In this document: in pieces, positions 1 through 64,000 of the stretch
How positions within the stretch are numbered: position 1 is the first letter of the stretch
How the letters are laid out: the number at the start of each line of letters is the position of its first letter
From: Motilibacter aurantiacus
Lineage (GTDB): Bacteria > Actinomycetota > Actinomycetes > Motilibacterales > Motilibacteraceae
Reading direction: 5' to 3'
Assembly (NCBI RefSeq): GCF_011250645.1
Contig: NZ_JAANNO010000004.1
Coordinates: 1-64,000, forward strand
DNA: 64,000 nucleotides
Notes under the pieces: generated by a model
Databases searched by the model: none
Told to the model about the DNA's origin: nothing
Seen by the model: the letters and a program-made list of their open reading frames with translations, nothing else
Translations under genes and position numbers: made by a program

Positions 1-379
1 GTACGCCGCGGTCCTCGGTCGACACGCCGCGAAGGCCCTGCCAGCACCGAGCCGGCAGGGCCTCCGGCGTCGGGTGAGCGTCAGGCTTGCCTCGAGCCTC
101 GGCATCGACAGCTGGCTGGCGGCGGAGCACGCCTCCGGAGCGCGCCGCCGCTCCCGCGCTCGGATGGCCGGCTCCGGCCGGCAGCGCGGGCAGTCCGACA
201 ACGGAGCCGGGGCTTGCCGCACGCCCGCCGACCCCGCGCAGGCGGCTGTCCGGGGCTCGCCGGCCAGGCGGCGGTGAGCGGCCGTGGACGGCTCTGGACG
301 GTGGGAACCGGACTGCGCCCGGGCCGAGGCTTCCCGAGTCGGGAGGCACGGACCGCGCCTCCTCGTCCAGGAGGCAACG
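1..379. other. Gene-free left edge
   Basis: I find no convincing coding frame here. The overlapping frames are rich in Arg, Pro and Gly and look like non-coding GC-rich DNA. The stretch holds one strong hairpin (33-63), presumably ending a gene that lies outside the window, followed by the leader of the MFS gene that starts at 380. Confidence 0.55.
33..63. terminator. Intrinsic-type hairpin terminator
   Basis: A perfect 10-bp stem (AGGCCCTGCC at 33-42 with GGCAGGGCCT at 54-63) closes an 11-nt loop. There is no U-tract, as is usual in high-GC actinobacteria. It probably terminates a gene beyond the left edge. Confidence 0.6.
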
Positions 380-1837
380 ATGACCCCTCAGCTCGCCACC
401 TCTGCCGGCCTCGGGCCGCTACCCTTCCCCGACCCGCTGACCCGCGCCCGTCCCGCACGCGCGTCGAGCGCTCTGGTGCTGCTTTCCGCTGCCCAGTTCC
501 TCGTGCTGCTCAGCGCATCGATCGTCAACGTGGCGCTTCCCTCGGTGCGCAGCGGGCTGCAGCTGACACCGGCCGCGCTCACCTGGGTCGTCAACGCCTA
601 CGTCGTCGCGTTCGGGGCGTTGCTGTTGACCGGCGGCAGGGTCGCCGACGTCAGGGGGCAGCGCCGCACCTTCCGGGCCGGCCTGGCTCTGTTCACGGCG
701 GCGACGCTGGTGGCCGGGCTGGCACCGAACGCCACCGTGCTGCTTGCGGCACGCGCGCTGCAGGGAGCGGGGGCCGCCCTGCTGTCCCCGGCGGCCCTCG
801 CGCTGCTGCTCCGACTGCACCCCGAGCCGCGGCAGCGGGCGGGAGCGCTCGCGGTCTGGGGCGGTGTGTCCGCCGCCGGCGGCGCAGCCGGGGTGCTGCT
901 CGGCGGGGTTCTCACCGCATGGCTCGGATGGCGGTGGATCTTCCTCGCCGCCGTCCCGTTGGGGCTCGCGACGCTGGCGCCCTCCGCCGCGCTGCTGCCC
1001 GCCGACCCGGCTCGCACGCGTCGCGCACTGGACCTGCCCGGCGCGGGGCTGGTGGCCGCGACGCTGGTGCTCCTGACCTACGCGGTCGTCCATGGCGGGA
1101 GCACCGGCTGGACGACGCCTGCAACGCTCGGCAGCGCCGCCGCCGGCGCCGCGCTGCTGCTGGTGACCGTGGCCGTCGAGCGGCGAGAGCCCGACCCGCT
1201 GCTGCCGCTCGGACTGCTTGCCGACCGCCCGGTGCTGCGGGCCAACACGGCCATGGCACTGCTGGGAGCGACCTGGGTGGGGCTGTTCGTGCTGCTTGCC
1301 CTCTACCAGCAGCAGGTGCTGGGCTGGTCACCCCTGCGCTCGGCGGTGACGCAGCTCCCGCTTGCGCTGGCCAACGCGGTCGCGGCTGCCGCCACGGCTC
1401 CCGCCGCGCGACGACTCGGTGCGCGTGCGACCACGAGCGGCGCTCTGCTCCTGCTGGCGGCCGGGCTCGCTTGGCTGGGCGCGGCGGCCCAGACCGGCGG
1501 CACCTTCCTGCGCTCCCTGCTCGGCCCCACCGTCCTGATCGGTCTCGGCATCGGAGCCGCCTTCGTGCAGCTCACGTCCGCGGCCACCATCACCGTCCGC
1601 CCGCACGAGACCGGCGTGGCCGGTGGCCTGATCAACACCACCCGCCAGATCGGCGGTGCTCTCGGCCTGGCCGGCGCCCTGGCCATCGCCGCCGCACGCA
1701 CCTCCTCGGTGGACGTCGTGCCTCACACCGCCGCCCTGGCGGCCGGCTACCGCGCCGGACTGCTCACCCTGGCCGCCGCCGCTGCGCTCGCCGCCGCCGT
1801 CACCGGGACGGCACACCGGCCGACGCCCAGCTCCTGA
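380..1837 (+). CDS. MFS drug-type exporter, DHA2 (14-TMS) family
   Basis: A 485-residue polytopic inner-membrane protein, predicted to export small hydrophobic compounds by proton antiport. The ATG at 380 is chosen because AGGAGG lies 6 nt upstream (368-373); the frame is open further upstream but has no better start. About 14 hydrophobic segments follow a short N-terminal tail. The loop after TM2 carries the MFS motif A variant (GGRVADVRGQRR), and later segments are rich in Gly and Ala as in EmrB/QacA proteins. The carotenoid oxygenase gene follows after 46 nt on the same strand, so the two are probably co-transcribed. The substrate cannot be read from sequence. Confidence 0.9.
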   Translation: MTPQLATSAGLGPLPFPDPLTRARPARASSALVLLSAAQFLVLLSASIVNVALPSVRSGLQLTPAALTWVVNAYVVAFGALLLTGGRVADVRGQRRTFRAGLALFTAATLVAGLAPNATVLLAARALQGAGAALLSPAALALLLRLHPEPRQRAGALAVWGGVSAAGGAAGVLLGGVLTAWLGWRWIFLAAVPLGLATLAPSAALLPADPARTRRALDLPGAGLVAATLVLLTYAVVHGGSTGWTTPATLGSAAAGAALLLVTVAVERREPDPLLPLGLLADRPVLRANTAMALLGATWVGLFVLLALYQQQVLGWSPLRSAVTQLPLALANAVAAAATAPAARRLGARATTSGALLLLAAGLAWLGAAAQTGGTFLRSLLGPTVLIGLGIGAAFVQLTSAATITVRPHETGVAGGLINTTRQIGGALGLAGALAIAAARTSSVDVVPHTAALAAGYRAGLLTLAAAAALAAAVTGTAHRPTPSS

Positions 1838-1883
1838 CCCGACTCCCACCTCCCAGCCACCCCCCACGAACGAGGAGAGCTCG

Positions 1884-3254
1884 ATGTCCGTCACGGCCCG
1901 CCCCTCCGTCGACCTCACGGCCAAGCCTTACCTACGCGGCCACTACGAGCCCGTCGTCGACGAGATCACCGCAACCGAGCTCCAGGTGCACGGCACCCTG
2001 CCGACCGAGCTCGAGGGCCGGTACTTCCGTAACAGCCACAACCCGATGCCCGGCGTCACTCCGACGAACTGGTTCGCCGGCTCCGGCATGATCCACGGCG
2101 TGCGCCTGCGCGCCGGCAAGGCGGAGTGGTACCGCAACCGCTGGGTCCGCACGCCCGCTCTCGAGGGCGTCCCCTACCGCCGAGCCGACGGCAGCATCGA
2201 TCTGACCGCCAGCGTCGCCGGCACCAACGTGATCGAGCACGCCGGCAGGATCCTCGCCCTGCAGGAGCAGAACCTGCCCTTCGAGCTCACCCGCGACCTC
2301 GACACCGTCGGCCCGTACGACTTCGCCGGCAAGCTGCAGACCTCCATGACCGCCCACCCGAAGGAGGACCCGGTCAGCGGTGAGCTGCACTTCTTCTCCT
2401 GGTCCCCCTTCCCGCCGCACGTCACCTACTACGTCGCCGACCGCGACGGCGACGTCGTGCGCGCCGAGGCGGTTCCCGGAGCAGGCCCGACGCTGCAGCA
2501 CGACTTCGGGCTCACCGCCAGTCACGTCGTGTGGCTGGACATGTCGCTGGTGTTCGACCACACGGCCGCCGGGCTGCCGTTCTCGTGGAGCGAGACCTAC
2601 ACGCCGCGGATCGGGGTCATGCCGCGCACCGGCCCGGCGACCGTGCGGTGGTTCGAGATCGAGCCCGGCGCGCTGCTGCACGTCGGCAACGCCTACGAGG
2701 ACGCCGAGGGCAACATCGTCGTGGACGGCCCCCGATACGACCGGTCCGCCTGGGAGGTCACCGACAAGTTCAGCCGGGGCGCTCCGGGCTGGCTCGAGAC
2801 CCCGAACGGCGGCGCGGTAGCGACCCGCTGGGTGCTCGACCTCACCAGCGGCAAGGCCTCCCAGCACCACGTCGACGACTTCGTCACCGAGTTCCCGAGC
2901 ATCAATGAGGACTACCTCGGCCGCCAGAACCGCTACAGCTACGCGATGGCCTCACCGGGCGGCGGGCTCGACGGGTACGCGGTGGTCAAGCTGGACGCCA
3001 CCACCGGGCAGACCCGCATCGCCGAGACGGGCCCGGACCGCATGCCGGGCGAAGCGGTGTTCGTCCCGGCGCAGGGCGCCAGCCGCGAGGACGACGGCTA
3101 CCTCATGACCCTCGTGAGCGACATCGCCGCCAACGCCTCTGCGCTGCTGGTCCTCGACGCCGGCAGCCTGGAGACCATCGCCGCCGTCGAGCTGCCCCGC
3201 CGGGTCCCCTCCGGCATCCACGGCAACTGGATCCCGGACGCCGACCTGCACTGA
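1884..3254 (+). CDS. Carotenoid/stilbene oxygenase, RPE65 family
   Basis: A 456-residue non-haem iron dioxygenase that cleaves double bonds in carotenoids, apocarotenoids or lignostilbenes. The four iron-binding histidines of the family are recognisable at His158 (TAHPKEDP), His206 (QHDFG), His266 (LLHVGNAYE) and His446 (GIHGNW), and the N-terminal part has the typical GRYFRNSHNP segment. There is no signal peptide, so it is cytoplasmic. The start at 1884 has a GAGGAGAG ribosome site. Length and motifs indicate a complete bacterial enzyme, nearer the apocarotenoid/lignostilbene group than phytoene-derived plant enzymes. It sits 46 nt behind an exporter gene and converges on a regulator gene. 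The exact substrate is unknown. Confidence 0.9.
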   Translation: MSVTARPSVDLTAKPYLRGHYEPVVDEITATELQVHGTLPTELEGRYFRNSHNPMPGVTPTNWFAGSGMIHGVRLRAGKAEWYRNRWVRTPALEGVPYRRADGSIDLTASVAGTNVIEHAGRILALQEQNLPFELTRDLDTVGPYDFAGKLQTSMTAHPKEDPVSGELHFFSWSPFPPHVTYYVADRDGDVVRAEAVPGAGPTLQHDFGLTASHVVWLDMSLVFDHTAAGLPFSWSETYTPRIGVMPRTGPATVRWFEIEPGALLHVGNAYEDAEGNIVVDGPRYDRSAWEVTDKFSRGAPGWLETPNGGAVATRWVLDLTSGKASQHHVDDFVTEFPSINEDYLGRQNRYSYAMASPGGGLDGYAVVKLDATTGQTRIAETGPDRMPGEAVFVPAQGASREDDGYLMTLVSDIAANASALLVLDAGSLETIAAVELPRRVPSGIHGNWIPDADLH

Positions 3255-3277
3255 CCGGCGCAGCAGCATCCGCCACG

Positions 3278-3304
3278 GCGCGGGGCCCTTGCAGGGCCCC
3301 GCGC
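3278..3304. terminator. Bidirectional hairpin terminator
   Basis: A perfect 12-bp stem (GCGCGGGGCCCT, 3278-3289, with its complement at 3293-3304) and a 3-nt loop lie between the convergent oxygenase and regulator genes, and can serve both. Confidence 0.75.
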
Positions 3305-3313
3305 GGCCGGGCG

Positions 3314-5398
3314 TCACCTTGCCTGCAGCTCCCGCTCCCACAGCGACTCGCACACACCGGCGACCGCGAAGCGCAGGTGCCGCCGGTAGGTGCCGAACGG
3401 CAGGCCGAGCCGGCGGGCGGCGGCCTCGTGCGTGGGCGCACCGGAGAAGTACGTCGCCACCAGCGCCGCGTGCGCCTTCACCCCGGCCAGGTCACGGCGC
3501 AGGCCCTCCACGGCTTCCTCCACCACCGCGCGCAGGACCACGACCGCGTCCTCACCCCCCGCTCGGCACAGCGCACTGTCGAGCAGCCGGTTCGTGGCGA
3601 ACCCCTCGGGGTGACGCCAGGTCCGCAGGGCCAGGCGCACGCTCTCGTCGAACTCCTCGCGCTCGAGCCGCAGCTGCGAGACGTCACGCGCGCCCTGCGC
3701 CTGCCGCGGGACGCTCGGGCCCTGGCCTGCGACACTGGCCGGAACCTGCTGGCGGACCACCGCGGCGAACCAGTCCTCGAACGGCTCCAACCGCCAGTCG
3801 CTGACGAACAGCCCGTACGTGCGGCCGCCGACCACGGCCCGCTCGCCGGAGTCAGCCATCGCACTGCCCAGCCGCGCCGCCCACGCCTCGACGTCCTGGT
3901 ACACGAGGAATCCCTGGGCCCGCCCGCTCGCCCGGTAGGCCTCCACCAGGCCTCGCCAGTGGTTCAGCTCGAGCACCGGAGAAGGCTGCTCGTAGGCCGC
4001 CGGGTAGACCGCGAAGCGCGTGACCGCGAGGTGCTCCCCCGACCGGGCCGGGCGGGTCTGCGTGCTGTAGCGCCACGCCGCCGCCACCACCGGGTCGATG
4101 GCCACCTCCTCCGGGTCGGGAGGCGCCGGCAGCGTCAGATGCGCGGAGAACGCGACCAGGTCCCCGGTCCGGGTGTCACGGAAAACGTGGAAGCCGGCGG
4201 GCTGGCGCGCGTACCAGAACCGGACGAGGGCGGCCGACTCCGCCCCCTCGACCTGCTCGGCCAGGGCCGCGACGTGCTCGAGCAGCTCGGGACGCATCAC
4301 GTCCTCGTAGACCCCGCCCTGCCGGGACCAGGCGTACATGTCGCGCACGATCGGCACGTCGCGGTAGAGGTAGATCGCCCGGCCCATCGCCTCCAGCATC
4401 GCCGACTCCGGCGCCTGCCTGGCCTGGCGCAGGTGCTCGCGCAGCAGGCTCTCGCGGACCGCCTCGAACGCCTGAGGCGCACGCCACCGCAGGTCTGCGA
4501 CCAGGACTTCGCGGGCCGCGTCGTGCGGGAACAGCCCCTGCGGCGCCGACTCCATGAACGGCAGCTCGCGCAGCCACTGGAACAGCGCGGGGACGTCCTC
4601 GTCGGTGAGCGCCGCGTGCAGAAGCTCCTCCGTGGTCGTCCACGCCTGCGCCGCGACCTCGAGCGCGCGGCGGTGCCGAGCGGAAGGAACTTCCCCGATC
4701 AGGCGCGTCATCAGCACCGCGAGCACCTCGGCCTGCGGGGCCCAGTCCTGCTCCTCGGCGCCCGACCCGCGCGGCACCGCTGCGGTCAGCGACAGGACGA
4801 GGGGGTTGCCGCCGGCGAACGCCAGCCGGGAGGCGACATCCTCCGCCCGCACGCCCCGAGCTGCCAGCAGCGCCGCGGACTCCTCCACGTTCAGCGCCGC
4901 AAGCTCCAGGACCTCCATGGCGGTGGCCCAGCCCGCGTCCACCGACCACTCGACCTCGGGGGCAGTGCGGCCGCTGACCACGACCAGCGCGCCGGGCGCC
5001 GACCTCGGAAGGAACCGTTCACGCAGCCACGGCTCCAGCCAGCGGCACTGCTCGAAGGTGTCCACCACCAGCACGGCACCGGGCTGCTGGAGCAGCGCTG
5101 CGGCGGCATCCTCGAAGTCCTGCGGGGACGGGCCGATGAAGTGCCCGTCGAGCTCGACGACCGTGCGCCCGGCCGCCCGGGCCTCCTGCGCCCAGAGCCG
5201 GGTCAGCGTCGACTTCCCGATCCCGCCGGGGCCGTGCACCCACAAGAGCGCGACAGCGCCAGGGTCGTCCAGGGCGCGCCGGAAGACCTCGCACTCGCGT
5301 CGACGCCCCACCAGGGCCTGCGCGCGGGCGGCGTGCAGCCGCCGCGCCAGCGGTCCCGCGCCGGTCGTGCTCGTCGTCGCGTTCTCCTCAGGGGGCAT
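3314..5398 (-). CDS. STAND-type P-loop ATPase, probable transcriptional regulator
   Basis: 694 residues. The N-terminal NTPase domain opens with the LVGRRRE segment, a Walker A GPGGIGKST at about residues 56-64 and a Walker B AVLVVD at about 108-113. The middle is helical and Ala/Leu-rich, without clear repeats. The last 45 residues (HEAAARRLGLPFGTYRRHL) resemble a sigma-70 region 4 or LuxR-type helix-turn-helix, suggesting a DNA-binding output. The ATG at 5398 is preceded by AGGAGG. Proteins of this kind act as ATP-dependent signal-sensing switches. It faces the exporter/oxygenase pair and is a candidate regulator of it, but no target site was found and the link is inference. Confidence 0.75.
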   Translation of the reverse strand: MPPEENATTSTTGAGPLARRLHAARAQALVGRRRECEVFRRALDDPGAVALLWVHGPGGIGKSTLTRLWAQEARAAGRTVVELDGHFIGPSPQDFEDAAAALLQQPGAVLVVDTFEQCRWLEPWLRERFLPRSAPGALVVVSGRTAPEVEWSVDAGWATAMEVLELAALNVEESAALLAARGVRAEDVASRLAFAGGNPLVLSLTAAVPRGSGAEEQDWAPQAEVLAVLMTRLIGEVPSARHRRALEVAAQAWTTTEELLHAALTDEDVPALFQWLRELPFMESAPQGLFPHDAAREVLVADLRWRAPQAFEAVRESLLREHLRQARQAPESAMLEAMGRAIYLYRDVPIVRDMYAWSRQGGVYEDVMRPELLEHVAALAEQVEGAESAALVRFWYARQPAGFHVFRDTRTGDLVAFSAHLTLPAPPDPEEVAIDPVVAAAWRYSTQTRPARSGEHLAVTRFAVYPAAYEQPSPVLELNHWRGLVEAYRASGRAQGFLVYQDVEAWAARLGSAMADSGERAVVGGRTYGLFVSDWRLEPFEDWFAAVVRQQVPASVAGQGPSVPRQAQGARDVSQLRLEREEFDESVRLALRTWRHPEGFATNRLLDSALCRAGGEDAVVVLRAVVEEAVEGLRRDLAGVKAHAALVATYFSGAPTHEAAARRLGLPFGTYRRHLRFAVAGVCESLWERELQAR

Positions 5399-5617
5399 GG
5401 GCTCCTCCTGCAGTCCGCCGCTTCCCCAGCTCCTTCGCCGTCGGGCCCTGTCGCCTGATCATGCCAGTCGCCCGGTCGGCACGAGCGCGCTCCACCGGGC
5501 GCGAGCGGGCCGCCGTGGACGCTCGTGGCCCCTCGTGGCTGGACCCCTGCGGGACCGAGGGTGAGGACGAGCGGGCGCCACGGGCGCGCCCGACGTCCCA
5601 CCTCGAGAGGCAGACCC

Positions 5618-6118
5618 ATGAACACCAACGCCACGCACGGCGACTCCACCGCGGACGTGGGCATCGACGACGCCGCTCCCGTCATCACCCGGGACAGCAT
5701 CGTGGTCGGCGCACCCCTCGCGCTGGTCTGGGACGTGCACACCGACCTGCTGTCCTGGACGGAGTGGCAGCCGGGGGTGGGCGGGCTCGAGCTGCTCACC
5801 GAGGGGCCGCTGCGCCCCGGGACCTCGTTCCGCTGGTGGGTGGAGGGCCTGGACGTCACCTCCACGGTCCGGCAGGTCGAGCCGTACCGCCGCCTGGTCT
5901 GGGGCGGCCCGGCCAACGGCATCGACGGTCGGCACGTCTGGGAGTTCGAGACGGTCGAGGGCGGCGTGCTGGTCCGCACCGCGGAGTCCTGGAGCGGGGA
6001 GCCGGTGGAGGCGGACGTGGCGTACGCGCAGGCCGCGCTGGACGCCTCCCTCGCCCAGTGGCTGCGCGGGCTCAAGGGCCGCGCTGAGGCACTGGCCGCC
6101 GCGGCTGCTGCCCATTGA
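5618..6118 (+). CDS. SRPBCC (START-like) family protein
   Basis: 166 residues with the hydrophobic-ligand-binding SRPBCC fold. The strand pattern starts at ITRDSIVVGAPLALVWDVHTDL, followed by a SWTEWQPGV segment typical of the polyketide-cyclase/AHSA1-like group, and it ends in a long C-terminal helix with SLAQWLRGLKGRAEAL. It is cytoplasmic. The start at 5618 (MNTNATHGD) has a GAGAGG site 8-13 nt upstream; the open frame extends upstream but that part reads as non-coding. It is divergent from the STAND regulator with 219 nt between them. The ligand is unknown. Confidence 0.8.
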   Translation: MNTNATHGDSTADVGIDDAAPVITRDSIVVGAPLALVWDVHTDLLSWTEWQPGVGGLELLTEGPLRPGTSFRWWVEGLDVTSTVRQVEPYRRLVWGGPANGIDGRHVWEFETVEGGVLVRTAESWSGEPVEADVAYAQAALDASLAQWLRGLKGRAEALAAAAAAH

Positions 6119-6134
6119 GCCACGCGGACAGGAA

Positions 6135-6161
6135 GCCCCGCAGGTCGATGACCTGCGGGGC
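6135..6161. terminator. Bidirectional hairpin terminator
   Basis: An 11-bp stem (GCCCCGCAGGT at 6135-6145 with 6151-6161) has a 5-nt loop. An outer GACAGG/CCTGTC pair (6127-6132 and 6164-6169) lengthens it. It lies between the convergent SRPBCC and GMC genes. Confidence 0.75.
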
Positions 6162-6234
6162 GCCCTGTCGATTGCTCAGACTCTAGGCTCGTCGCCGGGA
6201 CCACGAGCTCTCCGTGAGGTGGGAGCCCCGTCGC

Positions 6235-8472
6235 TCAGGCTCGTGCAGCGAGGCCCGCAGCGACCCCACGGGCGAAGCCCCACGCGAAAGCAGCCAGGGT
6301 GCCCACCGGGTGAGGGCCGTGCGGCCGCAGCGTGGTCAGCATGCGCGCGACCTCGAGCGCCGGGATCCGCAGCTCGCCGTCCTCGTCGCCCCAGGCACCG
6401 GCGGTGCCGACCGCGGCCTGCATCCGTGTCACCGCCGCCCACGGCCCGCCCGTCCCACGCCAGACGCGCTTGCTGCCGTGCACCTGCCGTTCCTGGCCCT
6501 GCGCGTCCAGGAACGGCAGGACGTAGCTCATGCTGCGCCCCTTGGGATGCGGCGCGAGAAGGTGCAGCCGGCCGGCATGCACCGGGGTCGGCCCCGCGGT
6601 CACTCCCGCGATCTGCACCGTCCCGGACACCTCCAGCGCGTGCACGGGGTCGGCCAGGACCGCGGCGAGGTCCGGGGCATGCACGTGCAGCCGAGCCTCG
6701 GCAGCGCGGGGGACGCCGTCGACGAACAGCACCCCGCGCATGCGCTCGGTGAAGCGAAGCCCGCGGCGGGGAGCCAGCCGCTGCGCCGGCGCACGGCGCG
6801 CCACCTCCACGGCCGCGTCCTCCGGCAGCTCGGGACGCACCGCGACCGCATGCTCAGGCGCCCGCCACGCCGGGTCGCCCAGGAGCGCCCGGACGAGCCG
6901 CTCCACGCAACGCTCAGCGACGGCCGCGATCGTCAGCGAAGGGTTCGCGCCGGTCGCTCCCGGCAATGCCGCGCCATCGAACACGTAGAGCCCCGGATAA
7001 CCGTGGACCTGGCCGTCGCTGTCGACCACACCGGCGCGTGGGTCCTCGGACATCCGGGCACCTCCGAGGTTGTGGACCGTCACCGGCTGGCGCAGCAGCC
7101 GCCAGGTGGGTGTCACCAGCGGCTCCGCCCCCAGAGCGCGGACGAGCTCGCCAGATGCGGCCTGCTCGGCGGCGTACAGCGCGGAGTTGCGCGCGACGTC
7201 CCAGCGAACCCGCAGCCTGCCCCGCGGCGTCAACTCGAGCCGGCCGTCGGCCCTGTCGCGCCCCATCGCCAGCATGACCAGCGTGCGGTCGTCGTCCTGC
7301 TCCAGCGTCGAGGCGAGATCAGCGGCTTCGCGCACCACCCTGCGCGCCCCACTGCGCAGCAGAGCAGCAACGTGTGCCGGGAGGGCCGCAACATCCAGCA
7401 TCCGCACCAGCTGCGCCAGATGCCGTGAGTAGCCGCCGTCCTGCAGGACGAACCACGAGTCCCGTCCCTCACCCTGCGCGCGCACCAGCGCAGTAGTCGT
7501 GATGGTCGGCCCTTGCGAGGGGTACGCGGCGGCCGCCGTGCCACGGCCGAAGCTGAGGAAGTCGCCGTTGCCGGAGAACCCGTGCCCCAGGGCGGTGGAC
7601 AGCGCCGGCAGCGTCCGCAGCTCGTCACGGTTGCGCAGCAGCAGCTCCGTCGTGCCCACCGCGCCCGCGCACAGCACGACCGTGGCAGCGGTGACCGTGC
7701 GCTGGGTCGACCGGTCGCCGTCATCCGGGTCGTGCTCCCGCAGCACGACCCGGAACCCCGGCCGCAGCGGCTCGATCGACACGACCTCGGTCAGCGTCCC
7801 GATGTCAGCGCCGCAGGACTCAGCCAGCGCGAGGTAGTTCTTGTCCAGCGAGTTCTTCGCCCCCGTGTTGCAGCCGATGTCGCACTCCCCGCAGAACGAG
7901 CATCCCGGCTGCGCCACGCCGAACCGGTTGACCACCGGCGTGGACGGGTCGCCGAAGGTGATCGCCAGGTTCGGGCGCAAACTCGTGCTGGCTCTGCCGG
8001 TACGTTGGTGCGCCTCCTCGACCAGCAGCGTCTTCGGTGGAAGCTCGCCGGTCGCCGGGTCGTGCTGCACGGGGCCGACGCCGAGCATGGTGGAGGCCAG
8101 GTCGTAGTAGGGGTCGAGCTCTGCGCGGGTCCAGCCCGCCGGCCACTGCTCGTCGAACACCTCGGCAGGTGGACGCAGGGCGACGTTCGCGTAGACGAGC
8201 GAGCCGCCGCCGTACCCGGCTGCACTGATGGACATGATGTCGTTGAGCGGCCGGACGTCGTAGAGGCCATGCCCGCACGGCCACAGCCAGCCGTCGTCGA
8301 TGCGCGTCACCTTCCGCGGGAAATCCCCGGGCCCGAAACGGCGGCCACGCTCCACGACAGCGAGGTCCACTCCTGCCTGCGCGAGCCTCGCGGCGGCGAC
8401 GGCTCCCCCGAAGCCCGTGCCGACGACCAGCGCGGCGTACGAGTCCTTGGACAGGCGATCGACGGTTCCCAT
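6235..8472 (-). CDS. GMC-family FAD oxidoreductase with C-terminal extension
   Basis: 745 residues. An N-terminal FAD-binding Rossmann motif (VVGTGFGGAVAAARLA, about residues 17-32) and the second GMC signature (AGAVGTTELLLRN) place it near cholesterol-oxidase-like GMC enzymes. A cysteine cluster (CSFCGECDIGC) lies near residue 190. The substrate-side C-terminal GMC region includes NLGGARMSEDPRAGVVD and TGANPSLTIAAVAER. About 200 further residues, with no motif I recognise, make it longer than the usual 500-550. There is no signal peptide. It follows a membrane-protein gene by 25 nt, so the two probably form an operon. The substrate is likely a sterol-like or other hydrophobic alcohol, by inference. 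Confidence 0.85.
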   Translation of the reverse strand: MGTVDRLSKDSYAALVVGTGFGGAVAAARLAQAGVDLAVVERGRRFGPGDFPRKVTRIDDGWLWPCGHGLYDVRPLNDIMSISAAGYGGGSLVYANVALRPPAEVFDEQWPAGWTRAELDPYYDLASTMLGVGPVQHDPATGELPPKTLLVEEAHQRTGRASTSLRPNLAITFGDPSTPVVNRFGVAQPGCSFCGECDIGCNTGAKNSLDKNYLALAESCGADIGTLTEVVSIEPLRPGFRVVLREHDPDDGDRSTQRTVTAATVVLCAGAVGTTELLLRNRDELRTLPALSTALGHGFSGNGDFLSFGRGTAAAAYPSQGPTITTTALVRAQGEGRDSWFVLQDGGYSRHLAQLVRMLDVAALPAHVAALLRSGARRVVREAADLASTLEQDDDRTLVMLAMGRDRADGRLELTPRGRLRVRWDVARNSALYAAEQAASGELVRALGAEPLVTPTWRLLRQPVTVHNLGGARMSEDPRAGVVDSDGQVHGYPGLYVFDGAALPGATGANPSLTIAAVAERCVERLVRALLGDPAWRAPEHAVAVRPELPEDAAVEVARRAPAQRLAPRRGLRFTERMRGVLFVDGVPRAAEARLHVHAPDLAAVLADPVHALEVSGTVQIAGVTAGPTPVHAGRLHLLAPHPKGRSMSYVLPFLDAQGQERQVHGSKRVWRGTGGPWAAVTRMQAAVGTAGAWGDEDGELRIPALEVARMLTTLRPHGPHPVGTLAAFAWGFARGVAAGLAARA

Positions 8473-8497
8473 ACTCGGCCTCCTCGGCTCGTGACGA

Positions 8498-9328
8498 TCA
8501 GGCAGCGGCGGAACGCAGAGGAGCGACCGACTCGACGCTCGAAGCGTGGCCAGCAGGGCGAGACCCAGCTGGACCGGGCTCGACGTGGCCCCCGATCAGA
8601 GTTGCGAGCTGCCGGCGACGTCGCCGCCACGGCTCCGCCCGCTGCTCCGCGAGCTGCGCGCGCCGGGAGCCGGGCGCGTAGAGCCATCGCGCCCACGGGC
8701 TGCGCGGCTCGGCCAGCCTGCTCGCGGGCACCAGCCCCACCACGGGCACGACGACGCAGACCAGGGCCAGCCAGAGCTTGCCCTTCAGCGCGGTGACGAC
8801 CGCGACCCCCAGGTTGAGACCGACGTAGCCGACGACGACCCACCGTCCGGCCTCTTGCCGGGCTGTCGCATCCGGGATGCCCAGAGGCGCCCAGCCGACG
8901 AGCAGCATGAGGGTAACGCCGGTGACCACGAGCACTGCGTCGATGGATGCGCGTCCCTGCTCCTGCCAGTACACGTCCTCGAGGTGCAGCAGCAGAGCGA
9001 ACTCGTCGAGGACCAACCCCGCGCCGACGCCGAACATGAGACCCAGGAGGTCGCGCCACGGAGTCACGGGCGCAGCGGTGAAAGCCAACAGCCCGCTCGC
9101 AAGCATCAGCAGGACGCCGAACAACTCGTGGTGCAGGTGGACTCCCCGCACCGAGATGTTCCCAGGCCACCACCGCACCTGCGCCCGGATCAATCGCGTG
9201 CTCGTCCTGCTCGCAGCAAAGGCACTCACGAGACCGGCAAGCAACAGGAGAACCGGCTGCTTGCCGGGGTCCACGATGCTCGTCTCGTAACAGGCGACGA
9301 GGGTCTCCCAGCTGTGACGAGGTGGCAC
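8498..9328 (-). CDS. Integral membrane protein of unknown function
   Basis: 276 residues with about six hydrophobic segments (around QPVLLLLAGLVSAF, LFGVLLMLASGLLAF, LLGLMFGVGAGLVLDEFALLLHL, AVLVVTGVTLMLLVGW, WVVVGYVGLNLGVAVV and LWLALVCVVVPVVGLVPAS). A polar, Arg-rich cytoplasmic tail of about 70 residues follows. A VHLHHE motif precedes TM2 and LDEFALLLHLEDVYW follows TM3; the conserved-looking His/Glu/Asp residues could bind metal. The GTG at 9328 has AGGAG at proper spacing. It lies 25 nt ahead of the GMC oxidoreductase, probably in the same transcript. I do not recognise the family with certainty. Confidence 0.8.
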   Translation of the reverse strand: MPPRHSWETLVACYETSIVDPGKQPVLLLLAGLVSAFAASRTSTRLIRAQVRWWPGNISVRGVHLHHELFGVLLMLASGLLAFTAAPVTPWRDLLGLMFGVGAGLVLDEFALLLHLEDVYWQEQGRASIDAVLVVTGVTLMLLVGWAPLGIPDATARQEAGRWVVVGYVGLNLGVAVVTALKGKLWLALVCVVVPVVGLVPASRLAEPRSPWARWLYAPGSRRAQLAEQRAEPWRRRRRQLATLIGGHVEPGPAGSRPAGHASSVESVAPLRSAAA

Positions 9329-9575
9329 GACGGCGCTCCTTCAACTCGATGAGCTAGGACGGCCCGAGCGTCACATCTGGCATGGGCGCTCCGACAGCGT
9401 CCGGAGGGGTCCACGACTGTCTGGGAGCGTCCGCAAGACAGCGGGACAGCGCCCCGGAGCACGCCCCAGCACGAAACCGGGGCGGAGCGTCCCTCACCGT
9501 GGCGCTCGTACGTGCAACCTCAGCTATGCACACGGTCGCCGATGAGTCGGCTGGTCGACGATCGTCAACGCGGGC

Positions 9576-10136
9576 ATGAGCCGCATCACCGTCCAGTGCC
9601 ACGTCACCCTCGACGGCCTCATCGAGTCACCGCCGGAGGCGCTGCTGCCCTACATGAGCGACGAGGGCCGGCAGGCCACCTTGGAGCTCGCCCTCGCCGT
9701 CGACGCGCTGCTGCTGGGGCGGGTGACCTGGGAGCGGTTGGCGCCCGTGTGGCGCGAGCAGTCCGGCCCGTTCGCCGAGCGGCTCAACGCGATGCCGAAG
9801 TACGTGGTGACGTCGACCCTGACCGCGTTCGACGCCTGGCCGCACTCGCGAGGCGTCCGCTACGCCGACGTCGCGGCCCTGCGCGAGCAGCACGACCTGC
9901 TCGTCTACGGGTGCGGGGCGCTGGCCCGCGACCTGCTGCGCGACGAACTGCTCGACGAGATGCACCTCAACATGACGCCCGTGGTCGCCGGTCGCGGCAG
10001 ACGCCTCTTCGACGAGCCCTCGGACCTGCTGGCCCTCGACCTGGTCAGCACGCACCCCTACCCGACCGGCGCACTCCGCCTGGTCCTGCGGCCGTCGCCG
10101 GGCCCAGAGGCCCACGGCAGCGCCGGGGGCAGTTGA
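9576..10136 (+). CDS. Dihydrofolate-reductase/RibD C-terminal family protein
   Basis: 186 residues with the RibD_C fold. It begins with the strand ITVQCHVTLDGLIESP, has the LLLGRVTWE loop that binds the NADPH phosphate region, the KYVVTSTL strand, the GCGALARDLL helix start and the DEMHLNMTPVVAGRGRRLF segment, all typical of this family. These proteins are NADPH-dependent reductases related to riboflavin-pathway RibD, but most stand-alone members have no known substrate. It is cytoplasmic. The start ATG has no strong ribosome site. The neighbours are not riboflavin genes. Confidence 0.85.
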   Translation: MSRITVQCHVTLDGLIESPPEALLPYMSDEGRQATLELALAVDALLLGRVTWERLAPVWREQSGPFAERLNAMPKYVVTSTLTAFDAWPHSRGVRYADVAALREQHDLLVYGCGALARDLLRDELLDEMHLNMTPVVAGRGRRLFDEPSDLLALDLVSTHPYPTGALRLVLRPSPGPEAHGSAGGS

Positions 10137-10205
10137 CGGAGGCGCGGCGGGCTCCGCGGCGATGCCGCCGACGGGCCCTGCCCCGGTAGCAGCGGGCATG
10201 ATCGC

Positions 10206-10739
10206 GTGCCACCTCGTGCCCGCGCCATCGACCTCGGTCACGACAGCTGCGGGACATCACACGCTTCTCGGCGCACCGTGCACGCACTGCCCTCGCGATC
10301 TACGAGGACCAGCACCCCGACGACAGCAGAGCGCGCGAAGCCATCGAGGCGGCTGAGGCCTTCGCCCGATGGCGGCCGACGCGGCGCAGCCCAGCGGTCG
10401 ATCGCGTGGGCGGCGCACCGCGCAGCCCGTGAAGCCGAGACACCGGCGGCGCGGGATGCGGCGAAGGCTGCCGCGCACGCAGCCGCAAGCGCCTACCTGC
10501 ATCCTCTCGCCGACGCACATCAGGTCAGGCACGTACTCGGGGCAGCAGCCCTCGCAGCTCACGCACTCGAACTGCTCGCCGACGGGGACTGCGCCATCGG
10601 GCAGCGGGAGATCGCGCAGGCAGGAGCGTGTGCACCGCCCGGACTCCGCGCCGTGCTGACCAGGCTGCCACCGGCCCCGTCGGGCGGCGGCAGGGCGGGC
10701 GAGCTGATGCGCGCCCTGGACCGGTCCCTGCGCGACTGA
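10206..10739 (+). pseudogene. Frameshifted alanine-rich helical protein (putative immunity-protein family)
   Basis: The coding signal runs through two frames. The GTG at 10206 starts one frame. From about 10244 the family-like N-terminal part (QLRDITRFSAHRARTALAIY, then EDQHPDDSRAREAIEAAEAFA) lies in a second frame that stops at about 10434. From about 10370 the first frame resumes (QRSIAWAAHRAAREAETPAA, then AYLHPLADAHQVRHVLGAAA and GGGRAGELMRALDRSL) up to the stop at 10739. I recall full-length relatives annotated as putative immunity protein or, misleadingly, exonuclease SbcC. Two compensating indels restore the starting frame, so this is either a decayed gene or two base-call errors. It is tail-to-tail with a second broken member. 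Confidence 0.6.
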
Positions 10740-10843
10740 CAGGCGCTTCAGCTCCAGCGCCGGGTCCCGGATCGAGCGCGACGGGATGAGCACCCCCGCG
10801 CGACAAGCTCGGGTGCGCCAACCGCCCGTCCCAGCGCAGCCGG

Positions 10844-11323
10844 TCAGTCCGAGAAGGCCTGCCAGCAGATGTCGTTGCGGCGGGCCTGGTCGTCCAGGAC
10901 CAGCAGCCGGACCGGCTCGGGAAGCCGAGCGCGCTGCCATCCGGCGCTCACGTCGGGCTGCATCCGCGTCCGGGGCTCGTGTGCTGCGTACGGCCTTGAT
11001 CGCGTAGGCGGCAGCACCGAGGTCGTGCTCGGCGACGTGCCCGACACACGCCGCCTGTCCGGCGGCGTAGGCGGCGAAACGGGCGGCTCCCCGGAGGGGC
11101 CTGGCAGCACCCATGGCGTGTCCAGCGGCGGCGCGCGCCTGCATCATCGGCAGCTCGCCCCGAGCCCGTGCGCGGGCGGCTGCGATCGCATCGCGCGGTC
11201 GGGCATCGTCCGGCCGCTCGCGTTCGCGTGCTCGAGGACGTGCTCGGCGCAGTCGGCCGCCCACAGCGCCAGCGACGGATGGTCGTGATCGGACAGGGTG
11301 TCGCCGCGACGCACGGTGACCAT
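10844..11323 (-). pseudogene. Frameshifted Imm-5-like putative immunity protein
   Basis: The start (ATG 11323, or GTG 11335) reads MVTVRRGDTLSDHD and then LALWAADCAEHVLEHA, a family-like N-terminus. A 1-base deletion near 11225 moves the signal to another frame (RERERPDDARPRDAIAAA, then AAYAAGQAACVGHVAEHDLG and AAYAIKAV). Near 11000 it returns to the first frame for the C-terminus (WQRARLPEPVRLLVLDDQAR, then RNDICWQAFSD), ending at 10844. The unshifted frame has a stop at 11144-11146. The pieces in order match the expected layout of an Imm-5-like protein of about 160 residues. As in its neighbour, two indels cancel. It is probably non-functional unless the assembly is wrong. Confidence 0.6.
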
Positions 11324-11335
11324 ACGGGGGGTCAC

Positions 11336-11656
11336 GGAGGCCGGGCGGGATCACAGCGGCCGCGTTCTCGGAGGCCCGGAGGCGACGGGACGGCTCACCC
11401 GGTGAGGCTGCCAGAGCGACACCATCGGCGTCGAGGCGACGGCCTGCCGCTCGTGCCCGATGGCAGCGCTGCCGCGGTCGCATGGCCTGCCGGAGGTGCA
11501 CAACGGCGCAGCGCCTTTGGCTGAGACGCCTGAGGCCACGTCCCGCGCGGGGCCATTTGTTCAGTTGCCGTTCAGCCGCGACGGGGTCGATCTCCGCACG
11601 TCTCGAACGGCAGGCTACGGCTCGTAATCGAGTCATCACCACATCAGGAGAACGAG
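11336..11656. other. Intergenic region with candidate PHO-box-like repeat
   Basis: No coding frame is convincing in these 320 bases. The right-hand part contains two GTTCAG hexamers spaced 11 bp apart (11559 and 11570), followed by the leader of the small secreted protein gene with AGGAG at 11646-11650. Confidence 0.5.
11559..11580 (+). promoter_or_regulatory. Candidate PhoP-type direct repeat
   Basis: GTTCAGTTGCC is followed directly by GTTCAGCCGCG. The 11-bp direct-repeat spacing and the GTTCA core resemble actinobacterial PHO boxes (consensus units of the GTTCACC type). It lies about 75-100 nt upstream of the secreted protein start at 11657. Only two units are seen and neither is perfect. 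Confidence 0.35.
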
Positions 11657-12061
11657 ATGAAGAAGCTCCTCTCTGTCGCCGCGTCCGCAACGCTGGGCGC
11701 CAGCGCCCTCGTCCTGTCCACCCCCGGCACGGCGGTGGCGGGCAACTGCACGCCCATCGACGGCGGCGGCTACCTGCACTACTTCTGCGGCAAGGTGTTC
11801 AACCGCGCCACGAAGAGCGTCGCGGTCGCCAAGGGCAGCCCGTCCACCTTCTACAAGTACGTCGCCCCCGGCGGCTACGCCGGCTCGGACGGCTACGGGA
11901 CCCCCGGGGTCGACATCGACGGGTTCCGCATCCCCTTCGGCTGCAGCATGACGTGGACCTACGTCGGCTCCGCCCCGTCCCGCTACTCGACCGACGGCGT
12001 CGGCGCCTGGTACAAGATCAACGACCTCACCCAGGTGACGATCAAGACGGTCACCTGCTGA
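11657..12061 (+). CDS. Small secreted cysteine-containing protein
   Basis: 134 residues. A classical Sec signal peptide (MKKLLSVAASATLGASALVL, cleaved near TAVAG) leaves a mature protein of about 105 residues with four cysteines (GNC, YFC, FGC and the C-terminal TVTC), enough for two disulfides. The mature part is rich in Gly, Tyr, Ser and Thr and looks like a small beta-sandwich. The start has a good AGGAG site at 11646-11650. No family recognised; compact beta-rich secreted proteins of this size in actinobacteria are often of unknown function. A terminator hairpin follows, so it is probably monocistronic. Confidence 0.8.
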   Translation: MKKLLSVAASATLGASALVLSTPGTAVAGNCTPIDGGGYLHYFCGKVFNRATKSVAVAKGSPSTFYKYVAPGGYAGSDGYGTPGVDIDGFRIPFGCSMTWTYVGSAPSRYSTDGVGAWYKINDLTQVTIKTVTC

Positions 12062-12080
12062 TCTCGCCCACTCGTGGAGC

Positions 12081-12109
12081 GCCCGGCCGGCGGCAGAGGC
12101 CGGCCGGGC
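12081..12109. terminator. Hairpin terminator
   Basis: A perfect 10-bp stem (GCCCGGCCGG, 12081-12090, with 12100-12109) and a 9-nt loop lie 20 nt after the secreted-protein stop codon. Confidence 0.65.
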
Positions 12110-12309
12110 GGCAAGCAGCGTGCTCGCAGACAGCAGCACCTGCCTGCAGGTCCTCGTCGTCGGTCGAGCGCTGGGGACCTCGACCTGACCCCGGCGAACG
12201 CCCGGCGCAGGACCGGCGGCACGACCGGGCCCAGGCGGGGTCCGGCCGGCGCCGACGGCAAGGACCCGCGCTGGCACCCGCTGGGCAGGTCGTCCCGTCG
12301 CCCGCCGCT

Positions 12310-12315
12310 TAGGGT
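12310..12315 (+). promoter_or_regulatory. Leaderless -10 box for xthA
   Basis: TAGGGT lies 7 nt before the ATG at 12323, and there is no Shine-Dalgarno sequence. This spacing predicts transcription starting at or next to the start codon. Confidence 0.5.
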
Positions 12316-12322
12316 TCGGCTC

Positions 12323-13153
12323 ATGACGCAGGAGCCGCCGGACGACGCCTTCCGGGTCGTGACGTGGAACGTGAACTCGGTGACGGCGCGCGTTCCGCGC
12401 ATGCTCGACTGGCTGGCCGCGACGCGCCCGCACGTCGTGTGCCTGCAGGAGACCAAGTGCACCGACGACGCGTTCCCGGTCGCGCAGGTGGCCGAGCTCG
12501 GCTACGAGACGGCGTCGCACGGCAACGGCCGGTGGAACGGTGTGGCGGTGCTCTCGCGCGTCGGGCTCGCCGAGGTCGTCCGCGGCCTGCCCGACGCCCC
12601 GGGCTACCCGGGTCCGAGGGATGTCGAGTCGCGGGCGGTGGCGGCGACCTGCGGCCCGGTGCGCGTGTGGTCGGTCTACGTGCCCAACGGCCGGGAGCCC
12701 GGGCACGAGCACTACGCCTACAAGCTGCGCTGGCTCGAGGCGCTGCGCGGGGCCGTGACGGCGGACGCGGCCGGCAGCCGCCCCTTCGCGGTGCTCGGGG
12801 ACTTCAACGTCGCGCCGACCGACGCCGACGTCTGGGACGCGAAGGCGTTCGCCTCGTCCACCCATGTGACGCCGGCGGAGCGGGCCGCCCTGGCCGGGCT
12901 GCGCGAGACGGGCCTGTCCGACGTGGTGCCGCGCGCACTGAAGTACGACATCCCGTTCACCTACTGGGACTACCGCGCCGGCATGTTCCACAAGAACCTC
13001 GGGATGCGCATCGACCTCGTGTACGCCAACCCCGCGTTCGCGGGCGCCGTGGCCGATGCCTACATCGACCGCGAGGCACGGAAGGGCAAGGGCGCCTCGG
13101 ACCACGCCCCGGTCGTCGTCGACCTGCGGCTGCCTCCTACGGTGGCGCCATGA
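12323..13153 (+). CDS. xthA: Exodeoxyribonuclease III (AP endonuclease)
   Basis: 276 residues of the exonuclease/endonuclease/phosphatase fold. It acts in base-excision repair, cutting at abasic sites and trimming 3' ends with a Mg ion. Visible motifs are VVTWNVNSV (Asn), CLQETKCTD (metal Glu), SVYVPNGRE (Tyr), LGDFNVAPTDADVWD (Asp/Asn pair), RIDLVYA and the terminal SDHAPVVVDL (catalytic Asp-His). The ATG at 12323 is preferred over longer frames because homology begins at residue 10 and a TAGGGT -10 lies just upstream. The stop overlaps the start of the next gene by 4 bp. Confidence 0.95.
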   Translation: MTQEPPDDAFRVVTWNVNSVTARVPRMLDWLAATRPHVVCLQETKCTDDAFPVAQVAELGYETASHGNGRWNGVAVLSRVGLAEVVRGLPDAPGYPGPRDVESRAVAATCGPVRVWSVYVPNGREPGHEHYAYKLRWLEALRGAVTADAAGSRPFAVLGDFNVAPTDADVWDAKAFASSTHVTPAERAALAGLRETGLSDVVPRALKYDIPFTYWDYRAGMFHKNLGMRIDLVYANPAFAGAVADAYIDREARKGKGASDHAPVVVDLRLPPTVAP

Positions 13154-13458
13154 GCGCGATCCCCACCTCCGTGATCTCCGCCGGCTCGCTCCTGGGCGGC
13201 TACCTGACCGGGCGCGCCACCGGCGTACGCCCGGCCGGCGGGGTCGTGCTGCTGGCGGGAGCTGTCGCGTGCGGGCGCCGCTGGCGGCGCACCGTCGGCC
13301 CGGCCCGGACGGCGGCGCTGCTCGCGACGTACGTCGGGGCGTTCGGGGCCTCCCACCCGCTCGCGAAGCGGATCGGCGCCTGGCCCAGCGTTGCCGTCGC
13401 CACCGGAGCGGTGGGGGCCGCGGCGTACGTCCTCGCCGACCGGTCAGCGCGCGGCTGA
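13150..13458 (+). CDS. Small two- to three-TM membrane protein
   Basis: 102 residues starting at an ATG that overlaps the xthA stop (ATGA), which implies translational coupling. Hydrophobic segments around AGGVVLLAGAVACG, AALLATYVGAFGASHPLA and WPSVAVATGAVGAAAYVLA suggest two or three membrane spans with an Arg-rich loop (GRRWRRTVG). The composition resembles small actinobacterial membrane proteins of unknown function often found behind xthA. The last 15 bases overlap the end of the convergent fprA gene. No function can be assigned. Confidence 0.75.
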   Translation: MSAIPTSVISAGSLLGGYLTGRATGVRPAGGVVLLAGAVACGRRWRRTVGPARTAALLATYVGAFGASHPLAKRIGAWPSVAVATGAVGAAAYVLADRSARG

Positions 13459-14790
13459 CGCGTCCGCGACGGCAGCCCGCAGCAGCGCCTCCCGCTCGCT
13501 GATCTTCACCCGACGCCGCCCGGAGGCGACCCCGAGAGCGAGCTCGGCCTGGTCGATGGCGCGCCAGCCGTTCCAGCCGACCACCTGGACGCCGCGCGCG
13601 GCCAGCAGGCGGTCGACGTCGGCAGGCTCGCGGTGCGGTGCCCGGGGCAGCCGCTCGAGGTCCTCGAGCAGGGCACGGACCGTCTCGTGCGCGTCGTGCT
13701 TGTTCGTGCCGATGACCCCGGTCGGGCCGCGCTTGATCCAGCCGGCGACGTACTCGCCCGGCACCGGCTCCCCGTCCCGGAGCACCCGCCCGCCGGCGTT
13801 CGGGATCACGCCGTCGCGCTCGTCGAACGGCAGGCCCGGGATCGCGAGCCCGCGGTACCCGACCGAGCAGAGCACCAGCTGCGCGTCCAGGACGGACAGC
13901 TGGCCGGTGCCGGCGGCGCCACCGCTGCCGTCCAGCACGGTCCGCTCGACCTGGACCCCACTGACCCGCCCCTCGCCGAGGACGGCGTCCGGCCGTTGCA
14001 GGAAGCGCAGGTGCACCCTGCGCGGACGGCCCGCCGCAGGCCGCTCCGCCCAGCCCCGCAGCACCTCCAAGTTGCGGCGCAGCGTCGCGTCGGCCGCCAC
14101 TGCGGCCTCGCTCGCCTCGTCGAGCTCGAGGTCGGCGGGGTCGACGACGACGTCAGCGCCGGCGATGTCCCCGAGCTCGCGCAGCTCCTTGGTGCTGAAG
14201 CGTGCCTGCGCCGGGCCGCGACGGCCGACGATCGACACCTCCTCGACCTTGCTGTCGGCGAGGACGCGGAGCACGTGCTCGGGCATGTCGGTCTGGCGCA
14301 GCGCGTCGATGTCCTTGGCCAGCAGCCGGGCGACGTCGAGGGCGACGTTGCCGAGGCCCACCACGACGACGCTGCGCGCCTCCAGCGTGAAGCGGTCGAC
14401 CTGCGCGTCGGGGTGGCCGCAGTACCACGCGACGAAGTCGGTGGCGGAGAAGCTGCCGGGCAGGTCCTCTCCCGGCACGCCCAGCCGACGCCCCAACGCC
14501 GAGCCGCACGCGACCAGGACCGCGTCGTAGTGCTCGTGCAGGTCGGCGACGGTGATGTCCCGGCCGACCTCGACGTTGCCCAGGAACCGGACGTTCGGCT
14601 GCTCGAAGACCCGGTGCAGCGTGGCGGTGATGGAGCGGATCTTCTCGTGGTCCGGGGCGACGCCGTAGCGGACCAGCCCGAACGGGCAGGGCAGCCGGTC
14701 GAAGACGTCCACGGCCTCGTGGTGCTCGGCCAGCGCGCCGGCGGCATAGACACCCGCCGGCCCGGAGCCGACAACGGCTACGCGCAACAT
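13444..14790 (-). CDS. fprA: Ferredoxin/adrenodoxin-NADP+ reductase, FprA type
   Basis: 448 residues, the usual length. It moves electrons between NADPH and ferredoxins, for example to supply cytochromes P450. The FAD motif VVGSGPAGVYAAGAL lies at the N-terminus, the CPFGLVRYGVAPDH signature follows, the NADP motif VVGLGNVALDVAR is at about residues 143-155, and GWIKRGPTGVIGTNK sits near the C-terminus; all are diagnostic of the adrenodoxin-reductase/FprA group. It is cytoplasmic. The 3' end overlaps the convergent small membrane-protein gene by 15 bp, so no terminator separates them. Confidence 0.95.
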   Translation of the reverse strand: MLRVAVVGSGPAGVYAAGALAEHHEAVDVFDRLPCPFGLVRYGVAPDHEKIRSITATLHRVFEQPNVRFLGNVEVGRDITVADLHEHYDAVLVACGSALGRRLGVPGEDLPGSFSATDFVAWYCGHPDAQVDRFTLEARSVVVVGLGNVALDVARLLAKDIDALRQTDMPEHVLRVLADSKVEEVSIVGRRGPAQARFSTKELRELGDIAGADVVVDPADLELDEASEAAVAADATLRRNLEVLRGWAERPAAGRPRRVHLRFLQRPDAVLGEGRVSGVQVERTVLDGSGGAAGTGQLSVLDAQLVLCSVGYRGLAIPGLPFDERDGVIPNAGGRVLRDGEPVPGEYVAGWIKRGPTGVIGTNKHDAHETVRALLEDLERLPRAPHREPADVDRLLAARGVQVVGWNGWRAIDQAELALGVASGRRRVKISEREALLRAAVADASAAR

Positions 14791-14883
14791 CGGCCCACTC
14801 TGTCACCTCGCCGCGTCGGGCGCTACGGTCGGCGCGGGCGCGGCGCACGACCGGAAGCGGCCGCTTGCAGGAGGGGGCCGCGA

Positions 14884-16236
14884 GTGACGGGCAGCGTGGG
14901 CGCGGTGGCGGGGCAGCTGCGGGACGCGCAGCCCGACCCCGGCGAGCGGCAGGCGTTCGTGGTCGACGTGCTGCACGACGCGCTCGGCGCGCTCGTCACG
15001 GCCGACCCGCCGGCGCTGCGCAAGAAGTTCCGCAAGATGGCCGCCGAGCCCTTCGCGTTCTACCGCGGCAGCGCCTGGCTCTTCTACGCCGACCTCGCGC
15101 CACTGGCCGACCCCTACGCCGACGAGCGCACCGGGCGCGTGTGGATCCAGGGGGACCTGCACGCGCAGAACTACGGCACCTACATGAACGACCGCGGGCG
15201 GCTCGTCTTCGACGTCAACGACTTCGACGAGTCCTACGTCGGGGCCTTCACCTGGGACGTCTCGCGGATGGCCGCCTCGCTCTACCTGCTCGGGGTGCAG
15301 AAGGCGCTGCACGACGACGACATCGACGAGATGGTCACGACGTACGCCCGGTCCTACGCCGAGCAGGTGTGCCGGTTCGCGACGGAGGAGAACGACCAGG
15401 ACTTCGCCCTCCGGCTGGACACCACGACCGGTGCGCTGCACGCCGTCCTGCAGGCCGGGCGGCAGGGCAGCCGGGTCCAGCTGCTGGAGCGCAACACCGC
15501 CATCGAGGGCTTCGAGCGGGTGTTCGTCGACGGCCCCGGCGTGCGCCGGCTGGACAGCACGGAGCGGGAGGCGATCGAGGAGGCGTTCCGGGCGTACCTG
15601 CAGACGATCCCGGAGGAGAAGCGGCGGCCGGTCAACAGCTACCGGGTCAAGGACGTCGTCGGCCGGTCCGGTTTCGGCATCGGCTCCGCCGGGCTGCCGG
15701 CGTACAACATCCTGCTCGAGGGCGCGACCGAGGCGCTCGAGAACGACGTCATCCTCTCGATGAAGCAGGCGAACGTCGCCGCGCCGAGCCGTGTGGTCAC
15801 CGACCCGTCGATCGCGGGGTACTTCCTGCACCACGGCCACCGGACCGTGCTCTCCCAGCGCGCGCTCCAGGCGCACGCGGACCCCTGGCTGGGCTACACC
15901 CAGGTCGACGGCACGGGATACGTCGTGGCCGAGCTCTCGCCGTACGAGGCCGACCTCGACTGGGACGACCTGGCCGACGACGACCTGCTGCCGGTTCTCG
16001 CGGCCCTCGGGCAGGCCACCGCCAAGGCGCACTGCGTGGCCGACGAGACCGCCGACACGACCCTCGTCCCCTTCTCCACCGAGGAGGCGATCGCGGCAGC
16101 CATCGACGGACAGGGCGGGGTCGAGGAGTTCGCCGGGCAGATCCGCGACGTGGGGCGGGTGTACGGCGAGATCGCGCGAGCGGACTACTCGCTCTTCGTC
16201 GACGCCTTCCGGAACGGCGTCATCCCCGGCCTCTGA
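14884..16236 (+). CDS. DUF2252 family protein (kinase-like fold)
   Basis: 450 residues. The GTG at 14884 is chosen for the strong AGGAGGGGG at 14869-14877; the frame is open far upstream but only as antisense of fprA. Family hallmarks are FRKMAAEPFAFYRGSA, WIQGDLHAQNYGTY, VFDVNDFDES and SYRVKDVVGRSGFGIGS. The GDLHxxN and DxNDFD motifs look like the catalytic and metal-binding loops of the protein-kinase/aminoglycoside-phosphotransferase fold. The function of DUF2252 is unknown. It is cytoplasmic, stands alone, and is divergent from fprA with 93 nt between the starts. Confidence 0.9.
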   Translation: MTGSVGAVAGQLRDAQPDPGERQAFVVDVLHDALGALVTADPPALRKKFRKMAAEPFAFYRGSAWLFYADLAPLADPYADERTGRVWIQGDLHAQNYGTYMNDRGRLVFDVNDFDESYVGAFTWDVSRMAASLYLLGVQKALHDDDIDEMVTTYARSYAEQVCRFATEENDQDFALRLDTTTGALHAVLQAGRQGSRVQLLERNTAIEGFERVFVDGPGVRRLDSTEREAIEEAFRAYLQTIPEEKRRPVNSYRVKDVVGRSGFGIGSAGLPAYNILLEGATEALENDVILSMKQANVAAPSRVVTDPSIAGYFLHHGHRTVLSQRALQAHADPWLGYTQVDGTGYVVAELSPYEADLDWDDLADDDLLPVLAALGQATAKAHCVADETADTTLVPFSTEEAIAAAIDGQGGVEEFAGQIRDVGRVYGEIARADYSLFVDAFRNGVIPGL

Positions 16237-16707
16237 CGGTTTCCACACCTGTCGGCCCCGGGCGCAACCAGGTTCCGACGCGTCCCGCGGACGACTCCAC
16301 GCTGTACGTCGACCTCTACATCCCCTCGACGTCGAGCTGGGTGCCCGTGGGCCCACCGTGCAGGTGTTCTTCTACGGCCCTACGGTGGACGCGCCGGTCG
16401 ACCGCTCCCTGGACGCCGGGCGCATCGCCACCACCGACGCCGCCGAGGCCAGGCAGCTGGTGGCGGCCGCGAGGAGCTGGCACGCGCAGGGCACCATGCG
16501 CCGGCCGCGAACGGGCTGGAGAACGTGCTCGACCACCTCTCCCACCGGATGACGGGACGCGGGGGCGAGGGCAGCCCTGCTGCGCGACACGCAGGCGCTG
16601 CTGACCTCCTCCGGCGGTGGCGGCACCGTCGCCGTCTGCTCGCTCTGACGCCTCCTGCACGAGTGACCGGCCCGCGGCGCTACCCGCGGGCCCGTCGTGC
16701 TTCGTCC
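16237..16707. other. Gene-free stretch with a possible degenerate gene (about 16297-16649)
   Basis: No intact frame is credible in these 471 bases. However, coding-like segments follow each other in different frames: LYVDLYIPSTSSWVPVG (from about 16303), then QVFFYGPTVDAPVDRSLDAG and ATTDAAEARQLVAAARSW (to about 16490), then GLENVLDHLSHRMTG (about 16513-16557), then ALLRDTQALLTSSGGGGTVA ending at a TGA near 16649. Read in order they would make a protein of about 115 residues with three frame changes. I do not recognise it. It may be a decayed gene, or a sign of base-call errors. Confidence 0.3.
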
Positions 16708-17691
16708 TCAGGCGTCGGGAGGCGCGGCGTAGCGCGCCGCGATCGCCGCCGCACGCCCGTGCAGGGCGGTGCGCAGCTCCACCGGTGACAGCGCCTCCGC
16801 CGCAGCGCCGAGCTGCCACAACGCCCAGGTCGCGTGCCGGATGTCCTGGAATGCCGCCTCCAGCCGCAGCCAACCGTCCGGGTCGGCCCGCTCCCCGCTG
16901 ACGGCCAGGGCCGTCCGGTCGAGCTCCTCGCGCCGCTCGGGCCGCAGGCGCAGCGACACCAGGACGCGCTCCCCGCTATTCCTGAACCGGGTACCCCGCG
17001 CGGCCCAGACCTGCTCCAGGTCCACCGGGCCCGGCCGCTCGGCCGGCTCGTCGAGCTCCTGCGCAGCGAGGACGCGGCAGACCCGGTAGGTCCGGTCCTC
17101 GCCTGCCCGTGTGGCCAGCAGGTAGCCCTGGCCGCGGACGACGACCAGCCCGACGGGGCTCACCGTCCGCCAGCCCGGCTCACGGCCGACCGGCGCGTAG
17201 CGGATGCGCACCAGACGGCCCGAGACCACCGCTTGCCGCAGCTGGGCCATCACCGCCTGCGGAACCTCCTCCGTCTCGCGCAGCCGCCGGGAGAGCAGGT
17301 CGGCCGCCGGGTCGATGAGCATCCGCTGCGCACCGTCCACCGCCCTGTCCCGGTGGCTCTCGGGCAGCGCATCGACGACCTTGAGCACGGCAGCCGCGAG
17401 CGCCGGCCCGAGCCCGAGGGCCTGCACCCCCGGCCGCGAGCCCGCGACGAGCAGGGCGACCGCCTCGTCGTGGGTGAGCCCGGTCAGCTCCGCCTGGAAG
17501 CCGGGCAGCAGCGCGAAGCCGCCGTGCCGGCCGCGCTCGGCGTAGACGGGGACGCCGGCCGCGGACAGCGCCTCGATGTCGCGCAGCACGGTGCGGGTCG
17601 ACACCTCGAGCTCGCGCGCGAGCGCGGCAGCGGACAGCCTCCCGCGCTGGCGCAGCAGGAGAACCAGAGCGACCAGCCGATCAGCCCGCAC
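16708..17691 (-). CDS. WYL-domain HTH transcriptional regulator (YafY/DeoR-like)
   Basis: 327 residues from the GTG at 17691 (MRADRLVALVLLLRQRGRLS), the usual start of this family; an in-frame GTG at 17721 would add ten residues. The N-terminal winged helix (AAALARELEVSTRTVLRDIE, then ALSAAGVPVYAERGRHGGFA) is followed by a WYL ligand-sensing domain (VSGRLVRIRYAP, then WRTVSPVGLVVVRGQGYLLA) and a C-terminal WCX-like extension. These regulators bind ligands or nucleic acids through the WYL fold. It is divergent from a RidA-family gene, the common arrangement for this type, and probably controls it and itself. Confidence 0.9.
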   Translation of the reverse strand: MRADRLVALVLLLRQRGRLSAAALARELEVSTRTVLRDIEALSAAGVPVYAERGRHGGFALLPGFQAELTGLTHDEAVALLVAGSRPGVQALGLGPALAAAVLKVVDALPESHRDRAVDGAQRMLIDPAADLLSRRLRETEEVPQAVMAQLRQAVVSGRLVRIRYAPVGREPGWRTVSPVGLVVVRGQGYLLATRAGEDRTYRVCRVLAAQELDEPAERPGPVDLEQVWAARGTRFRNSGERVLVSLRLRPERREELDRTALAVSGERADPDGWLRLEAAFQDIRHATWALWQLGAAAEALSPVELRTALHGRAAAIAARYAAPPDA

Positions 17692-17705
17692 GCCCGAGAT
17701 CCTGG

Positions 17706-17759
17706 CAGGAATACCTGACACGAGGTGACGTCATTGGCAGCGAGGCTGGTCGGTACCAG
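17706..17759. promoter_or_regulatory. Divergent control region with two dyads
   Basis: The gap between the WYL regulator and the RidA gene contains CAGGAATACCTG (17706-17717) and CTGGTCGGTACCAG (17746-17759). Both are inverted repeats with 4-5-bp arms and could be operator half-sites for the WYL protein. This is inference only. Confidence 0.3.
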
Positions 17760-17802
17760 GGGCTCGAGCCGATCGGCCCCGTACGCAGGAAGAGGGCTTC
17801 TC

Positions 17803-18204
17803 GTGACCATCGAACGCTCTGCGATCAACCCGTGGGCCTGGTCCGTGCCGCTCGGCTACGACCAGGCGCAGGCCGTGTCGGGGCACGCCCGGACCGTCTA
17901 CTGCTCGGGCCAGGCCGCCATGAGCAGCGACGGGGCTCCCCAGCACGCCGGCGACATGGCGGCGCAGCTTGCCCTCAGCCTGGACAACCTGCAAGCCGTC
18001 CTCGAGGCCGCCGGCACGGCACTGGCCGACCTGGTGCGGCTCACCGTCTACACCACGGACGTGGACGCGCTGTTCGCGCACTACGCCGTGCTCACGTCGC
18101 GGCTGGTGGCCGCCGGGGCCGCCCCCGCGACGACGGTGCTCGGCGTGACCAGCCTGGCGCTCCCGCCCCTCCTGGTCGAGCTCGAGGGCACCGCCGCCGT
18201 CTGA
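17803..18204 (+). CDS. RidA/YjgF/UK114 family protein
   Basis: 133 residues, the size of the family. It starts at GTG 17803 (VTIERSAINPWAW) with an AGGAAGAGG site. Recognisable are the VSGHARTVYCSGQAAMSSDG strand-turn and the helix QLALSLDNLQAVLEAAG, which lines the active site, plus LVRLTVYTTDVD. The usual C-terminal signature with the catalytic Arg reads VLGVTSLALPPLLVELEGTA here, and the Arg position of true RidA deaminases appears not to be kept. It is therefore probably a Rid7-like paralogue rather than canonical RidA. It is divergent from a WYL regulator. Confidence 0.85.
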   Translation: MTIERSAINPWAWSVPLGYDQAQAVSGHARTVYCSGQAAMSSDGAPQHAGDMAAQLALSLDNLQAVLEAAGTALADLVRLTVYTTDVDALFAHYAVLTSRLVAAGAAPATTVLGVTSLALPPLLVELEGTAAV

Positions 18205-18225
18205 CCGGGCCCGCCGGCTCCTGCG

Positions 18226-19227
18226 TCACACCGTCGTGTCCCTGGGGCTGTCGGAGTGGCCGCGCACGGAGCCGGCGTGGGCGCGGGCCGTCGGGTCGCG
18301 CCGCACCTTGATCAGGCTCGCGACCGTCGTGACCGTGAGGATGACCGCGATGATCCCGAGCGAGAGCAGTGTCGGGATCTCGGGCACGTCGTCGTTGACC
18401 GTGTGGCCCCAGTGCAGGATCAGCTTGACCCCGATGAGCGCGAGGACGAGCGCCAAACCAGTGGACAGGTAGACGAGCCGGTCGAGCAGCCCTTGCACGA
18501 GGAAGAACAGGGCCCGCAGGCCGAGCAGGGCGAAGGCGTTCGCCGCGAAGACGATGAACGTCTCCTGGGTGACGCCGAACACCGCCGGGATCGAGTCCAA
18601 AGCGAAGAGGAGGTCGGTGCTGCCGATCGCCACGAGCACGATGAACAGCGGCGTGACCACGCGCTTGCCGTCGATGCGCGTGACCAGCCGGCCCTCGTCG
18701 TACTCGGTCGTCGTGGGCAGGACGCGCTTCACGCCGCGGACGAGGGCGTTCTCCTCGATCTCGGGGTCCTCGTCGCGGTGCCGGTACAGCTGCACCGCCG
18801 TCCACACGAGCAGCAGGCCGAAGAGCAGGAACATGAACGAGAAGAGCTCGAGCAGGGCGGCGCCGAGCGCGATGAAGATCACGCGCATGACGAGCGCCAG
18901 CACGATGCCGAAGGTCAGCACCTTCTGCTGGTGCCGATCGGGCACGGCGAACGTCGTCATGATGATGACGAACACGAAGAGGTTGTCGACCGACAGGCTC
19001 TTCTCGACCAGGTAGCCGGCGAAGTACTCGGTGCCGTAGTCCCAGCCGGCTATCGCCCCGAGCACGAGGCCGAATGCCACGGCGACACCGATGTAGAACA
19101 CGGACCAGGCCGTCGCCTCGCCGAACCCGACGTGGTGCGGCCGGAGCGCGCCGACCGCGAGGTCGAGCGCCAGGAGCGCGAGGACGAGTCCGACTGTGGC
19201 AGCCCACGCCGCCGTGGTGACCTCCAT
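18226..19227 (-). CDS. TerC/Alx family integral membrane protein
   Basis: 333 residues with about nine hydrophobic helices. The family signature is clear: EKSLSVDNLFVFVIIM in TM3, with its acidic membrane residues, and IGSTDLLFALDSIPAVFGVT in the second half, with YLSTGLALVLALIGVKL and the following LHWGH. TerC/Alx proteins are linked to tellurite resistance and manganese export, and the membrane Asp residues are thought to bind the metal. I saw no metal riboswitch or tellurium-resistance genes nearby. It is convergent with the RidA gene, 21 nt apart. Confidence 0.92.
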   Translation of the reverse strand: MEVTTAAWAATVGLVLALLALDLAVGALRPHHVGFGEATAWSVFYIGVAVAFGLVLGAIAGWDYGTEYFAGYLVEKSLSVDNLFVFVIIMTTFAVPDRHQQKVLTFGIVLALVMRVIFIALGAALLELFSFMFLLFGLLLVWTAVQLYRHRDEDPEIEENALVRGVKRVLPTTTEYDEGRLVTRIDGKRVVTPLFIVLVAIGSTDLLFALDSIPAVFGVTQETFIVFAANAFALLGLRALFFLVQGLLDRLVYLSTGLALVLALIGVKLILHWGHTVNDDVPEIPTLLSLGIIAVILTVTTVASLIKVRRDPTARAHAGSVRGHSDSPRDTTV

Positions 19228-19283
19228 GAGCGGACGCTACCGCGAGCGGCATCGGCCGTGCAGCGCGCGTGCACCCGCACGCA

Positions 19284-19315
19284 GCGGGCCCGCGGCCGGA
19301 CGGCCGCGGGCCCGC
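19284..19315. terminator. Strong hairpin terminator
   Basis: A perfect 14-bp GC stem (19284-19297 with 19302-19315) and a GGAC loop lie just downstream of the GH43 gene stop on the minus strand. Confidence 0.75.
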
Positions 19316-19331
19316 GGACGTTCTCGTCTCC

Positions 19332-22025
19332 TCAGACGTCCGCGCACTGCCCGTGGCCGCGGCCCGTGGCCGTCGTGCCGGTCAGCGTGGGCGGCGTGGC
19401 GTTCCCGTCGCAGCGGAGCTTGCCCTTCACGGCCGTCCCGCTGAGGTCCGGCGGGAGGGAGGACGTCGTGCCGTCGACCCGCACCTGCCCGGCGACCTCG
19501 GCATCGACGAGGCGCAGCATGCGCGTGGTGCCGGTGACGGCCACGGTGCCGTTGACAGCGGTGTCGGTGAGCGCGACCACCCTGGCCCCTTCAGCCACCA
19601 ACGAGCCGCGGATGCTGCTGCCGTTCGCGACGAGCGACGCGCCCGGCCCGACCTTCACGGCCCCGCGCACGTCGGCGCCGGACAGACAGGTGACACCCGA
19701 GGCCAGGGTGAGCGGGCCGCTGACCCGACCGCTCAGGGACGTGGTGCAGGCCTGCGGCGCGAGCGCGGAGAGCCGGTCGTACTCCGCTTGCGTGACCGGC
19801 AGCACGGTGCCGTGGCGCGGCCGCGCCGGCAGCTGGTAGCTCGTCGACAGCCTCCAGCTGCCGGACTCGAGGTCCGTGGTCTCGAAGGGGACGTATCCGC
19901 GCCCGCCGTTCTCGTCAATGAAGAGGTACCACTTGTCCTCGGTGTTCGACTTGAAGACCGTCGGCCCCTCGGCCTGGCTGACGACCCCCTGTCCGATACA
20001 GGTCTTGATCATGCCCCAGTTCCTCGACAGCACCGAGTCGGCCTTCTGCTGGAACGGGAACTTGCCGCACGGGGCCGCCGTGGACCGTCCGCGCTCGTCC
20101 TTGGTGAAGCGGTAGTAGGTGTCGCCGTTCTTGATGACCGTGGAGTCGATGACGGCATAGCCGGGGTCGTACCAGACCTCGGGCTCGGAGAACGTGTGGA
20201 AGTCCCGGGTCGTCGCGTACATCATCTTCTGGTACTGGCTACCGGTGTGGTTCGGGTCGTCGGCGGCGTAGATCTTCGACGCCCAGAACACGACGTACGC
20301 GCCGAGGGCGTCGTCGTAGTAGGCCTCGGGCGCCCAGGTGTTGCCGGCTTCCTTCGGCGAGACCAGGACGTGCCGCTGCTCCGACCAGCTGACCAGGTCG
20401 GTCGACTCCCAGACCTCGATGTAGCGGCTGCCCTGGGCCTGGGCGCGGGTCCAGTCGCCGTTCCCGTAGATCTTGAGGTCGGTGGCGATCATGTAGAACT
20501 TGTCGCCCTCGGGCGAGCGGATGATGAAGGGGTCGCGCAGCCCCTTCTCCCCCACCTGCGAGGTGATGACCGGCTGGCCGCCATCGAGCTCGCGCCAGCG
20601 CAGCGGGTCGTTGCCCTGGCTCAGCGCGAAGTAGATCTGCTCGCCGTTGGCCGTCCCCTCCCCCGTGAAGTAGGGGAACGTGTAGCCCTTCAGCGGAGCC
20701 TGCAGCGGGCGCTTGCGCACCTTCGCCGTCACCTTGACGGTCTCCGTGGCGCTGCCGTTGGTGACCGTGGCCGTCAGCTCGACGGCCTGGTCGCGAGCTG
20801 CGGGGCGACGCACGATGCCGTCGGCGGACACGATCGACGCGTTGGCCGACCTCCACGAGACCCGGGAACCGTGCTTCCCTGAAGTGGGCAGCGTCAGGTT
20901 GCCCCGGACGTCGTCGGCGTTGTTCACGACGAGCGCCGCGGCATCTCGCTGGGCCTTGTCGGCGTCGCTGAACTCGGCAAGGACGCGGACCTCGAACGAC
21001 CTCGTGTCCGAGACCCCGCCGCTCGTGAGCGTGGCCGTCAGCACGGCGCGCACGTTGCCCGCTCCAACCGCCGGGCGGGTGACCCGGCCGCTGCTCGTGA
21101 TCACTGCCGCGTTGCTCGTGGACCAGGTGATGGCGGACCCGTTCGCCCCGCTGGTGGGCAGCGGGAGGTCGTTCTCCAGGTCCCACAGCGGGCCGAGGTC
21201 GAGCGCGGCCTTGTCGAGGGCCACGGCTCGGGAGGTGACGGCGCTCGCCAGCTGAGCCACCTCGCGCGGGGCAAGTGCGCGGTCGTAGACGCGGAAGTCA
21301 CGCAGACGGCCGTTGAAGTACCGGTCACCTGAGTAGAGCGAGCGGCCGATGTAGTTGGCGGTGGTCACCCCGTTGCCGATCCCGCCGGGGGTGATCGTGA
21401 CGTTCGTGTTCCGGCCGACCTCCAGCCCGTTCTCGTAGATCACGCCGACACCGCCGCTGAGCGTGTAGGCGATGTGCTTCCACACTCCCCGCGTGAGGTT
21501 GCGGCTGGGGGACGGGCGCGTGGTCTGCTCCGTGCTCCAGTTGCCGGTCGCGATGGTCGTCCGGTAGTCGTTGCCCGTGGTGAACAGATAGCCGTTCCCG
21601 TACGCTCCGCTGGAGTTGCCCATCCCCCAGATGAAGTACGGCGTGGCCTGCCCGGTGTTGATGAGGACGTCCGCGGACACCGAGATCGAGCTCAGGCCCG
21701 CCATCACGTCGTTCGGCATGCGGACGTACGTGTTCGATCCGTTGAAGGCGAGGCCCTGCCCCGGGGCCTCGACCGCCGTCCCGTGCAGGGTGCCGTTGCG
21801 GCCGTTGCCGGAGGAGTCAACCGCGACTCCTCCGGTGTCGCCCTGCAGGCTGTAGTGGAGGAGCAGTCCCTCGGTGACGTCGGCGGCGCGGGCCGGCGCG
21901 GGGCCGGTGGCCACCGTGCCGACCAGCAGCGACAGGGACAGGGCCGAGGCAAGCGCCCCCAGACGAGCCCTGGGACGCGGGCCGGAACGGCTTTTGGTCG
22001 GGGTCCCGCGGCGGCGGACGTGCAT
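19332..22025 (-). CDS. Secreted GH43-type glycosidase with LamG, Ig-like and beta-helix modules
   Basis: 897 residues. A signal peptide (Arg-rich start, LGALASALSLSLLVG, cleaved near ARA) precedes a LamG/concanavalin-like carbohydrate-binding domain (about 50-260) and two atrophied bacterial Ig-like domains (about 265-450). A GH43 five-bladed propeller follows (about 455-730). Its likely catalytic acids are in GLRDPFIIRS, NTWAPEAYYDD and AVIDSTVIKNG. The last 155 residues (GPLTLASGVTCLSGADVRGA and following) repeat a G-x-V beta-helix pattern like polymer-forming domains. It is predicted to act outside the cell on arabinan or xylan side chains. GAGGAG precedes the ATG, and a LacI-type operator lies 22-35 nt upstream. 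Confidence 0.88.
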   Translation of the reverse strand: MHVRRRGTPTKSRSGPRPRARLGALASALSLSLLVGTVATGPAPARAADVTEGLLLHYSLQGDTGGVAVDSSGNGRNGTLHGTAVEAPGQGLAFNGSNTYVRMPNDVMAGLSSISVSADVLINTGQATPYFIWGMGNSSGAYGNGYLFTTGNDYRTTIATGNWSTEQTTRPSPSRNLTRGVWKHIAYTLSGGVGVIYENGLEVGRNTNVTITPGGIGNGVTTANYIGRSLYSGDRYFNGRLRDFRVYDRALAPREVAQLASAVTSRAVALDKAALDLGPLWDLENDLPLPTSGANGSAITWSTSNAAVITSSGRVTRPAVGAGNVRAVLTATLTSGGVSDTRSFEVRVLAEFSDADKAQRDAAALVVNNADDVRGNLTLPTSGKHGSRVSWRSANASIVSADGIVRRPAARDQAVELTATVTNGSATETVKVTAKVRKRPLQAPLKGYTFPYFTGEGTANGEQIYFALSQGNDPLRWRELDGGQPVITSQVGEKGLRDPFIIRSPEGDKFYMIATDLKIYGNGDWTRAQAQGSRYIEVWESTDLVSWSEQRHVLVSPKEAGNTWAPEAYYDDALGAYVVFWASKIYAADDPNHTGSQYQKMMYATTRDFHTFSEPEVWYDPGYAVIDSTVIKNGDTYYRFTKDERGRSTAAPCGKFPFQQKADSVLSRNWGMIKTCIGQGVVSQAEGPTVFKSNTEDKWYLFIDENGGRGYVPFETTDLESGSWRLSTSYQLPARPRHGTVLPVTQAEYDRLSALAPQACTTSLSGRVSGPLTLASGVTCLSGADVRGAVKVGPGASLVANGSSIRGSLVAEGARVVALTDTAVNGTVAVTGTTRMLRLVDAEVAGQVRVDGTTSSLPPDLSGTAVKGKLRCDGNATPPTLTGTTATGRGHGQCADV

Positions 22026-22046
22026 CGGCTCTCCTCGCTACGACAA

Positions 22047-22060
22047 TGTGAGCGCTAACA
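22047..22060. promoter_or_regulatory. LacI-family operator
   Basis: TGTGAGCGCTAACA is a near-perfect palindrome centred on CG, with one mismatched pair. It resembles operators of LacI-family sugar regulators in actinobacteria. It lies 22-35 nt upstream of the GH43 start codon, so binding would block transcription until a sugar inducer is present. Confidence 0.65.
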
Positions 22061-22133
22061 GCTGACCCGCGACAGTGTTGGTGGACCCGGGGCGGAGCGT
22101 CAACGGCAGGCCGGTCACGATCCGGCCACGGAC

Positions 22134-22170
22134 ACGACAGGCCCTGCCGGAGGTCGGCGGGGCCTGTCGT
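22134..22170. terminator. Strong hairpin terminator
   Basis: A 16-bp stem with a single G-U pair (22134-22149 with 22155-22170) and a 5-nt loop lie 20 nt beyond the stop of the beta-propeller gene on the minus strand. Confidence 0.75.
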
Positions 22171-22189
22171 CCGAGCGTTGCGGCGTCGG

Positions 22190-23659
22190 TCAGAGCGACA
22201 CGAGCATCGTCCGCGACACGCGCTTGCCCCCGGCGGAGGCGGTCACCGACAGCCGGTACTGGCCCTTGACGGCCTTGCCCCTGATCCGCTTGTTCCACAC
22301 GATGGCCCGCTCGCCCTTGCCCACGACCCGCGCGGACAGCTTCGTGTACGTGCCCGTCTTCCCCTTGCGCACGGGGGCAGCCTGCAGCGTCACCGTCGAT
22401 CGCTTGTCGACCGTGATCTCCACCCGGACCGAGGCCTTGGCCACCGTCGTGCGGCAGCTGCCGCGGGCCCTCAGCCCGCACAGCGCCAGCTTCGGCGCGG
22501 CCGGCTGCGCGACCGGCCCGGTCGTCGGCGGTGCCGGCGGGGCTGGGGCGACCGGGGGCGCCGGCGTGGTGGGCGGAGCCGCGGCGCCCTGCGGGGTGGG
22601 GGCGTACGCCAGGCCCGTCGCGGCGAGGCGGCCGACGGTGTTGGCTCCGCTGTCGAGGAACCACAGCGCCCCGTCGGGGGTGAACGTGAAGTCCTCGACG
22701 CGGTAGTTGCCGAGGGAGGCGTAGGAGAGCGACCCGTCCGGGTTCGCCCGCGCGAGGACTCCGGTCTTGGCCCCGTCCACCTCCACCTGCATCGCGAAGT
22801 AGACCAGGCCGTCGGGCCCGCGCTCCATCGCGTGCGGAAGGTAGTCGCCCTCGAAGCTGATCGTGCGCGGGGTCGTGCCCTGCAGGTACCCGACCGTCCC
22901 GCCGCGGGCGGGATAGGTCATCCCGCCCGGGGCGAACTGCGCCCACCACAGCCGGCCCTGCGCGTCGAAGGCCAGGGAGTTGAGCCGCTCGGCGCCCCGG
23001 TCCGGGATGGGGATGTTGACCTGCCGGCCCTCGGGGGTGAGGTGCTTGAGGTAGCGCCAGCTGTCGCCGTACCAGACGGACCCGTCCCCGACGGCGACCA
23101 GCGGCCCGTCGTCGTAGTCGGCGGGGTAGCGCTGCAGGTGCGTGGCTGCGCCGTTGATGCGGCGGACCTCCTCACCGATCGAGTCGGTCTGCCAGACGCC
23201 GCCGTCAGCAGCCGCCGCGAGGTCCTCGGTCACCCCGTCGTTGCTGCTGCCGTCGTCCACCAGCGCGATCTGGCCCCCCGGGGCGATGCGCGAGACCGCA
23301 CGGTTCACGTCGTGGCTGAACCAGAGGTAGCCGCCGGAGCTCACGATGTTGTCCGGGCCCCAGTCCTCGTCCAGGTCGTCCGGCTCGTACGCGTAGGGGA
23401 TCTCGGTGATCTGCCCGGTCGCCGGGCTCACCACGCCCAGCCGGTGCCCCTGCCGCTGGGTGAACCAGAGGTTCCCGTCGGGCCCGACGACGATCTCGCG
23501 GGGGTTGCTGTCGGCCGTCGGGATCGGGAACAAGTCGACGGTCGCGGCCCTGGCCGCTGACCGCTCCGCCCCGGGCGAGGCGGCCGCTGCGGCGGGAGCC
23601 GCCAGCGCGAGGACGGCGGCGGCGACGGGCAGGGCACGAAGAGCGTTTGCGAATCGCAC
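22190..23659 (-). CDS. Secreted beta-propeller (virginiamycin-B-lyase/SMP-30-like) protein
   Basis: 489 residues from GTG 23659. A Sec signal peptide (ALRALPVAAAVLALAAPAAA) is followed by about seven propeller blades with repeats such as PREIVVGPDGNLWFTQ, LNSLAFDAQGRLWWAQ, PHAMERGPDGLVYFA and DFTFTPDGALWFLD. This pattern is seen in Vgb-lyase-like and NHL/SMP-30 proteins. A Pro/Ala linker (about 350-385) leads to a 100-residue C-terminal beta domain with two Cys (CGLRARGSC) and many Lys/Arg. It is extracellular. Catalytic residues of true virginiamycin B lyase cannot be confirmed by eye, so it may be a binding protein. Confidence 0.8.
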   Translation of the reverse strand: MRFANALRALPVAAAVLALAAPAAAAASPGAERSAARAATVDLFPIPTADSNPREIVVGPDGNLWFTQRQGHRLGVVSPATGQITEIPYAYEPDDLDEDWGPDNIVSSGGYLWFSHDVNRAVSRIAPGGQIALVDDGSSNDGVTEDLAAAADGGVWQTDSIGEEVRRINGAATHLQRYPADYDDGPLVAVGDGSVWYGDSWRYLKHLTPEGRQVNIPIPDRGAERLNSLAFDAQGRLWWAQFAPGGMTYPARGGTVGYLQGTTPRTISFEGDYLPHAMERGPDGLVYFAMQVEVDGAKTGVLARANPDGSLSYASLGNYRVEDFTFTPDGALWFLDSGANTVGRLAATGLAYAPTPQGAAAPPTTPAPPVAPAPPAPPTTGPVAQPAAPKLALCGLRARGSCRTTVAKASVRVEITVDKRSTVTLQAAPVRKGKTGTYTKLSARVVGKGERAIVWNKRIRGKAVKGQYRLSVTASAGGKRVSRTMLVSL

Positions 23660-23753
23660 CCGAGGCAGTCAAGCAAAGCTCGGCCGTTTCCGGAACCCGT
23701 ACGGTTCGCCCCGTCGTGTCCGGAAGCGGTCGGGGGCGTGAACAACCGGCGAC

Positions 23754-24632
23754 TCAGACCTCGATCTCGGCGAGGACGCGGGGGATCTCCCCCAGCAGCT
23801 CGCGGGCGAGGAAGCCGAGCTTGCCCACGGACGCCGCCAGCCGGTCACCGGCCCGCTTGTGCAGATGCGCCCCCCACACGGCCGCCTGGGCCGGCTCGGC
23901 GCCCCGAGCGGCCAGGCCCACGACGACGCCCGCGTGCACGTCGCCGGAGCCGGAGACGCCGAGGCCGCTGCCCCCGCTCTCGTCGCGCCAGGACCGGCCG
24001 TCGGGGTGCGCGGTCCAGGACTCCGCGCCCCCGCTCGTCACCACGGCCGAGGTGGCCCGGGCGGCGGCGAGCACGGCCCCCCGGACGTCGCGGTCGACGC
24101 GCTCCCGCTCGACGCCGAGCATCATCGACAGCTCGAGGTTGTTCGGAGTCAGCACCGTCCGGCCGGCAGCACCCTGCAGCCCGGGACGGCCCTCCTCCAC
24201 GACGGCCACCGCGAGCGCGTCCAGCACGATGCTGCAGGGCGCCTCCCGCAGCACGCGCCCGGCCAGCTCGACGGTCTCGTCCTCCCCGACCATCCCGGGG
24301 CCGACCAAGGTGGCCGCCGCGTCTGCGGCCAGCTCGAGGACGCGGTCGGCGCCCGAGGGGTCGATGCCGCCGGACCGGGTCTCGGGCAGCGCCCGGACCA
24401 GCGCCTCCGGCAGCGCGACGGCGAGGTGGGGCGCCATCGACGCTACCGTCGCGACCTGCAGCTTGCCGGCGCCGCAGCGCAGCGCGGCCTCGGCGGCCAG
24501 CAGCACCGCGCCGGGGGTCTCGGCGCTGCCGCCGACGATGAGCGTGCGGCCGCGGGCCTCCTTGTCCTCGCCTGGCGCGGGCAGCGGCCACTGGCGCAGC
24601 ACACCCGAGGTGACGACGACAGGGTCAGACAT
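23754..24632 (-). CDS. nnrD: ADP-dependent NAD(P)H-hydrate dehydratase
   Basis: 292 residues of the ribokinase-like YjeF C-terminal family. It repairs hydrated NADH and NADPH using ADP or ATP. Motifs are GRTLIVGGSAETPGAVLLAA near the N-terminus, the metal/nucleotide loop VGPGMVGEDE, the TPNNLELSMMLG motif (usually TPHxGE) and the catalytic GSGDVHAGVVVGLAARG (GSGDxLAG family pattern, with His for Leu). The NnrE epimerase domain found fused in many bacteria is absent. The 5' end overlaps the upstream phosphatase gene by 8 bp, so the two form an operon. Confidence 0.9.
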   Translation of the reverse strand: MSDPVVVTSGVLRQWPLPAPGEDKEARGRTLIVGGSAETPGAVLLAAEAALRCGAGKLQVATVASMAPHLAVALPEALVRALPETRSGGIDPSGADRVLELAADAAATLVGPGMVGEDETVELAGRVLREAPCSIVLDALAVAVVEEGRPGLQGAAGRTVLTPNNLELSMMLGVERERVDRDVRGAVLAAARATSAVVTSGGAESWTAHPDGRSWRDESGGSGLGVSGSGDVHAGVVVGLAARGAEPAQAAVWGAHLHKRAGDRLAASVGKLGFLARELLGEIPRVLAEIEV

Positions 24633-25362
24633 CGCCGGCCGGCACGTCGGGCTCGTCGGTGACCGCGGCGCCCTGGGCCTGCAGGTGCGTGGTCTCGTTG
24701 TACGTCCGCAGCCGCAGGCTCGCGCCCGAGCGCCCGTAGGTGGTCACGGACGCGTTCGCCAGCGTGTCGTCCTTCTGGATCGCCAGCACCTCCTGCTCGG
24801 TAAGGCCCTCCAGGACGTACCGGAAGACCATGATCACTGCTTCGTGCGCGACGACCAGCACGTCCTGGCCACCGCAGTCGAGGCGGATCGAGTCCAGCAC
24901 GCTGCGGACCCGCAGCGCGACGTCGGACCAGGACTCCCCGCCCGGGGGCCGGTAGTAGAACTTGCCGAGGTGGTCACGGCGGGCGGACTCCTCCGGGTAC
25001 GCCTGCCGGATGCCTGCGCCCGTGTAGCCGTCGAGGACACCGAGGTCGCGCTCGCGCAGGCGCTCGTCGCGGACGAGCGGCAGCTCGATGCCGGCCGCAC
25101 GCAGGGCGATCTCCGCGGTGGAGCTCGCCCGGGCGTACGGGGAGCAGAGGGCGACCGTCGGGGGCCCGGCCTGCCGGGAGAGCCACCCCCCCAGGCTCTG
25201 GGCCTGCGCCCGGCCGGTGTCGGTCAGCGGCACGTCCGGGTCCCGCGTGGACAGCTCGAGGCGTGGCGAGCCGGCCTCCCGGGCCGTGCGGTCGGCGACG
25301 TTGCCGGTGCTCTCGCCGTGGCGAGCGAGCCACAGCTGCCGCGGCCAGTCCGAGTCGATCAC
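24625..25362 (-). CDS. Histidine phosphatase (phosphoglycerate-mutase-like)
   Basis: 245 residues. The catalytic RHGE motif (LWLARHGESTGNVADR) sits near the N-terminus and the second-half histidine in VVAHEAVIMVFRYVL. The intervening acidic residue (ERDLG) and SPYARASSTAEIAL match the family. It is cytoplasmic. It likely dephosphorylates a small metabolite or sugar phosphate; a true glycolytic mutase is less likely at this length and with this context. It starts at GTG 25362 and overlaps nnrD by 8 bp. It is divergent from the amidohydrolase gene. Confidence 0.88.
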   Translation of the reverse strand: MIDSDWPRQLWLARHGESTGNVADRTAREAGSPRLELSTRDPDVPLTDTGRAQAQSLGGWLSRQAGPPTVALCSPYARASSTAEIALRAAGIELPLVRDERLRERDLGVLDGYTGAGIRQAYPEESARRDHLGKFYYRPPGGESWSDVALRVRSVLDSIRLDCGGQDVLVVAHEAVIMVFRYVLEGLTEQEVLAIQKDDTLANASVTTYGRSGASLRLRTYNETTHLQAQGAAVTDEPDVPAGDV

Positions 25363-25444
25363 GCGGCTGGCGTACCCACCGGCGGCCCGCTCGACGCGCC
25401 GAGCGGTGCCTTCAGGGGGCGGGCGGCCGGTGGGGCGTCGCGGC

Positions 25445-25450
25445 TAGCCT
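25445..25450 (+). promoter_or_regulatory. Leaderless -10 box for amidohydrolase
   Basis: TAGCCT lies 6 nt before the ATG at 25457 with no ribosome site, indicating a leaderless transcript. Confidence 0.5.
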
Positions 25451-25456
25451 GCCGCG

Positions 25457-26749
25457 ATGACGGTACGGACGGTGCTGCGCGGGGCCAGGTGGCCAGGGGA
25501 CGTCGCGATGCAGGACGGGCGGATCGTGGCGGTCGGCTCGATCGAGCCGCTGCCGGGCGACCGTGTGGTCGACGTCGCGGGGGACGTCGTGACGGCGGGG
25601 CTGGTCAACACCCACCACCACCTCTTCCAGTGGGCGACCCGCGGGCGGGCGGTCGACAGCGACCTGTTCGGCTGGCTCACGACGCTCTACCCGCTGTGGC
25701 AGCGGCTGGGCCCGGAGGACGTCCACGCAGCGGCGGTCGTCGGCCTCGCGCAGCTCGCGCTGACCGGGTGCACCACCGCCGCCGACCACCACTACCTGGT
25801 GCCCCGCGGGGACGACTCCGTCTTCGACCGGATCGCGGACGCGGGCCGCGAGGTCGGGATCCGCATCGCGCTCGCGCGCGGGTCCATGGACCTCGGGGAG
25901 TCCGCCGGAGGGCTGCCCCCGGACTCGGTGGTCGAGGACCGCGACGCGATCCTCGAGAGCACCGCCGCGGTGGCCGACCGGCTGCACGACGGGGCGCGGG
26001 TGCAGGTGACCGTGGCCCCGTGCGCCCCCTTCAACGTGACGCCGGAGCTGATGCGGGAGTCGGCCGCTCTGGCCCGCTCGCTCGGCCTGCGGCTGCACAC
26101 GCACCTGGCCGAGACCGTCGACGAGGAGCGCGACTGCCTCGCCCGCTTCGGCCGCCGGCCGGTCGACCTGCTCGACGAGCTGGGCTGGATCGCCGACGAC
26201 GTCTGGGTCGCGCACGGCATCCACTTCGACGACGCCGAGGTGGCGCGGCTCGGCGCGGCGGGGACCGGCGTGGCGCACTGCCCGTCGAGCAACGCGCGGC
26301 TCGGCGCCGGACTGTGCCGGGTCACGGACCTGACAGCGGCGGGCGTGCCGGTCGGGCTGGGCGTCGACGGCGCCGCGAGCAACGAGGTCGGTGGGCTCTT
26401 CGCCGAGATCCGGCAGGCGCTCTACGTGGGCCGGCTGCGCGGCGGCGCCGATGCGCTGGGAGTTCGCGACGTGCTACGTCTCGCGACCGAGGGCGGCGCC
26501 CGCTGCCTGGGGCGGGACGACATCGGCCGGCTCGAGCCCGGCGCGCGCGCCGACGTCGCCGTCTGGCCCGGCGACGACATCGCCGACATGCCGGACCCGC
26601 TGGCCGCGCTGGTGCTCGGCCCGGACCGGCTCGTCCGCCATCTGTACGTCGAGGGGGAGCCGGTCGTGGCGGACGGGGAGCTCGTGGGGCTCGACCTGCG
26701 GGCCGCGCGGGAGCGGCTGGCCGGGCGGGCGCGCCGGCTCTGGGACTAG
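25457..26749 (+). CDS. 8-oxoguanine deaminase-like amidohydrolase
   Basis: 430 residues of the metal-dependent amidohydrolase superfamily (AtzA/TrzN-like deaminases). Metal ligands are visible in TGLVNTHHHLFQW-type sequence (HHH, about residues 54-56), the His of LHTHLAET, VAHGIHFDD and the Asp of GVDGAASNE. The HHHLFQW variant and overall length match bacterial 8-oxoguanine and isocytosine deaminases, which salvage damaged or free purine bases. It is cytoplasmic. A leaderless promoter precedes it. It was probably once convergent with the phosphopantetheinyl transferase gene before the IS481 element inserted. Confidence 0.88.
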   Translation: MTVRTVLRGARWPGDVAMQDGRIVAVGSIEPLPGDRVVDVAGDVVTAGLVNTHHHLFQWATRGRAVDSDLFGWLTTLYPLWQRLGPEDVHAAAVVGLAQLALTGCTTAADHHYLVPRGDDSVFDRIADAGREVGIRIALARGSMDLGESAGGLPPDSVVEDRDAILESTAAVADRLHDGARVQVTVAPCAPFNVTPELMRESAALARSLGLRLHTHLAETVDEERDCLARFGRRPVDLLDELGWIADDVWVAHGIHFDDAEVARLGAAGTGVAHCPSSNARLGAGLCRVTDLTAAGVPVGLGVDGAASNEVGGLFAEIRQALYVGRLRGGADALGVRDVLRLATEGGARCLGRDDIGRLEPGARADVAVWPGDDIADMPDPLAALVLGPDRLVRHLYVEGEPVVADGELVGLDLRAARERLAGRARRLWD

Positions 26750-26797
26750 GCCTGCTCGGGACGGGGCCTGGCCCGCGCTGTCACCCGACCCCCCCGC

Positions 26798-26821
26798 CGC
26801 CCCGGGGGCGACGCCGGGGCG
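26798..26821. terminator. Possible hairpin terminator
   Basis: An 8-bp stem (26798-26805 with 26814-26821) lies between the amidohydrolase stop and the insertion sequence. Before the insertion it could have served both convergent genes. Confidence 0.4.
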
Positions 26822-26848
26822 CTCCCGTCCACCACCCCTGGCGGCGGG

Positions 26849-26854
26849 CTACCT
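26849..26854. repeat. Left copy of 6-bp target-site duplication
   Basis: GCTACC here is repeated at 27955-27960 on the other side of the IS, as expected from a staggered integration cut. Confidence 0.8.
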
Positions 26855-26880
26855 GTACTCGGCCGTCAGGTTGGTGACAC
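26855..26880. repeat. IS481 left terminal inverted repeat
   Basis: It begins TGTACTCGGCC and ends GGTGACA. The final codons and stop of the transposase gene lie inside this repeat. Confidence 0.85.
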
Positions 26881-27846
26881 GGGTAGGCGGCTGGCGGGGA
26901 CGGCGCCCTTGAGTGCGTGGTGTGCTCGTTCATTGTTGTAGTGCTCGAGCCAGGGGACGAGGGCGGCGGTGCGTTCGGCGTTGCTGGTGAAGACCTGCCG
27001 GTAGGCCCATTCGGCTTGCAGGGTGCGGTTGAAGCGTTCGACGTTGCCGTTCTGCCAGGGGCAGTGCGGCTTGATGAGGACGTGCCTTGCGCCGAGGTCG
27101 TGCAGCACCGACGTCATGTCGGCGCTGCGGGTGTAGGACCAGTGGTTGTCTGTCATGACCCGCTCGACGGTGGTGATTCCGGCGGCGCGGAAGGAGGCGG
27201 CGGCGCGGGCCAGGAACGCGGCGCAGGTCGAGCCCTTCTCGTCGGGCAGGACTTCGGAGTAGGCGAGCCGGGAGTGGTCGTCGACGGCGGAGTGGACGTA
27301 GTCGAACCCGATCCGGGCCTTCTTCTTCGCGGCGGTGCTGCCCATCTGGCGGCCGTGGGCGCGCCAGCCGCCACCGTCGGGGATCCGGCCGATCTTCTTG
27401 ACGTCCATGTGGATCAGCTCGCCCGGCCGGGCGCGCTCGTAGCGGACCGCGGTGGTCTTCGAGGCCCGGATCCGGTCCCCGGTCAACGGGTCGCACTCGG
27501 CCAGCCGTGGCACGTCGTGCCGGCGCAGGACCCGGGTCACGGTGCGCTCAGGGACCCCGCACTCGGCGCCGAGCCAGGCCGGGCCGCGCCGGTGCTGAGC
27601 GCGGGCAGCGAGCACGCGCTGCTCGGCCTCAGCGCTGGTCCGGGTCGGGGTCGAGTGAGGGCGCGAGGACCGGTCCAACAGGCCGGCCGGTCCTTCGGCG
27701 TCGTAGCGGGCCACCCAGCGGTGGGCGCACTGGCGGGAGACGCCGAGCTCCTTGGCCACGTGCGCGACGGGGCGCCCGTCGGATCGGACGCGCCGCACCA
27801 GCAGGAGCCGCCCATGAACGGTCAGGCGGGCGTTAGCGTGGGCCAC
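26866..27846 (-). CDS. IS481 family transposase
   Basis: 326 residues from the GTG at 27846 (MAHANARLTVHGRLLLVRR), preceded by CGGAGG. An N-terminal helix-turn-helix (AHVAKELGVSRQCAHRWVAR, then YDAEGPAGLLDRSSRP) is followed by the RNase H-like DDE core: the Asp of AVDDHSRLAY, the Asp of MTDNHWSY and the Glu of NGNVERFNRTL. MDVKKIGRIPDGGGW and the ending HYNNERAHHALKG are typical of IS481. No frameshift or stop interrupts it. The gene is in the same direction as the upstream sulfite-oxidase/PPTase operon, so read-through transcripts can enter it. Confidence 0.93.
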   Translation of the reverse strand: MAHANARLTVHGRLLLVRRVRSDGRPVAHVAKELGVSRQCAHRWVARYDAEGPAGLLDRSSRPHSTPTRTSAEAEQRVLAARAQHRRGPAWLGAECGVPERTVTRVLRRHDVPRLAECDPLTGDRIRASKTTAVRYERARPGELIHMDVKKIGRIPDGGGWRAHGRQMGSTAAKKKARIGFDYVHSAVDDHSRLAYSEVLPDEKGSTCAAFLARAAASFRAAGITTVERVMTDNHWSYTRSADMTSVLHDLGARHVLIKPHCPWQNGNVERFNRTLQAEWAYRQVFTSNAERTAALVPWLEHYNNERAHHALKGAVPASRLPVSPT

Positions 27847-27905
27847 GAAGACCTCCGGGTTTGGTGACTGACTTCGCAATCACCACCGCACCCGGAGGTC
27901 TTCGT
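27845..27905 (-). promoter_or_regulatory. Hairpin that sequesters the transposase start
   Basis: A perfect 16-bp inverted repeat (27845-27860 and 27890-27905) is separated by 29 nt. In an RNA made from outside the element, the proximal arm, containing the CGGAGG ribosome site and part of the GTG start codon, would be paired. A transcript starting between the arms would stay open. This matches the known protection of IS elements against read-through expression. Confidence 0.6.
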
Positions 27906-27928
27906 CATGATCAAGCCGACACGCCCGC

Positions 27929-27954
27929 TGTCACCGACGTCCTGGCCGAGTACA
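27929..27954. repeat. IS481 right terminal inverted repeat
   Basis: The reverse complement begins TGTACTCGGCC and ends GGTGACA, matching the left end at 21 of 26 positions. Confidence 0.85.
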
Positions 27955-27960
27955 GCTACC
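27955..27960. repeat. Right copy of 6-bp target-site duplication
   Basis: GCTACC includes the complement of the TAG stop codon of the adjacent phosphopantetheinyl transferase gene, so the insertion left that gene's reading frame intact. Confidence 0.8.
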
Positions 27961-28639
27961 GGGCTCGCTCCACGACAACGGCGGCCTGGATAAGCCCGGC
28001 GTGCCGGCGGTAGCGCCCGCGCAGCCGGCGCACCCCGGATGGGCCCTCGTCCACCAGCGCGGTGACGACGAAGGCCTGCGCCTCAGCCTCGAGCACCACC
28101 TCGCCCTGGTCGAACTCGAGCGGGACTCCGGTGAGCGGGAACCACGCCTTGTAGAACGCCTCCTTGGCACAGAACAGCAGCCGGTCCCAGTTGGCGTCGG
28201 GCCGGCCACGGGACAGCAGGAGCAGCCGCTGCCGCTCGGCGGGGCGTGCGACGAGGCCAAGCACCCCGTCGGGCAGCGGCTCGTCGGGCTCCGCGTCGAT
28301 GCCGACACCGGCGACGTCGGCCGCGTGCGCGACGGCCGCGGCGCGGTAGCCGGCGCAATGGGTGATGGACCCGACGACGCCCGTCGGCCAGAGCGGCTCG
28401 CGGCTGGGACCGGAGAGCACCGGCCCCGGTGGGAGGCCCAGCCGGGCCAGCGCCTCGCGGGCGCACCGCCGACCCGTCGCGAACTCCGCCCGGCGCTTGG
28501 GCACCGCCGCGGCCACGAGCAGCTCCTCCGCGGGGAAGAGCGGGGCCGGGGCGCAGTCGTCGTACGCCTCGGCGACGACGACGGACGCCGGCAGGAGCGA
28601 GGCCAGCCCGGAGCCCGTCGGCCCGGCCGGCCCGCTCAG
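27956..28639 (-). CDS. 4'-phosphopantetheinyl transferase (Sfp/EntD type), CTG start
   Basis: 227 residues. It activates carrier proteins of fatty-acid, polyketide or non-ribosomal peptide synthases by attaching phosphopantetheine from CoA. Motifs are AVPKRRAEFATGRRCAREAL, GSITHCAGYRAAAVA, the Mg-binding VGIDAEP and the WDRLLFCAKEAFYKAWFP signature. The frame has no ATG or GTG before the conserved ASVVVAEAYDD segment. CTG at 28639 overlaps the upstream stop as CTGA and gives the right length, so I choose it. The stop lies inside the IS target duplication. No PKS or NRPS genes are in the window. Confidence 0.85.
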   Translation of the reverse strand: MSGPAGPTGSGLASLLPASVVVAEAYDDCAPAPLFPAEELLVAAAVPKRRAEFATGRRCAREALARLGLPPGPVLSGPSREPLWPTGVVGSITHCAGYRAAAVAHAADVAGVGIDAEPDEPLPDGVLGLVARPAERQRLLLLSRGRPDANWDRLLFCAKEAFYKAWFPLTGVPLEFDQGEVVLEAEAQAFVVTALVDEGPSGVRRLRGRYRRHAGLIQAAVVVERAR

Positions 28640-29742
28640 TGCGCGGCCTCCCGCACGAGGACGGGGACGCGCTGCACGAGGTTGCTGGCCATGCCCTGCC
28701 GGTTCCACGCCTGGTCGACGGGCTGGACGTTGCCGGCCTCGTCGGTGGCGCGGCAACACAGCACGGTCGGGCCGGGCACCGTCGCGTCCCACGCGAAGGA
28801 CCACGACCTCCAGGCCCAACGCCCCTCGTCGGCGCCGAGGGACGCCTCGTGCCACTCGGCCCCGCCGTCCGTGCTCACCTGCACCCGCGCGACCGGCGCC
28901 ATCCCCGACCACGCCCGCCCGGTCAGCACGTGACGGCCGGTGTCCAGGACGCGCGCCCGGGTCATGAAGTCGGGGAAGCCGGGTGGCTGCAGCAGCGCAC
29001 GCGGGCGGATGCGGGTCACCGGCTCGCCGTCCTCGTCGCCCTGCTTGAGCCGGTAGGCCACGGTGTTCTGGAACCCGTCGAAAGGACGGTCCAGCACGGA
29101 GATCTCGCGCAGCCACTTCACCGACGCCATGCCGTACCAGCCCGGCGCGACGAGCCGGAGCGGCGCCCCGTGCTGCGGCGGCAGCGGGACGCCGTTCATC
29201 TCGTAGGCCAGCAGGACCTCGGGCGCGGTGGCGTCGGCGACCGAGAGGCCGCGGGCGTAGTCCTGCTCGACGCCCCGCTCGATGCCGTGGTCGTGCCCGG
29301 TGAAGGAGACGTCGACGGCCGAGGGCAGCAGCCCGGCCTCGGCGAGCAGCGGGGCCAGCGGCGTGCCCGTCCACTCGGCGGTCCCCACGGCCTCGTCGAG
29401 CCAGGGCTGGCTGACCGGGCGCGGCAGCAGGCGGGCCCGCCCGTTGCCCGCGCACTCCAGCGTGACCCGGGTGGTGACGCGTGGCCGGTCCCGCAGGTCG
29501 GCCAGCGAGAGGGCCAGCTCTCGCTCCACGGCGCCGGACACGCGCAGCGTCCAGGTGGCCAGGTCGACGTGCGGGATGTCGTAGTGCACGAGCAGGTAGT
29601 GCATCCCGAGCGGCGTCACGTCGTAGCGCAGCGCCTCCAACGGGAGGCCGGAGTTGCGCGCCGCCAGCCGCAGCTCGTCGAGCGACACGGCCTCGTCCGG
29701 CTCGGCGATGCGGGCGGCGGTCTCCAGCAACTGCTCGCTCAT
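28636..29742 (-). CDS. Sulfite-oxidase-family molybdopterin enzyme
   Basis: 368 residues with an oxidoreductase molybdopterin-binding domain (about 40-235) and a Mo-co dimerisation Ig-like domain (about 245-360). The molybdenum-ligand cysteine is in TLECAGNGR, and LRLVAPGWYGMASVKWL is the family's pterin-binding stretch. There is no haem domain and no Tat or Sec signal, so it is a cytoplasmic, cofactor-only member; plant-type sulfite oxidases are similar. GGAGG precedes the ATG. It overlaps the PPTase gene by 4 bp. The substrate could be sulfite or another oxyanion. Confidence 0.9.
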   Translation of the reverse strand: MSEQLLETAARIAEPDEAVSLDELRLAARNSGLPLEALRYDVTPLGMHYLLVHYDIPHVDLATWTLRVSGAVERELALSLADLRDRPRVTTRVTLECAGNGRARLLPRPVSQPWLDEAVGTAEWTGTPLAPLLAEAGLLPSAVDVSFTGHDHGIERGVEQDYARGLSVADATAPEVLLAYEMNGVPLPPQHGAPLRLVAPGWYGMASVKWLREISVLDRPFDGFQNTVAYRLKQGDEDGEPVTRIRPRALLQPPGFPDFMTRARVLDTGRHVLTGRAWSGMAPVARVQVSTDGGAEWHEASLGADEGRWAWRSWSFAWDATVPGPTVLCCRATDEAGNVQPVDQAWNRQGMASNLVQRVPVLVREAAH

Positions 29743-29857
29743 CGAAGCCTCCGCGCTGAGGGCGGCTCAGGAAGCCGCTCGGTAGGGATTGCCCGAGGAG
29801 CCTACTGCGCCCGGCACCTCTGCCCTCGCTGCCGCCCCGCACGCACGAGCCCGCCGC

Positions 29858-30139
29858 TCAGAGCTTGATGAGGCCGCCGTCGCCGTCGAGGTGGTCCACG
29901 TCCGAGTCGTCGAACCAGCGGCCGCCGTCGCCGAGGTAGCGGAAGCGCACCGGGCGGCCCGTGGGCAGGGTGACCGCGACACTGCGCGTGCCGTTGCTGC
30001 GGCGGCGCAGCAGGTGCGCGCCCGGCTTCCAGTCGTTGAAGTCGCCGACGACGGAGACCGGCCCCTCGTGCGCCTGCTCGTCGATGACGAAGGTGACCTT
30101 GATGGAGTCGTGCTCCCCAGTGCGCTGACGGCGGATCAC
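29858..30139 (-). CDS. Isoamylase early-set (CBM48-like) domain protein
   Basis: 93 residues from GTG 30139 with GAGGGGA upstream. The whole protein is one immunoglobulin-like glycogen-binding domain: IKVTFVIDEQ, SVVGDFNDWKPGAHLLRRRS, VAVTLPTGRPVRFRYLGDGG and WFDDSDVDHL. The GDFNDW and RFRYL-type motifs are those of AMPK-beta/isoamylase N-terminal domains. Such stand-alone small proteins are common in actinobacteria and may bind glycogen or act in glycogen-linked regulation. No enzyme domain is attached. It is cytoplasmic and apparently monocistronic. Confidence 0.85.
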   Translation of the reverse strand: MIRRQRTGEHDSIKVTFVIDEQAHEGPVSVVGDFNDWKPGAHLLRRRSNGTRSVAVTLPTGRPVRFRYLGDGGRWFDDSDVDHLDGDGGLIKL

Positions 30140-30339
30140 GGCTGTTCCCCTCGCTTCGTCGTGCCCGTGCCGGGCGTCTGACTGTCCTGCCCCCGCGCAC
30201 GCCGCGACGGAGCGCCCGGCCGTCGTCGCCCGGTGGACGCATTCTGAGGCACCTCGCCCCGGCCCGGCGGAATTTGTCGGGCGTCGGCGCGTCGAAGCCG
30301 GCGCCCCACGGACGTCCGGGCGAGCCGCCGCGCGCGGCC

Positions 30340-30345
30340 TACCAT
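30340..30345 (+). promoter_or_regulatory. Leaderless -10 box for alpha/beta hydrolase
   Basis: TACCAT lies 5 nt before the ATG at 30351 without a ribosome site. Confidence 0.45.
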
Positions 30346-30350
30346 GCGCC

Positions 30351-31175
30351 ATGCAGACCTACTCCCGGGACGGCCTCGTCTTCCCGGTGCGCGACCAGGG
30401 CCCGCCCGACGGCGAGGTAGCCGTCCTGCTGCACGGCTTCCCGCAGGACGCGTCGGCCTTCGACGCCGTCGCCGCCCGGCTGCACGAGACGGGGCTGCGC
30501 ACGCTCACGCCGACCCAGCGCGGCTATGCGGCAGGCGCGCAGCCGCGGGGCCGGCGGGCGTACGCCCTGCAGGAGACGACCGCCGACGTGCTCGCCCTGC
30601 TGGGCGCGGCGGGCGTGGAGAGGGCGCACGTGGTCGGGCACGACTGGGGCGCCGGCCCGGCGTGGGCGCTCGGGGCCGCGCACCCGAGCCGCGTCGCCTC
30701 GCTGACCATCCTGTCGACGCCCCACCCCGCGGCGATGGCCCGCTCGCTGGTGCGCAGCACGCAGGCGCTGCGCTCGGCCTACATGGCCTTCTTCCAGCTG
30801 CCCGGGCTGCCGGAGCTGGTGCTGCGCCGCCGGCTGGCGCCGCTGCTCCGGGCGTCCGGCCTGCCCGCCGAGCACGTGCGCCGCTACACGGACGTCCTGC
30901 GGTCCGACGGGGTCGCGACCGGAGCGCTCAACTGGTACCGCGGGATCCCGTTCTCGTCCCGCCCGCTGCTCGGCCCCTCCCGCGTCCCCACGACCTATGT
31001 CTGGGGGCGGCACGACCCCGCCCTCGGCCGCGCCGCGGCCGAGCGGACCGGCGCCTTCGTCGAGGCTGCGTACGCGTTCGTCGAGCTCGACGCCGGGCAC
31101 TGGCTGCCGGAGACGCGCCCGGGCGACGTGGCCGCAGCCGTGACCGCCCGGGTGCGGGAGGCGGGCCGGGCGTGA
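30351..31175 (+). CDS. Alpha/beta hydrolase (epoxide-hydrolase-like)
   Basis: 274 residues. The oxyanion segment LLHGFPQDASAFD and the nucleophile elbow VVGHDWGAGPAWALG, with an Asp nucleophile in the HDWGA context, place it with epoxide hydrolases and haloalkane dehalogenases rather than serine esterases. The acid is likely in WGRHDPALG and the catalytic His in LDAGHWLPETRP. It is cytoplasmic. It stands alone on the plus strand, and its 3' end lies 4 nt from the end of the convergent LLANP-repeat peptide frame. Confidence 0.9.
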   Translation: MQTYSRDGLVFPVRDQGPPDGEVAVLLHGFPQDASAFDAVAARLHETGLRTLTPTQRGYAAGAQPRGRRAYALQETTADVLALLGAAGVERAHVVGHDWGAGPAWALGAAHPSRVASLTILSTPHPAAMARSLVRSTQALRSAYMAFFQLPGLPELVLRRRLAPLLRASGLPAEHVRRYTDVLRSDGVATGALNWYRGIPFSSRPLLGPSRVPTTYVWGRHDPALGRAAAERTGAFVEAAYAFVELDAGHWLPETRPGDVAAAVTARVREAGRA

Positions 31176-31179
31176 GGCG

Positions 31180-31299
31180 CTAGAGGCGGACGCGCCGGGG
31201 GTTGGCGAGCAGTGGGTTGGCGAGCAGTGGGTTGGCGAGCAGGGTGTCCATGCCGTACGTCACCGAGACCTCGTCGGCGCGCTCGACCGTCGTCTCCAC
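31180..31299 (-). CDS. 39-residue peptide with three LLANP repeats (RiPP-precursor-like)
   Basis: A GTG start at 31299 with GGAGGGAG (31306-31313) 6-13 nt upstream opens a 39-codon frame ending in TAG at 31180. The leader-like first half is acidic (VETTVERADEVSVTYGMDT), then LLANP occurs three times in tandem, followed by a basic end RRVRL. An acidic N-part followed by a repetitive C-part recalls ribosomally made, modified peptide precursors. No maturation enzyme is adjacent: the neighbours are a hydrolase gene (convergent) and a MarR regulator (divergent). I do not recognise the family, and it could be a small regulatory or structural peptide. Confidence 0.5.
   Translation of the reverse strand: METTVERADEVSVTYGMDTLLANPLLANPLLANPRRVRL
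31200..31244. repeat. Three tandem 15-bp repeats inside the peptide gene
   Basis: GGTTGGCGAGCAGTG occurs at 31200-31214 and 31215-31229 and, with one change, at 31230-31244. Each unit encodes one LLANP on the minus strand. The near-identity at DNA level suggests recent repeat expansion. Confidence 0.9.
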
Positions 31300-31496
31300 G
31301 GACCGCTCCCTCCGTCGTCTGCCTGCTGGCCGGAGCCTGCGCGGCGCCTCCTGGGGGCGTCGCAGGGACAGCCTTCCCCGCCTCTGTTGCCGGCAGGTGA
31401 CGTGCGTGTTCAGATCGGGCAACCGGGCGGCGGCGCCCATCCGGACCGCCTCCTCTGATGAGCGACCGAACGGTGGCTGAACGCTCAATCACCGAC

Positions 31497-31502
31497 TACC
31501 AT
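31497..31502 (+). promoter_or_regulatory. Leaderless -10 box for MarR gene
   Basis: TACCAT lies 6 nt before the ATG at 31509. No ribosome site precedes that ATG. Confidence 0.45.
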
Positions 31503-31508
31503 GACGTC

Positions 31509-32030
31509 ATGTCCGAGACGGCGTTGCGATCCCCCCGCTGGCTCTCCGCGGACGAGCAGCGCGCCTGGCGGGCGTACCTGCAGGCGACGCGGTTGCTCGC
31601 CGAGCACCTCGAGGCCCAGCTGCAGCGCGACTCCGGGATGCCGCACGCCTACTACGAGATCCTCGTCCAGCTGTCCGAGACCCCGGACCGGCGGCTGCGC
31701 ATGAGCGAGCTGGCCGAGCGCACCCGCTCCTCGCGCAGCCGGCTCTCGCACGCGGTGGCCCGGCTGGAGGACGCCGGTTGGGTGCAGCGCACCAACTGCG
31801 CGGAGGACCGCCGGGGCGCGTTCGCCGAGCTGACCGACGCCGGGTTCGCCGCGCTCGCCGACGCCGCGCCCGGCCACGTCGAGGCCGTGCGGGCCTACCT
31901 GGTGGACCGGCTCACCCCGGCGCAGGTCGTCCAGCTGCGCGAGATCAGCGAGGCGGTCCTCGCCGGGCTCGACGGGCAGACGGCCGCCGACGGCGTCGGC
32001 CCGGGATGCCCGCATCCCTCCGACGGCTGA
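31509..32030 (+). CDS. MarR-family transcriptional regulator
   Basis: 173 residues from the ATG at 31509; an in-frame ATG at 31458 would add 17 residues but lies upstream of the promoter-like TACCAT. Helices W-RAYLQATRLLAEHLEAQL form the dimer part. The winged helix is seen in RLRMSELAERTRSSRSRLSH and AVARLEDAGWVQRTNCAEDR, with the wing RRGAFAELTDAG. MarR proteins usually repress a divergent gene and respond to phenolic or oxidising signals. The divergent neighbour here is the LLANP-repeat peptide, its most likely target. Confidence 0.9.
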   Translation: MSETALRSPRWLSADEQRAWRAYLQATRLLAEHLEAQLQRDSGMPHAYYEILVQLSETPDRRLRMSELAERTRSSRSRLSHAVARLEDAGWVQRTNCAEDRRGAFAELTDAGFAALADAAPGHVEAVRAYLVDRLTPAQVVQLREISEAVLAGLDGQTAADGVGPGCPHPSDG

Positions 32031-32135
32031 CGAGGGCCGGCGCCGCCGTCTCCGACACCCGTCTACAGACAGCTCCTCGGCCACGGCCGTAGCTTCCGGA
32101 GACCTCGGACCACGACGTGCCGCGGAGGTCGCCGG

Positions 32136-34772
32136 ATGCCTGTCCCCCTGTCCACGGACGTGCCGTCCCCCACCCGGGGCCGGACGCGCCCGCGCGGTCG
32201 GCGAGCCGCCACCCTCACGGCCTTCGCCCTCGCGGTCGTGTCGCCGTTGGCGGCGGCACCGTCGGCCTCGCCGGCGTCGGCCGCCCCGGCACCGGCGCCT
32301 GCGGTCCCGACCTTCGTCGACGGCCTCTCGCAGGCCGTCTTCTCGACCAGCCGAGCGGACTGGGTGACCCAGGAGCTGTGGGTCGAGGCCGAGGTCGACA
32401 GCGACTTCGACGGCAGGAAGGACCGCATCCACGTCGACGTCACCCGGCCGAAGGAGACCGTCACCGACGGGCTCAAGGTGCCGGTGATCTACGAGGTCAG
32501 CCCGTACTACTCCGGTGGCTCGCGGGTGACCAACTGGGGCGTCGACCACGAGATCGGCTTCCCGCCCTCGACCAAGGGCGACTGGGACCGCAACTGGACG
32601 GCGCCCAACCGGAGCCCGAACATCTCCGACACGTTCGAGAACGTCTGGCTCCCCCGCGGCTACGCCGTCGTGCACGCCGAGTCCGTCGGCACCGGCCACT
32701 CGGACGGCTGCCCGACCTCGGGGGGGCGCAACGAGACGCTCGGGGCCAGGGCCGCGGTCGACTGGCTCAACGGCAACGCGGTCGGCTACACGTCGCGCAC
32801 CGGCAGCGAGACGGTCGTCGCCGACTGGACCACCGGCAGGACGGCCATGATCGGCACGTCCTACAACGGCACGCTGCCGACCGCGGTCGCCACGACCGGG
32901 GTCACGGGCCTCGAGGCGATCGTGCCCATCTCCGCGATCTCCAGCTGGTACGACTACTACCGCGCCAACGGCACCGTCCGCGCTCCCGGCGGGTACCAGG
33001 GCGAGGACCTCGACGTCCTCGCGGACTACGTCTACTCGCGCGCCGACCGCGCGGTCTGCCGACCGGTCATCGACGCTCTCGTAGCGCAGCAGGACCGGTC
33101 CACGGGCGACTACGGCCCGCTCTGGGACGAACGCAACTACATGAATGACGCTTCCAACATCAAGGCTGCGACGATCGTGGCCCACGGCCTGAACGACTGG
33201 AACGTCCAGACGAAGCACGCAGCGGTGCTCTACGAGGCGCTGAAGGCCAACGGCGTCCCGCACCAGATCTACCTGCACCAGGGCGGCCACGGCGGAGCGC
33301 CGCCGGACGTCATGCTCAACCGCTGGTTCACCCGCTACCTCTACGGCCAGCAGAACGGCGTCGAGAGCCTGCCGAGGGCCTGGGTCGTGCCGCAGGGCGG
33401 CACCGCGGCCAACCCGCAGCCGCAGCCGGAGTGGCCGGCGCCGGCGGCGGCCCCCGTAACGCTGTCGCTGGGCAGGAGCGCGGACGGCACCGCGGGCAGC
33501 CTCGGCCTGCTGCCGACCGCCGCGGGCACGACCGAGACGATCGTGGACGACGCCACGCAGACGCTGGCCACCCTGGCGACCGCCGCCACCTCCCCGAGCC
33601 GGGCCGTCTACAAGACCGCTCCGCTCATTGCCGACACCCGCATGAGCGGCACGACGACGGCCGCGCTGAAGGTCTCGTTCAGCAAGCCGGCCGCGAACCT
33701 CTCCTTCGCCCTCGTCGACTACAACCCGAACGGCACCGTCAAGCGCGTCGTGACGCGCGGCTGGGTGGACCCGCAGAACGCCGGCGGCCTCCACGGCAGG
33801 GGCACCCCGCTCGTCCCGGGGCAGCAGTACTCGGTCACGTGGGACGCGCAGCCGCTCGACTGGGTCTTCGTCAAGGGCCAGCAGCTCGGCATCGTCGTCT
33901 ACTCCAGCGACCGCGAGTTCACGGTCCGCCCCGCGCCCGGCACGCAGCTGACCCTGGACACGGCCGCGAGCAGCATCACCATCCCGATCGTCGGGGGCGC
34001 CACCGCGTTCGCGACCGCGACGGGCGTGAGCGCCCCGACCGCCTCCGTCGCGCTGACCCCGGCGGCGCCGACCGGCTCCGGTGGCTGGTACACGGGCGAC
34101 GTCGGCGTCGACTGGACGGTCGCCGACGGCGGCGCGCCCGTCACCACGTCCGGCTGCACCGACACCACCATCACCCAGGACGGGGCCTTCACCCTCGCCT
34201 GCACCGCCACCAACCTGCTCGGCACCGGCACGGAGTCGGCCACCGTACGCCGGGACGCCACCTCCCCCACCGTGACGCCCACGGGCGTGCGCAACGGCGG
34301 CACCTACGGTGACTCGACGACACAGGCCCTTGCCTGGACGGTCGGCGACGCCACCTCCGGCGCCGCCTCCTCGACCGCGACGCTCGACGGGACGGCCGTC
34401 ACCAACGGCGCCACCATCGACCTGTCGACGCTGACGCTCGGGGCGCACGCTCTCGTTGTCACCGCGAAGGACGTCGCGGGCAACACGACGGTGGCCACCA
34501 TCACCTTCACCGTGGGCACGTCGACCACCGACCTGCAGGCACTGGCCGACCGCTACCTCGCCGCCACGGCCATCTCGCAGGGCACCGCGACGAACCTGCG
34601 CAACCGGCTCGAGGGCGCGGTCGAGGCGCTCGCCGAGGGCGACACGGTCAAGGCCGCGCGCTACCTCACCCAGTACGTCGAGCACGCGCAGCGCCGCGTC
34701 GACGACCCCGCCGCCCGGGCGCTCCTGATCCGTGACGCCCGCGCCCTGCTCGCGCAGCTGCAGCCCGGCTGA
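32136..34772 (+). CDS. Secreted X-prolyl dipeptidyl aminopeptidase (S15) with FIMAH-like tail
   Basis: 878 residues. A signal peptide (Arg-rich start, AATLTAFALAVVSPLAAAPS) precedes an S15 alpha/beta-hydrolase core. The nucleophile Ser is in IGTSYNGTLP, the acid in AHGLNDWNV and the His in HQGGHGG. A jelly-roll XPDP C-terminal domain (about 430-620) follows. Two bacterial Ig-like segments (about 635-800) come next, then a helical FIMAH-like end (LQALADRYLAATAISQGTAT, then ARYLTQYVEHAQRRV). It removes Xaa-Pro dipeptides outside the cell. GGAGG precedes the ATG. It is followed by a strong terminator, so it is probably monocistronic. Confidence 0.9.
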   Translation: MPVPLSTDVPSPTRGRTRPRGRRAATLTAFALAVVSPLAAAPSASPASAAPAPAPAVPTFVDGLSQAVFSTSRADWVTQELWVEAEVDSDFDGRKDRIHVDVTRPKETVTDGLKVPVIYEVSPYYSGGSRVTNWGVDHEIGFPPSTKGDWDRNWTAPNRSPNISDTFENVWLPRGYAVVHAESVGTGHSDGCPTSGGRNETLGARAAVDWLNGNAVGYTSRTGSETVVADWTTGRTAMIGTSYNGTLPTAVATTGVTGLEAIVPISAISSWYDYYRANGTVRAPGGYQGEDLDVLADYVYSRADRAVCRPVIDALVAQQDRSTGDYGPLWDERNYMNDASNIKAATIVAHGLNDWNVQTKHAAVLYEALKANGVPHQIYLHQGGHGGAPPDVMLNRWFTRYLYGQQNGVESLPRAWVVPQGGTAANPQPQPEWPAPAAAPVTLSLGRSADGTAGSLGLLPTAAGTTETIVDDATQTLATLATAATSPSRAVYKTAPLIADTRMSGTTTAALKVSFSKPAANLSFALVDYNPNGTVKRVVTRGWVDPQNAGGLHGRGTPLVPGQQYSVTWDAQPLDWVFVKGQQLGIVVYSSDREFTVRPAPGTQLTLDTAASSITIPIVGGATAFATATGVSAPTASVALTPAAPTGSGGWYTGDVGVDWTVADGGAPVTTSGCTDTTITQDGAFTLACTATNLLGTGTESATVRRDATSPTVTPTGVRNGGTYGDSTTQALAWTVGDATSGAASSTATLDGTAVTNGATIDLSTLTLGAHALVVTAKDVAGNTTVATITFTVGTSTTDLQALADRYLAATAISQGTATNLRNRLEGAVEALAEGDTVKAARYLTQYVEHAQRRVDDPAARALLIRDARALLAQLQPG

Positions 34773-34793
34773 CCCCGCTCCCGCCCCGCCGGG

Positions 34794-34832
34794 AGGCCCG
34801 GCGGCAGCTCGCCACGAGCCGCCGCCGGGCCT
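34794..34832 (+). terminator. Strong hairpin terminator
   Basis: A perfect 12-bp stem (AGGCCCGGCGGC, 34794-34805, with 34821-34832) with an inner GCTC/GAGC pair lies 21 nt after the peptidase stop, and is followed by TTC. Confidence 0.75.
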
Positions 34833-34922
34833 TCGGGCGTCCCGGAGCCGAGCTCGGGTAGAACGGTGCCGGGCCGCCGCGTACCGGCGGGCTGTCCGCC
34901 TGAACACCTGGGAGCTTCCTCG

Positions 34923-35954
34923 ATGACCTACGTCGCAGCCGACGACCGCTACGACCGCATGCCCTACCGGCGGACCGGCCGGAGCGGGCTCAAGCTCCCT
35001 GCCCTCTCGCTCGGCCTGTGGCAGAACTTCGGCGGCGACCGCCCGCTGGAGACCCAGCGCGCCATCCTGCGTCGCGCGTTCGACCTCGGCGTCACGCACT
35101 TCGACCTGGCCAACAACTACGGCCCGCCGTACGGCTCGGCGGAGGAGAACTTCGGCACCATCCTCGCCAAGGACTTCGCCCCGTACCGCGACGAGCTCCT
35201 CATCTCCACCAAGGCCGGCTGGGACATGTGGCCGGGCCCCTACGGCGAGTTCGGCTCACGCAAGTACCTGCTGGCCAGCCTGGACCAGAGCCTGCAGCGC
35301 ATGGGCGTCGACTACGTCGACATCTTCTACAGCCACCGCCCGGACCCGGAGACCCCGCTCGAGGAGACGATGGGCGCGCTCCACTCGGCCGTGCAGCAGG
35401 GCAAGGCGCTGTACGTCGGGATCTCGTCCTACTCCCCCGAGCGCACCCGGCGGGCGGCCGAGATCCTTCGGGAGCTGGGGACTCCGCTGCTGATCCACCA
35501 GCCGTCCTACTCGATGCTCAACCGCTGGATCGAGAACGGCCTGCTCGACACCCTCGACGAGGCCGGCTCCGGAGCGATCGTCTTCTCCCCGCTCGCCCAG
35601 GGCCTGCTCACGAGCAAGTACCTCGGCGGCGTGCCCGAGGGCTCGCGGGCGGCGCAGGGCGGCAGCTCGCTCTCGAACGACATGCTCACCGAGGAGAACC
35701 TGCAGCGCGTGCGTGCCCTCAACGCCGTCGCCGAGCGGCGCGGGCAGAGCCTGGCCCAGCTGGCCATCGCCTGGGCGCTGCGCGACCCGCGCGTCACCTC
35801 GGCCCTGGTCGGCGCCAGCAGCGTCGGCCAGCTCGAGGACAACGTCGCCGCGCTGGACCGGCTGGACTTCACTGCCGAGGAGCTGGCGGAGATCGACGAG
35901 CACGCGCAGGACGCGGGCATCGACCTGTGGCGCGGCGAGTCCGCGCACGGCTGA
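34923..35954 (+). CDS. Aldo-keto reductase, YghZ/L-glyceraldehyde-3-phosphate reductase type
   Basis: 343 residues with the AKR barrel. Catalytic and cofactor residues are seen in THFDLANNYGPPYGSAEENFG (Asp, Tyr), LISTKAGW (Lys), DIFYSHRPD (His) and the C-terminal NADPH loop SALVGASSVGQLEDNV. The opening MPYRRTGRSGLKLPALSLGLW and GSRKYLLASLDQSLQRM-type region match YghZ, which reduces methylglyoxal and L-glyceraldehyde 3-phosphate. It is cytoplasmic. The ATG at 34923 has GGGAG upstream. It is a single gene, with a terminator of the peptidase gene before it. Confidence 0.92.
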   Translation: MTYVAADDRYDRMPYRRTGRSGLKLPALSLGLWQNFGGDRPLETQRAILRRAFDLGVTHFDLANNYGPPYGSAEENFGTILAKDFAPYRDELLISTKAGWDMWPGPYGEFGSRKYLLASLDQSLQRMGVDYVDIFYSHRPDPETPLEETMGALHSAVQQGKALYVGISSYSPERTRRAAEILRELGTPLLIHQPSYSMLNRWIENGLLDTLDEAGSGAIVFSPLAQGLLTSKYLGGVPEGSRAAQGGSSLSNDMLTEENLQRVRALNAVAERRGQSLAQLAIAWALRDPRVTSALVGASSVGQLEDNVAALDRLDFTAEELAEIDEHAQDAGIDLWRGESAHG

Positions 35955-36057
35955 GCCTTCGTGCGGGACGGCGCGCCACCGCTCCGCTCCTCGCGAAACT
36001 GGCCCCCGTCGGGCAACGATTCCGGCGGGGGCTGCACCCCGACCGCCCTTCGATCGC

Positions 36058-36063
36058 TAGGGT
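36058..36063 (+). promoter_or_regulatory. Leaderless -10 box for GNAT gene
   Basis: TAGGGT lies 6 nt before the GTG at 36070; the same hexamer and nearly the same spacing precede xthA. Confidence 0.5.
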
Positions 36064-36069
36064 CCCCTC

Positions 36070-36618
36070 GTGCCGCAACTGCTGACGACCGATCGCCTGC
36101 TGCTCCGTGACTGGGAGCCCGACGACGCCGAGGCCGCCCTGGCGGTGTTCGGCGACGCCAACGTGGCGCGCTGGCTCACCCCTGCCCTGACGCGGCCCGC
36201 CGACGCCGAGGAGATGCGTGCGCACCTCGAGCGCTGGGCCGCCGAGCAGCCCAAGCTCGACCCGCCGTTCGGTCGCTGGGCGCTCGTCCGGCTCGAGGAC
36301 GACCGGGTCATCGGGGGCATGGAGCTGCGGCCGCTCCCGCCGCACAACGAGGACGTCGAGATCGGCTGGCAGCTGGCGCCCGGTTTCTGGGGCCACGGCT
36401 ACGCCACCGAGGCCGCGCGCGGCCTCGCGGGCTGGGCCTTCTCCCAGGCGACCGACGAGGTCTTCGCGGTGGTGCGCCCCGGCAACGAGCGCGCGACCGC
36501 GGTCGCGACCCGCATCGGGATGCAGTGGGTCGGCGAGACGGACAAGTACTACGACCTCGTGCTGCAGGCGTACCGGCTGCGCCCCTCCGACCTGGCAGAG
36601 AGCGCGCCGGCACGCTGA
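36070..36618 (+). CDS. GNAT-family N-acetyltransferase (RimJ/RimL-like)
   Basis: 182 residues. It begins with the strand LLTTDRLLLRDWEPDDAEAA, the usual opening of the RimJ/RimL-like group. It has GMELRPLPPHNEDVEIGWQL in the beta core and an acetyl-CoA loop in APGFWGHGYATEAARGLAGW. NERATAVATRIGMQWVGE completes the fold. It acetylates a protein N-terminus or a small amine; the target cannot be deduced. It starts at GTG 36070 as a leaderless transcript. Its end is 7 nt from the convergent DUF1990 gene. Confidence 0.92.
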   Translation: MPQLLTTDRLLLRDWEPDDAEAALAVFGDANVARWLTPALTRPADAEEMRAHLERWAAEQPKLDPPFGRWALVRLEDDRVIGGMELRPLPPHNEDVEIGWQLAPGFWGHGYATEAARGLAGWAFSQATDEVFAVVRPGNERATAVATRIGMQWVGETDKYYDLVLQAYRLRPSDLAESAPAR

Positions 36619-36625
36619 GCCCGCG

Positions 36626-37222
36626 TCACCGGCGGACGTACTCCCGCATGCCGCGGGCGTACAGCCGGGTGTAGCCGGCGATCATCAGCCGGGCCACCGG
36701 CGGGGCGAGCCGGGCGAAGGGCTGGACGGGCCGCGCGACCGAGCGCGCGCGGAACGTCACCGCGCCGTTGGCCGCGCGTTGCACGAGGAAGCTCTCCTCC
36801 CCCTGCTCGGGGTGGAGCGGCAGCGTGCCGTAGGCGAACCCGTAACGGTCCGGCTCGTCGACCACCCGGACGATGCGGCACGTCGCGACGATCGCGGCCA
36901 CCCGCAGGTGGACGGCGAGCGCGACCACCGTGCCCTCCTCGAGCACCGGCGACGGCGGGGCGACGCGGATCCGGGCGCCGCGGTGCGCCGCCCAGGTGTC
37001 GAGGCCGCGCCGCGCGCGCTCCCACACGTCGTCACCGGCCCCCAGCGCCGCCACCGCCACCGACTCGTTCCACCCCGGCGGCACGACGCCGTCCTCCAGG
37101 CTCACGCCCACCTCGTCGTAGGTCAGCGGCCGCCCCGCCTCGCGCTCGCTGAGGTCGACCAGGGCGCGCTCGGTGGGCGCGCGCAGGACGAGCGTCCGCG
37201 GGCGGCGGCCCGCACCGCTCAC
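36626..37222 (-). CDS. DUF1990 family protein
   Basis: 198 residues from GTG 37222, overlapping the stop of the upstream SRPBCC gene as GTGA, so translationally coupled. LTYDEVGVS-type text opens the domain, followed by ARRGLDTWAAHRGARIRVAP, YGFAYGTLPLHPEQGEESFL and a C-terminal YTRLYARGMREYVRR. DUF1990 proteins have a lipocalin-like or START-like beta fold with unknown ligand. It is cytoplasmic. Coupling to another START-like protein suggests they act on the same hydrophobic ligand, by inference. Confidence 0.85.
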   Translation of the reverse strand: MSGAGRRPRTLVLRAPTERALVDLSEREAGRPLTYDEVGVSLEDGVVPPGWNESVAVAALGAGDDVWERARRGLDTWAAHRGARIRVAPPSPVLEEGTVVALAVHLRVAAIVATCRIVRVVDEPDRYGFAYGTLPLHPEQGEESFLVQRAANGAVTFRARSVARPVQPFARLAPPVARLMIAGYTRLYARGMREYVRR

Positions 37223-37635
37223 GAACTCTCGCCCGCGCGGGTCTGCACCTCGCCGGCGAGCTCGTCCAGCGCGGTCTCGAGCGCCTGCTGCAGGCCGGCG
37301 GGGGCGTCGGCCTCGAAGAAGCTCAGGTGCAGGGTCACCTCGCTGGCCCCGGCCCCGCCATCCGTCACCTGCAGCCAGCCGGCGTACGCGTCGGCCCCCC
37401 GGCTGCCCCACTCCACCCGGAACTGCTCGGGCCGGCTGCGGTAGAGCCCCTCCGCGTCGAGCTCCTGGCCGCCGACCGTGCCGTGCACGTGCACCGCGTC
37501 GGGCCCTGTGGCGGACACCTCGTCCAGCGCGGGCACCCAGCGGTGCACCAGCCCGGGGTCGGACGCCACCTCGAAGACGACCTCGCGCGGTGCCGGCATC
37601 CCGCGGCTCGCCTCGAACTCCTGGTTGGACGCCAT
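37219..37635 (-). CDS. SRPBCC (START-like) family protein
   Basis: 138 residues. EFEASRGMPAPREVVFEVAS, HRWVPALDEVSATG and LYRSRPEQFRVEWGSRGADA follow the polyketide-cyclase-like SRPBCC pattern, with a closing helix AGLQQALETALDELAGEV. No catalytic residue can be pointed to; many members bind lipids or aromatic compounds. GGAGGAG precedes the ATG at 37635. It overlaps the DUF1990 gene by 4 bp downstream, forming a two-gene operon. Confidence 0.85.
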   Translation of the reverse strand: MASNQEFEASRGMPAPREVVFEVASDPGLVHRWVPALDEVSATGPDAVHVHGTVGGQELDAEGLYRSRPEQFRVEWGSRGADAYAGWLQVTDGGAGASEVTLHLSFFEADAPAGLQQALETALDELAGEVQTRAGESS

Positions 37636-37734
37636 CGCTCCTCCTCCGAATCCCTGCCGGCGCCGGGGTAGGCGCTGGCTCCCGGGCTGCCGTACCCACG
37701 CGCCCTCGGTCGGAAGCGCGCCGCGGTGCCGGCC

Positions 37735-39228
37735 TCAGCCCTTGCCCCCTCCCTTGCCCCCTCCCTTGCCCCCTCCCTTGCCCCCTCCCTTGCCCTTCGC
37801 CTGGCCGTTGCCCTTGCCCTTGCCGCGCTCCCCGCCGGCTGCCCGCTGCTCGCGCCGCTCGGCCTTGGCGGCCCGGTCGCGCTGCTTCTCCGCCTGCCGA
37901 CGCGCCTGCTCGGCGGCCTTGTCCGCCCGTTGCCCCCGCGCCCGGGCGGGTGGCCGCGCTGATCCGGCCTCCCGTCGCGTCGCGGGCGGCGCTGTCGTCC
38001 GGGGTGCCGTCGTCGCTGGCGGCCTGGTGGAGCGAGGGCTCCGCGATGCGGCCGGGCTGCCGGCCGCGACGGCTGGTGCCGAAGCCGGCCGGGCGGCCAC
38101 GCCCGGGACGGACGGCGCGGTGATGGCGCCCGGCGATGTCGGGGCTGTCGTCGGGGATGTCGTGGGGGCGCCCGCAGCCACCCCCGGCGCCGGGCCCCCG
38201 TCCAGCAGCACGGGGGCCACGAAGGCGGCGCCTCCCAGCAGCGGGACGAGAGCGGCGGCGGCCCAGGCGAGGCGGTGGCGCGGGCCAGCGGCCGGCGGGC
38301 GCGCAGCGTCTGCCGGAAGGAGCGGGGCAGGCACGACCGTGGTCGGCGCGGGCGGGACGGCCGCTGCCCGCGCCTGGGCCACGGGGGCCGCCGCTGCACC
38401 GACGGGGTCGGCGCCCTCCGCGAGAGGCTCCAGCGCGGCGCGGACGGCGTCCGGAGCGGGCCGAGCCGCGGGGTCCTTGGCGAGCAGGGCGCCCACGACG
38501 GGGGCCAGCAGGGGTGACGTGGTCGGCGCCGGGTCCTGCTCCAGTGCAGCGTGGACGATCTCCACCTCGGAGGCGCCGGAGAACGGCGCACGTCCCTCCG
38601 CCGCGAAGTAGAGCGTCGCCCCCAGGCCCCAGAGGTCGCCGGCCGCTGTCGCCGCCTGCCCGCGGGCCCGCTCCGGAGCGAGGTACGCCGCCGAGCCGAC
38701 GATCGTCCCGGTCGCCGTCAGCGCCGCCTGCCCGGGCCCCAGCGCGATCCCGAAATCGGTGATGACCGCCCGTCCCTCGACGAGCATGACGTTCGCCGGC
38801 TTCACGTCGCGGTGCAGCACGCCCGCGGCATGGATCGCCTCGAGGGCCTCGGCGAGGTCCCGGCCGACCCGGGCCACCTCGGCCGGTGGCAGCGCCCCGT
38901 CCGCCTGCACCCGCTGGTGCAGCGACTGACCGTCCAGGAGCTCCATGACCAGCCAGAGCTGCCCCGGAGCGGGCTCGAGCACGTCGAAGACCGTGACGGC
39001 GTACGGGCTGCGCACGCCCGCCGCCGCCCGCGCCTCGGCGAGCGCCCGCGCGTGTTCCAGGCCCCCGTCCGAGCCACCCGGCCCCTCGGCGAGCCGGACC
39101 TGCTTCAGGGCCACGCGCCGCCCCAGCAGCTCGTCGCGCGCGACCCAGACCGTCCCGCCGCCGCCCCGGCCGGCGACGTCGAGCAACGTGTAGCGCGAGC
39201 CGATCGACGAAGGGCCGCCGCCGGTCAC
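37735..39228 (-). CDS. Membrane-anchored Ser/Thr protein kinase with Lys/Gly-repeat tail
   Basis: 497 residues from GTG 39228. A Hanks-type kinase domain covers about 13-270: glycine loop GRGGGGTVW, ATP-binding Lys42 (VALKQV), catalytic HRDVKPANV, metal-binding DFGIA and APERARGQ. A Pro/Ala juxtamembrane region and one transmembrane helix (LAWAAAALVPLLGGAAFVAPVLL, shortened: LVPLLGGAAFV) follow. The outer part is Pro/Thr/Ala-rich, then highly charged, and ends in repeated GGGK units. No PASTA or other sensor domain is present. The start overlaps the stop of the DUF2231-Rieske gene (GTGA), so the two are co-expressed. Confidence 0.9.
   Translation of the reverse strand: MTGGGPSSIGSRYTLLDVAGRGGGGTVWVARDELLGRRVALKQVRLAEGPGGSDGGLEHARALAEARAAAGVRSPYAVTVFDVLEPAPGQLWLVMELLDGQSLHQRVQADGALPPAEVARVGRDLAEALEAIHAAGVLHRDVKPANVMLVEGRAVITDFGIALGPGQAALTATGTIVGSAAYLAPERARGQAATAAGDLWGLGATLYFAAEGRAPFSGASEVEIVHAALEQDPAPTTSPLLAPVVGALLAKDPAARPAPDAVRAALEPLAEGADPVGAAAAPVAQARAAAVPPAPTTVVPAPLLPADAARPPAAGPRHRLAWAAAALVPLLGGAAFVAPVLLDGGPAPGVAAGAPTTSPTTAPTSPGAITAPSVPGVAARPASAPAVAAGSPAASRSPRSTRPPATTAPRTTAPPATRREAGSARPPARARGQRADKAAEQARRQAEKQRDRAAKAERREQRAAGGERGKGKGNGQAKGKGGGKGGGKGGGKGGGKG
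37739..37786. repeat. Four 12-bp tandem repeats at the kinase 3' end
   Basis: CCCTTGCCCCCT is repeated four times without change, and a fifth partial copy follows. On the minus strand each unit encodes Lys-Gly-Gly-Gly. Such a perfect array is prone to slippage. Confidence 0.9.
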
Positions 39229-40133
39229 CCGGCGCCCGGCAGCCGCACCTGCACGCGGCCGGCCTCGACGCGCACGTCGAACGACGGCTGCGGCGCGGTG
39301 GCCGGGCCCGCGACGACGTCGCCGTCGTCCAGCCGGAAGGTGCTGCCGTGCCACGGGCAGGTGATGCACGCCTCGCCGTCGACGTCGTGCACCCGTCCCT
39401 CGTGCAGCGGGCCGGACAGGTGCGAGCACTTGTCGGCGAGCACGTCGATCGACTTGCCCCGGCGCACGGCCACCACCGGGGCCTCCCCGACGAGCCGGCG
39501 GACCGGACGGCCGTCGGGCAGGTCGTCGATCGCGCACAGGTCGTGCCAGCCGGGAGTTACGAGGTGCGGGACGTCCTCGACGTGGTTGGCGCCCGCGGCC
39601 TGCCGGTAGGACAGGTGCCCGCCGAGGAAGCCGCCGGCCATGACGGCGCCGAACCCGGCGTACGACAGCGCGCGGCCCGCCGCCCGCCTCCCGCGCAGCC
39701 GGGCGGCGAGGCTGGCGGCGTACAGCGCGAGGCCCGCGGTGTTGGCCACGGCGTGCACGAGGCCGACCCGCTGCTGCTGCGGGTGCAGCTCGGCCCAGTC
39801 GACCAGCCCGGCGGCCGCGGCGGGGGCCGCGGAGGCGATGCCGGTCGCGATGAGCACCGGCACGGCGGGCCCGGTGCGCGGGACCAGGTCGAGCACCGCC
39901 GCCGAGGTCCAGGTGCCGACCGGGACGAGGACGAGCGCGGGGTGCAGCGGGTGCCCGACGGGGACCCCGTGCAGCAGGTCGGCGATGCGCGCCTGCTTCT
40001 CCCCCACCGCGTGCACCGCCTCGCTCAGCGGGCGGGCGACCTTGTCCAGCAGCGCGGCCTCCTCGATCGCGTGCATGCCGCGCTCGATGGCGCTCTGCAG
40101 CGGGCCCGGGAGCCCTGAGCTGCGTCCGATCAT
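39225..40133 (-). CDS. DUF2231 membrane domain fused to Rieske 2Fe-2S domain
   Basis: 302 residues. The first 190 residues hold a DUF2231-type membrane domain with four helices (GVPVGHPLHPALVLVPVGTW is its signature start). The C-terminal 110 residues are a Rieske ferredoxin-like domain with both cluster motifs, CSHLSGPLH (C-x-H) and CPWHGSTF (C-x2-H). It is expected to sit in the membrane with the cluster in the cytoplasm, carrying one electron; the redox partner is unknown. ATG 40133 follows AGGA; ATG 40154 is an alternative. It is coupled to the kinase gene downstream. Confidence 0.88.
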   Translation of the reverse strand: MIGRSSGLPGPLQSAIERGMHAIEEAALLDKVARPLSEAVHAVGEKQARIADLLHGVPVGHPLHPALVLVPVGTWTSAAVLDLVPRTGPAVPVLIATGIASAAPAAAAGLVDWAELHPQQQRVGLVHAVANTAGLALYAASLAARLRGRRAAGRALSYAGFGAVMAGGFLGGHLSYRQAAGANHVEDVPHLVTPGWHDLCAIDDLPDGRPVRRLVGEAPVVAVRRGKSIDVLADKCSHLSGPLHEGRVHDVDGEACITCPWHGSTFRLDDGDVVAGPATAPQPSFDVRVEAGRVQVRLPGAG

Positions 40134-40164
40134 CGATCCTGGTGCCCATGCCATGTCCGGCCTG

Positions 40165-40190
40165 ATTCCCAGGGTCCGGCGTCGCGGAAC
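40165..40190 (-). promoter_or_regulatory. Candidate sigma-B-like promoter for the Rieske/kinase operon
   Basis: On the minus strand GTTC (40190-40187) is followed after 16 nt by GGGAAT (40170-40165). This resembles the stress-sigma consensus GTTT-N14-16-GGGTA/GGGAAT. The predicted start of transcription leaves about 25 nt before ATG 40133, which supports that start. Confidence 0.4.
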
Positions 40191-40337
40191 GTCGCTGCGG
40201 CACCACCGCTGCGGCACGGGCGGCCGGGTGCCGGCGGCACGCCGGGCGGGGCGCGCTGTGCGGGGGCCGGCCCCGGCGCTGTGATTGCATCTCGGCACCG
40301 ACGGCGCCGCCGTCCCACCGCATCTCTGGAGGCAACA

Positions 40338-41780
40338 GTGGCCGGCTCCACCCCCCGGGCGCAGCACCTGATCGACGGCACGTGGGGCGCGGCGGCGGGC
40401 CGCACGTTCGACGTGCTCGACCCCGCGACGGGCGAGCTCGTCGGCAGTGCGCCGGTCGCCGAGGCGGCGGACGTGCGCGCGGCGCTGGACGCGGCGCTCA
40501 AAGCCCGCGACGCGTGGGCCCGCACGGCGCCGGCCGAGCGCGGGGGCTGGCTGGCCCGGGCCGCGTCCCGGGTCGCCGCGGCCGCCGACGAGCTGGCCGA
40601 GCTGACGACGCGCGAGATGGGCAAGCCGTTGGCCGACGCCCGCGGCGGGGTGCTCGCCGGGGCCGGGACCCTGGCGCAGTACGCCGAGCTGGGGCCGTTG
40701 CACCGGGGCAAGGCGCTGCAGGGCGGGTGGGCCGCGAGCGACCTGATGATCCCGCAGCCGCGTGGAGTGGTCGCGGCCATCGTGCCGTGGAACGACCCGG
40801 TCGCGGTCGCCTGTGGCCTGCTGGGCGCCGCGCTGGTGACGGGCAACGTCGTGGTGCTCAAGCCGAGCGAGCGGGCGCCGCACACGCTCGTACGCCTCGC
40901 CGAGCTGCTCGCCGAGGACCTGCCGCCCGGGGTGCTCGGGGTGCTGTGCGGCGACGGCTCGACCGGCGCCGAGCTCGCCGGCGCGCCGGAGGTCGACCTC
41001 GTCGCTCATGTCGGGTCCACCTCTGCGGGGCGGTCGATCGCGGCGGCCACGGCGCGGACCGGGGCGAAGGCGCTGCTGGAGAACGGCGGCAAGGACCCGC
41101 TGCTCGTCGACGCCGGGGTCGACCCCCGCTGGGCCGCGGCCCAGGCGGCGCTGGGCGCCTTCGCCAACGCCGGCCAGATCTGCACCTCCGTCGAGCGGGT
41201 CTACGTCCACGCCGACGTCGCCGAGGAGTTCCTGGCAGCCCTCGTCGAGCGGGCCGAGGGCCTCCGCCTCGGGGCCGGGGCCGACCCCTTCACCGAGCTC
41301 GGCCCGCTGGTCGACGTGCGCCACCGGGACGAGGTCCACCGCCACGTGACCGAGGCCGTGGCCGCGGGGGCACAGCTGCTCTGCGGCGGGAAGCTCCCCG
41401 ACGGCCCGGGCGCCTTCTACCCCGCCACGGTGCTGGCCGGCTGCACCTCGGACATGCTCGTGATGCGCGAGGAGACGTTCGGCCCGGTCGCCCCCGTCCA
41501 GGTCGTCCCGTCGTTCGAGGCGGGCCTGGCTGCGAGCGCGGAGTCCGAGTACGGCCTCGCGGCCACCGTCCTGACCGCCGACATGGAGCACGCGCAGCGG
41601 GCGTGGCGCGAGCTGCCGGTCGGCACCGTCAAGGTGAACGCCGTGTTCGGCGGAGCGCCCGGGGGCGCGGCCGAGCCCCGCGGCGCCAGCGGCGCCGGCT
41701 TCGGCTACGGCCCGGAGCTGCTCGACGAGATGACCACGACGAAGGTGGTGCACGTCGGCACTCCGAGCCGCACGGCGTGA
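40338..41780 (+). CDS. NAD(P)-dependent aldehyde dehydrogenase
   Basis: 480 residues, full family length. It oxidises an aldehyde to the acid. AIVPWNDPVAVACGLLGAAL and VLKPSERAPHTLVRLAELL form the cofactor side, GSTSAGRSIAAA the Rossmann loop, LENGGKDPLLV carries the general-base Glu, and AGQICTSVERV the nucleophile Cys; EETFGPVAPVQVV closes the motif set. The GTG at 40338 has GGAGG at 40328-40332; an upstream ATG in frame would add an Arg-rich, non-homologous stretch. It is cytoplasmic, and divergent from the Rieske/kinase operon with 204 nt between. The substrate is unknown. Confidence 0.92.
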   Translation: MAGSTPRAQHLIDGTWGAAAGRTFDVLDPATGELVGSAPVAEAADVRAALDAALKARDAWARTAPAERGGWLARAASRVAAAADELAELTTREMGKPLADARGGVLAGAGTLAQYAELGPLHRGKALQGGWAASDLMIPQPRGVVAAIVPWNDPVAVACGLLGAALVTGNVVVLKPSERAPHTLVRLAELLAEDLPPGVLGVLCGDGSTGAELAGAPEVDLVAHVGSTSAGRSIAAATARTGAKALLENGGKDPLLVDAGVDPRWAAAQAALGAFANAGQICTSVERVYVHADVAEEFLAALVERAEGLRLGAGADPFTELGPLVDVRHRDEVHRHVTEAVAAGAQLLCGGKLPDGPGAFYPATVLAGCTSDMLVMREETFGPVAPVQVVPSFEAGLAASAESEYGLAATVLTADMEHAQRAWRELPVGTVKVNAVFGGAPGGAAEPRGASGAGFGYGPELLDEMTTTKVVHVGTPSRTA

Positions 41781-41862
41781 TGAATCAGATCTGACGCGGT
41801 TTTCGGGTCGTGCGCGGCTGGGAATGCTGATCTCGTCCCCGAGCGAGCGAGGAGCATTCAGC

Positions 41863-42330
41863 ATGAGCACCGTCGAGCAGTCGATCGACGTCGAGGTCCC
41901 GGTCTCCGCTGCCTACAACCAGTGGACGCAGTTCGAGACGTTCCCCCAGTTCATGGAGGGCGTCGAGCGGATCGACCAGGTCAGCGACACGATGACGCAC
42001 TGGGTGACCGAGATCGCCGGCCAGAAGCGCGAGTTCGACGCGGAGATCACCGAGCAGCACCCGGACGAGCGGGTCGCCTGGAAGTCGGTCGACGGCACGA
42101 CGCAGGCCGGCGTCGTGACGTTCCACCGGCTCGACCCCAACACGACCCGCATCATGGTTCAGATGGACTACTCGCCCGACGGCTTCGTCGAGCAGGTCGG
42201 CGACAAGCTCGGCTTCGTCGAGCGCCGGGTCAAGGGTGACCTGGAGCGCTTCAAGCGGTTCATCGAGAGCCGTGGCGGCAACGAGACCGGCGCCTGGCGC
42301 GGCAACGTCGACGCGCCGCCCACCGCCTGA
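41863..42330 (+). CDS. SRPBCC family protein (cyclase/dehydrase type)
   Basis: 155 residues. STVEQSIDVEVPVSAAYNQW, FETFPQFMEGVERI, WVTEIAGQKREFDAEITEQH and RIMVQMDYSPDGFVEQVG match the polyketide cyclase/dehydrase group that includes the widespread actinobacterial YbaK/ribosome-associated-like stress proteins. The closing helix contains VERRVKGDLERFKRFIE. AGGAG lies 9-14 nt before ATG 41863; a longer in-frame start at 41824 lacks a site. A GTTTTC...GGGAAT arrangement upstream may be a stress promoter, but its spacing is not ideal. It is monocistronic, followed by a terminator. Confidence 0.85.
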   Translation: MSTVEQSIDVEVPVSAAYNQWTQFETFPQFMEGVERIDQVSDTMTHWVTEIAGQKREFDAEITEQHPDERVAWKSVDGTTQAGVVTFHRLDPNTTRIMVQMDYSPDGFVEQVGDKLGFVERRVKGDLERFKRFIESRGGNETGAWRGNVDAPPTA

Positions 42331-42342
42331 CACCAGCACTCG

Positions 42343-42375
42343 AAGGGCCGTTTCCTACTTCAGGGAACGGCCCTT
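42343..42375 (+). terminator. Hairpin terminator with T-rich tail
   Basis: A 13-bp stem with one G-U pair (42343-42355 with 42363-42375) and a 7-nt loop is followed by CTGCTTGTTCT. Confidence 0.8.
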
Positions 42376-42427
42376 CTGCTTGTTCTGCCGGCAGTCCCCG
42401 AGGCCCCACGGCGGCTTGCGAGGCGGC

Positions 42428-42433
42428 TAGCCT
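42428..42433 (+). promoter_or_regulatory. Leaderless -10 box for rRNA methyltransferase
   Basis: TAGCCT lies 5 nt before the GTG at 42439, and no ribosome site is visible. Confidence 0.45.
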
Positions 42434-42438
42434 CGAGT

Positions 42439-43290
42439 GTGCTCGCTGACGTCGTCGCCCTGCTGGAGTGCCCGGTGTGCGCAGCCCCGCTCGCGTCCGC
42501 GGGAGCCGCGTTGCGCTGTGCCGAGGGGCACTCGTTCGACATCGCCCGTCAGGGGTACGTGACGCTCCTACCGCCGTCCGGGCGCCTCGACACCGGGGAC
42601 AGCGCCGAGATGGTGGCAGCCCGGGCGGCGTTCCTCGGCGCGGGCCACTTCGACCGGTTGCGGGCGGCAGTGACCGCACAGGCCGTGGCGGCCGCGGAGG
42701 GCTCGCCCGGCTGCGTGCTCGACCTCGGAGCGGGCACGGGGTGGTACCTCGCCTCCGCGCTCGAGGCCGCACCGGGGCGCCTGGGGCTGGCGCTCGACGC
42801 GTCCAAGCCGGCCCTGCGCCGGGCGGCCCGCGCCCACGTACGGGCCGGCGCCGTCGCGTGCGACGCCTGGCACCGGCTGCCGGTGCGTACGGGGGCCGCG
42901 GCCGTCGCGCTGAACGTCTTCGCACCGCGCAACGGCGCCGAGCTCGCTCGCGTGCTCGCGCCCGGTGGAGCCGTCGTCGTGGCCGCGCCCACGGCCCGGC
43001 ACCTGCACGAGCTCGTAGCCGGCCTCGGCCTGCTGACCGTGGCGCAGGACAAGCGGCGCCGGGTGGACGCCGCCCTCGGCGCGTCGTTCACCGCGACGGC
43101 CGAGGAGACGGTCGAGCACCGCGTCGACCTGTCCCGCGCCGAGGCGGCCGCCCTCGTCGCGGCGGGGCCGAGCGCCAGGCACCTGGGCGCGGAGGAGTTG
43201 AGCCGGCGTACGGAGGCCCTCGACGAGCTGACGTCGGTGACCGTCTCCGTCACCGTCACCACCTACCGCTCGCCCACCTCCCCCCGCTAA
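42439..43290 (+). CDS. rlmA: 23S rRNA (guanine-N1)-methyltransferase, RlmA/TlrB type
   Basis: 283 residues. An N-terminal zinc finger (CPVCAAPL, then CAEGH) recognises the rRNA stem, and FDIARQGYVTLLPP is the RlmA signature. The methyltransferase fold follows with the AdoMet loop VLDLGAGTGWYLA and LNVFAPRNGAELARVLAPGG. It methylates N1 of a guanine in 23S rRNA helix 35 (G745 in Gram-negatives, G748 in Gram-positives; the latter contributes to tylosin resistance). The exact position here cannot be read. It starts at GTG 42439. Confidence 0.88.
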   Translation: MLADVVALLECPVCAAPLASAGAALRCAEGHSFDIARQGYVTLLPPSGRLDTGDSAEMVAARAAFLGAGHFDRLRAAVTAQAVAAAEGSPGCVLDLGAGTGWYLASALEAAPGRLGLALDASKPALRRAARAHVRAGAVACDAWHRLPVRTGAAAVALNVFAPRNGAELARVLAPGGAVVVAAPTARHLHELVAGLGLLTVAQDKRRRVDAALGASFTATAEETVEHRVDLSRAEAAALVAAGPSARHLGAEELSRRTEALDELTSVTVSVTVTTYRSPTSPR

Positions 43291-43382
43291 TCATGCGCAC
43301 GGGGGTCAGTTGTCCACGGCCGCGATGGCCGGCGGCAACTCACCGCCCGCCCTTCAGCAGCGAGGGGTGGGGTGGGGCGCGG

Positions 43383-43967
43383 TCAGGAGGTGGAGGTGAA
43401 ATCTGCTTCGCGGATGCGAGCTTCCTGCTCCAGCGCCTCGCGAGCAGCCCGGGCGAGCCCGCGCTGCGGCCAGTGCTGCAGGTCGTACTGCTGAGGCAGC
43501 TTGGGGTGAGAGTGCGTCGTGCCCGCCTGCTGGGTGGGGACGACCCGCTCGGCCAGGAAGACCAGCTCGCGGTCGCCGACGGCCTCGGCGAGCGCGGGCA
43601 GCAGCCCCGATCGCTGCTCGTTGGCGAGGTCGACCGTGGTGTCCGTGAGGGCACGCAGGGCCACGCCCGCCGCCTCGGACTCCGGGTCCAGCCCCTCGAG
43701 GGCGACGACCCGCTGCTCCAGGGCGTCCAGCCGCGCCGTCACCGTACGGGCGTGGTGGTCCCCGTCGGACAACGACTCGCGCACCACCGGGAGCAGGAAG
43801 TGGCGCTCGTACACGCTGACCCGCACCGCCTCAAGGGCGAGCTTGCCGACCAGGGCACGGGACCCGCGCAGCCCCTCCGCGTGCTCGTCGCGGGCCAGCT
43901 CCGCGAGCTGGGCGAGGTCGTGCACGTAGCCGGCGAAGAGGGCGTCCAGGGGGACTCGACTGCTCAT
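43383..43967 (-). CDS. Hemerythrin-like four-helix protein
   Basis: 194 residues from ATG 43967. The helical pattern VSVYERHFLLPVVRESLSDG, DHHARTVTARLDALEQRV and LANEQRSGLLPALAEAVGDR matches HHE cation-binding proteins in layout. Several of the iron-binding His/Glu positions are replaced (ERHFLLP instead of H-E-LFP, NEQRSGLLP instead of H-EEE-LFP), so iron binding is doubtful. It is cytoplasmic. It lies 54 nt after the last glycosyltransferase of the heptose operon and may be its final gene, though a functional link is not evident. Confidence 0.65.
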   Translation of the reverse strand: MSSRVPLDALFAGYVHDLAQLAELARDEHAEGLRGSRALVGKLALEAVRVSVYERHFLLPVVRESLSDGDHHARTVTARLDALEQRVVALEGLDPESEAAGVALRALTDTTVDLANEQRSGLLPALAEAVGDRELVFLAERVVPTQQAGTTHSHPKLPQQYDLQHWPQRGLARAAREALEQEARIREADFTSTS

Positions 43968-44021
43968 GCGCAGCCGGTACCCGCAGGCCCGCCCCGGCAT
44001 GCCGCCGCGGCCCGCACGTGA

Positions 44022-45011
44022 TCAGCCGGCAAGCGCCCGTGCAGCCGCGTCCAGGACCTCGTCGGCCGGGACGTCGAGCAGCTCCGGCACCGGGTGGTCG
44101 GCGAAGACGTCCCCCACGTGCCACGGGTCCGAGGCGTCGCCGTGCCAGAGGACGACGTGGCTGCGGTGGACGGGCGGGCCCCAGCGCGCCGGCGGGGCGG
44201 GCCCGAAGACGGTGACGGACGGCCGCTCGTAGGCGAAGGCCAGGTGGGCGATCCCGGTGTCCCCCGAGACCACCAGGGCCGCCTCGGCCACCAGGGCGGC
44301 GAGGTCGAGCAGGGACGTACGCCCGGCGAGGACGTCCGCCGCGGGCAGCCCGGCGCGGGCGGCGAGCTCCCCGGCCAGCGCCCGCTCCGTACCGGACCCG
44401 GTGACCACCACGCGCCGGCCGGTGCGGCGCAGCTCGGCCGCCACCGTGGCGAAGCGCTCGACCGGCCAGCGTCGGCTGGCGTACGCGGCGCCGGGGTGGA
44501 CGACGACGGCTCCCGGCACGGGGGCGGCGACCGCCGGCCGCTCGAGACGCAGGTCGTCCGGGGCACACGGGCCCAGGGTGCCCGCGACGAGACGGCACCA
44601 CCGCGCGCGCTCGTGCTCGTCCGGCCGCCACTGCGGCCCGTCGACCCCGGCCTCCGCGCTCGCGAAGGCGACCAGCCGACCGGGGCGCAGGCCGGCCAGG
44701 AGCCGGTGGCTCTGCGGCCCGCTGCCGTGCAGGTTGACCGCGAGATCGGGCGGCTGCCGCAGCGCCGGCGGCGAGCCGTCGAGGCCGCCGACGTGGAGGA
44801 CCTCGTCGACGGCCCCGGTGAGCAGGGCGACCGGGGCCAGCGCCGACGGCGCCGCCAGCACGAGCCGGTGCCCCGCCAGCGCCCGACGCGCCCCGCGCAG
44901 GGCGGGCACGGCGGTGAGCAGGTCACCGAGGCCGAGAGCGCGCAGCAGCAGCGCAGTCGGCCGCGGGTCGGGTGCCCTGCCCCGTCCGGCGTCCGGCAGG
45001 CCTACGGCCAA
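44022..45011 (-). CDS. Glycosyltransferase family 9 (heptosyltransferase-like)
   Basis: 329 residues with the GT-B fold. The acceptor half begins TALLLRALGLGDLLTAVPAL, the GDLL motif of heptosyltransferases. The donor half holds VVVHPGAAYASRRWPVERFA, SGDTGIAHLAFAYERPSVTV and VFGPAPPARWGP, the ADP-heptose-binding pattern of WaaC/WaaF-type enzymes. In the same operon as GmhA, GmhB and HldE, it most likely transfers heptose from an ADP-heptose donor. It overlaps the upstream SDR gene by 10 bp. Confidence 0.88.
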   Translation of the reverse strand: MAVGLPDAGRGRAPDPRPTALLLRALGLGDLLTAVPALRGARRALAGHRLVLAAPSALAPVALLTGAVDEVLHVGGLDGSPPALRQPPDLAVNLHGSGPQSHRLLAGLRPGRLVAFASAEAGVDGPQWRPDEHERARWCRLVAGTLGPCAPDDLRLERPAVAAPVPGAVVVHPGAAYASRRWPVERFATVAAELRRTGRRVVVTGSGTERALAGELAARAGLPAADVLAGRTSLLDLAALVAEAALVVSGDTGIAHLAFAYERPSVTVFGPAPPARWGPPVHRSHVVLWHGDASDPWHVGDVFADHPVPELLDVPADEVLDAAARALAG

Positions 45012-45691
45012 GAGCTCTCGACGCTCGCCGCGACGAGCAGCTCACGGACCTCGCAGCCCTGCGGCTGCTTGAGCGCGAAGAGCACGGTCTGCGCCACGTC
45101 CTGCGGACGGTTGAGCTTGGCGTCCGGGCCCGGCTTGTACTGCGGGTCGCGGTCGTCGAAGAAGTGCGTCTGCATGCCACCCGGGATCAGCAGCGTGACG
45201 CCGATGCGGCCCTGGGTCTCCGCGTTCAGCGCACGGGTGAACCCGACCACGCCGAACTTCGAGGCGGAGTAGGCGGTGGCGTCCGACAGCGCGCGCAGGC
45301 CGAGCGTCGACGCGACGGTCACGACCTTGCCCTGGCTCTCGAGCAGCGCCGGCAGGGCGGCGCGGACCACGGCCGCGGTGCCGAGCAGGTTGACGGCGAT
45401 GACCCGCTCCCACTCCTCGGCGGCGACGTCCTCGAGGCGGCCGCACCGGTCGATGCCGGCGGCGGTGACCACCGCGTCGAGGCCCCCGGCCCGCTCGGCG
45501 ACGCGACGGACGGCCGCCTCCGCGGCGCGGGTGTCGGCGATGTCGACGAACTCGTGGTCGACGTCCGCCTCGGGTGCGACCCGGTCGAGGACGTACGCGG
45601 TGCCGCCGTCGGCCCGGACGGCCTCGACCACAGCGGCGCCGAGCCCGGACGAGCCGCCCGTCACGAGGACGCGGCCGACGGGGTTGCTCAT
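45002..45691 (-). CDS. Classical short-chain dehydrogenase/reductase
   Basis: 229 residues. The NAD(P) motif VLVTGGSSGLGAAV is at the N-terminus; the catalytic Ser-Tyr-Lys is seen in VASTLGLRALSDATAYSASK. The size and YSASK make it a classical SDR, not the extended type of the ADP-heptose epimerase HldD, so it does not fill that role. It may oxidise or reduce the heptose, its acceptor or another sugar. GGAG precedes ATG 45691. It lies 40 nt after hldE and overlaps the GT9 gene. Confidence 0.88.
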   Translation of the reverse strand: MSNPVGRVLVTGGSSGLGAAVVEAVRADGGTAYVLDRVAPEADVDHEFVDIADTRAAEAAVRRVAERAGGLDAVVTAAGIDRCGRLEDVAAEEWERVIAVNLLGTAAVVRAALPALLESQGKVVTVASTLGLRALSDATAYSASKFGVVGFTRALNAETQGRIGVTLLIPGGMQTHFFDDRDPQYKPGPDAKLNRPQDVAQTVLFALKQPQGCEVRELLVAASVESSWP

Positions 45692-45731
45692 GTTGTCTCC
45701 TTCGTGCTTCAACGAATCAACCAAGTGCGCA

Positions 45732-47168
45732 TCAGACATCCGCGAATTGCGAATTGCCGCTCGGCAGTGCGGCGCCGCGGTCCCGGGCCGTCTTGACCAG
45801 AGCCGTGGTCGAGCGGCCGTCGAGGTAGGGCAGCACCACGGCCGCGCCGCCCCAGGACCGGACCAGCGTGGACTCGGGCAGCTCGGTCCCGGCGTAGTCG
45901 CCGCCCTTGGCCCAGACGTCGGGCCGGAGGCGGTCCAGAGCGGCCTCGGGGGTGTCCTCGTCGAAGACCACCACCGCGTCGACGCAGGCGAGTGCCTCCA
46001 GCACCCGGCGGCGGTCGCCATGCGGCTGCAGCGGGCGCTCCGGGCCCTTGAGCCGGCGCACGGAGGCGTCGCTGTTGAGGCAGACGACGAGGCAGTCGCC
46101 CAGCGCCCGGGCCGCCTCCAGCGTCGCCACGTGGCCGGCGTGGAGCAGGTCGAAGCAGCCGCCCGTGGCGACCACCGTGCCACCGGCCGCCCGCGTGGCG
46201 GCGATGACGTCGGCCGCGCGGTCCTGCCCGCCGACGACCGGCGCCACCGTCGGCCCGGCTCCGTCGACCCGCACGGCCGAGGCGCCACCCGCCGCGACGA
46301 AGGCCGAGGCGGCGGCGACGGCCCCCGCGACGGCCTCGCTGGCCAGCGCCCCGTCGGCGAGCAGCCCGGCGGCGGCGGCGGCGAAGCGGTCCCCTGCGCC
46401 GCAGGGGTCGGCGCACGGCACGAACGGCGCCGGCACGACGAGCGGTGCGCCCTCGCCGTACGAGAGCAGGGCGCCCCGCGCCCCGAGGGTGACGGACACC
46501 GCCGACGCGCCCCAGCCGCGGACGAGCGCGTCGCCCCGACGGCTCGCCGCCGCGACCGCCCCGTCGAGGTCGGCCGGAACCCCGAACTCCACGGCCGCCC
46601 GCGCGGCCTCCGAGCCGTTCGGCGTGCACAGCCGCGCCCCGGGCACGGGGGACGCACCCCGCGGGTGCGGGTCCCAGACGAGCGGGACGCGCGCGGCGGC
46701 GCGGGCGAGCAGCGTGCGCAGCGCGGGCGAGGCGGTCGCGCCGCGGCCGTAGTCCGCGACGAGCACCGCGGACGCAGCCGCCAGCGCCTCCGTCACCTCC
46801 GCGCCCGGGTCCCCTACGGGGCCGTCGGCCCCGCCGGTGTCCAGCCGCACGAGGGACTGGCCCGCCGAGCGCACCCGCGTCTTCACCGGCGTGCTGCCGC
46901 CCCAGGCCAGCGGGACCAGCCGCAGGTGCGGCTCGAGCAGGGAGCGCAGCCGGGACGCCGCCGCGTCGTCGGCGAGCGGGGCGACCAGGACGACCTCACG
47001 GCCGTCGCGGGCGGCGAGCAGTGCGGCGAGCGCCGCCCCTCCCGGCCGCGGCCGCTCCTCGCGCACGTCGAGCACCGGCACCGGGGCGTCCGGAGCGACC
47101 CGCTCCACCGCGCCGACCACGTCGACGTCGAGCAGGGCGTCCCCGACGACGACGAGCGGCCCGCTCAC
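45732..47168 (-). CDS. hldE: Bifunctional heptose-7-phosphate kinase/heptose-1-phosphate adenylyltransferase
   Basis: 478 residues, as in enterobacterial HldE. The N-terminal PfkB kinase part (about 1-315) has LVVVGDALLDVDVVG, APDAPVPVLDVREER, RPGGAALAALLAARDG and the anion hole DPCGAGDRFAAAAAG. The C-terminal nucleotidyltransferase part has TGGCFDLLHAGHVATLEAAR with the H-x-G-H motif, LNSDASVRRLKGPERPLQP and the DTPEAALDRLRPDVWAKGGD stretch. It phosphorylates heptose 7-phosphate at C1 and, after GmhB acts, adds AMP to give ADP-heptose. It starts at GTG 47168, overlapping gmhA as GTGA. Confidence 0.92.
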   Translation of the reverse strand: MSGPLVVVGDALLDVDVVGAVERVAPDAPVPVLDVREERPRPGGAALAALLAARDGREVVLVAPLADDAAASRLRSLLEPHLRLVPLAWGGSTPVKTRVRSAGQSLVRLDTGGADGPVGDPGAEVTEALAAASAVLVADYGRGATASPALRTLLARAAARVPLVWDPHPRGASPVPGARLCTPNGSEAARAAVEFGVPADLDGAVAAASRRGDALVRGWGASAVSVTLGARGALLSYGEGAPLVVPAPFVPCADPCGAGDRFAAAAAGLLADGALASEAVAGAVAAASAFVAAGGASAVRVDGAGPTVAPVVGGQDRAADVIAATRAAGGTVVATGGCFDLLHAGHVATLEAARALGDCLVVCLNSDASVRRLKGPERPLQPHGDRRRVLEALACVDAVVVFDEDTPEAALDRLRPDVWAKGGDYAGTELPESTLVRSWGGAAVVLPYLDGRSTTALVKTARDRGAALPSGNSQFADV

Positions 47169-47803
47169 GCGGGCGCCGCGCTGGTCAGCGGGGGCTCCGG
47201 CAGCTCGATCCGGGCCGCGTCGACGTCGATGACGCCGAGCGCGGCGTCGAACGCCGCACAGAGCATGTGCAGCCCGACGAGGTGCAGCTCCTGGACCGTC
47301 GCGGTGAAGGGCGCCTCCACCGCGACCGCCTCGTCCGCCTCGAGCGCCAGCGGGTTGGGCCGTGGCCCGGTGAACGCCCAGGTGGTGAGCCCGGCCGCGC
47401 GGGCCCGGCGGACGGCGGCCAGCACGTTGGGGCTGCGGCCGCTCGTCGACATCGCCACCAGGACGTCGCCGGGACGGCCGTGGGCCTCGACCTGCCGGGC
47501 GAAGACCTCCTCCACCGGGTAGTCGTTGAGCAGCGCGGTCAGCGTCGAGGTCTCGGCGTGCAGGGCGATCGCGCTGTAGGGCGCCCGGTCGTCCCGGTAG
47601 CGCCCGACGAGCTCGGCCGTGAGGTGCTGGGCCTGCGCCGCGCTGCCGCCGTTGCCCAGCGCGAGCAGCCGCCCACCCGCGGACAGGACCTCGGCCAGCC
47701 GGGCGCCCCAGCGCTCCAGCGTCGCCGTCTCGGTCGTGAAGCCGTCGAGGGCTTCGGCGAGCACGTGCAGGTGCGCCTGCCCGGTCGGGGTGCAGCCCGT
47801 CAT
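47165..47803 (-). CDS. gmhA: Phosphoheptose isomerase (sedoheptulose-7-phosphate isomerase)
   Basis: 212 residues with one SIS domain. LLALGNGGSAAQAQHLTAEL is the GmhA substrate loop, GDVLVAMSTSGRSPNVLAAV the second phosphate site, and FTATVQELHLVGLHMLCAAF carries the Gln/His pair of the active site. It converts sedoheptulose 7-phosphate to D-glycero-D-manno-heptose 7-phosphate, the first step of the heptose pathway. It starts at ATG 47803, overlapping the GT4 stop as ATGA, and is itself coupled to hldE. Confidence 0.92.
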   Translation of the reverse strand: MTGCTPTGQAHLHVLAEALDGFTTETATLERWGARLAEVLSAGGRLLALGNGGSAAQAQHLTAELVGRYRDDRAPYSAIALHAETSTLTALLNDYPVEEVFARQVEAHGRPGDVLVAMSTSGRSPNVLAAVRRARAAGLTTWAFTGPRPNPLALEADEAVAVEAPFTATVQELHLVGLHMLCAAFDAALGVIDVDAARIELPEPPLTSAAPA

Positions 47804-49083
47804 CGGACCGCCTCGCGCGAGCTCTCGGCGAGCAGGTCGATCTCGAGGTCGTCCCCGTCCTCGGCCCCCAGGCCGGGCGCCGCGCCGGACGTCTGGTGCA
47901 GCACGTCGGCGTAGACCGCCTCGGTGTCCAGCGCCACCCGGTCCCAGTTGTAGCGCGCCCGGGCCCGGTCGATGCCGGCCAGCCCGTATCCCTCGCGCCG
48001 CATCGGGTCCGACAGCAGATGGCGCAGCACCTGGGCCAGCTGGTCCGGGCGGCGCGGCGGGACGAGCGCGCCGGTCGTGCCGTCGACCACGGTGTCCTGC
48101 AGGCCGCCCACGGCGCTGGCCACGACCGGCAGCCCGCACGCCATGGCCTCGAGGGGAACGATCCCGAACGGCTCGTACCACGGCACCGTGACGAGCAGGT
48201 CGGCCGCGCGCAGCAACGAGGGCATCTGGGTGCGCCCGACCCGGCCGAGGAACACCACCCGGTCGGCCACCCCGTGCTGCTCGGCGACGGCGCGCAGCCG
48301 GCGTACCTCGGGGTCGGAGTCGAGCTCGGAGGGCTCGGGGCCGCCGGCCACGAGGAGCTCGGTGTTGCGCAGGGACGCCAGCGCGCGGATGACGTCGTCG
48401 ACCCCCTTGCGCGCGACCAGGCGCCCGACCACGAGCAGGCGGTACGCCTGGCCGGCCGTCGGCAGCTCCAGCGTCGCGCCGGTCGGGGTGAAGTGGTCGA
48501 CGTCGACGCCGCAGGGCACGACCGAGACCGCGGTGCGGCGCGCGCCCATGCGGACGAGCTCGAAGACCTCGTCGCTGCAGGTGGCGATGATGCGCGCCGC
48601 GTCATGGCAGACGGCGCGCTCGACGCGGATGCGGTCCTCCGGGCTGGTGTCGGCCGCCCCCTGGTGCCGGCGCTTGACGGTGCCGAGGGCGTGGAAGGTC
48701 TGCACGACCGGGATGCCGGTCCCTTGAGCGGCCAGCAGCGCGGCGAGCCCGCTCATCCAGAAGTGCGCGTGCACCACGTCGGGACGGTCCTGGGCGAACC
48801 GGGCGGCGAGCCCGGCCGCGAGCTCGCTCATGTGCGGCAGCAGGTCGTCCTTGGGCATCTCCGCGGCGGGGCCGGCCGACAGGTGCTCGACCGCGTAGCC
48901 GTCGGAGACCTCCACCCGGTCCGGCAGCGCCGGGGAGTCCCGGCGCGTGTAGACGGTGACGTCATGGCCGCGGCGCGCGAGGGCAGCCGCCAGCGCCGCG
49001 ACGTGCACGTTCTGCCCGCCCGAGTCGATGCCCCCGACGCTCGCCAGCGGGCTGGCGTGCTCGGAAACCATGGCGACCTTCAT
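47800..49083 (-). CDS. Glycosyltransferase family 4
   Basis: 427 residues with two Rossmann-like halves. The N-half has VAMVSEHASPLASVGGIDSG and GGQNVHVAALAAALARRGHD, as in MshA and sucrose-phosphate synthases. HAHFWMSGLAALL and ATCSDEVFELVRMG are acceptor-side features. The donor site has LLVVGRLVARKGVDDVIRAL and the E-x7-E motif EPFGIVPLEAMACGLPVVAS. It is a retaining enzyme using a nucleotide sugar, perhaps GDP-mannose or the operon's ADP-heptose. It overlaps both neighbours by 4 bp. Confidence 0.9.
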   Translation of the reverse strand: MKVAMVSEHASPLASVGGIDSGGQNVHVAALAAALARRGHDVTVYTRRDSPALPDRVEVSDGYAVEHLSAGPAAEMPKDDLLPHMSELAAGLAARFAQDRPDVVHAHFWMSGLAALLAAQGTGIPVVQTFHALGTVKRRHQGAADTSPEDRIRVERAVCHDAARIIATCSDEVFELVRMGARRTAVSVVPCGVDVDHFTPTGATLELPTAGQAYRLLVVGRLVARKGVDDVIRALASLRNTELLVAGGPEPSELDSDPEVRRLRAVAEQHGVADRVVFLGRVGRTQMPSLLRAADLLVTVPWYEPFGIVPLEAMACGLPVVASAVGGLQDTVVDGTTGALVPPRRPDQLAQVLRHLLSDPMRREGYGLAGIDRARARYNWDRVALDTEAVYADVLHQTSGAAPGLGAEDGDDLEIDLLAESSREAVR

Positions 49084-50045
49084 CGCACCACCTCTCTCAA
49101 CAAGCGGTCCCAGTCGCTGAGGAAGCGACCGAGGCCGTAGCGCTCCAGCGCGTACGCCCGGGCGGCCTTTCCGGCCAAGCGGGCGGAGTCCGGATCAGAC
49201 ATGAAACCGCGGACTGCGTTCGTCAGCACGTCGATCCGTGTGCTGAGGCACCCGGCTTCTTCGGGTACCGCCTCGACAGCCTCTGTGGAAGCGAGTACCA
49301 CGACGGGCATGCCGAGATGCATCGCCTCGATGAGGGAAAGCCCCAACGAGGTCCAGCGCAGCGGGTGCACGTAGACCCGGCGGCGGGCCAGCTCCGCGTG
49401 CATCGCCGACTGCGGCGGGTCCTCGTGCAGCGCGACGCGGGACGGCTCGAGCCCGAATCTCTCGTGGAGGCCGGCCAGCCGCATTCCGAAGACGTCGAGC
49501 GGCGCCGCTTCCGCGAAACGCGCCAGCAAGTCACTCCCCGTGACCCGACCGCGACGCACCGGCTCATTGATGGCGATCCCGGCCCGCTCCAGCTCGCCGG
49601 TGTAGAGCTCGCCGGGGTCGACCACGCCGTGCTCGACGACCACCGTCGGCGCACGCCCGCTGTCCCAGAACAGCTCGTTGAAGTAGGTCACGTGGGCGAC
49701 CGGGATGTCGTCCCGTTCGGCCAGCGGGTGCCGGCTGAGCGGCACCTCGCCCTTCGGGGTGTTGTGCTCCACGTACACCGCGGGCAGGTCCACCCCCGGC
49801 TCGCGGCCGAGCCACTCGCGGACGAGCTCGAGGTCACGCGGGCGCTGCAGCACGACGACGTCGATGTCCTCGTCGCGCAGCTGCTCCGGGGTCACCTCCC
49901 GGGCGCCGGCGGGCCAGTCCCAGGTGTGGGCGCGGCCGCCGCCGTCCGCGCCGCGGCCGGGGACGACCGGGAGCAGGTACTCGTGCCCGCCCTGGACGAA
50001 CGAGGTCGTCCACGAGCCGTGCACATGCCAGAGCAGGATCCTCAC
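49080..50045 (-). CDS. Glycosyltransferase (GT-B, group 1-like)
   Basis: 321 residues from GTG 50045. RILLWHVHGSWTTSFVQGGH opens an N-terminal half that ends near VYVEHNTPKGEVPLSRHPLA. The C-terminal half has LDVFGMRLAGLHERFGLEPS and RRVYVHPLRWTSLGLSLIEA with MHLGMPVVVLASTEAVEAVP, the usual donor-binding end of group 1 transferases. The sequence lacks the long GRL-xxKG segment, so the family is less certain. It is coupled to the GT4 gene by a 4-bp overlap. The donor and acceptor are unknown. Confidence 0.8.
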   Translation of the reverse strand: MRILLWHVHGSWTTSFVQGGHEYLLPVVPGRGADGGGRAHTWDWPAGAREVTPEQLRDEDIDVVVLQRPRDLELVREWLGREPGVDLPAVYVEHNTPKGEVPLSRHPLAERDDIPVAHVTYFNELFWDSGRAPTVVVEHGVVDPGELYTGELERAGIAINEPVRRGRVTGSDLLARFAEAAPLDVFGMRLAGLHERFGLEPSRVALHEDPPQSAMHAELARRRVYVHPLRWTSLGLSLIEAMHLGMPVVVLASTEAVEAVPEEAGCLSTRIDVLTNAVRGFMSDPDSARLAGKAARAYALERYGLGRFLSDWDRLLREVVR

Positions 50046-50070
50046 GCAGAGCCCCTCAAGACCTGACCCC

Positions 50071-51153
50071 TCACAGTGGTGCGCCTCCTAGCTTCTCTAC
50101 TGCGGCAGCGACGTCCTCCGCGGTGACGGAGGCGAGACACGGGTGACCGGGCACGGGGCACTCGCGGGCGCGGGAGCCGGCGCACGGGGCCGACGGGTCG
50201 CCCAGCAGCACCGTGGGCACGCCGTACGGGGCCCAGCGCACCGCGGGAACGGTGGGCGCGAACAGCGACACGACCGGGGTGCCGACCGCCGCGGCCAGGT
50301 GAGCCGGGCCGGTGTTGCCGACCACGACCGCCCGTGCACCGGCGAGCAGCGTGGCCGCCTGGCCGAGCGAGGTGCGGCCGCCGAGGTCGACCCCGGACCG
50401 GCCGGCCACCTGCGCGGTGAGCCCGCGCTCGCCGGACGAGCCGGTGACGAGCACACGCCAGCCACGGGCGGCCAGCGTCTCGACCGCTTCCGCGCATCGT
50501 AACGGCGTCCAGGCACGCGCCGGGACGGACGCGCCCGGGTGCAGCACGACGTACGGCTCCTCGGCGAGCGCGGCGACGTCGCCCGGCAGCGGCGGGAGCG
50601 GGCGGCGTACGGCCAGCCGCCCGTCGTCCCCGGCCGGCAGCGCGTAGCCCCCCGCGGCCGCCAGCGCGAGGTGCCGCTCCGGCTCGGGCACGTCCACCGA
50701 CTCGTCGACCAGGTGCCGGACGTCGAGCAGCGAGCCCGGGTAGTCGTTGCTGGTCGCCACCACCCGCGGCACCCCGGCCAGGCGCAGCACCAGCGCGGTC
50801 GGCAGCGCGGACTGGTGGAAGGAGGTGAAGACGAGGGCCTCGTCGACCGCGAGGGCGCGGACCCGTGACACGACGTCGGCGACGGACCGTTGGTCGACCG
50901 CCGGCGCATCCCCCACGATCCACGGGCACCGCCACGTCACGACCTCGTCGACGCCCGGCAGCAGTCCGGCCGCGGCCTCCCCCTCCGGGCCGGCGAGCAC
51001 GACTACCTCGGCGGCGCCCGCGGCCACGGCGCGGATGGCGGGGCCGGTGACGAGCATGTCGCCGGCGCTGTCGAGGCGTACGCAGAGGACGCGCCTGGAG
51101 GGTCGCGGGGCGGTCGGGACGAGGGTGCGGAGCGCGTCGCCCGGCCCGGTCAC
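50071..51153 (-). CDS. Glycosyltransferase family 9 (heptosyltransferase-like)
   Basis: 360 residues from GTG 51153 (GTGA overlap with gmhB). RRVLCVRLDSAGDMLVTGPA opens the acceptor half with the GDML motif; VVLHPGASVPARAWTPLRCA and GNTGPAHLAAAVGTPVVSLF, with FAPTVPAVRWAPYGVP, form the ADP-heptose-binding half. Near the end two Cys lie in CAGSRARECPVPGHPCLASV, a metal-like cluster found in some actinobacterial GT9 proteins. It probably adds the first or second heptose, with the other GT9 of the operon adding another. Confidence 0.88.
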   Translation of the reverse strand: MTGPGDALRTLVPTAPRPSRRVLCVRLDSAGDMLVTGPAIRAVAAGAAEVVVLAGPEGEAAAGLLPGVDEVVTWRCPWIVGDAPAVDQRSVADVVSRVRALAVDEALVFTSFHQSALPTALVLRLAGVPRVVATSNDYPGSLLDVRHLVDESVDVPEPERHLALAAAGGYALPAGDDGRLAVRRPLPPLPGDVAALAEEPYVVLHPGASVPARAWTPLRCAEAVETLAARGWRVLVTGSSGERGLTAQVAGRSGVDLGGRTSLGQAATLLAGARAVVVGNTGPAHLAAAVGTPVVSLFAPTVPAVRWAPYGVPTVLLGDPSAPCAGSRARECPVPGHPCLASVTAEDVAAAVEKLGGAPL

Positions 51154-51797
51154 CGACGGTCCAGGGCCGCAGCGGCGGGCTCGAGGGACGTGCCGCCCGC
51201 GGGCGCCGGCTCGGGGACGCCCGTGTCGTCGCCCAGGAGCATCGCGACGGCCTCGGTGATGTCGGCGGCGGTCTCGTCGGCCGCGGCGACCTCCGCCGGA
51301 AGGGTCACCGGGGTGGGGACGAGAACGCCACGGGCGCCCGCCGCCCGCGCTGCCCCCATGTCCGCGCCGATGTCGCCGACGACCGCGATGCGGGAGGGCT
51401 CCACACCCAGCCGCCGGGCGGCCGCGAGGACCATGCCCGGGGCCGGCTTGCGGCAGGCGCAGCCGTCCTGCGGGCCGTGAGGGCAGACCCGCACGTCGTC
51501 GAAGGGCCCGACCAGCTCGGCCAGGCGGGCGTTCACCGCGTCGACCTGCTCGCGGGTGAGCAAGCCGCGGGCGATGCCGCTCTGGTTCGTGACCAGGCCG
51601 ATGCGGACGTCGCGCGCCCGCAGCCGGTCGACGGCAGCCCGGGCGCCGGGCACGAGCTCCACCCGGTCGGGGTCGCCGTTGTAGGGCACGTCCACCACGA
51701 GCGTCCCGTCCCGGTCGAACAGGACCGCCGCGGGCGGCAGCGGGCGCCCTGAGGGCGCGCTGACGCCGACGCTGCGGACGACACGCGGAGAGCTCAC
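51150..51797 (-). CDS. gmhB: D,D-heptose 1,7-bisphosphate phosphatase (HAD-IIIA)
   Basis: 215 residues. HAD motif I is LFDRDGTLVVDVPYNGDPDR, motif II LVTNQSGIARGLL, the lysine lies in CRKPAPGMVLAA and motif IV in VVGDIGADMGAARAAG. The zinc loop CPHGPQDGCACRKP is characteristic of GmhB. It removes the C7 phosphate of heptose 1,7-bisphosphate. This is the first gene of the leftward operon, starting at GTG 51797 as a leaderless transcript, and is coupled to the GT9 gene by a 4-bp overlap. Confidence 0.92.
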   Translation of the reverse strand: MSSPRVVRSVGVSAPSGRPLPPAAVLFDRDGTLVVDVPYNGDPDRVELVPGARAAVDRLRARDVRIGLVTNQSGIARGLLTREQVDAVNARLAELVGPFDDVRVCPHGPQDGCACRKPAPGMVLAAARRLGVEPSRIAVVGDIGADMGAARAAGARGVLVPTPVTLPAEVAAADETAADITEAVAMLLGDDTGVPEPAPAGGTSLEPAAAALDRR

Positions 51798-51803
51798 GCC
51801 CGG

Positions 51804-51809
51804 ACTCTA
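51804..51809 (-). promoter_or_regulatory. Leaderless -10 box for the heptose operon
   Basis: On the minus strand TAGAGT lies 6 nt before GTG 51797. No ribosome site is present, so the whole gmhB-led operon likely starts as a leaderless transcript here. Confidence 0.45.
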
Positions 51810-52030
51810 AGCGGAGGATCGGCGAAAGGCAGCCACTGACCCCCTCGTGTCTCCTAGATCCGCAGCGGGCCGATGGCCCGGCCGGGCTACCCGCCCGGCC
51901 GGCGCCGCCACCCGGGCGGGCCATGCGTGCCGGGCCCCGCGACACGACGGCGTGACCGGCGCGGATCGCGGGTAGGCGCTCGTCGATCGCCGAACGGTTG
52001 ATCACTGCACGCGACGAAGGAGAAGGTGCC

Positions 52031-52258
52031 ATGGCCGGGTTCCCCGCCACGCAGCTCGAGGAGCAGGACCTGCTGCGCGAGCTCGCCCACCTGCACGAGA
52101 CCCGCACCGAGACGCTGCGGCACGGCTCGGACGACGCGCTGTCCGCGCACACCGAGCGCACGGCGGAGCTGGAGGCCGAGTACCTGCGCCGCCACCCCGA
52201 GCGCGAGGTCGACCCCGCCCGGCTGCGCTCCGGCGCACGCGCCCGCGACGCCGGCTGA
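52031..52258 (+). CDS. Small conserved protein, DUF6158-like
   Basis: 75 residues from ATG 52031 with AGGAGAAGG upstream; the 11-residue-longer start at 51998 would overlap that site. The sequence is one helical unit, LEEQDLLRELAHLHETRTET then HTERTAELEAEYLRRHPERE, ending VDPARLRSGARARDAG. I recall this pattern as DUF6158, restricted to actinobacteria. The function is unknown. A weak GTGA-N14-GGGTA (51952-51974) upstream could be a stress promoter. The epimerase gene follows after 12 nt, so they form an operon. Confidence 0.85.
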   Translation: MAGFPATQLEEQDLLRELAHLHETRTETLRHGSDDALSAHTERTAELEAEYLRRHPEREVDPARLRSGARARDAG

Positions 52259-52270
52259 CCGGGGGTGCCC

Positions 52271-53290
52271 ATGCGAGTCGTCGTCACCGGGGCCTCCGGC
52301 AACGTCGGCAGCGCGCTGCTGCGCGCGCTGCACTGGGCGCAGCCCGACTGGGATGTCGTCGGGCTGGCGCGCCGGCCACCGGAGGCGCGCCTGCCGGAGG
52401 CGGGCACCGATGTCACGTGGCACGCCGTCGACGTCTCCGACCCGGCGTCACCGGACGCGCTGCGCTCGGCCCTGGCCGGCGCCGACGCCGTGGTCCACCT
52501 CGCCTGGGCCATCCAGCCCAACCGCGACCAGGCGTACCTCGCGCGGGTCAACCTGGACGGGACCCGGCGGGTGCTCGACGCATCACGCGCGGTGAGCGCG
52601 GCGCACCTGGTCGTCGCGTCCTCCATCGGGGCGTACGCCCCGGCCCCGGCCAAGCCCGTGGTCGACGAGTCCTGGCCCACCACGGGCATCCGGACCTCGC
52701 ACTACAGCCGGCACAAGGCAGCCGTCGAGCGCATGCTCGACGCGTTCGAGAGCGCCGGCCCCGGCCCGGCGGTCACCCGGCTGCGCCCGGGCCTGGTCCT
52801 GCAGGCTCCAGCCGGGTCGGAGATCGGCCGCTACTTCCTCGGCCGCCTCGCGCCGCTCGTACGCGCCGCCCGCTCGGCGCTGCCGGTGCTGCCGCTGCCG
52901 GACGGGCTCGTCGCGAACGTCGTTCACGCCGACGACCTCGCCGACGCGATCGTCCGCATCCTGCAGCGCCGCTCCCCCGGCGCCTTCAACATCGCCGCGG
53001 ACCAGCCGATCGACCCGGCGACCATCGCGCGCTCGCTGCGCGCCCGGCGCATCCCTATCCCGTTCGCGGCCCTGCGCGCCGGTACCGAGCTCAGCTGGCG
53101 GGCCCACGTGCAGCCCACGGACGGCGGCTGGCTCGACATGGCGCGGTACGTCCCGCTGATGTCGACCGCACGGGCCAAGGCGGAGCTCGGCTGGGCGCCA
53201 CGGCACACCGCCGAGGAGACGCTCACCGCGCTCGTCGACGCGCTGGCCGACGGGCAGGGCTGGACCACGCCGGTGCTCGCGCCGCGCTGA
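52271..53290 (+). CDS. NAD-dependent epimerase/dehydratase (extended SDR)
   Basis: 339 residues. The cofactor motif VVVTGASGNVGSALLRAL opens it; VVHLAWAIQPNRD, VASSIGAYAPAPAK and the catalytic Tyr-Lys of SHYSRHKAAVERML follow, then NVVHADDLADAIVRIL and GAFNIAADQPID of the substrate side. It acts on a nucleotide sugar or a small ketone; it is not obviously HldD, which keeps other motifs. ATG 52271 has GGGGG upstream; GTG 52265 is an alternative. It is divergent from the heptose operon, but nothing else ties them. Confidence 0.88.
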   Translation: MRVVVTGASGNVGSALLRALHWAQPDWDVVGLARRPPEARLPEAGTDVTWHAVDVSDPASPDALRSALAGADAVVHLAWAIQPNRDQAYLARVNLDGTRRVLDASRAVSAAHLVVASSIGAYAPAPAKPVVDESWPTTGIRTSHYSRHKAAVERMLDAFESAGPGPAVTRLRPGLVLQAPAGSEIGRYFLGRLAPLVRAARSALPVLPLPDGLVANVVHADDLADAIVRILQRRSPGAFNIAADQPIDPATIARSLRARRIPIPFAALRAGTELSWRAHVQPTDGGWLDMARYVPLMSTARAKAELGWAPRHTAEETLTALVDALADGQGWTTPVLAPR

Positions 53291-53335
53291 CGTACTCGGA
53301 GGCGTCGACCACGCCGGCCACGCGCCCGGGGGGCC

Positions 53336-53848
53336 TCACTCGTCCTCGGGCGCCCGACGGCTGCGCGCGGCCCGGACCGCCAGGGGCCACGCGTACCAGA
53401 ACGCCGCGAACCACACCACGGCCAGCGCGACCAGGCCTCCGACGACCCGGCCGGACTCCAGGACCACGTCGAGGACGAGGAGGACGGCCGCGGTCATCGC
53501 GAGCGCGAGCGCCAGCAGGCCGAGCTGGAACATGCGGTCCGCTGCCGAGACGAGCTCGGCCTTGAGCCCGCGCCGGAAGACGGCCCGGTGGAAGCTCGCC
53601 GGCGCGACCAGCATCGTGGCGGCGAACAGCGTGAGCACCAGCGTGACGACGTAGACGCGCTCCTGGAACGCCGTCAGGTCGTTGAACCGCTGCTGGAAAG
53701 GGATCGCGAGGACCGCGGCGAAGAGGAACTGCACGCCGGTCTGGGCGACCCGCAGCTCCTGCACCAGCTCGCCGAGGTTGCGGTCGAGCTGCTGCTCGCG
53801 GGTCTCGCCACGCGCCTCCCGCAGCTCGTCCGCGCTCCGCTTGACCAT
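53336..53848 (-). CDS. DUF6328-like membrane protein
   Basis: 170 residues from ATG 53848 with GGAGG in front; ATG 53860 is in frame but lacks spacing for a site. The N-terminal part (ARGETREQQLDRNLGELVQE then LRVAQTGVQFLFAAVLAIPF) matches what I recall as DUF6328. Four hydrophobic helices are seen (around FLFAAVLAIPF, VYVVTLVLTLFAATMLV, MFQLGLLALALAMTAAVLL and VGGLVALAVVWFAAFWYA). The function is unknown. It is convergent with the epimerase gene and divergent from the DUF6480-like gene. Confidence 0.82.
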   Translation of the reverse strand: MVKRSADELREARGETREQQLDRNLGELVQELRVAQTGVQFLFAAVLAIPFQQRFNDLTAFQERVYVVTLVLTLFAATMLVAPASFHRAVFRRGLKAELVSAADRMFQLGLLALALAMTAAVLLVLDVVLESGRVVGGLVALAVVWFAAFWYAWPLAVRAARSRRAPEDE

Positions 53849-53910
53849 GGCCGCCTCCATCTCCGAGCCGCCCGTGCACCGGATCCACCGGGGCGGGACG
53901 GCGTACCACC

Positions 53911-53934
53911 GTTTGGTGCCGACCCCTCCGGGTA
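53911..53934 (+). promoter_or_regulatory. Sigma-B-like stress promoter
   Basis: GTTT (53911-53914) and GGGTA (53930-53934) are separated by exactly 15 nt, the consensus of actinobacterial stress sigma factors of the SigB/SigF group. The ATG at 53946 lies 11 nt further on. Confidence 0.65.
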
Positions 53935-53945
53935 GCCGGTGCATC

Positions 53946-54191
53946 ATGACGATGTCCGACCCGCGCCCCAACAACATCCCCGGCCTCGAGCCAGGCGGCG
54001 GGGTGCCTCCGGGCGAGACGCCCCCCGCGGAGGGCAGCGAGAGCTGGGCCGGCGGCCAGGCGTACCACCAGCCAGACCTGCCGCACGCCACGTTCTGGAA
54101 CCGCTTCGGCCTCGTGTCCGTCATCGCGATCGGCGTGCTCGTGGCTGCGCTCTTCGTGGTGTGGGCGGTGGTCCGCGCCGTCGATCTCTGA
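53946..54191 (+). CDS. Small membrane protein, DUF6480-like
   Basis: 81 residues. The N-terminal segment IPGLEPGGGVPPGETPPAEG is a hallmark I recall for DUF6480, and a single C-terminal transmembrane helix (VSVIAIGVLVAALFVVWAVV) follows. The cytoplasmic face is probably the polar N-terminus. It starts at ATG 53946, with a second ATG two codons on. A GTTT-N15-GGGTA promoter directly precedes it, so expression in general stress is likely. The role is unknown. Confidence 0.8.
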   Translation: MTMSDPRPNNIPGLEPGGGVPPGETPPAEGSESWAGGQAYHQPDLPHATFWNRFGLVSVIAIGVLVAALFVVWAVVRAVDL

Positions 54192-54208
54192 CCGGCCTCG
54201 AACCGGCC

Positions 54209-55033
54209 TCAGCCGGACCGGCCGCCGTAGCGAAGGGCGTAGAACGTCACCGCTGCGGCGGCCGCGACGTTGAGCGAGTCGATGCCCGCGTCCATGGGGA
54301 TGCGCACCCTCACGTCGGCCGCTTCAAGCGCCCGCCTCGTGAGCCCCTCGCCCTCGGTGCCGAGCAGCAGCGCGTCGCGGTCAGCCGGCGGCAGCTCCGG
54401 CAGCGCGACGGACCCTTCGGCCGGCGTCATCGCCAGAAGCCGGAAACCCGCGTCGCGGATCTCCGAATAGCAGTCCGGCCACCGCTCGAAGCGCGCGTAC
54501 GGGACGGCGAACACCGCGCCCATCGACACCTTCACCGCGCGGCGGTAGAGCGGGTCGGCGCACCGTGGTGTGAGCAGCACCGCCTCGACGCCCAGGGCGG
54601 CCGCCGCGCGGAACACCGCACCGAGATTCGTGTGGTCCACGACGTCCTCGAGCACGGCGACCCGGGACGACGACCGCAGCAGGTCCACCGGTGCCGGCAG
54701 CGGCAGGCGCTGCATCGCCGCCAGCGCCCCGCGGTGCACCGCGTAGCCCGTGACCGTCCGCAGCAGCTCCTGGTCCGCGAGGTACGCCGGCGCCCCCGCG
54801 GCGGCGAGCGCAGGCGCGATACCGGGCAGCCACCGCTCCTCCATCAGCGCCGAGCGAATGCGATAGCCCGCCTGCACCGCGCGCAGGATGACCTTCTCCC
54901 CCTCGGCCATGAAGAGCCCCTCCGCCGGCTCCCGGACGCGCCGCAGCGCGACGTCGGTGAGGTCGGTGTAGTCGTGCAGCCGTGGGTCGTCCGGGCTCTC
55001 GATCCGCTGGGCGTCGACACCGTTCCCGTTCAC
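54209..55033 (-). CDS. TrmH/SpoU-family RNA 2'-O-methyltransferase
   Basis: 274 residues. An N-terminal L30e-like substrate domain (FMAEGEKVILRAVQAGYRIR) precedes the SPOUT knot with motif 1 DVVDHTNLGAVFRAAAALGV, motif 2 LLLGTEGEGLTRRALEAADV and motif 3 RIPMDAGIDSLNVAAAAAVT. It methylates the ribose of a tRNA or rRNA nucleotide. GTG 55033 is taken as start because the conserved sequence begins just after; the frame extends to 55105 without homology-like content. It converges on the DUF6480-like gene. Confidence 0.88.
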   Translation of the reverse strand: MNGNGVDAQRIESPDDPRLHDYTDLTDVALRRVREPAEGLFMAEGEKVILRAVQAGYRIRSALMEERWLPGIAPALAAAGAPAYLADQELLRTVTGYAVHRGALAAMQRLPLPAPVDLLRSSSRVAVLEDVVDHTNLGAVFRAAAALGVEAVLLTPRCADPLYRRAVKVSMGAVFAVPYARFERWPDCYSEIRDAGFRLLAMTPAEGSVALPELPPADRDALLLGTEGEGLTRRALEAADVRVRIPMDAGIDSLNVAAAAAVTFYALRYGGRSG

Positions 55034-55109
55034 CGGGGAATTGTCGCGGCCGGCGCGCTCCGGGGCGCGCCGGGAGGTGCTCCTGCCTCGGACGGGGAAC
55101 AACATCGGG

Positions 55110-55901
55110 GTGATCGTGCATCTGATCGCCGACTACGGGCAGGGCGACCTCGCGTTCGCCGAGGTGCGGCAGCGGCTCGCGCTCTTCCTGCCGGAGGCCG
55201 ACGTCGTCTACACCCCGGTCCCACCGTTCGACACGCTCTCCGCCGGCTTCTGTGCCGCGCAGCTGGCCCTCACCGAGGGGCCGGCCGACCGGCTCGTCTA
55301 CTCCAACGTCGCCCCGCGGAAGGACGAGGACGCGCCTCGGAGCGACAACGGCGGCGAGGGCCTGGTGGCGGCCCGGATGCCCGACGGGTGCCTGGTCGTC
55401 GGCGCGAACTCGACGTACGCGTTCTCCTTCGTGCGCTCGGAGGCGGACGAGCTGGTGGAGGTCGAGGTGCCGCCGTCCGGCTCGCAGTTCCGCTCCCGCG
55501 ACGCCTTCCCCGCCCTGCTCCCCCGGCTGCTGGCCCGCGACCCCGCGCTCGGCACCCGCCCGCTCGACCCCGCGACGGTCCCCCCTCCGCCGGAGGGCTC
55601 CGTCGCCTACGTCGACGGCTACGGCAACCTGAAGACCACGTGGTCCTCGGCGCCGGCGCCGTCCGGCACGACGGTGACGGTGACCATCGGTGGCAGGTCC
55701 CTGGCCGCCACCGTCAGCGACGGGACCTTCGACGTGCCCGCCGGGGAGATGTCGTTCGCGCCGGGGAGCAGCGGCTGGACGGGCCGCGACGGTGAGGTGA
55801 GGTGGTACGAGCTGCTCCTGCGTGGCCGCAGCGCGGCCGAGGCGTTCGGGTTCCCGGCGGCAGGGGCCCGGGTCCACGTGTCACCGCGGGGCCGGCCCTG
55901 A
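55110..55901 (+). CDS. SAM-hydroxide adenosyltransferase (SAM hydrolase, DUF62)
   Basis: 263 residues from GTG 55110 (MIVHLIADYGQGDLAFAEVR), the usual start of this family. The enzyme splits S-adenosylmethionine to adenosine and methionine using hydroxide and is related to fluorinases and chlorinases. Visible are the Asp of ADYGQGDLAF, LIADYG, VVGANSTYAFSFV and AYVDGYGNLKTTW in the C-terminal beta domain. The halogenase-specific loop is not evident, so hydrolysis is the better guess. It is divergent from the TrmH gene, and ends 7 nt from the convergent TauE/SafE gene. Confidence 0.85.
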   Translation: MIVHLIADYGQGDLAFAEVRQRLALFLPEADVVYTPVPPFDTLSAGFCAAQLALTEGPADRLVYSNVAPRKDEDAPRSDNGGEGLVAARMPDGCLVVGANSTYAFSFVRSEADELVEVEVPPSGSQFRSRDAFPALLPRLLARDPALGTRPLDPATVPPPPEGSVAYVDGYGNLKTTWSSAPAPSGTTVTVTIGGRSLAATVSDGTFDVPAGEMSFAPGSSGWTGRDGEVRWYELLLRGRSAAEAFGFPAAGARVHVSPRGRP

Positions 55902-55908
55902 CCTGACG

Positions 55909-56661
55909 TCAGAGCACCAGCTGCACGATGGCGACCACGCCGACGGCCACGATCAGCCAGCGCAGGACCGGCGCGGGGATGCGTCGGCCGTACCTGCCGC
56001 CGAGCGCTCCGCCGAGCAACGCGCCCGCCGCCAGCAGCGGCACCACGGCCCAGTCCACCGGCGCGGCGAAGGCGAAGAGCACGGCGGCGACCCCGTTGAC
56101 GATCGCTGCCAGCACGTTCTTCGCGGCGTTGACCCGGTGCAGGCTCTCGTCGAGCAGCGAGCCCATCAGCCCGAGGAGCAGCACGCCTTGCGCCGCCCCG
56201 AAGTAGCCGCCGTAGACGCCGGTGAGCACCACGCCGCTCGCGAGGCCGGCGCCGCCGTGGTGGGCAGGGCGGCGGTCGCGGGCGGCCATCCGGCGCGCGA
56301 GCCACGGCTGGAGCAGCACGAGCACGCAGGCGATCGCGACGAGCACCGGGACGACCGCCTCGAAGGCGTCGTCCGGCAGGACGAGGAGCAGCACCCCACC
56401 GATGAGGCCGCCCAGCGCCGACAGCGGCCCGAGCCGGAGCAGGCGCGCCCGCTGCCCGGCGAGCTCGCGGCGGTAGCCCCAGGCGCCGCTGACCGAGCCC
56501 ATGACCAGGCCGATCGTGTTCGTCGCGTTCGCCGTCACGGGCGACAGCCCGACCGCGAGCAGCGTCGGGAAGGTCACGAGCGTCCCGGACCCGACGAGGG
56601 TGTTGATGCCGCCGGCCGCGACCCCGGACGCCAGGACCGCGACGGCCTCCCCCGGCGTCAC
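55909..56661 (-). CDS. TauE/SafE family sulfite/organic-anion permease
   Basis: 250 residues with about eight transmembrane helices. The repeat structure is clear: GGINTLVGSGTLVTFPTLLA in the first half and GVYGGYFGAAQGVLLLGLMG in the second, with the shared glycine-rich pattern of this family. TauE/SafE proteins export sulfite, sulfoacetate or related anions. It starts at GTG 56661. No sulfur-metabolism gene adjoins it; the sulfite-oxidase-family gene is 27 kb away. It converges on the SAM-hydrolase gene. Confidence 0.9.
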   Translation of the reverse strand: MTPGEAVAVLASGVAAGGINTLVGSGTLVTFPTLLAVGLSPVTANATNTIGLVMGSVSGAWGYRRELAGQRARLLRLGPLSALGGLIGGVLLLVLPDDAFEAVVPVLVAIACVLVLLQPWLARRMAARDRRPAHHGGAGLASGVVLTGVYGGYFGAAQGVLLLGLMGSLLDESLHRVNAAKNVLAAIVNGVAAVLFAFAAPVDWAVVPLLAAGALLGGALGGRYGRRIPAPVLRWLIVAVGVVAIVQLVL

Positions 56662-56729
56662 GCAGGACCGGGGTACGAGCGCGCCGACACGCGGCGAAGG
56701 CTAGCTGGCGACCCGCGCCCGCCCCGCGC

Positions 56730-57422
56730 TCAGGCCTCCGGCGGCGGCGCCCAGTAGGTCGGCAGCGGCTCGCCGGACGTGCCGGGGGCGTCGAGGTGGG
56801 CGGTGTGGCGCAGGGTGATGCTCATGCGCGGGCCGGCGGCCCGGGCCTGCTTCGGCACCGTGTGCTCCCACTCGTGCTGGCAGGCGCCCCCCATGACCAC
56901 GAGGTCACCGGCGCCCGGCTGCAGCTCGAGCGCGGTCCTGCCCCCTCGAGGGCGCAGCAGGAACCGGCGGCGCGCCCCGATCGAGACGGTCACCACGAGC
57001 GGGTTGCGGTGGGTGTTGCGGTTCCGGTCGCCGTGCCAGGCGACCGAGTCGCGCCCGTCGCGGTAGAGGTTCACCCACACCCGGTCGAACTGCACCCCGT
57101 AGCGCCGGGACACCGACTCGGAGACCGCCCGCAGCGCTGCCGGCACCGCGTCCGGTCCGTCCTCGCTCACCGCGGTCGACCAGCCCGCGGTCAGCCGCGG
57201 CTCGGGGACGGTGGCGTCGTACATGTGGACGGTGCGCTGGGAGAAGCGGCCGGTCTCGACCAGCTCGGCGAACAGCTCGTCGGAGCCGTGCAGCCAGCCC
57301 GGGCAGTACTCGACCCAGCTGCGCTCGTCGAGGTCGAAGCGGCGCAGGCCCGTGAAGGAGTCGTCGGGCGTGCTGGGGCCTCCGTCGAACAGCGAGCCCT
57401 GGTAGGCGATCGAGGACGCCAC
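56730..57422 (-). CDS. AlkB-like 2-oxoglutarate/Fe(II) dioxygenase
   Basis: 230 residues of the AlkB family. The iron ligands are in SVAWHGDRNRNTHRN (H-x-D) and the later His of HEWEHTVPK, the 2-oxoglutarate Arg in GPRMSITLRHT, and NLYRDGRDSVAWH is the usual approach to the site. It repairs alkylated DNA or RNA bases by oxidative demethylation, or modifies nucleic acids. It is a stand-alone gene, starting at GTG 57422 as a leaderless transcript. It is divergent from the iron-import operon. Confidence 0.9.
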   Translation of the reverse strand: MASSIAYQGSLFDGGPSTPDDSFTGLRRFDLDERSWVEYCPGWLHGSDELFAELVETGRFSQRTVHMYDATVPEPRLTAGWSTAVSEDGPDAVPAALRAVSESVSRRYGVQFDRVWVNLYRDGRDSVAWHGDRNRNTHRNPLVVTVSIGARRRFLLRPRGGRTALELQPGAGDLVVMGGACQHEWEHTVPKQARAAGPRMSITLRHTAHLDAPGTSGEPLPTYWAPPPEA

Positions 57423-57428
57423 GGGATC

Positions 57429-57434
57429 AGCCTA
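57429..57434 (-). promoter_or_regulatory. Leaderless -10 box for AlkB-like gene
   Basis: On the minus strand TAGGCT lies 6 nt before GTG 57422, with no ribosome site. Confidence 0.45.
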
Positions 57435-57475
57435 CGTCCGGCCGCGGCCGCGAGCGGGCCGGCGGGGCCGTGTGG

Positions 57476-57489
57476 TTAGGTTAGCCTAA
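57476..57489 (+). promoter_or_regulatory. Iron box (DtxR/IdeR-type operator) overlapping the -10
   Basis: TTAGGTTAGCCTAA matches the first 14 positions of the DtxR/IdeR consensus TTAGGTTAGGCTAACCTAA with one change. It overlaps TAGCCT (57482-57487), which lies 7 nt before GTG 57495 and would be the -10 of a leaderless promoter. Iron-loaded repressor would thus block transcription of the importer. Confidence 0.75.
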
Positions 57490-57494
57490 GCGCC

Positions 57495-58595
57495 GTGTCG
57501 CGGACCGAGCCGATCGCTGCCGCGCCGCGCGGCACCGACCCCGGTCGGAGGCCCGACGGCGTCGCCACCTCCCTGCCCACGGCGACGACCGCCCGCGGCG
57601 GGCTCTGGCGCCGCGCCGGCGGGCTCGGGATCGCGGTCGGGCTGCTCGTCGCGGTGAGCCTGCTGAGCATCGCCGTGGGCTCGCGCGCCCTGTCCCTCGG
57701 CACGGTGCTCGACGTGCTCCTGCACCCCGATGACTCGACCGCCTCGACCGTGGTCCACGACCTGCGGGTCCCCCGCACCCTGCTCGGCCTCGCGGTGGGC
57801 GCGGCGCTCGGCCTCGCGGGGGCGCTCATGCAGGCGGTCACCCGCAACCCGCTGGCCGACCCCGGCATCCTCGGAGTGAACGCGGGAGCCGCGGCGGCCG
57901 CCGCCATCGCCATCAGCCTGCTCGGGCTCACCGACCCCGCGCAGTACGTGTGGCCCGCCCTGCTGGGAGCGGCGATCACGTCCCTCGTGGTCTACGGGCT
58001 CGGCGCGACCGGGCGCAGCGGGGCGACGCCGGTCCGGCTCGCGCTGGCCGGGACCGCCGTGTCCGCCGCACTGGGTGCCTTCACCCAGGCGCTCAGCATC
58101 AGTGACCCCGGGACTTTCGACGCGATGCGCTTCTGGCAGGTCGGCGCCCTCTCCGGGCACGACATGTCCACGCTCGTCCAGGTGGGGCCGTTCCTCGCAG
58201 TGGGCGCGCTCATCGCGCTCGCCCTCGTGCGGTCGCTCAACGCCCTCGCGCTCGGGGAGGACACCGGACGGGCGCTCGGCGCGCACGTCGGGCGTACCCG
58301 GGCCTGGTCCGCGCTGTCCATCCTGCTGCTGTGCGGGGCCGCGACGGCCGCTGTCGGCCCGATCGCGTTCGTCGGGCTCACCGTGCCGCACGTCGCCCGC
58401 GCCGTCGTCGGCCCCGACCAGCGCTGGGTGCTGCCCTGGTCCATGGTGCTGGCGCCGGTCCTGCTGCTGACCGCCGACGTGATCGGCCGCGTCGTGGCCC
58501 GGCCCGGGGAGCTGCAGGCAGCGTTCGTCACCGCGCTGATCGGCGCCCCCGTGTTCGTCGCGGTGGTCCGCCGGCGGAAGGTCGCCCAGCTGTGA
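57495..58595 (+). CDS. Iron-siderophore ABC transporter permease (FecCD family)
   Basis: 366 residues with an N-terminal cytoplasmic extension of about 45 residues and roughly ten transmembrane helices. GLAGALMQAVTRNPLADPGI and LGVNAGAAAAAAIAISLLGL are FecCD hallmarks, and GPIAFVGLTVPHVARAVVGP is the conserved C-terminal loop that couples to the ATPase. It forms the membrane channel with the next gene's product for ferric-siderophore uptake. It starts at GTG 57495 just after the iron box, and overlaps the next gene by 4 bp. Confidence 0.93.
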   Translation: MSRTEPIAAAPRGTDPGRRPDGVATSLPTATTARGGLWRRAGGLGIAVGLLVAVSLLSIAVGSRALSLGTVLDVLLHPDDSTASTVVHDLRVPRTLLGLAVGAALGLAGALMQAVTRNPLADPGILGVNAGAAAAAAIAISLLGLTDPAQYVWPALLGAAITSLVVYGLGATGRSGATPVRLALAGTAVSAALGAFTQALSISDPGTFDAMRFWQVGALSGHDMSTLVQVGPFLAVGALIALALVRSLNALALGEDTGRALGAHVGRTRAWSALSILLLCGAATAAVGPIAFVGLTVPHVARAVVGPDQRWVLPWSMVLAPVLLLTADVIGRVVARPGELQAAFVTALIGAPVFVAVVRRRKVAQL

Positions 58596-59674
58596 CATCG
58601 ACCCTCCCGGGCCGCGAGGCCGTCGCGGAGCGCCGCCCGCGGCCGTGGCGGGTGCTGTCCCTGGCGGGCGGCGCGCTCTCGCTGCGCTGGACGCTGCGCC
58701 CGCTCGTCGTCGGGCTGGCCCTGGCGGCCGGGGTCGTCGTCGTGGCGGTCTGGAGCATCACGACCGGGGACTACCCGCTGCCACTCGCAGACGTGGTGCG
58801 CACCCTGCTCGGCGGGGGGACCTCGGCGACGGAGTTCATCGTGGAGACGCTGCGCCTGCCGCGGGTGCTCACCGCGCTCATGGTCGGCGGCTGCCTCGGC
58901 CTGGCCGGCTTCGTCTTCCAGAGCCTGTCGCGCAACCCGCTCGGCAGCCCCGACGTCGTCGGCTTCGACAACGGCGCCGCCCTCGGCGGGCTCGTCGCCA
59001 TCCTCTTCCTCAGCGCCGGCACGGCCGGCACCGCGGCGGGAGCGGTGGTCGGCGGCCTGACGACCGCGGGCGCCATCTACCTGCTCTCGTACTCCCGGGG
59101 CGTGCAGAGCTACCGGCTGATCCTCATCGGCATCGGCGTGAGCTCCGCGCTGGTCTCGGTGAACAGCTTCCTGCTCACCCGGTCCTCGGTCGACCGTGCG
59201 CTGAGCGCTCAGGTCTGGCTGGTGGGGAGCCTGAACGGCCGGGGCTGGGAGCACGTACGCCCCGTCGCGGTCGCGTTCGCCGTGCTGCTGCCGATCGGGA
59301 TCGTGCTCTCGCGGAAGCTGCGCATGCTCGAGATGGGCGACGACGCGGCCAAGGCACTCGGCGTGCGGGTCGAGCGTGCGCGGCTCGGGCTCCTGGTCCT
59401 CGCCGTCGCCGCGACCGCGGTCGCCGTCGCGTCGGCGGGGCCGATCCGCTTCGTGGCGCTGGCCGCCCCGCAGATCGCCCGCCGGCTCACCCGCAGCCAG
59501 GGTGCGGGCGTGCTGCCGGCGGTGCTCATGGGCGGGCTCGTCCTCGCCGTCGCCGACCTCGTCGCCCAGCACCTGCTCGCCACCGCGCTGCCGGTCGGCG
59601 TCCTCACCGGGGCCGTCGGCGGCCTCTACCTGATGTGGCTGCTCGCGTCCGAGTGGCGGAAGGGGCGCTCGTGA
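58592..59674 (+). CDS. Iron-siderophore ABC transporter permease (FecCD family), second subunit
   Basis: 360 residues. LMVGGCLGLAGFVFQSLSRN and LGSPDVVGFDNGAALGG correspond to the first FecCD motif, and ASAGPIRFVALAAPQIARRL to the coupling loop. About ten membrane helices. It pairs with the preceding permease as a heterodimer, as in FecCD, FepDG and similar systems. It starts at GTG 58592 (GTGA overlap) and overlaps the ATPase gene by 4 bp, so all three are translationally coupled. Confidence 0.93.
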   Translation: MTSTLPGREAVAERRPRPWRVLSLAGGALSLRWTLRPLVVGLALAAGVVVVAVWSITTGDYPLPLADVVRTLLGGGTSATEFIVETLRLPRVLTALMVGGCLGLAGFVFQSLSRNPLGSPDVVGFDNGAALGGLVAILFLSAGTAGTAAGAVVGGLTTAGAIYLLSYSRGVQSYRLILIGIGVSSALVSVNSFLLTRSSVDRALSAQVWLVGSLNGRGWEHVRPVAVAFAVLLPIGIVLSRKLRMLEMGDDAAKALGVRVERARLGLLVLAVAATAVAVASAGPIRFVALAAPQIARRLTRSQGAGVLPAVLMGGLVLAVADLVAQHLLATALPVGVLTGAVGGLYLMWLLASEWRKGRS

Positions 59675-60534
59675 GCGCATCGGCGCAGGCCTCGACCGGG
59701 GGGGCCCGCCTGCACGCGGAGGGGCTGACCCTCGCGTACGACCGGCGGACCGTCGCCGAGGGCCTCAGCGTGTCCATCCCGGACGGCTCGTTCACCGTCA
59801 TCGTCGGCCCGAACGCCTGCGGGAAGTCGACGCTGCTGCGGTCGCTGGCCCGGCTGCTGGCGCCCAAGGAGGGGACGGTCTTCCTCGACGACCAGCCGCT
59901 GCGGTCGTTGCCCTCGAAGGAGGTGGCCCGTCGCCTCGGCCTGCTCCCCCAGTCCTCCATCGCCCCGGACGGCATCACCGTCGCGGACCTGGTCGCCCGC
60001 GGGCGCTACCCGCACCAGAAGCTGCTCCGGCAGTGGTCGCCGGACGACGAGGCCGCGGTGACGCGCGCGATGGCCGCGACCGACGTCGAGGGACTTGCCC
60101 TCCGGTTCGTCGACGAGCTCTCCGGCGGCCAGCGGCAGCGGGTGTGGCTCGCCATGGTGCTGGCGCAGGAGACGCCGATCCTGCTGCTCGACGAGCCGAC
60201 GACCTTCCTGGACATCGCCCACCAGGTCGAGGTGCTCGACCTGTGCGCGCAGCTGCACGAGGACGAGGGGCGCACGGTGGTCGCCGTCCTGCACGACCTC
60301 AACCTGTCCTGTCGCTACGCCACCCACCTCATCGCGATGCGCGACGGCCAGATCATGGCGGCCGGGCGGCCGGGCGACATCGTCACCGCCGAGCTCGTCG
60401 AGGACGTGTTCGGGCTCGCCTGCCGGGTGGTGCCCGACCCGGAGACCGGCACGCCGCTGGTCGTCCCGGCGGCCCGGCAGCGGCGTCGCTCCGCAGCCGC
60501 TAATTCCCCCGCAGAAAACTCTCCCGGCGGTTGA
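59671..60534 (+). CDS. Iron-siderophore ABC transporter ATP-binding protein (FepC/FecE type)
   Basis: 287 residues. Walker A is VGPNACGKSTLLRSLARLL, the Q-loop GLLPQSSIAPDGITVADLVA, the ABC signature ELSGGQRQRVWLAMVLAQ, Walker B ILLLDEPTTFLDIAHQVEVL and the switch His in VAVLHDLNLSCRYATHL; GRYPHQKLL is typical of FepC-like iron ATPases. It energises import through the two permeases. It starts at GTG 59671, overlapping the previous stop. No binding-protein gene follows in the window. Confidence 0.94.
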   Translation: MSASAQASTGGARLHAEGLTLAYDRRTVAEGLSVSIPDGSFTVIVGPNACGKSTLLRSLARLLAPKEGTVFLDDQPLRSLPSKEVARRLGLLPQSSIAPDGITVADLVARGRYPHQKLLRQWSPDDEAAVTRAMAATDVEGLALRFVDELSGGQRQRVWLAMVLAQETPILLLDEPTTFLDIAHQVEVLDLCAQLHEDEGRTVVAVLHDLNLSCRYATHLIAMRDGQIMAAGRPGDIVTAELVEDVFGLACRVVPDPETGTPLVVPAARQRRRSAAANSPAENSPGG

Positions 60535-60573
60535 ACCGCCCGGCCCGCAGTCCCGTGTAAGGCATTGCGAGTG

Positions 60574-60620
60574 TTGCCGCAGCCGCAGCCCCTCCCGTCC
60601 TGTCCGGGATGCTGCGGCAA
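60574..60620 (+). terminator. Possible hairpin terminator
   Basis: TTGCCGCAGC (60574-60583) and GCTGCGGCAA (60611-60620) form a perfect 10-bp stem with a 27-nt loop, 40 nt after the ABC ATPase stop. The long loop makes a terminator role uncertain. Confidence 0.35.
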
Positions 60621-60759
60621 TTGCGGCATGCTCGCGCACGTCCTCAATCGTGCGCCGGGGGGAAGGACCGATAAACGTTCGGCACAGGCGCCGTCCGGCG
60701 CTGGGCGGACGAGCTCCCCTCGCGCTCCATCCTCGCCACGGCGAGGGAAGGAGAGGCAA

Positions 60760-62685
60760 ATGCCCCGCAAGAAAGCCCTCATCGCCGTAGCCGTGCTCCC
60801 GCTCGCGGCTGCGGTGCTTCCGCCCACCCAAGCCGGGTACGCCGCGTCCCCGACGGTCGTCGACCCGAGCCTCGCGGTGCGCACGGTCGCCAGCGGCCTG
60901 GTCGCGCCGACGAACCTCGCGTTCCTCGGCCCGGACGACATGCTCGTGACGGAGAAGACGACGGGCCGGGTCCAGCGCGTGACCAACGGCGCCGTGTCGA
61001 CCGTGCTCGACCTCGCAGTGAACTCGAACTCCGAGCGTGGCCTGCTCGGGATGGCGCTGCACCCGGGCTTCCCGGCGACGCCCTGGGTCTACCTGTTCTG
61101 GACGCAGAGCTCCACCGGGGCCGACTCGACCGTGGCCGCAGAGGTCCCGATGCTGGGCAACCGCGTCGACCGCTTCGTCTGGAACGGGTCGACGCTCACG
61201 CAGGACCGGGCCATCATCGCGACCCGCTCGCGGCAGAACGACGCGACCAACGTCAACGCCGCCGGCCAAGTCGTCGAGCGCGGCAACCACAACGGCGGCA
61301 AGATCGCCTTCGGCCCCGACGGCAAGCTCTACATCGAGCTCGGCGACCAGGGCCGCCGCGGCCAGTTGCAGAACCTCGCCGACGGCCCGGGCTGCGTGAC
61401 GGCCCTTCCCTGCCCGGCGATCCCTGCCGGCAACCAGCCTGACGACCAGCACGGCGGCCCGGAGCCCGACAACGCACACCTCACCGGCGCGATCCTGCGG
61501 CTCAACGACGACGGCAGCGCTCCCACCGACAACCCGTTCTACGCCGCCGGCACCGAGCGCGGCGGCGAGGTCGGCGCCAACTGGCAGAAGGTCTTCGCCT
61601 ACGGCGTGCGCAACGCCTTCGGCTTCGCGTTCGACCCGATCAGCGGCGACCTCTGGGACTCCCAGAACGGCGACGACAGCTTCGCCGAGATCAACCGCGT
61701 GCCCGCCGGCTCGAACCTCGGCTGGGTCCAGACGATGGGCCCCCTCGCGCGTCAGGCGCAGTACCGCGCGATCGAGTCGGCCCCGCCCTTCGCCGGGCTG
61801 CAGCAGACCCGTTGGGACCCGGCGAACGTCAACAACGTGCAGTCCTCCCCGGAGCTGGCGCTCGAGCGGATGTTCAAGGTGACCGTCGGTGGCACCACCT
61901 TCAAGGCGGACCTGAGCGGCTCCCGCGAGGTCCCGGTCAACTCGTCCGCGGCCACCGGTGAAGCAACGTTCGTCCTTCTGGCGGACGGCTCGCTCAAGTA
62001 CCGGCTCGAGGTCGCCAACATCGCCGACGTGCGCATGGCGCACATCCACCTCGGCGGCCCGGGCCAGAACGGCCCCATCGCCGTCAACCTGTTCAACGAC
62101 CCGGCCGGCGTCACCGTCGACGGCGAGACGCGGATCGCCGAGGGGCGCATCACGCCCGCCGACGTCATCGCACGGGCTCCCGGCTTCGACGGGTCCATGG
62201 CCGAACTGCTCCGCCGGATCAAGCAGGGACGGGCGTACGTCAACGTCCACACCGCCGCCCTGCCCGGAGGGGAGATCCGGGGACAGCTCTCGGCCGTCAA
62301 CGGGCGCGTCCTGTCGCACTACCAGGACCCGGCCCTGAGCTGGAAGTACGAGCTGGCGCCCATCGGCCTCGGCTTCCAGGACGGCAACGCGCTCGGCAGT
62401 GCCTACCACGGTGACCTGTTCGTCGGCGCGGCCCGCAACGTGCTGCTCGGGGGCCAGATCTTCAAGATCGACCTCAACAGCCGGCGTACCGGGATCTCGT
62501 CCACCGACAAGCGCCTGCACGACAAGGTCGCCGACAACACCGAGAAGTACGGCATCACCGAGAGCGAGACGCTCCTGTTCGGCCAGGACTTCGGTGTCGC
62601 GACCGATATCCGTACCGGCCCGAACGGCAATCTGTACGTCGTCTCGAACAACCTCGGCGACGTCTACGAGATCTACCGCAAGTAG
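60760..62685 (+). CDS. Secreted PQQ-type sugar dehydrogenase with inserted CHRD domain
   Basis: 641 residues. A Sec signal peptide (KKALIAVAVLPLAAAVLPP, cleaved near AGYA) leads into a six-bladed soluble glucose dehydrogenase-like propeller: NLAFLGPDDMLVTEKTTGRV, ERGLLGMALHPGFPATPWVY, GGKIAFGPDGKLYIELGDQG, GVRNAFGFAFDPISGDLWDS and DIRTGPNGNLYVVSNN at the end. A CHRD domain (about residues 371-513: FKADLSGSREVPV, RMAHIHLGGPGQNGP, GRAYVNVHTAALPGGEIRGQ) is inserted between late blades. It probably oxidises sugars or aldoses with PQQ. The ATG at 60760 has AAGGAGAGG in front. Confidence 0.88.
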   Translation: MPRKKALIAVAVLPLAAAVLPPTQAGYAASPTVVDPSLAVRTVASGLVAPTNLAFLGPDDMLVTEKTTGRVQRVTNGAVSTVLDLAVNSNSERGLLGMALHPGFPATPWVYLFWTQSSTGADSTVAAEVPMLGNRVDRFVWNGSTLTQDRAIIATRSRQNDATNVNAAGQVVERGNHNGGKIAFGPDGKLYIELGDQGRRGQLQNLADGPGCVTALPCPAIPAGNQPDDQHGGPEPDNAHLTGAILRLNDDGSAPTDNPFYAAGTERGGEVGANWQKVFAYGVRNAFGFAFDPISGDLWDSQNGDDSFAEINRVPAGSNLGWVQTMGPLARQAQYRAIESAPPFAGLQQTRWDPANVNNVQSSPELALERMFKVTVGGTTFKADLSGSREVPVNSSAATGEATFVLLADGSLKYRLEVANIADVRMAHIHLGGPGQNGPIAVNLFNDPAGVTVDGETRIAEGRITPADVIARAPGFDGSMAELLRRIKQGRAYVNVHTAALPGGEIRGQLSAVNGRVLSHYQDPALSWKYELAPIGLGFQDGNALGSAYHGDLFVGAARNVLLGGQIFKIDLNSRRTGISSTDKRLHDKVADNTEKYGITESETLLFGQDFGVATDIRTGPNGNLYVVSNNLGDVYEIYRK

Positions 62686-62693
62686 CCCTGCAT

Positions 62694-62740
62694 AAGGCCG
62701 GAGCCCCGGGACGCGACACGTGTCCCGCGGCTCCGGCCTT
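62694..62740 (+). terminator. Hairpin terminator
   Basis: A perfect 12-bp stem (AAGGCCGGAGCC, 62694-62705, with 62729-62740) begins 9 nt after the dehydrogenase stop. A smaller GGGACGCGACACGTGTCCC stem fills the loop. Confidence 0.75.
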
Positions 62741-63000
62741 CGTGCGTTGCACTGGCCGGCGTGGCGCCGCCCGAGCTCGACGGCCCCCGGGGACACGCCG
62801 CGTGTCGTACGGCGAAGCTCGACCTGGTGAGCGCTACGTGCCACGGGCGCGAGCGAGGCTCGAGGCGTCTCCTGCCGCTCCCACGACACCGCACGCCGCA
62901 TGCCACGTGCCGCGCATGGGGACGCGGAAGAGGCCGGGGCCCGCCGCGGACACGCAACGGTGCCGCACGGCGGGCCTCGGCCTCGTCGGTCGAGGGGCGG
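62741..63000. other. Gene-free stretch
   Basis: The overlapping frames are Arg-rich and without recognisable motifs. I see no RNA gene or regulatory site here apart from the terminator hairpin before it; the stretch separates two convergent genes. Confidence 0.5.
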
Positions 63001-64000
63001 TCAGGCGGGAGCCGGCCCCCTGCGCTGCAGCAGCAGGGCGATCCCGCCTCCCCCGGCCGCCCCGCCGACCAGGGCCGCGCCGGCCATGGCCGCCAGCAGG
63101 ACGCCCCACGGGGGCAGCTCGCCGTCGTCGTCGGAGCCGGTCGCGGCGGCCGCGGCCAGCGTGTCGGCGACGAGGGTGGCCGGGCTCGGGGCAGCACTCG
63201 TGACGAAGTCGACCTTGAGCGAGGCGGACAGGCCGTTCGCCGCGAACGTGAGCCAGTGGTTGCCGATGGGCGTGTCGAGCGGCAGGATCACCGACCCCGC
63301 CAGCCCGCCGGCGGCATCGGCGGCGACCGTGGTGAGGGTGTCGGTGTCGTCGATCGTCACGATGACGTCGGCCGAGGCTGGGAATCCCGAGCCGGTGAAG
63401 GTCAGCTCACCGCCGGCGGTCGCCAACGAGGCGCCCAGGGTGACGGTCGCCCCGCCCGCGCTGGCACTCGCCCCCGTCGCGGAGGTGGTGCCACCGGCAG
63501 CGGCCGCACCACCGGCCGCCCCTCCGGGCGTACTCGCCGAGCCGGTCGAGCCCGCCGCCGCGACCACCGTGAACCCGGCCGTGAGCGTCGTGGGCGGGTT
63601 GGGGGCGAGGAAACGCAGCCAGTGGGCGCCGGCCGAGGTCGTCGCGGGAACCGTGACGGTGCCGGACACGTCGCCCGAGGCCGAGATGGCGAACTGCTGC
63701 AGGATGTCCTGGTCGTCGAGCTTGATCGTCAACTGCTCGCCGGCGGGAAAGCCCCTGCCGGTGAACGAGATCGTGCCGCCCGGCGTCACCGACGAGCCGC
63801 TGAGCGTCGCCTTCGCACCGGTGTTCGCGTCGCTGCCGCTCGACGCGGCGCCCGTGGCCGCGCCCCCCGCCGTCGAGCCCCCGGAGGCACCGCCCGAGCC
63901 CGAGCCCGAGCCGCCCGCAGTCGGCCCGGAGCCGGACGAGCCCGACCCGGAGCCGGACGATCCCGACCCCGCTGAGCCGCCCCCCGACGACCCCGAGGCC
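63001..64000 (-). CDS. Surface protein with Ig-like repeats and C-terminal membrane anchor (5' end outside window)
   Basis: The frame is open from the right edge to TGA at 63001, so only the last 332 residues are seen. In order: a Ser/Gly-rich linker, an Ig-like unit (SSVTPGGTISFTGRGFPAGE, then LRFLAPNPPTTLTAGFTVVA), an Ala/Gly/Thr linker, a second similar unit (ASLATAGGELTFTGSGFPAS, then LTFAANGLSASLKVDFV), and an acidic segment followed by one membrane helix (WGVLLAAMAGAALVGGAAGG) and an Arg-containing end. It is probably an adhesin-like or wall-associated protein. The two units share a repeating GxFPA motif. The start lies beyond the window. Confidence 0.8.
   Translation of the reverse strand, partial: ASGSSGGGSAGSGSSGSGSGSSGSGPTAGGSGSGSGGASGGSTAGGAATGAASSGSDANTGAKATLSGSSVTPGGTISFTGRGFPAGEQLTIKLDDQDILQQFAISASGDVSGTVTVPATTSAGAHWLRFLAPNPPTTLTAGFTVVAAAGSTGSASTPGGAAGGAAAAGGTTSATGASASAGGATVTLGASLATAGGELTFTGSGFPASADVIVTIDDTDTLTTVAADAAGGLAGSVILPLDTPIGNHWLTFAANGLSASLKVDFVTSAAPSPATLVADTLAAAAATGSDDDGELPPWGVLLAAMAGAALVGGAAGGGGIALLLQRRGPAPA

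Follow-up and report, generated by a model that had tools for sequence, protein, structure and literature searches.

A 39-codon reading frame in the window (the whole 64,000-nucleotide stretch of Motilibacter aurantiacus DNA analyzed here) encodes a small protein from a group marked by the C-terminal motif GMLANPxRVRL. Judged by sequence comparison, the proteins that share this tail are a real, previously undescribed family with 16 members in two actinomycete families. The best explanation, which we put a little short of an even chance, is that the gene is free-standing and encodes a cytosolic microprotein of about 26 to 50 residues that works through its conserved basic tail.

The peptide gene in Motilibacter

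The peptide gene lies between a convergent hydrolase gene and a divergent regulator, with these features:

31299..31180, minus strand: peptide ORF METTVERADEVSVTYGMDTLLANPLLANPLLANPRRVRL, 39 amino acids, GTG start at 31299 and TAG stop at 31180 (translation, M. deserti orthologue, family profile)
31305..31312, minus strand: Shine-Dalgarno-like GGAGGGAG 5' of the peptide GTG, also kept in M. deserti
31180..31212, minus strand: conserved C-terminal tail LLANPRRVRL-stop (alignments and profile match)
31199..31242, minus strand: 15-bp tandem array of 2.9 copies encoding LLANP three times (TRF, 100% match)
31382..31410, minus strand: 29-nt block, AACACGCACGTCACCTGCCGGCAACAG plus two flanking bases, within the peptide gene's upstream region or 5' UTR (alignment)
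31477..31488, no strand assigned: predicted MarR operator CTGAACGCTCAA in the marR promoter region, TTGA-N4-TCAR as read on the minus strand
31509..32030, plus strand: divergent MarR-family regulator (Pfam MarR_2; M. deserti orthologue 84% identical)
30351..31175, plus strand: alpha/beta hydrolase gene, converging on the peptide gene (Pfam Abhydrolase_1; syntenic in M. deserti)

The initial annotation had described a 39-codon frame with a good ribosome site, an acidic first half, and a basic end, divergent from a MarR gene, and each element of that description holds: GGAGGGAG lies just 5' of the GTG, the N-terminal part carries a charge of -4 and the tail +3, and the neighbor matches Pfam MarR_2. 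Its suggestion of a membrane-active peptide found no support, as a reading of the peptide sequence revealed neither a signal peptide nor a membrane segment; cysteine is likewise absent.

An orthologue of 32 codons, METTTERADEVSGGYGSSSYDGMLANPRRVRL, occupies the syntenic position in Motilibacter deserti E257 (genome G001; loci L004 and L051), where the order of S15 peptidase, marR, divergent peptide, and convergent hydrolase is the same as in the window. In the DNA alignment of the two species, ACGGAGGGAGC, the Shine-Dalgarno sequence and the GTG start are identical. Five codons of the ten-codon tail differ, four synonymously and one with an amino acid change, and the 16-codon N-terminal block has two synonymous and three amino acid differences. 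Conservation of the frame, its start, and a tail with mostly synonymous changes implies that the frame is under selection. The initial annotation had named loss of the frame in close relatives as grounds for rejecting the peptide; M. deserti keeps the frame, the GTG, and the ribosome site. On the strength of this comparison, the peptide ORF is a real, conserved gene.

We also considered, and disfavored, the possibility that the frame is open by chance or forms the C-terminal end of a longer protein starting at TTG 31488 (102 amino acids; 97 in M. deserti). Upstream of the GTG the frame stays open in the two species, and each of the two indels has a length divisible by three. Between an upstream conserved block and the GTG, however, the amino acids differ; the block itself matches at every base, without the wobble changes of coding DNA; and not only are the Shine-Dalgarno sequence and GTG conserved but relatives begin equally close to the tail, all of which makes this reading highly improbable.

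The 29-nt block, 80 to 110 nt upstream of the peptide start, is identical at every base in the two Motilibacter genomes, while the flanking noncoding DNA has diverged. With up to two mismatches allowed, its core was found in only 4 of 394 genomes of the class, and the exact copy solely in the two Motilibacter. It is possibly an operator, promoter, or leader element; an Rfam search of positions 31150 to 31550 returned nothing up to an E value of 5.

The divergent MarR regulator

The best-conserved start of marR is 31509. The pattern TTGA-N4-TCAR has a single match in the window, where 0.33 would be expected. Two sites of the form TTGA-N4-TCAA precede the closest marR relative in each of two other members of the Motilibacter family (G002 and G003), and the window and M. 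deserti each have one such site before marR, with one end base changed. The predicted operator adjoins marR and lies about 178 nt before the peptide GTG, a placement that suggests autoregulation of marR; control of the peptide gene by the divergent MarR is possible.

The same region bears on a signaling role, in which the peptide, whole or in part, would be exported or would act on the divergent MarR protein. The divergent arrangement in both Motilibacter genomes and the predicted operator between the two genes are consistent with such a link. We nevertheless consider it very unlikely, given that marR adjoins the peptide only in Motilibacter, that members from the second family have no marR at hand, that the closest marR relatives in G002 and G003 are divergent from other genes (VOC and YceI), and that the peptide has no signal sequence. 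The peptide was absent beside the marR relatives of G002, G003, and G004.

The tripled LLANP array

The three LLANP units from near-identical 15-bp repeats that the initial annotation had pointed out are present; the third unit is unlike the others solely at its final base, a wobble position. Such near-identity points to recent slippage. A count of exact arrays with 2.8 or more copies gave five across 400 kb of the genome's contig C1 and two in the window; at five per 400 kb, the LLANP array is real yet of a common slippage kind. The strongest tandem repeat of the window is another, a 12-bp array, CCCTTGCCCCCT, at 37739 to 37795 (4.8 copies, 100% match), which is low-complexity Gly/Lys-rich coding sequence, judging by its M. 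deserti counterpart.

The LLANP/LANP motif occurs three times in the window genome and once in M. deserti and in all other family members. As read from this distribution, the array arose when the LANP portion of the conserved tail was duplicated in this lineage alone, a recent and local copying accident. A constant leader with a varying repeat number, as the annotation had anticipated, is what the window and M. deserti display (three copies against one). In a repeated-core RiPP precursor, relatives would retain several repeat copies, with variation, behind a constant leader; here one genome has three copies and the rest have one. The annotation's proposal of such a precursor is not supported, because the other members are single-copy, the repeats look young, no maturation gene is common to the loci, and the N-terminal part is variable outside Motilibacter.

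A wider small-protein family

Outside the genus we found 14 more small ORFs, all in one other actinomycete family (f27), which is probably Nocardioidaceae. A two-sequence profile gave a weak match in G155 (f27), MKKTEVTETEQAESASAAFPEGMLANPTRVRI-stop, and a degenerate DNA pattern covering the tail and stop, applied to 394 genomes, matched only G000, G001, and G155, with no matches for the reversed control. Widened profiles added members in G627, G380, G202, and G145, and G155 proved to hold a second one. The G155 peptide is flanked by an acyl-CoA dehydrogenase gene, and examination of the same neighborhood in 67 genomes of the G155 genus yielded six further members with the tail at the stop plus two longer forms.

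Twelve of the 14 terminate in a sequence of the type GM[LVI]A[NS]PxR[TV][RQ][LIV]-stop. The two longer forms, L110 (G592) and L112 (G546), read ...VANPRRTTWTG[YF]AK...DRLP.. and also have a leaderless-type promoter; they may be a fuller version of the family. Since they run on past the motif with WTG[YF]AK, a free C terminus is not essential in all members. The window peptide itself carries the family tail pattern, [LVI]A[NS]PxR[VT][RQ][LIV], at its C terminus (LLANPRRVRL-stop).

A profile built from the 12 short f27 members alone and run against 1,273 frames ranked the M. deserti peptide first (E value of 3.4e-6) and the window peptide second, a test that is not fully independent, as the family search started from the tail and the matches were motif selected. 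The window peptide's own score was weak (E values of 0.43 with the full-length model and 0.0043 with a tail-only model), and the link between Motilibacter and f27 is carried mainly by the 10- to 12-residue tail. Outside Motilibacter it is the N-terminal part that varies, not the tail; this part is mostly acidic, but non-acidic in 4 of the 14, and contains no conserved leader motif.

No Pfam or NCBIfam model matched the family, the latter at E values up to 10 for any member. A PDB sequence search returned nothing relevant, and the plasmid and viral collections held no family match. Weak profile matches within long frames (L014 to L034) were read singly and set aside, as was a same-family match, L008 (GGMLANPRRFRYAAQ), whose sequence runs on past the motif.

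Expression signals

A TANNNT box ends 6 to 7 nt before the ATG in 13 of the 14 f27 members, compared with none of 125 other short ATG frames at the same loci, a pattern that fits a signature of leaderless mRNAs. Such mRNAs are common in mycobacteria (PMC5741613), and the f27 members resemble the leaderless small proteins of actinobacteria mapped there (PMC5741613) as short ORFs apparently transcribed from the start codon. The GMLANPxRVRL family is set apart by a tail motif of its own, by the lack of a Pfam or NCBIfam model, and by its two Motilibacter members, in which a ribosome site and GTG stand in place of TANNNT and ATG. The box was counted as a frequent, not a defining, family trait.

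Gene neighborhoods and alternative roles

The f27 locus sits between FadE-like and Hsa-type genes, surroundings that read, from their sequences, as a steroid catabolism cluster; no steroid genes were seen near the Motilibacter peptide. The direct neighbors in f27 are a cupin gene in two genomes, an FAD oxidoreductase gene in two, a TIGR03886 radical SAM gene in one, and convergent genes in the rest. Because neighbors differ between loci, no common partner is visible. In the window, as the initial annotation had it, no modifying enzyme adjoins the peptide: neither a modifying-enzyme gene nor an export gene is among its immediate neighbors. The radical SAM motif CxxxCxxC has only two matches in the window, both in frames without other radical SAM signs. 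Farther away in the window, a transposase-like ORF that looks like an integrase-type IS element (26866 to 27879) lies between genes for an amidohydrolase and a phosphopantetheinyl-transferase-like protein; no such ORF was seen in L005, the syntenic stretch of M. deserti.

These neighborhoods bear most directly on a RiPP-like or cofactor-like precursor, in which the conserved tail would be a core matured by an enzyme encoded elsewhere. The size, the variable N-terminal part, and the conserved C-terminal stretch up to the stop would fit, as would the position of the peptide gene upstream of a cupin gene in G155 and G627 and, in G202 (L117), adjoining and preceding a TIGR03886 gene of the spore-photoproduct-lyase family (607 bits). 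We know of no function for TIGR03886, and none of the papers searched names it. A GC-rich inverted repeat separates the peptide and radical SAM genes in G202, no neighbor is common to all loci, the repeats are confined to the window genome, no NCBIfam RiPP precursor family matches, and the N-terminal part outside Motilibacter is without a leader motif, so that we regard such a precursor as unlikely, if well worth considering. A more specific form, in which the conserved tail would serve as core for a new peptide-derived natural product or cofactor of actinobacteria, with maturation in trans (for example, by a spore-photoproduct-lyase-like radical SAM enzyme such as TIGR03886) and with the gene lying, in relatives, beside steroid catabolism genes, is a long shot.

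The precursors of mycofactocin and PQQ are matured by their own enzymes. MftA and PqqA, the respective precursors, are roughly equal in size to the present peptides and also have a conserved C-terminal part. In contrast to them, the family has no NCBIfam match (the precursor model of MftA matched no member at E values up to 10), no maturase common to the loci, no cysteine, and no conserved leader outside Motilibacter.

A regulatory nascent peptide, whose tail would stall the ribosome at the stop codon and so control a downstream gene, would account for conservation that reaches the stop codon and for short leaderless ORFs, and a codirectional gene does lie within 200 nt downstream in G155, G627, and G202. 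In Motilibacter and at most other loci, however, the next gene is convergent, leaving nothing for a nascent peptide to attenuate; in the window, the convergent hydrolase means that no gene follows the peptide on its own strand. Leader-peptide attenuation was accordingly disfavored, and we judge stalling to be decidedly unlikely.

Compared by eye, the tail LANPTRVRI resembles the helix LANPTRLRIL of ArsR-type winged-helix regulators. No Pfam helix-turn-helix match was obtained for the family even at an E value of 10, and because the protein stops after this segment it has no DNA-binding domain, unlike ArsR-type regulators.

A proposed cytosolic microprotein

The microprotein explanation draws its sequence-level support from the kept frame, from GMLANPxRVRL kept up to the stop, and from the leaderless-type promoters of relatives. 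Since the following gene is convergent in the window, in M. deserti, and at most of the remaining loci, what matters is likely the product itself and not its translation. We propose that the variable N-terminal part would serve as a flexible spacer and that the short basic tail would dock on a cellular partner (a protein, the ribosome, or a nucleic acid) and modulate it. Slippage in the window genome would have tripled the LLANP part just before the final intact copy, lengthening the spacer and leaving one full tail. A two-sequence AlphaFold2 model was weak (pLDDT of 67, pTM of 0.23), its short helices being predicted with low confidence.

The repeat is a sideshow here, an example of how the most eye-catching feature of a gene can matter least. 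Tiny proteins are mostly missed by annotation, and this family now has a tail motif to work with. That makes the GMLANPxRVRL family a tangible target for ribosome profiling, mass spectrometry, and pull-down.
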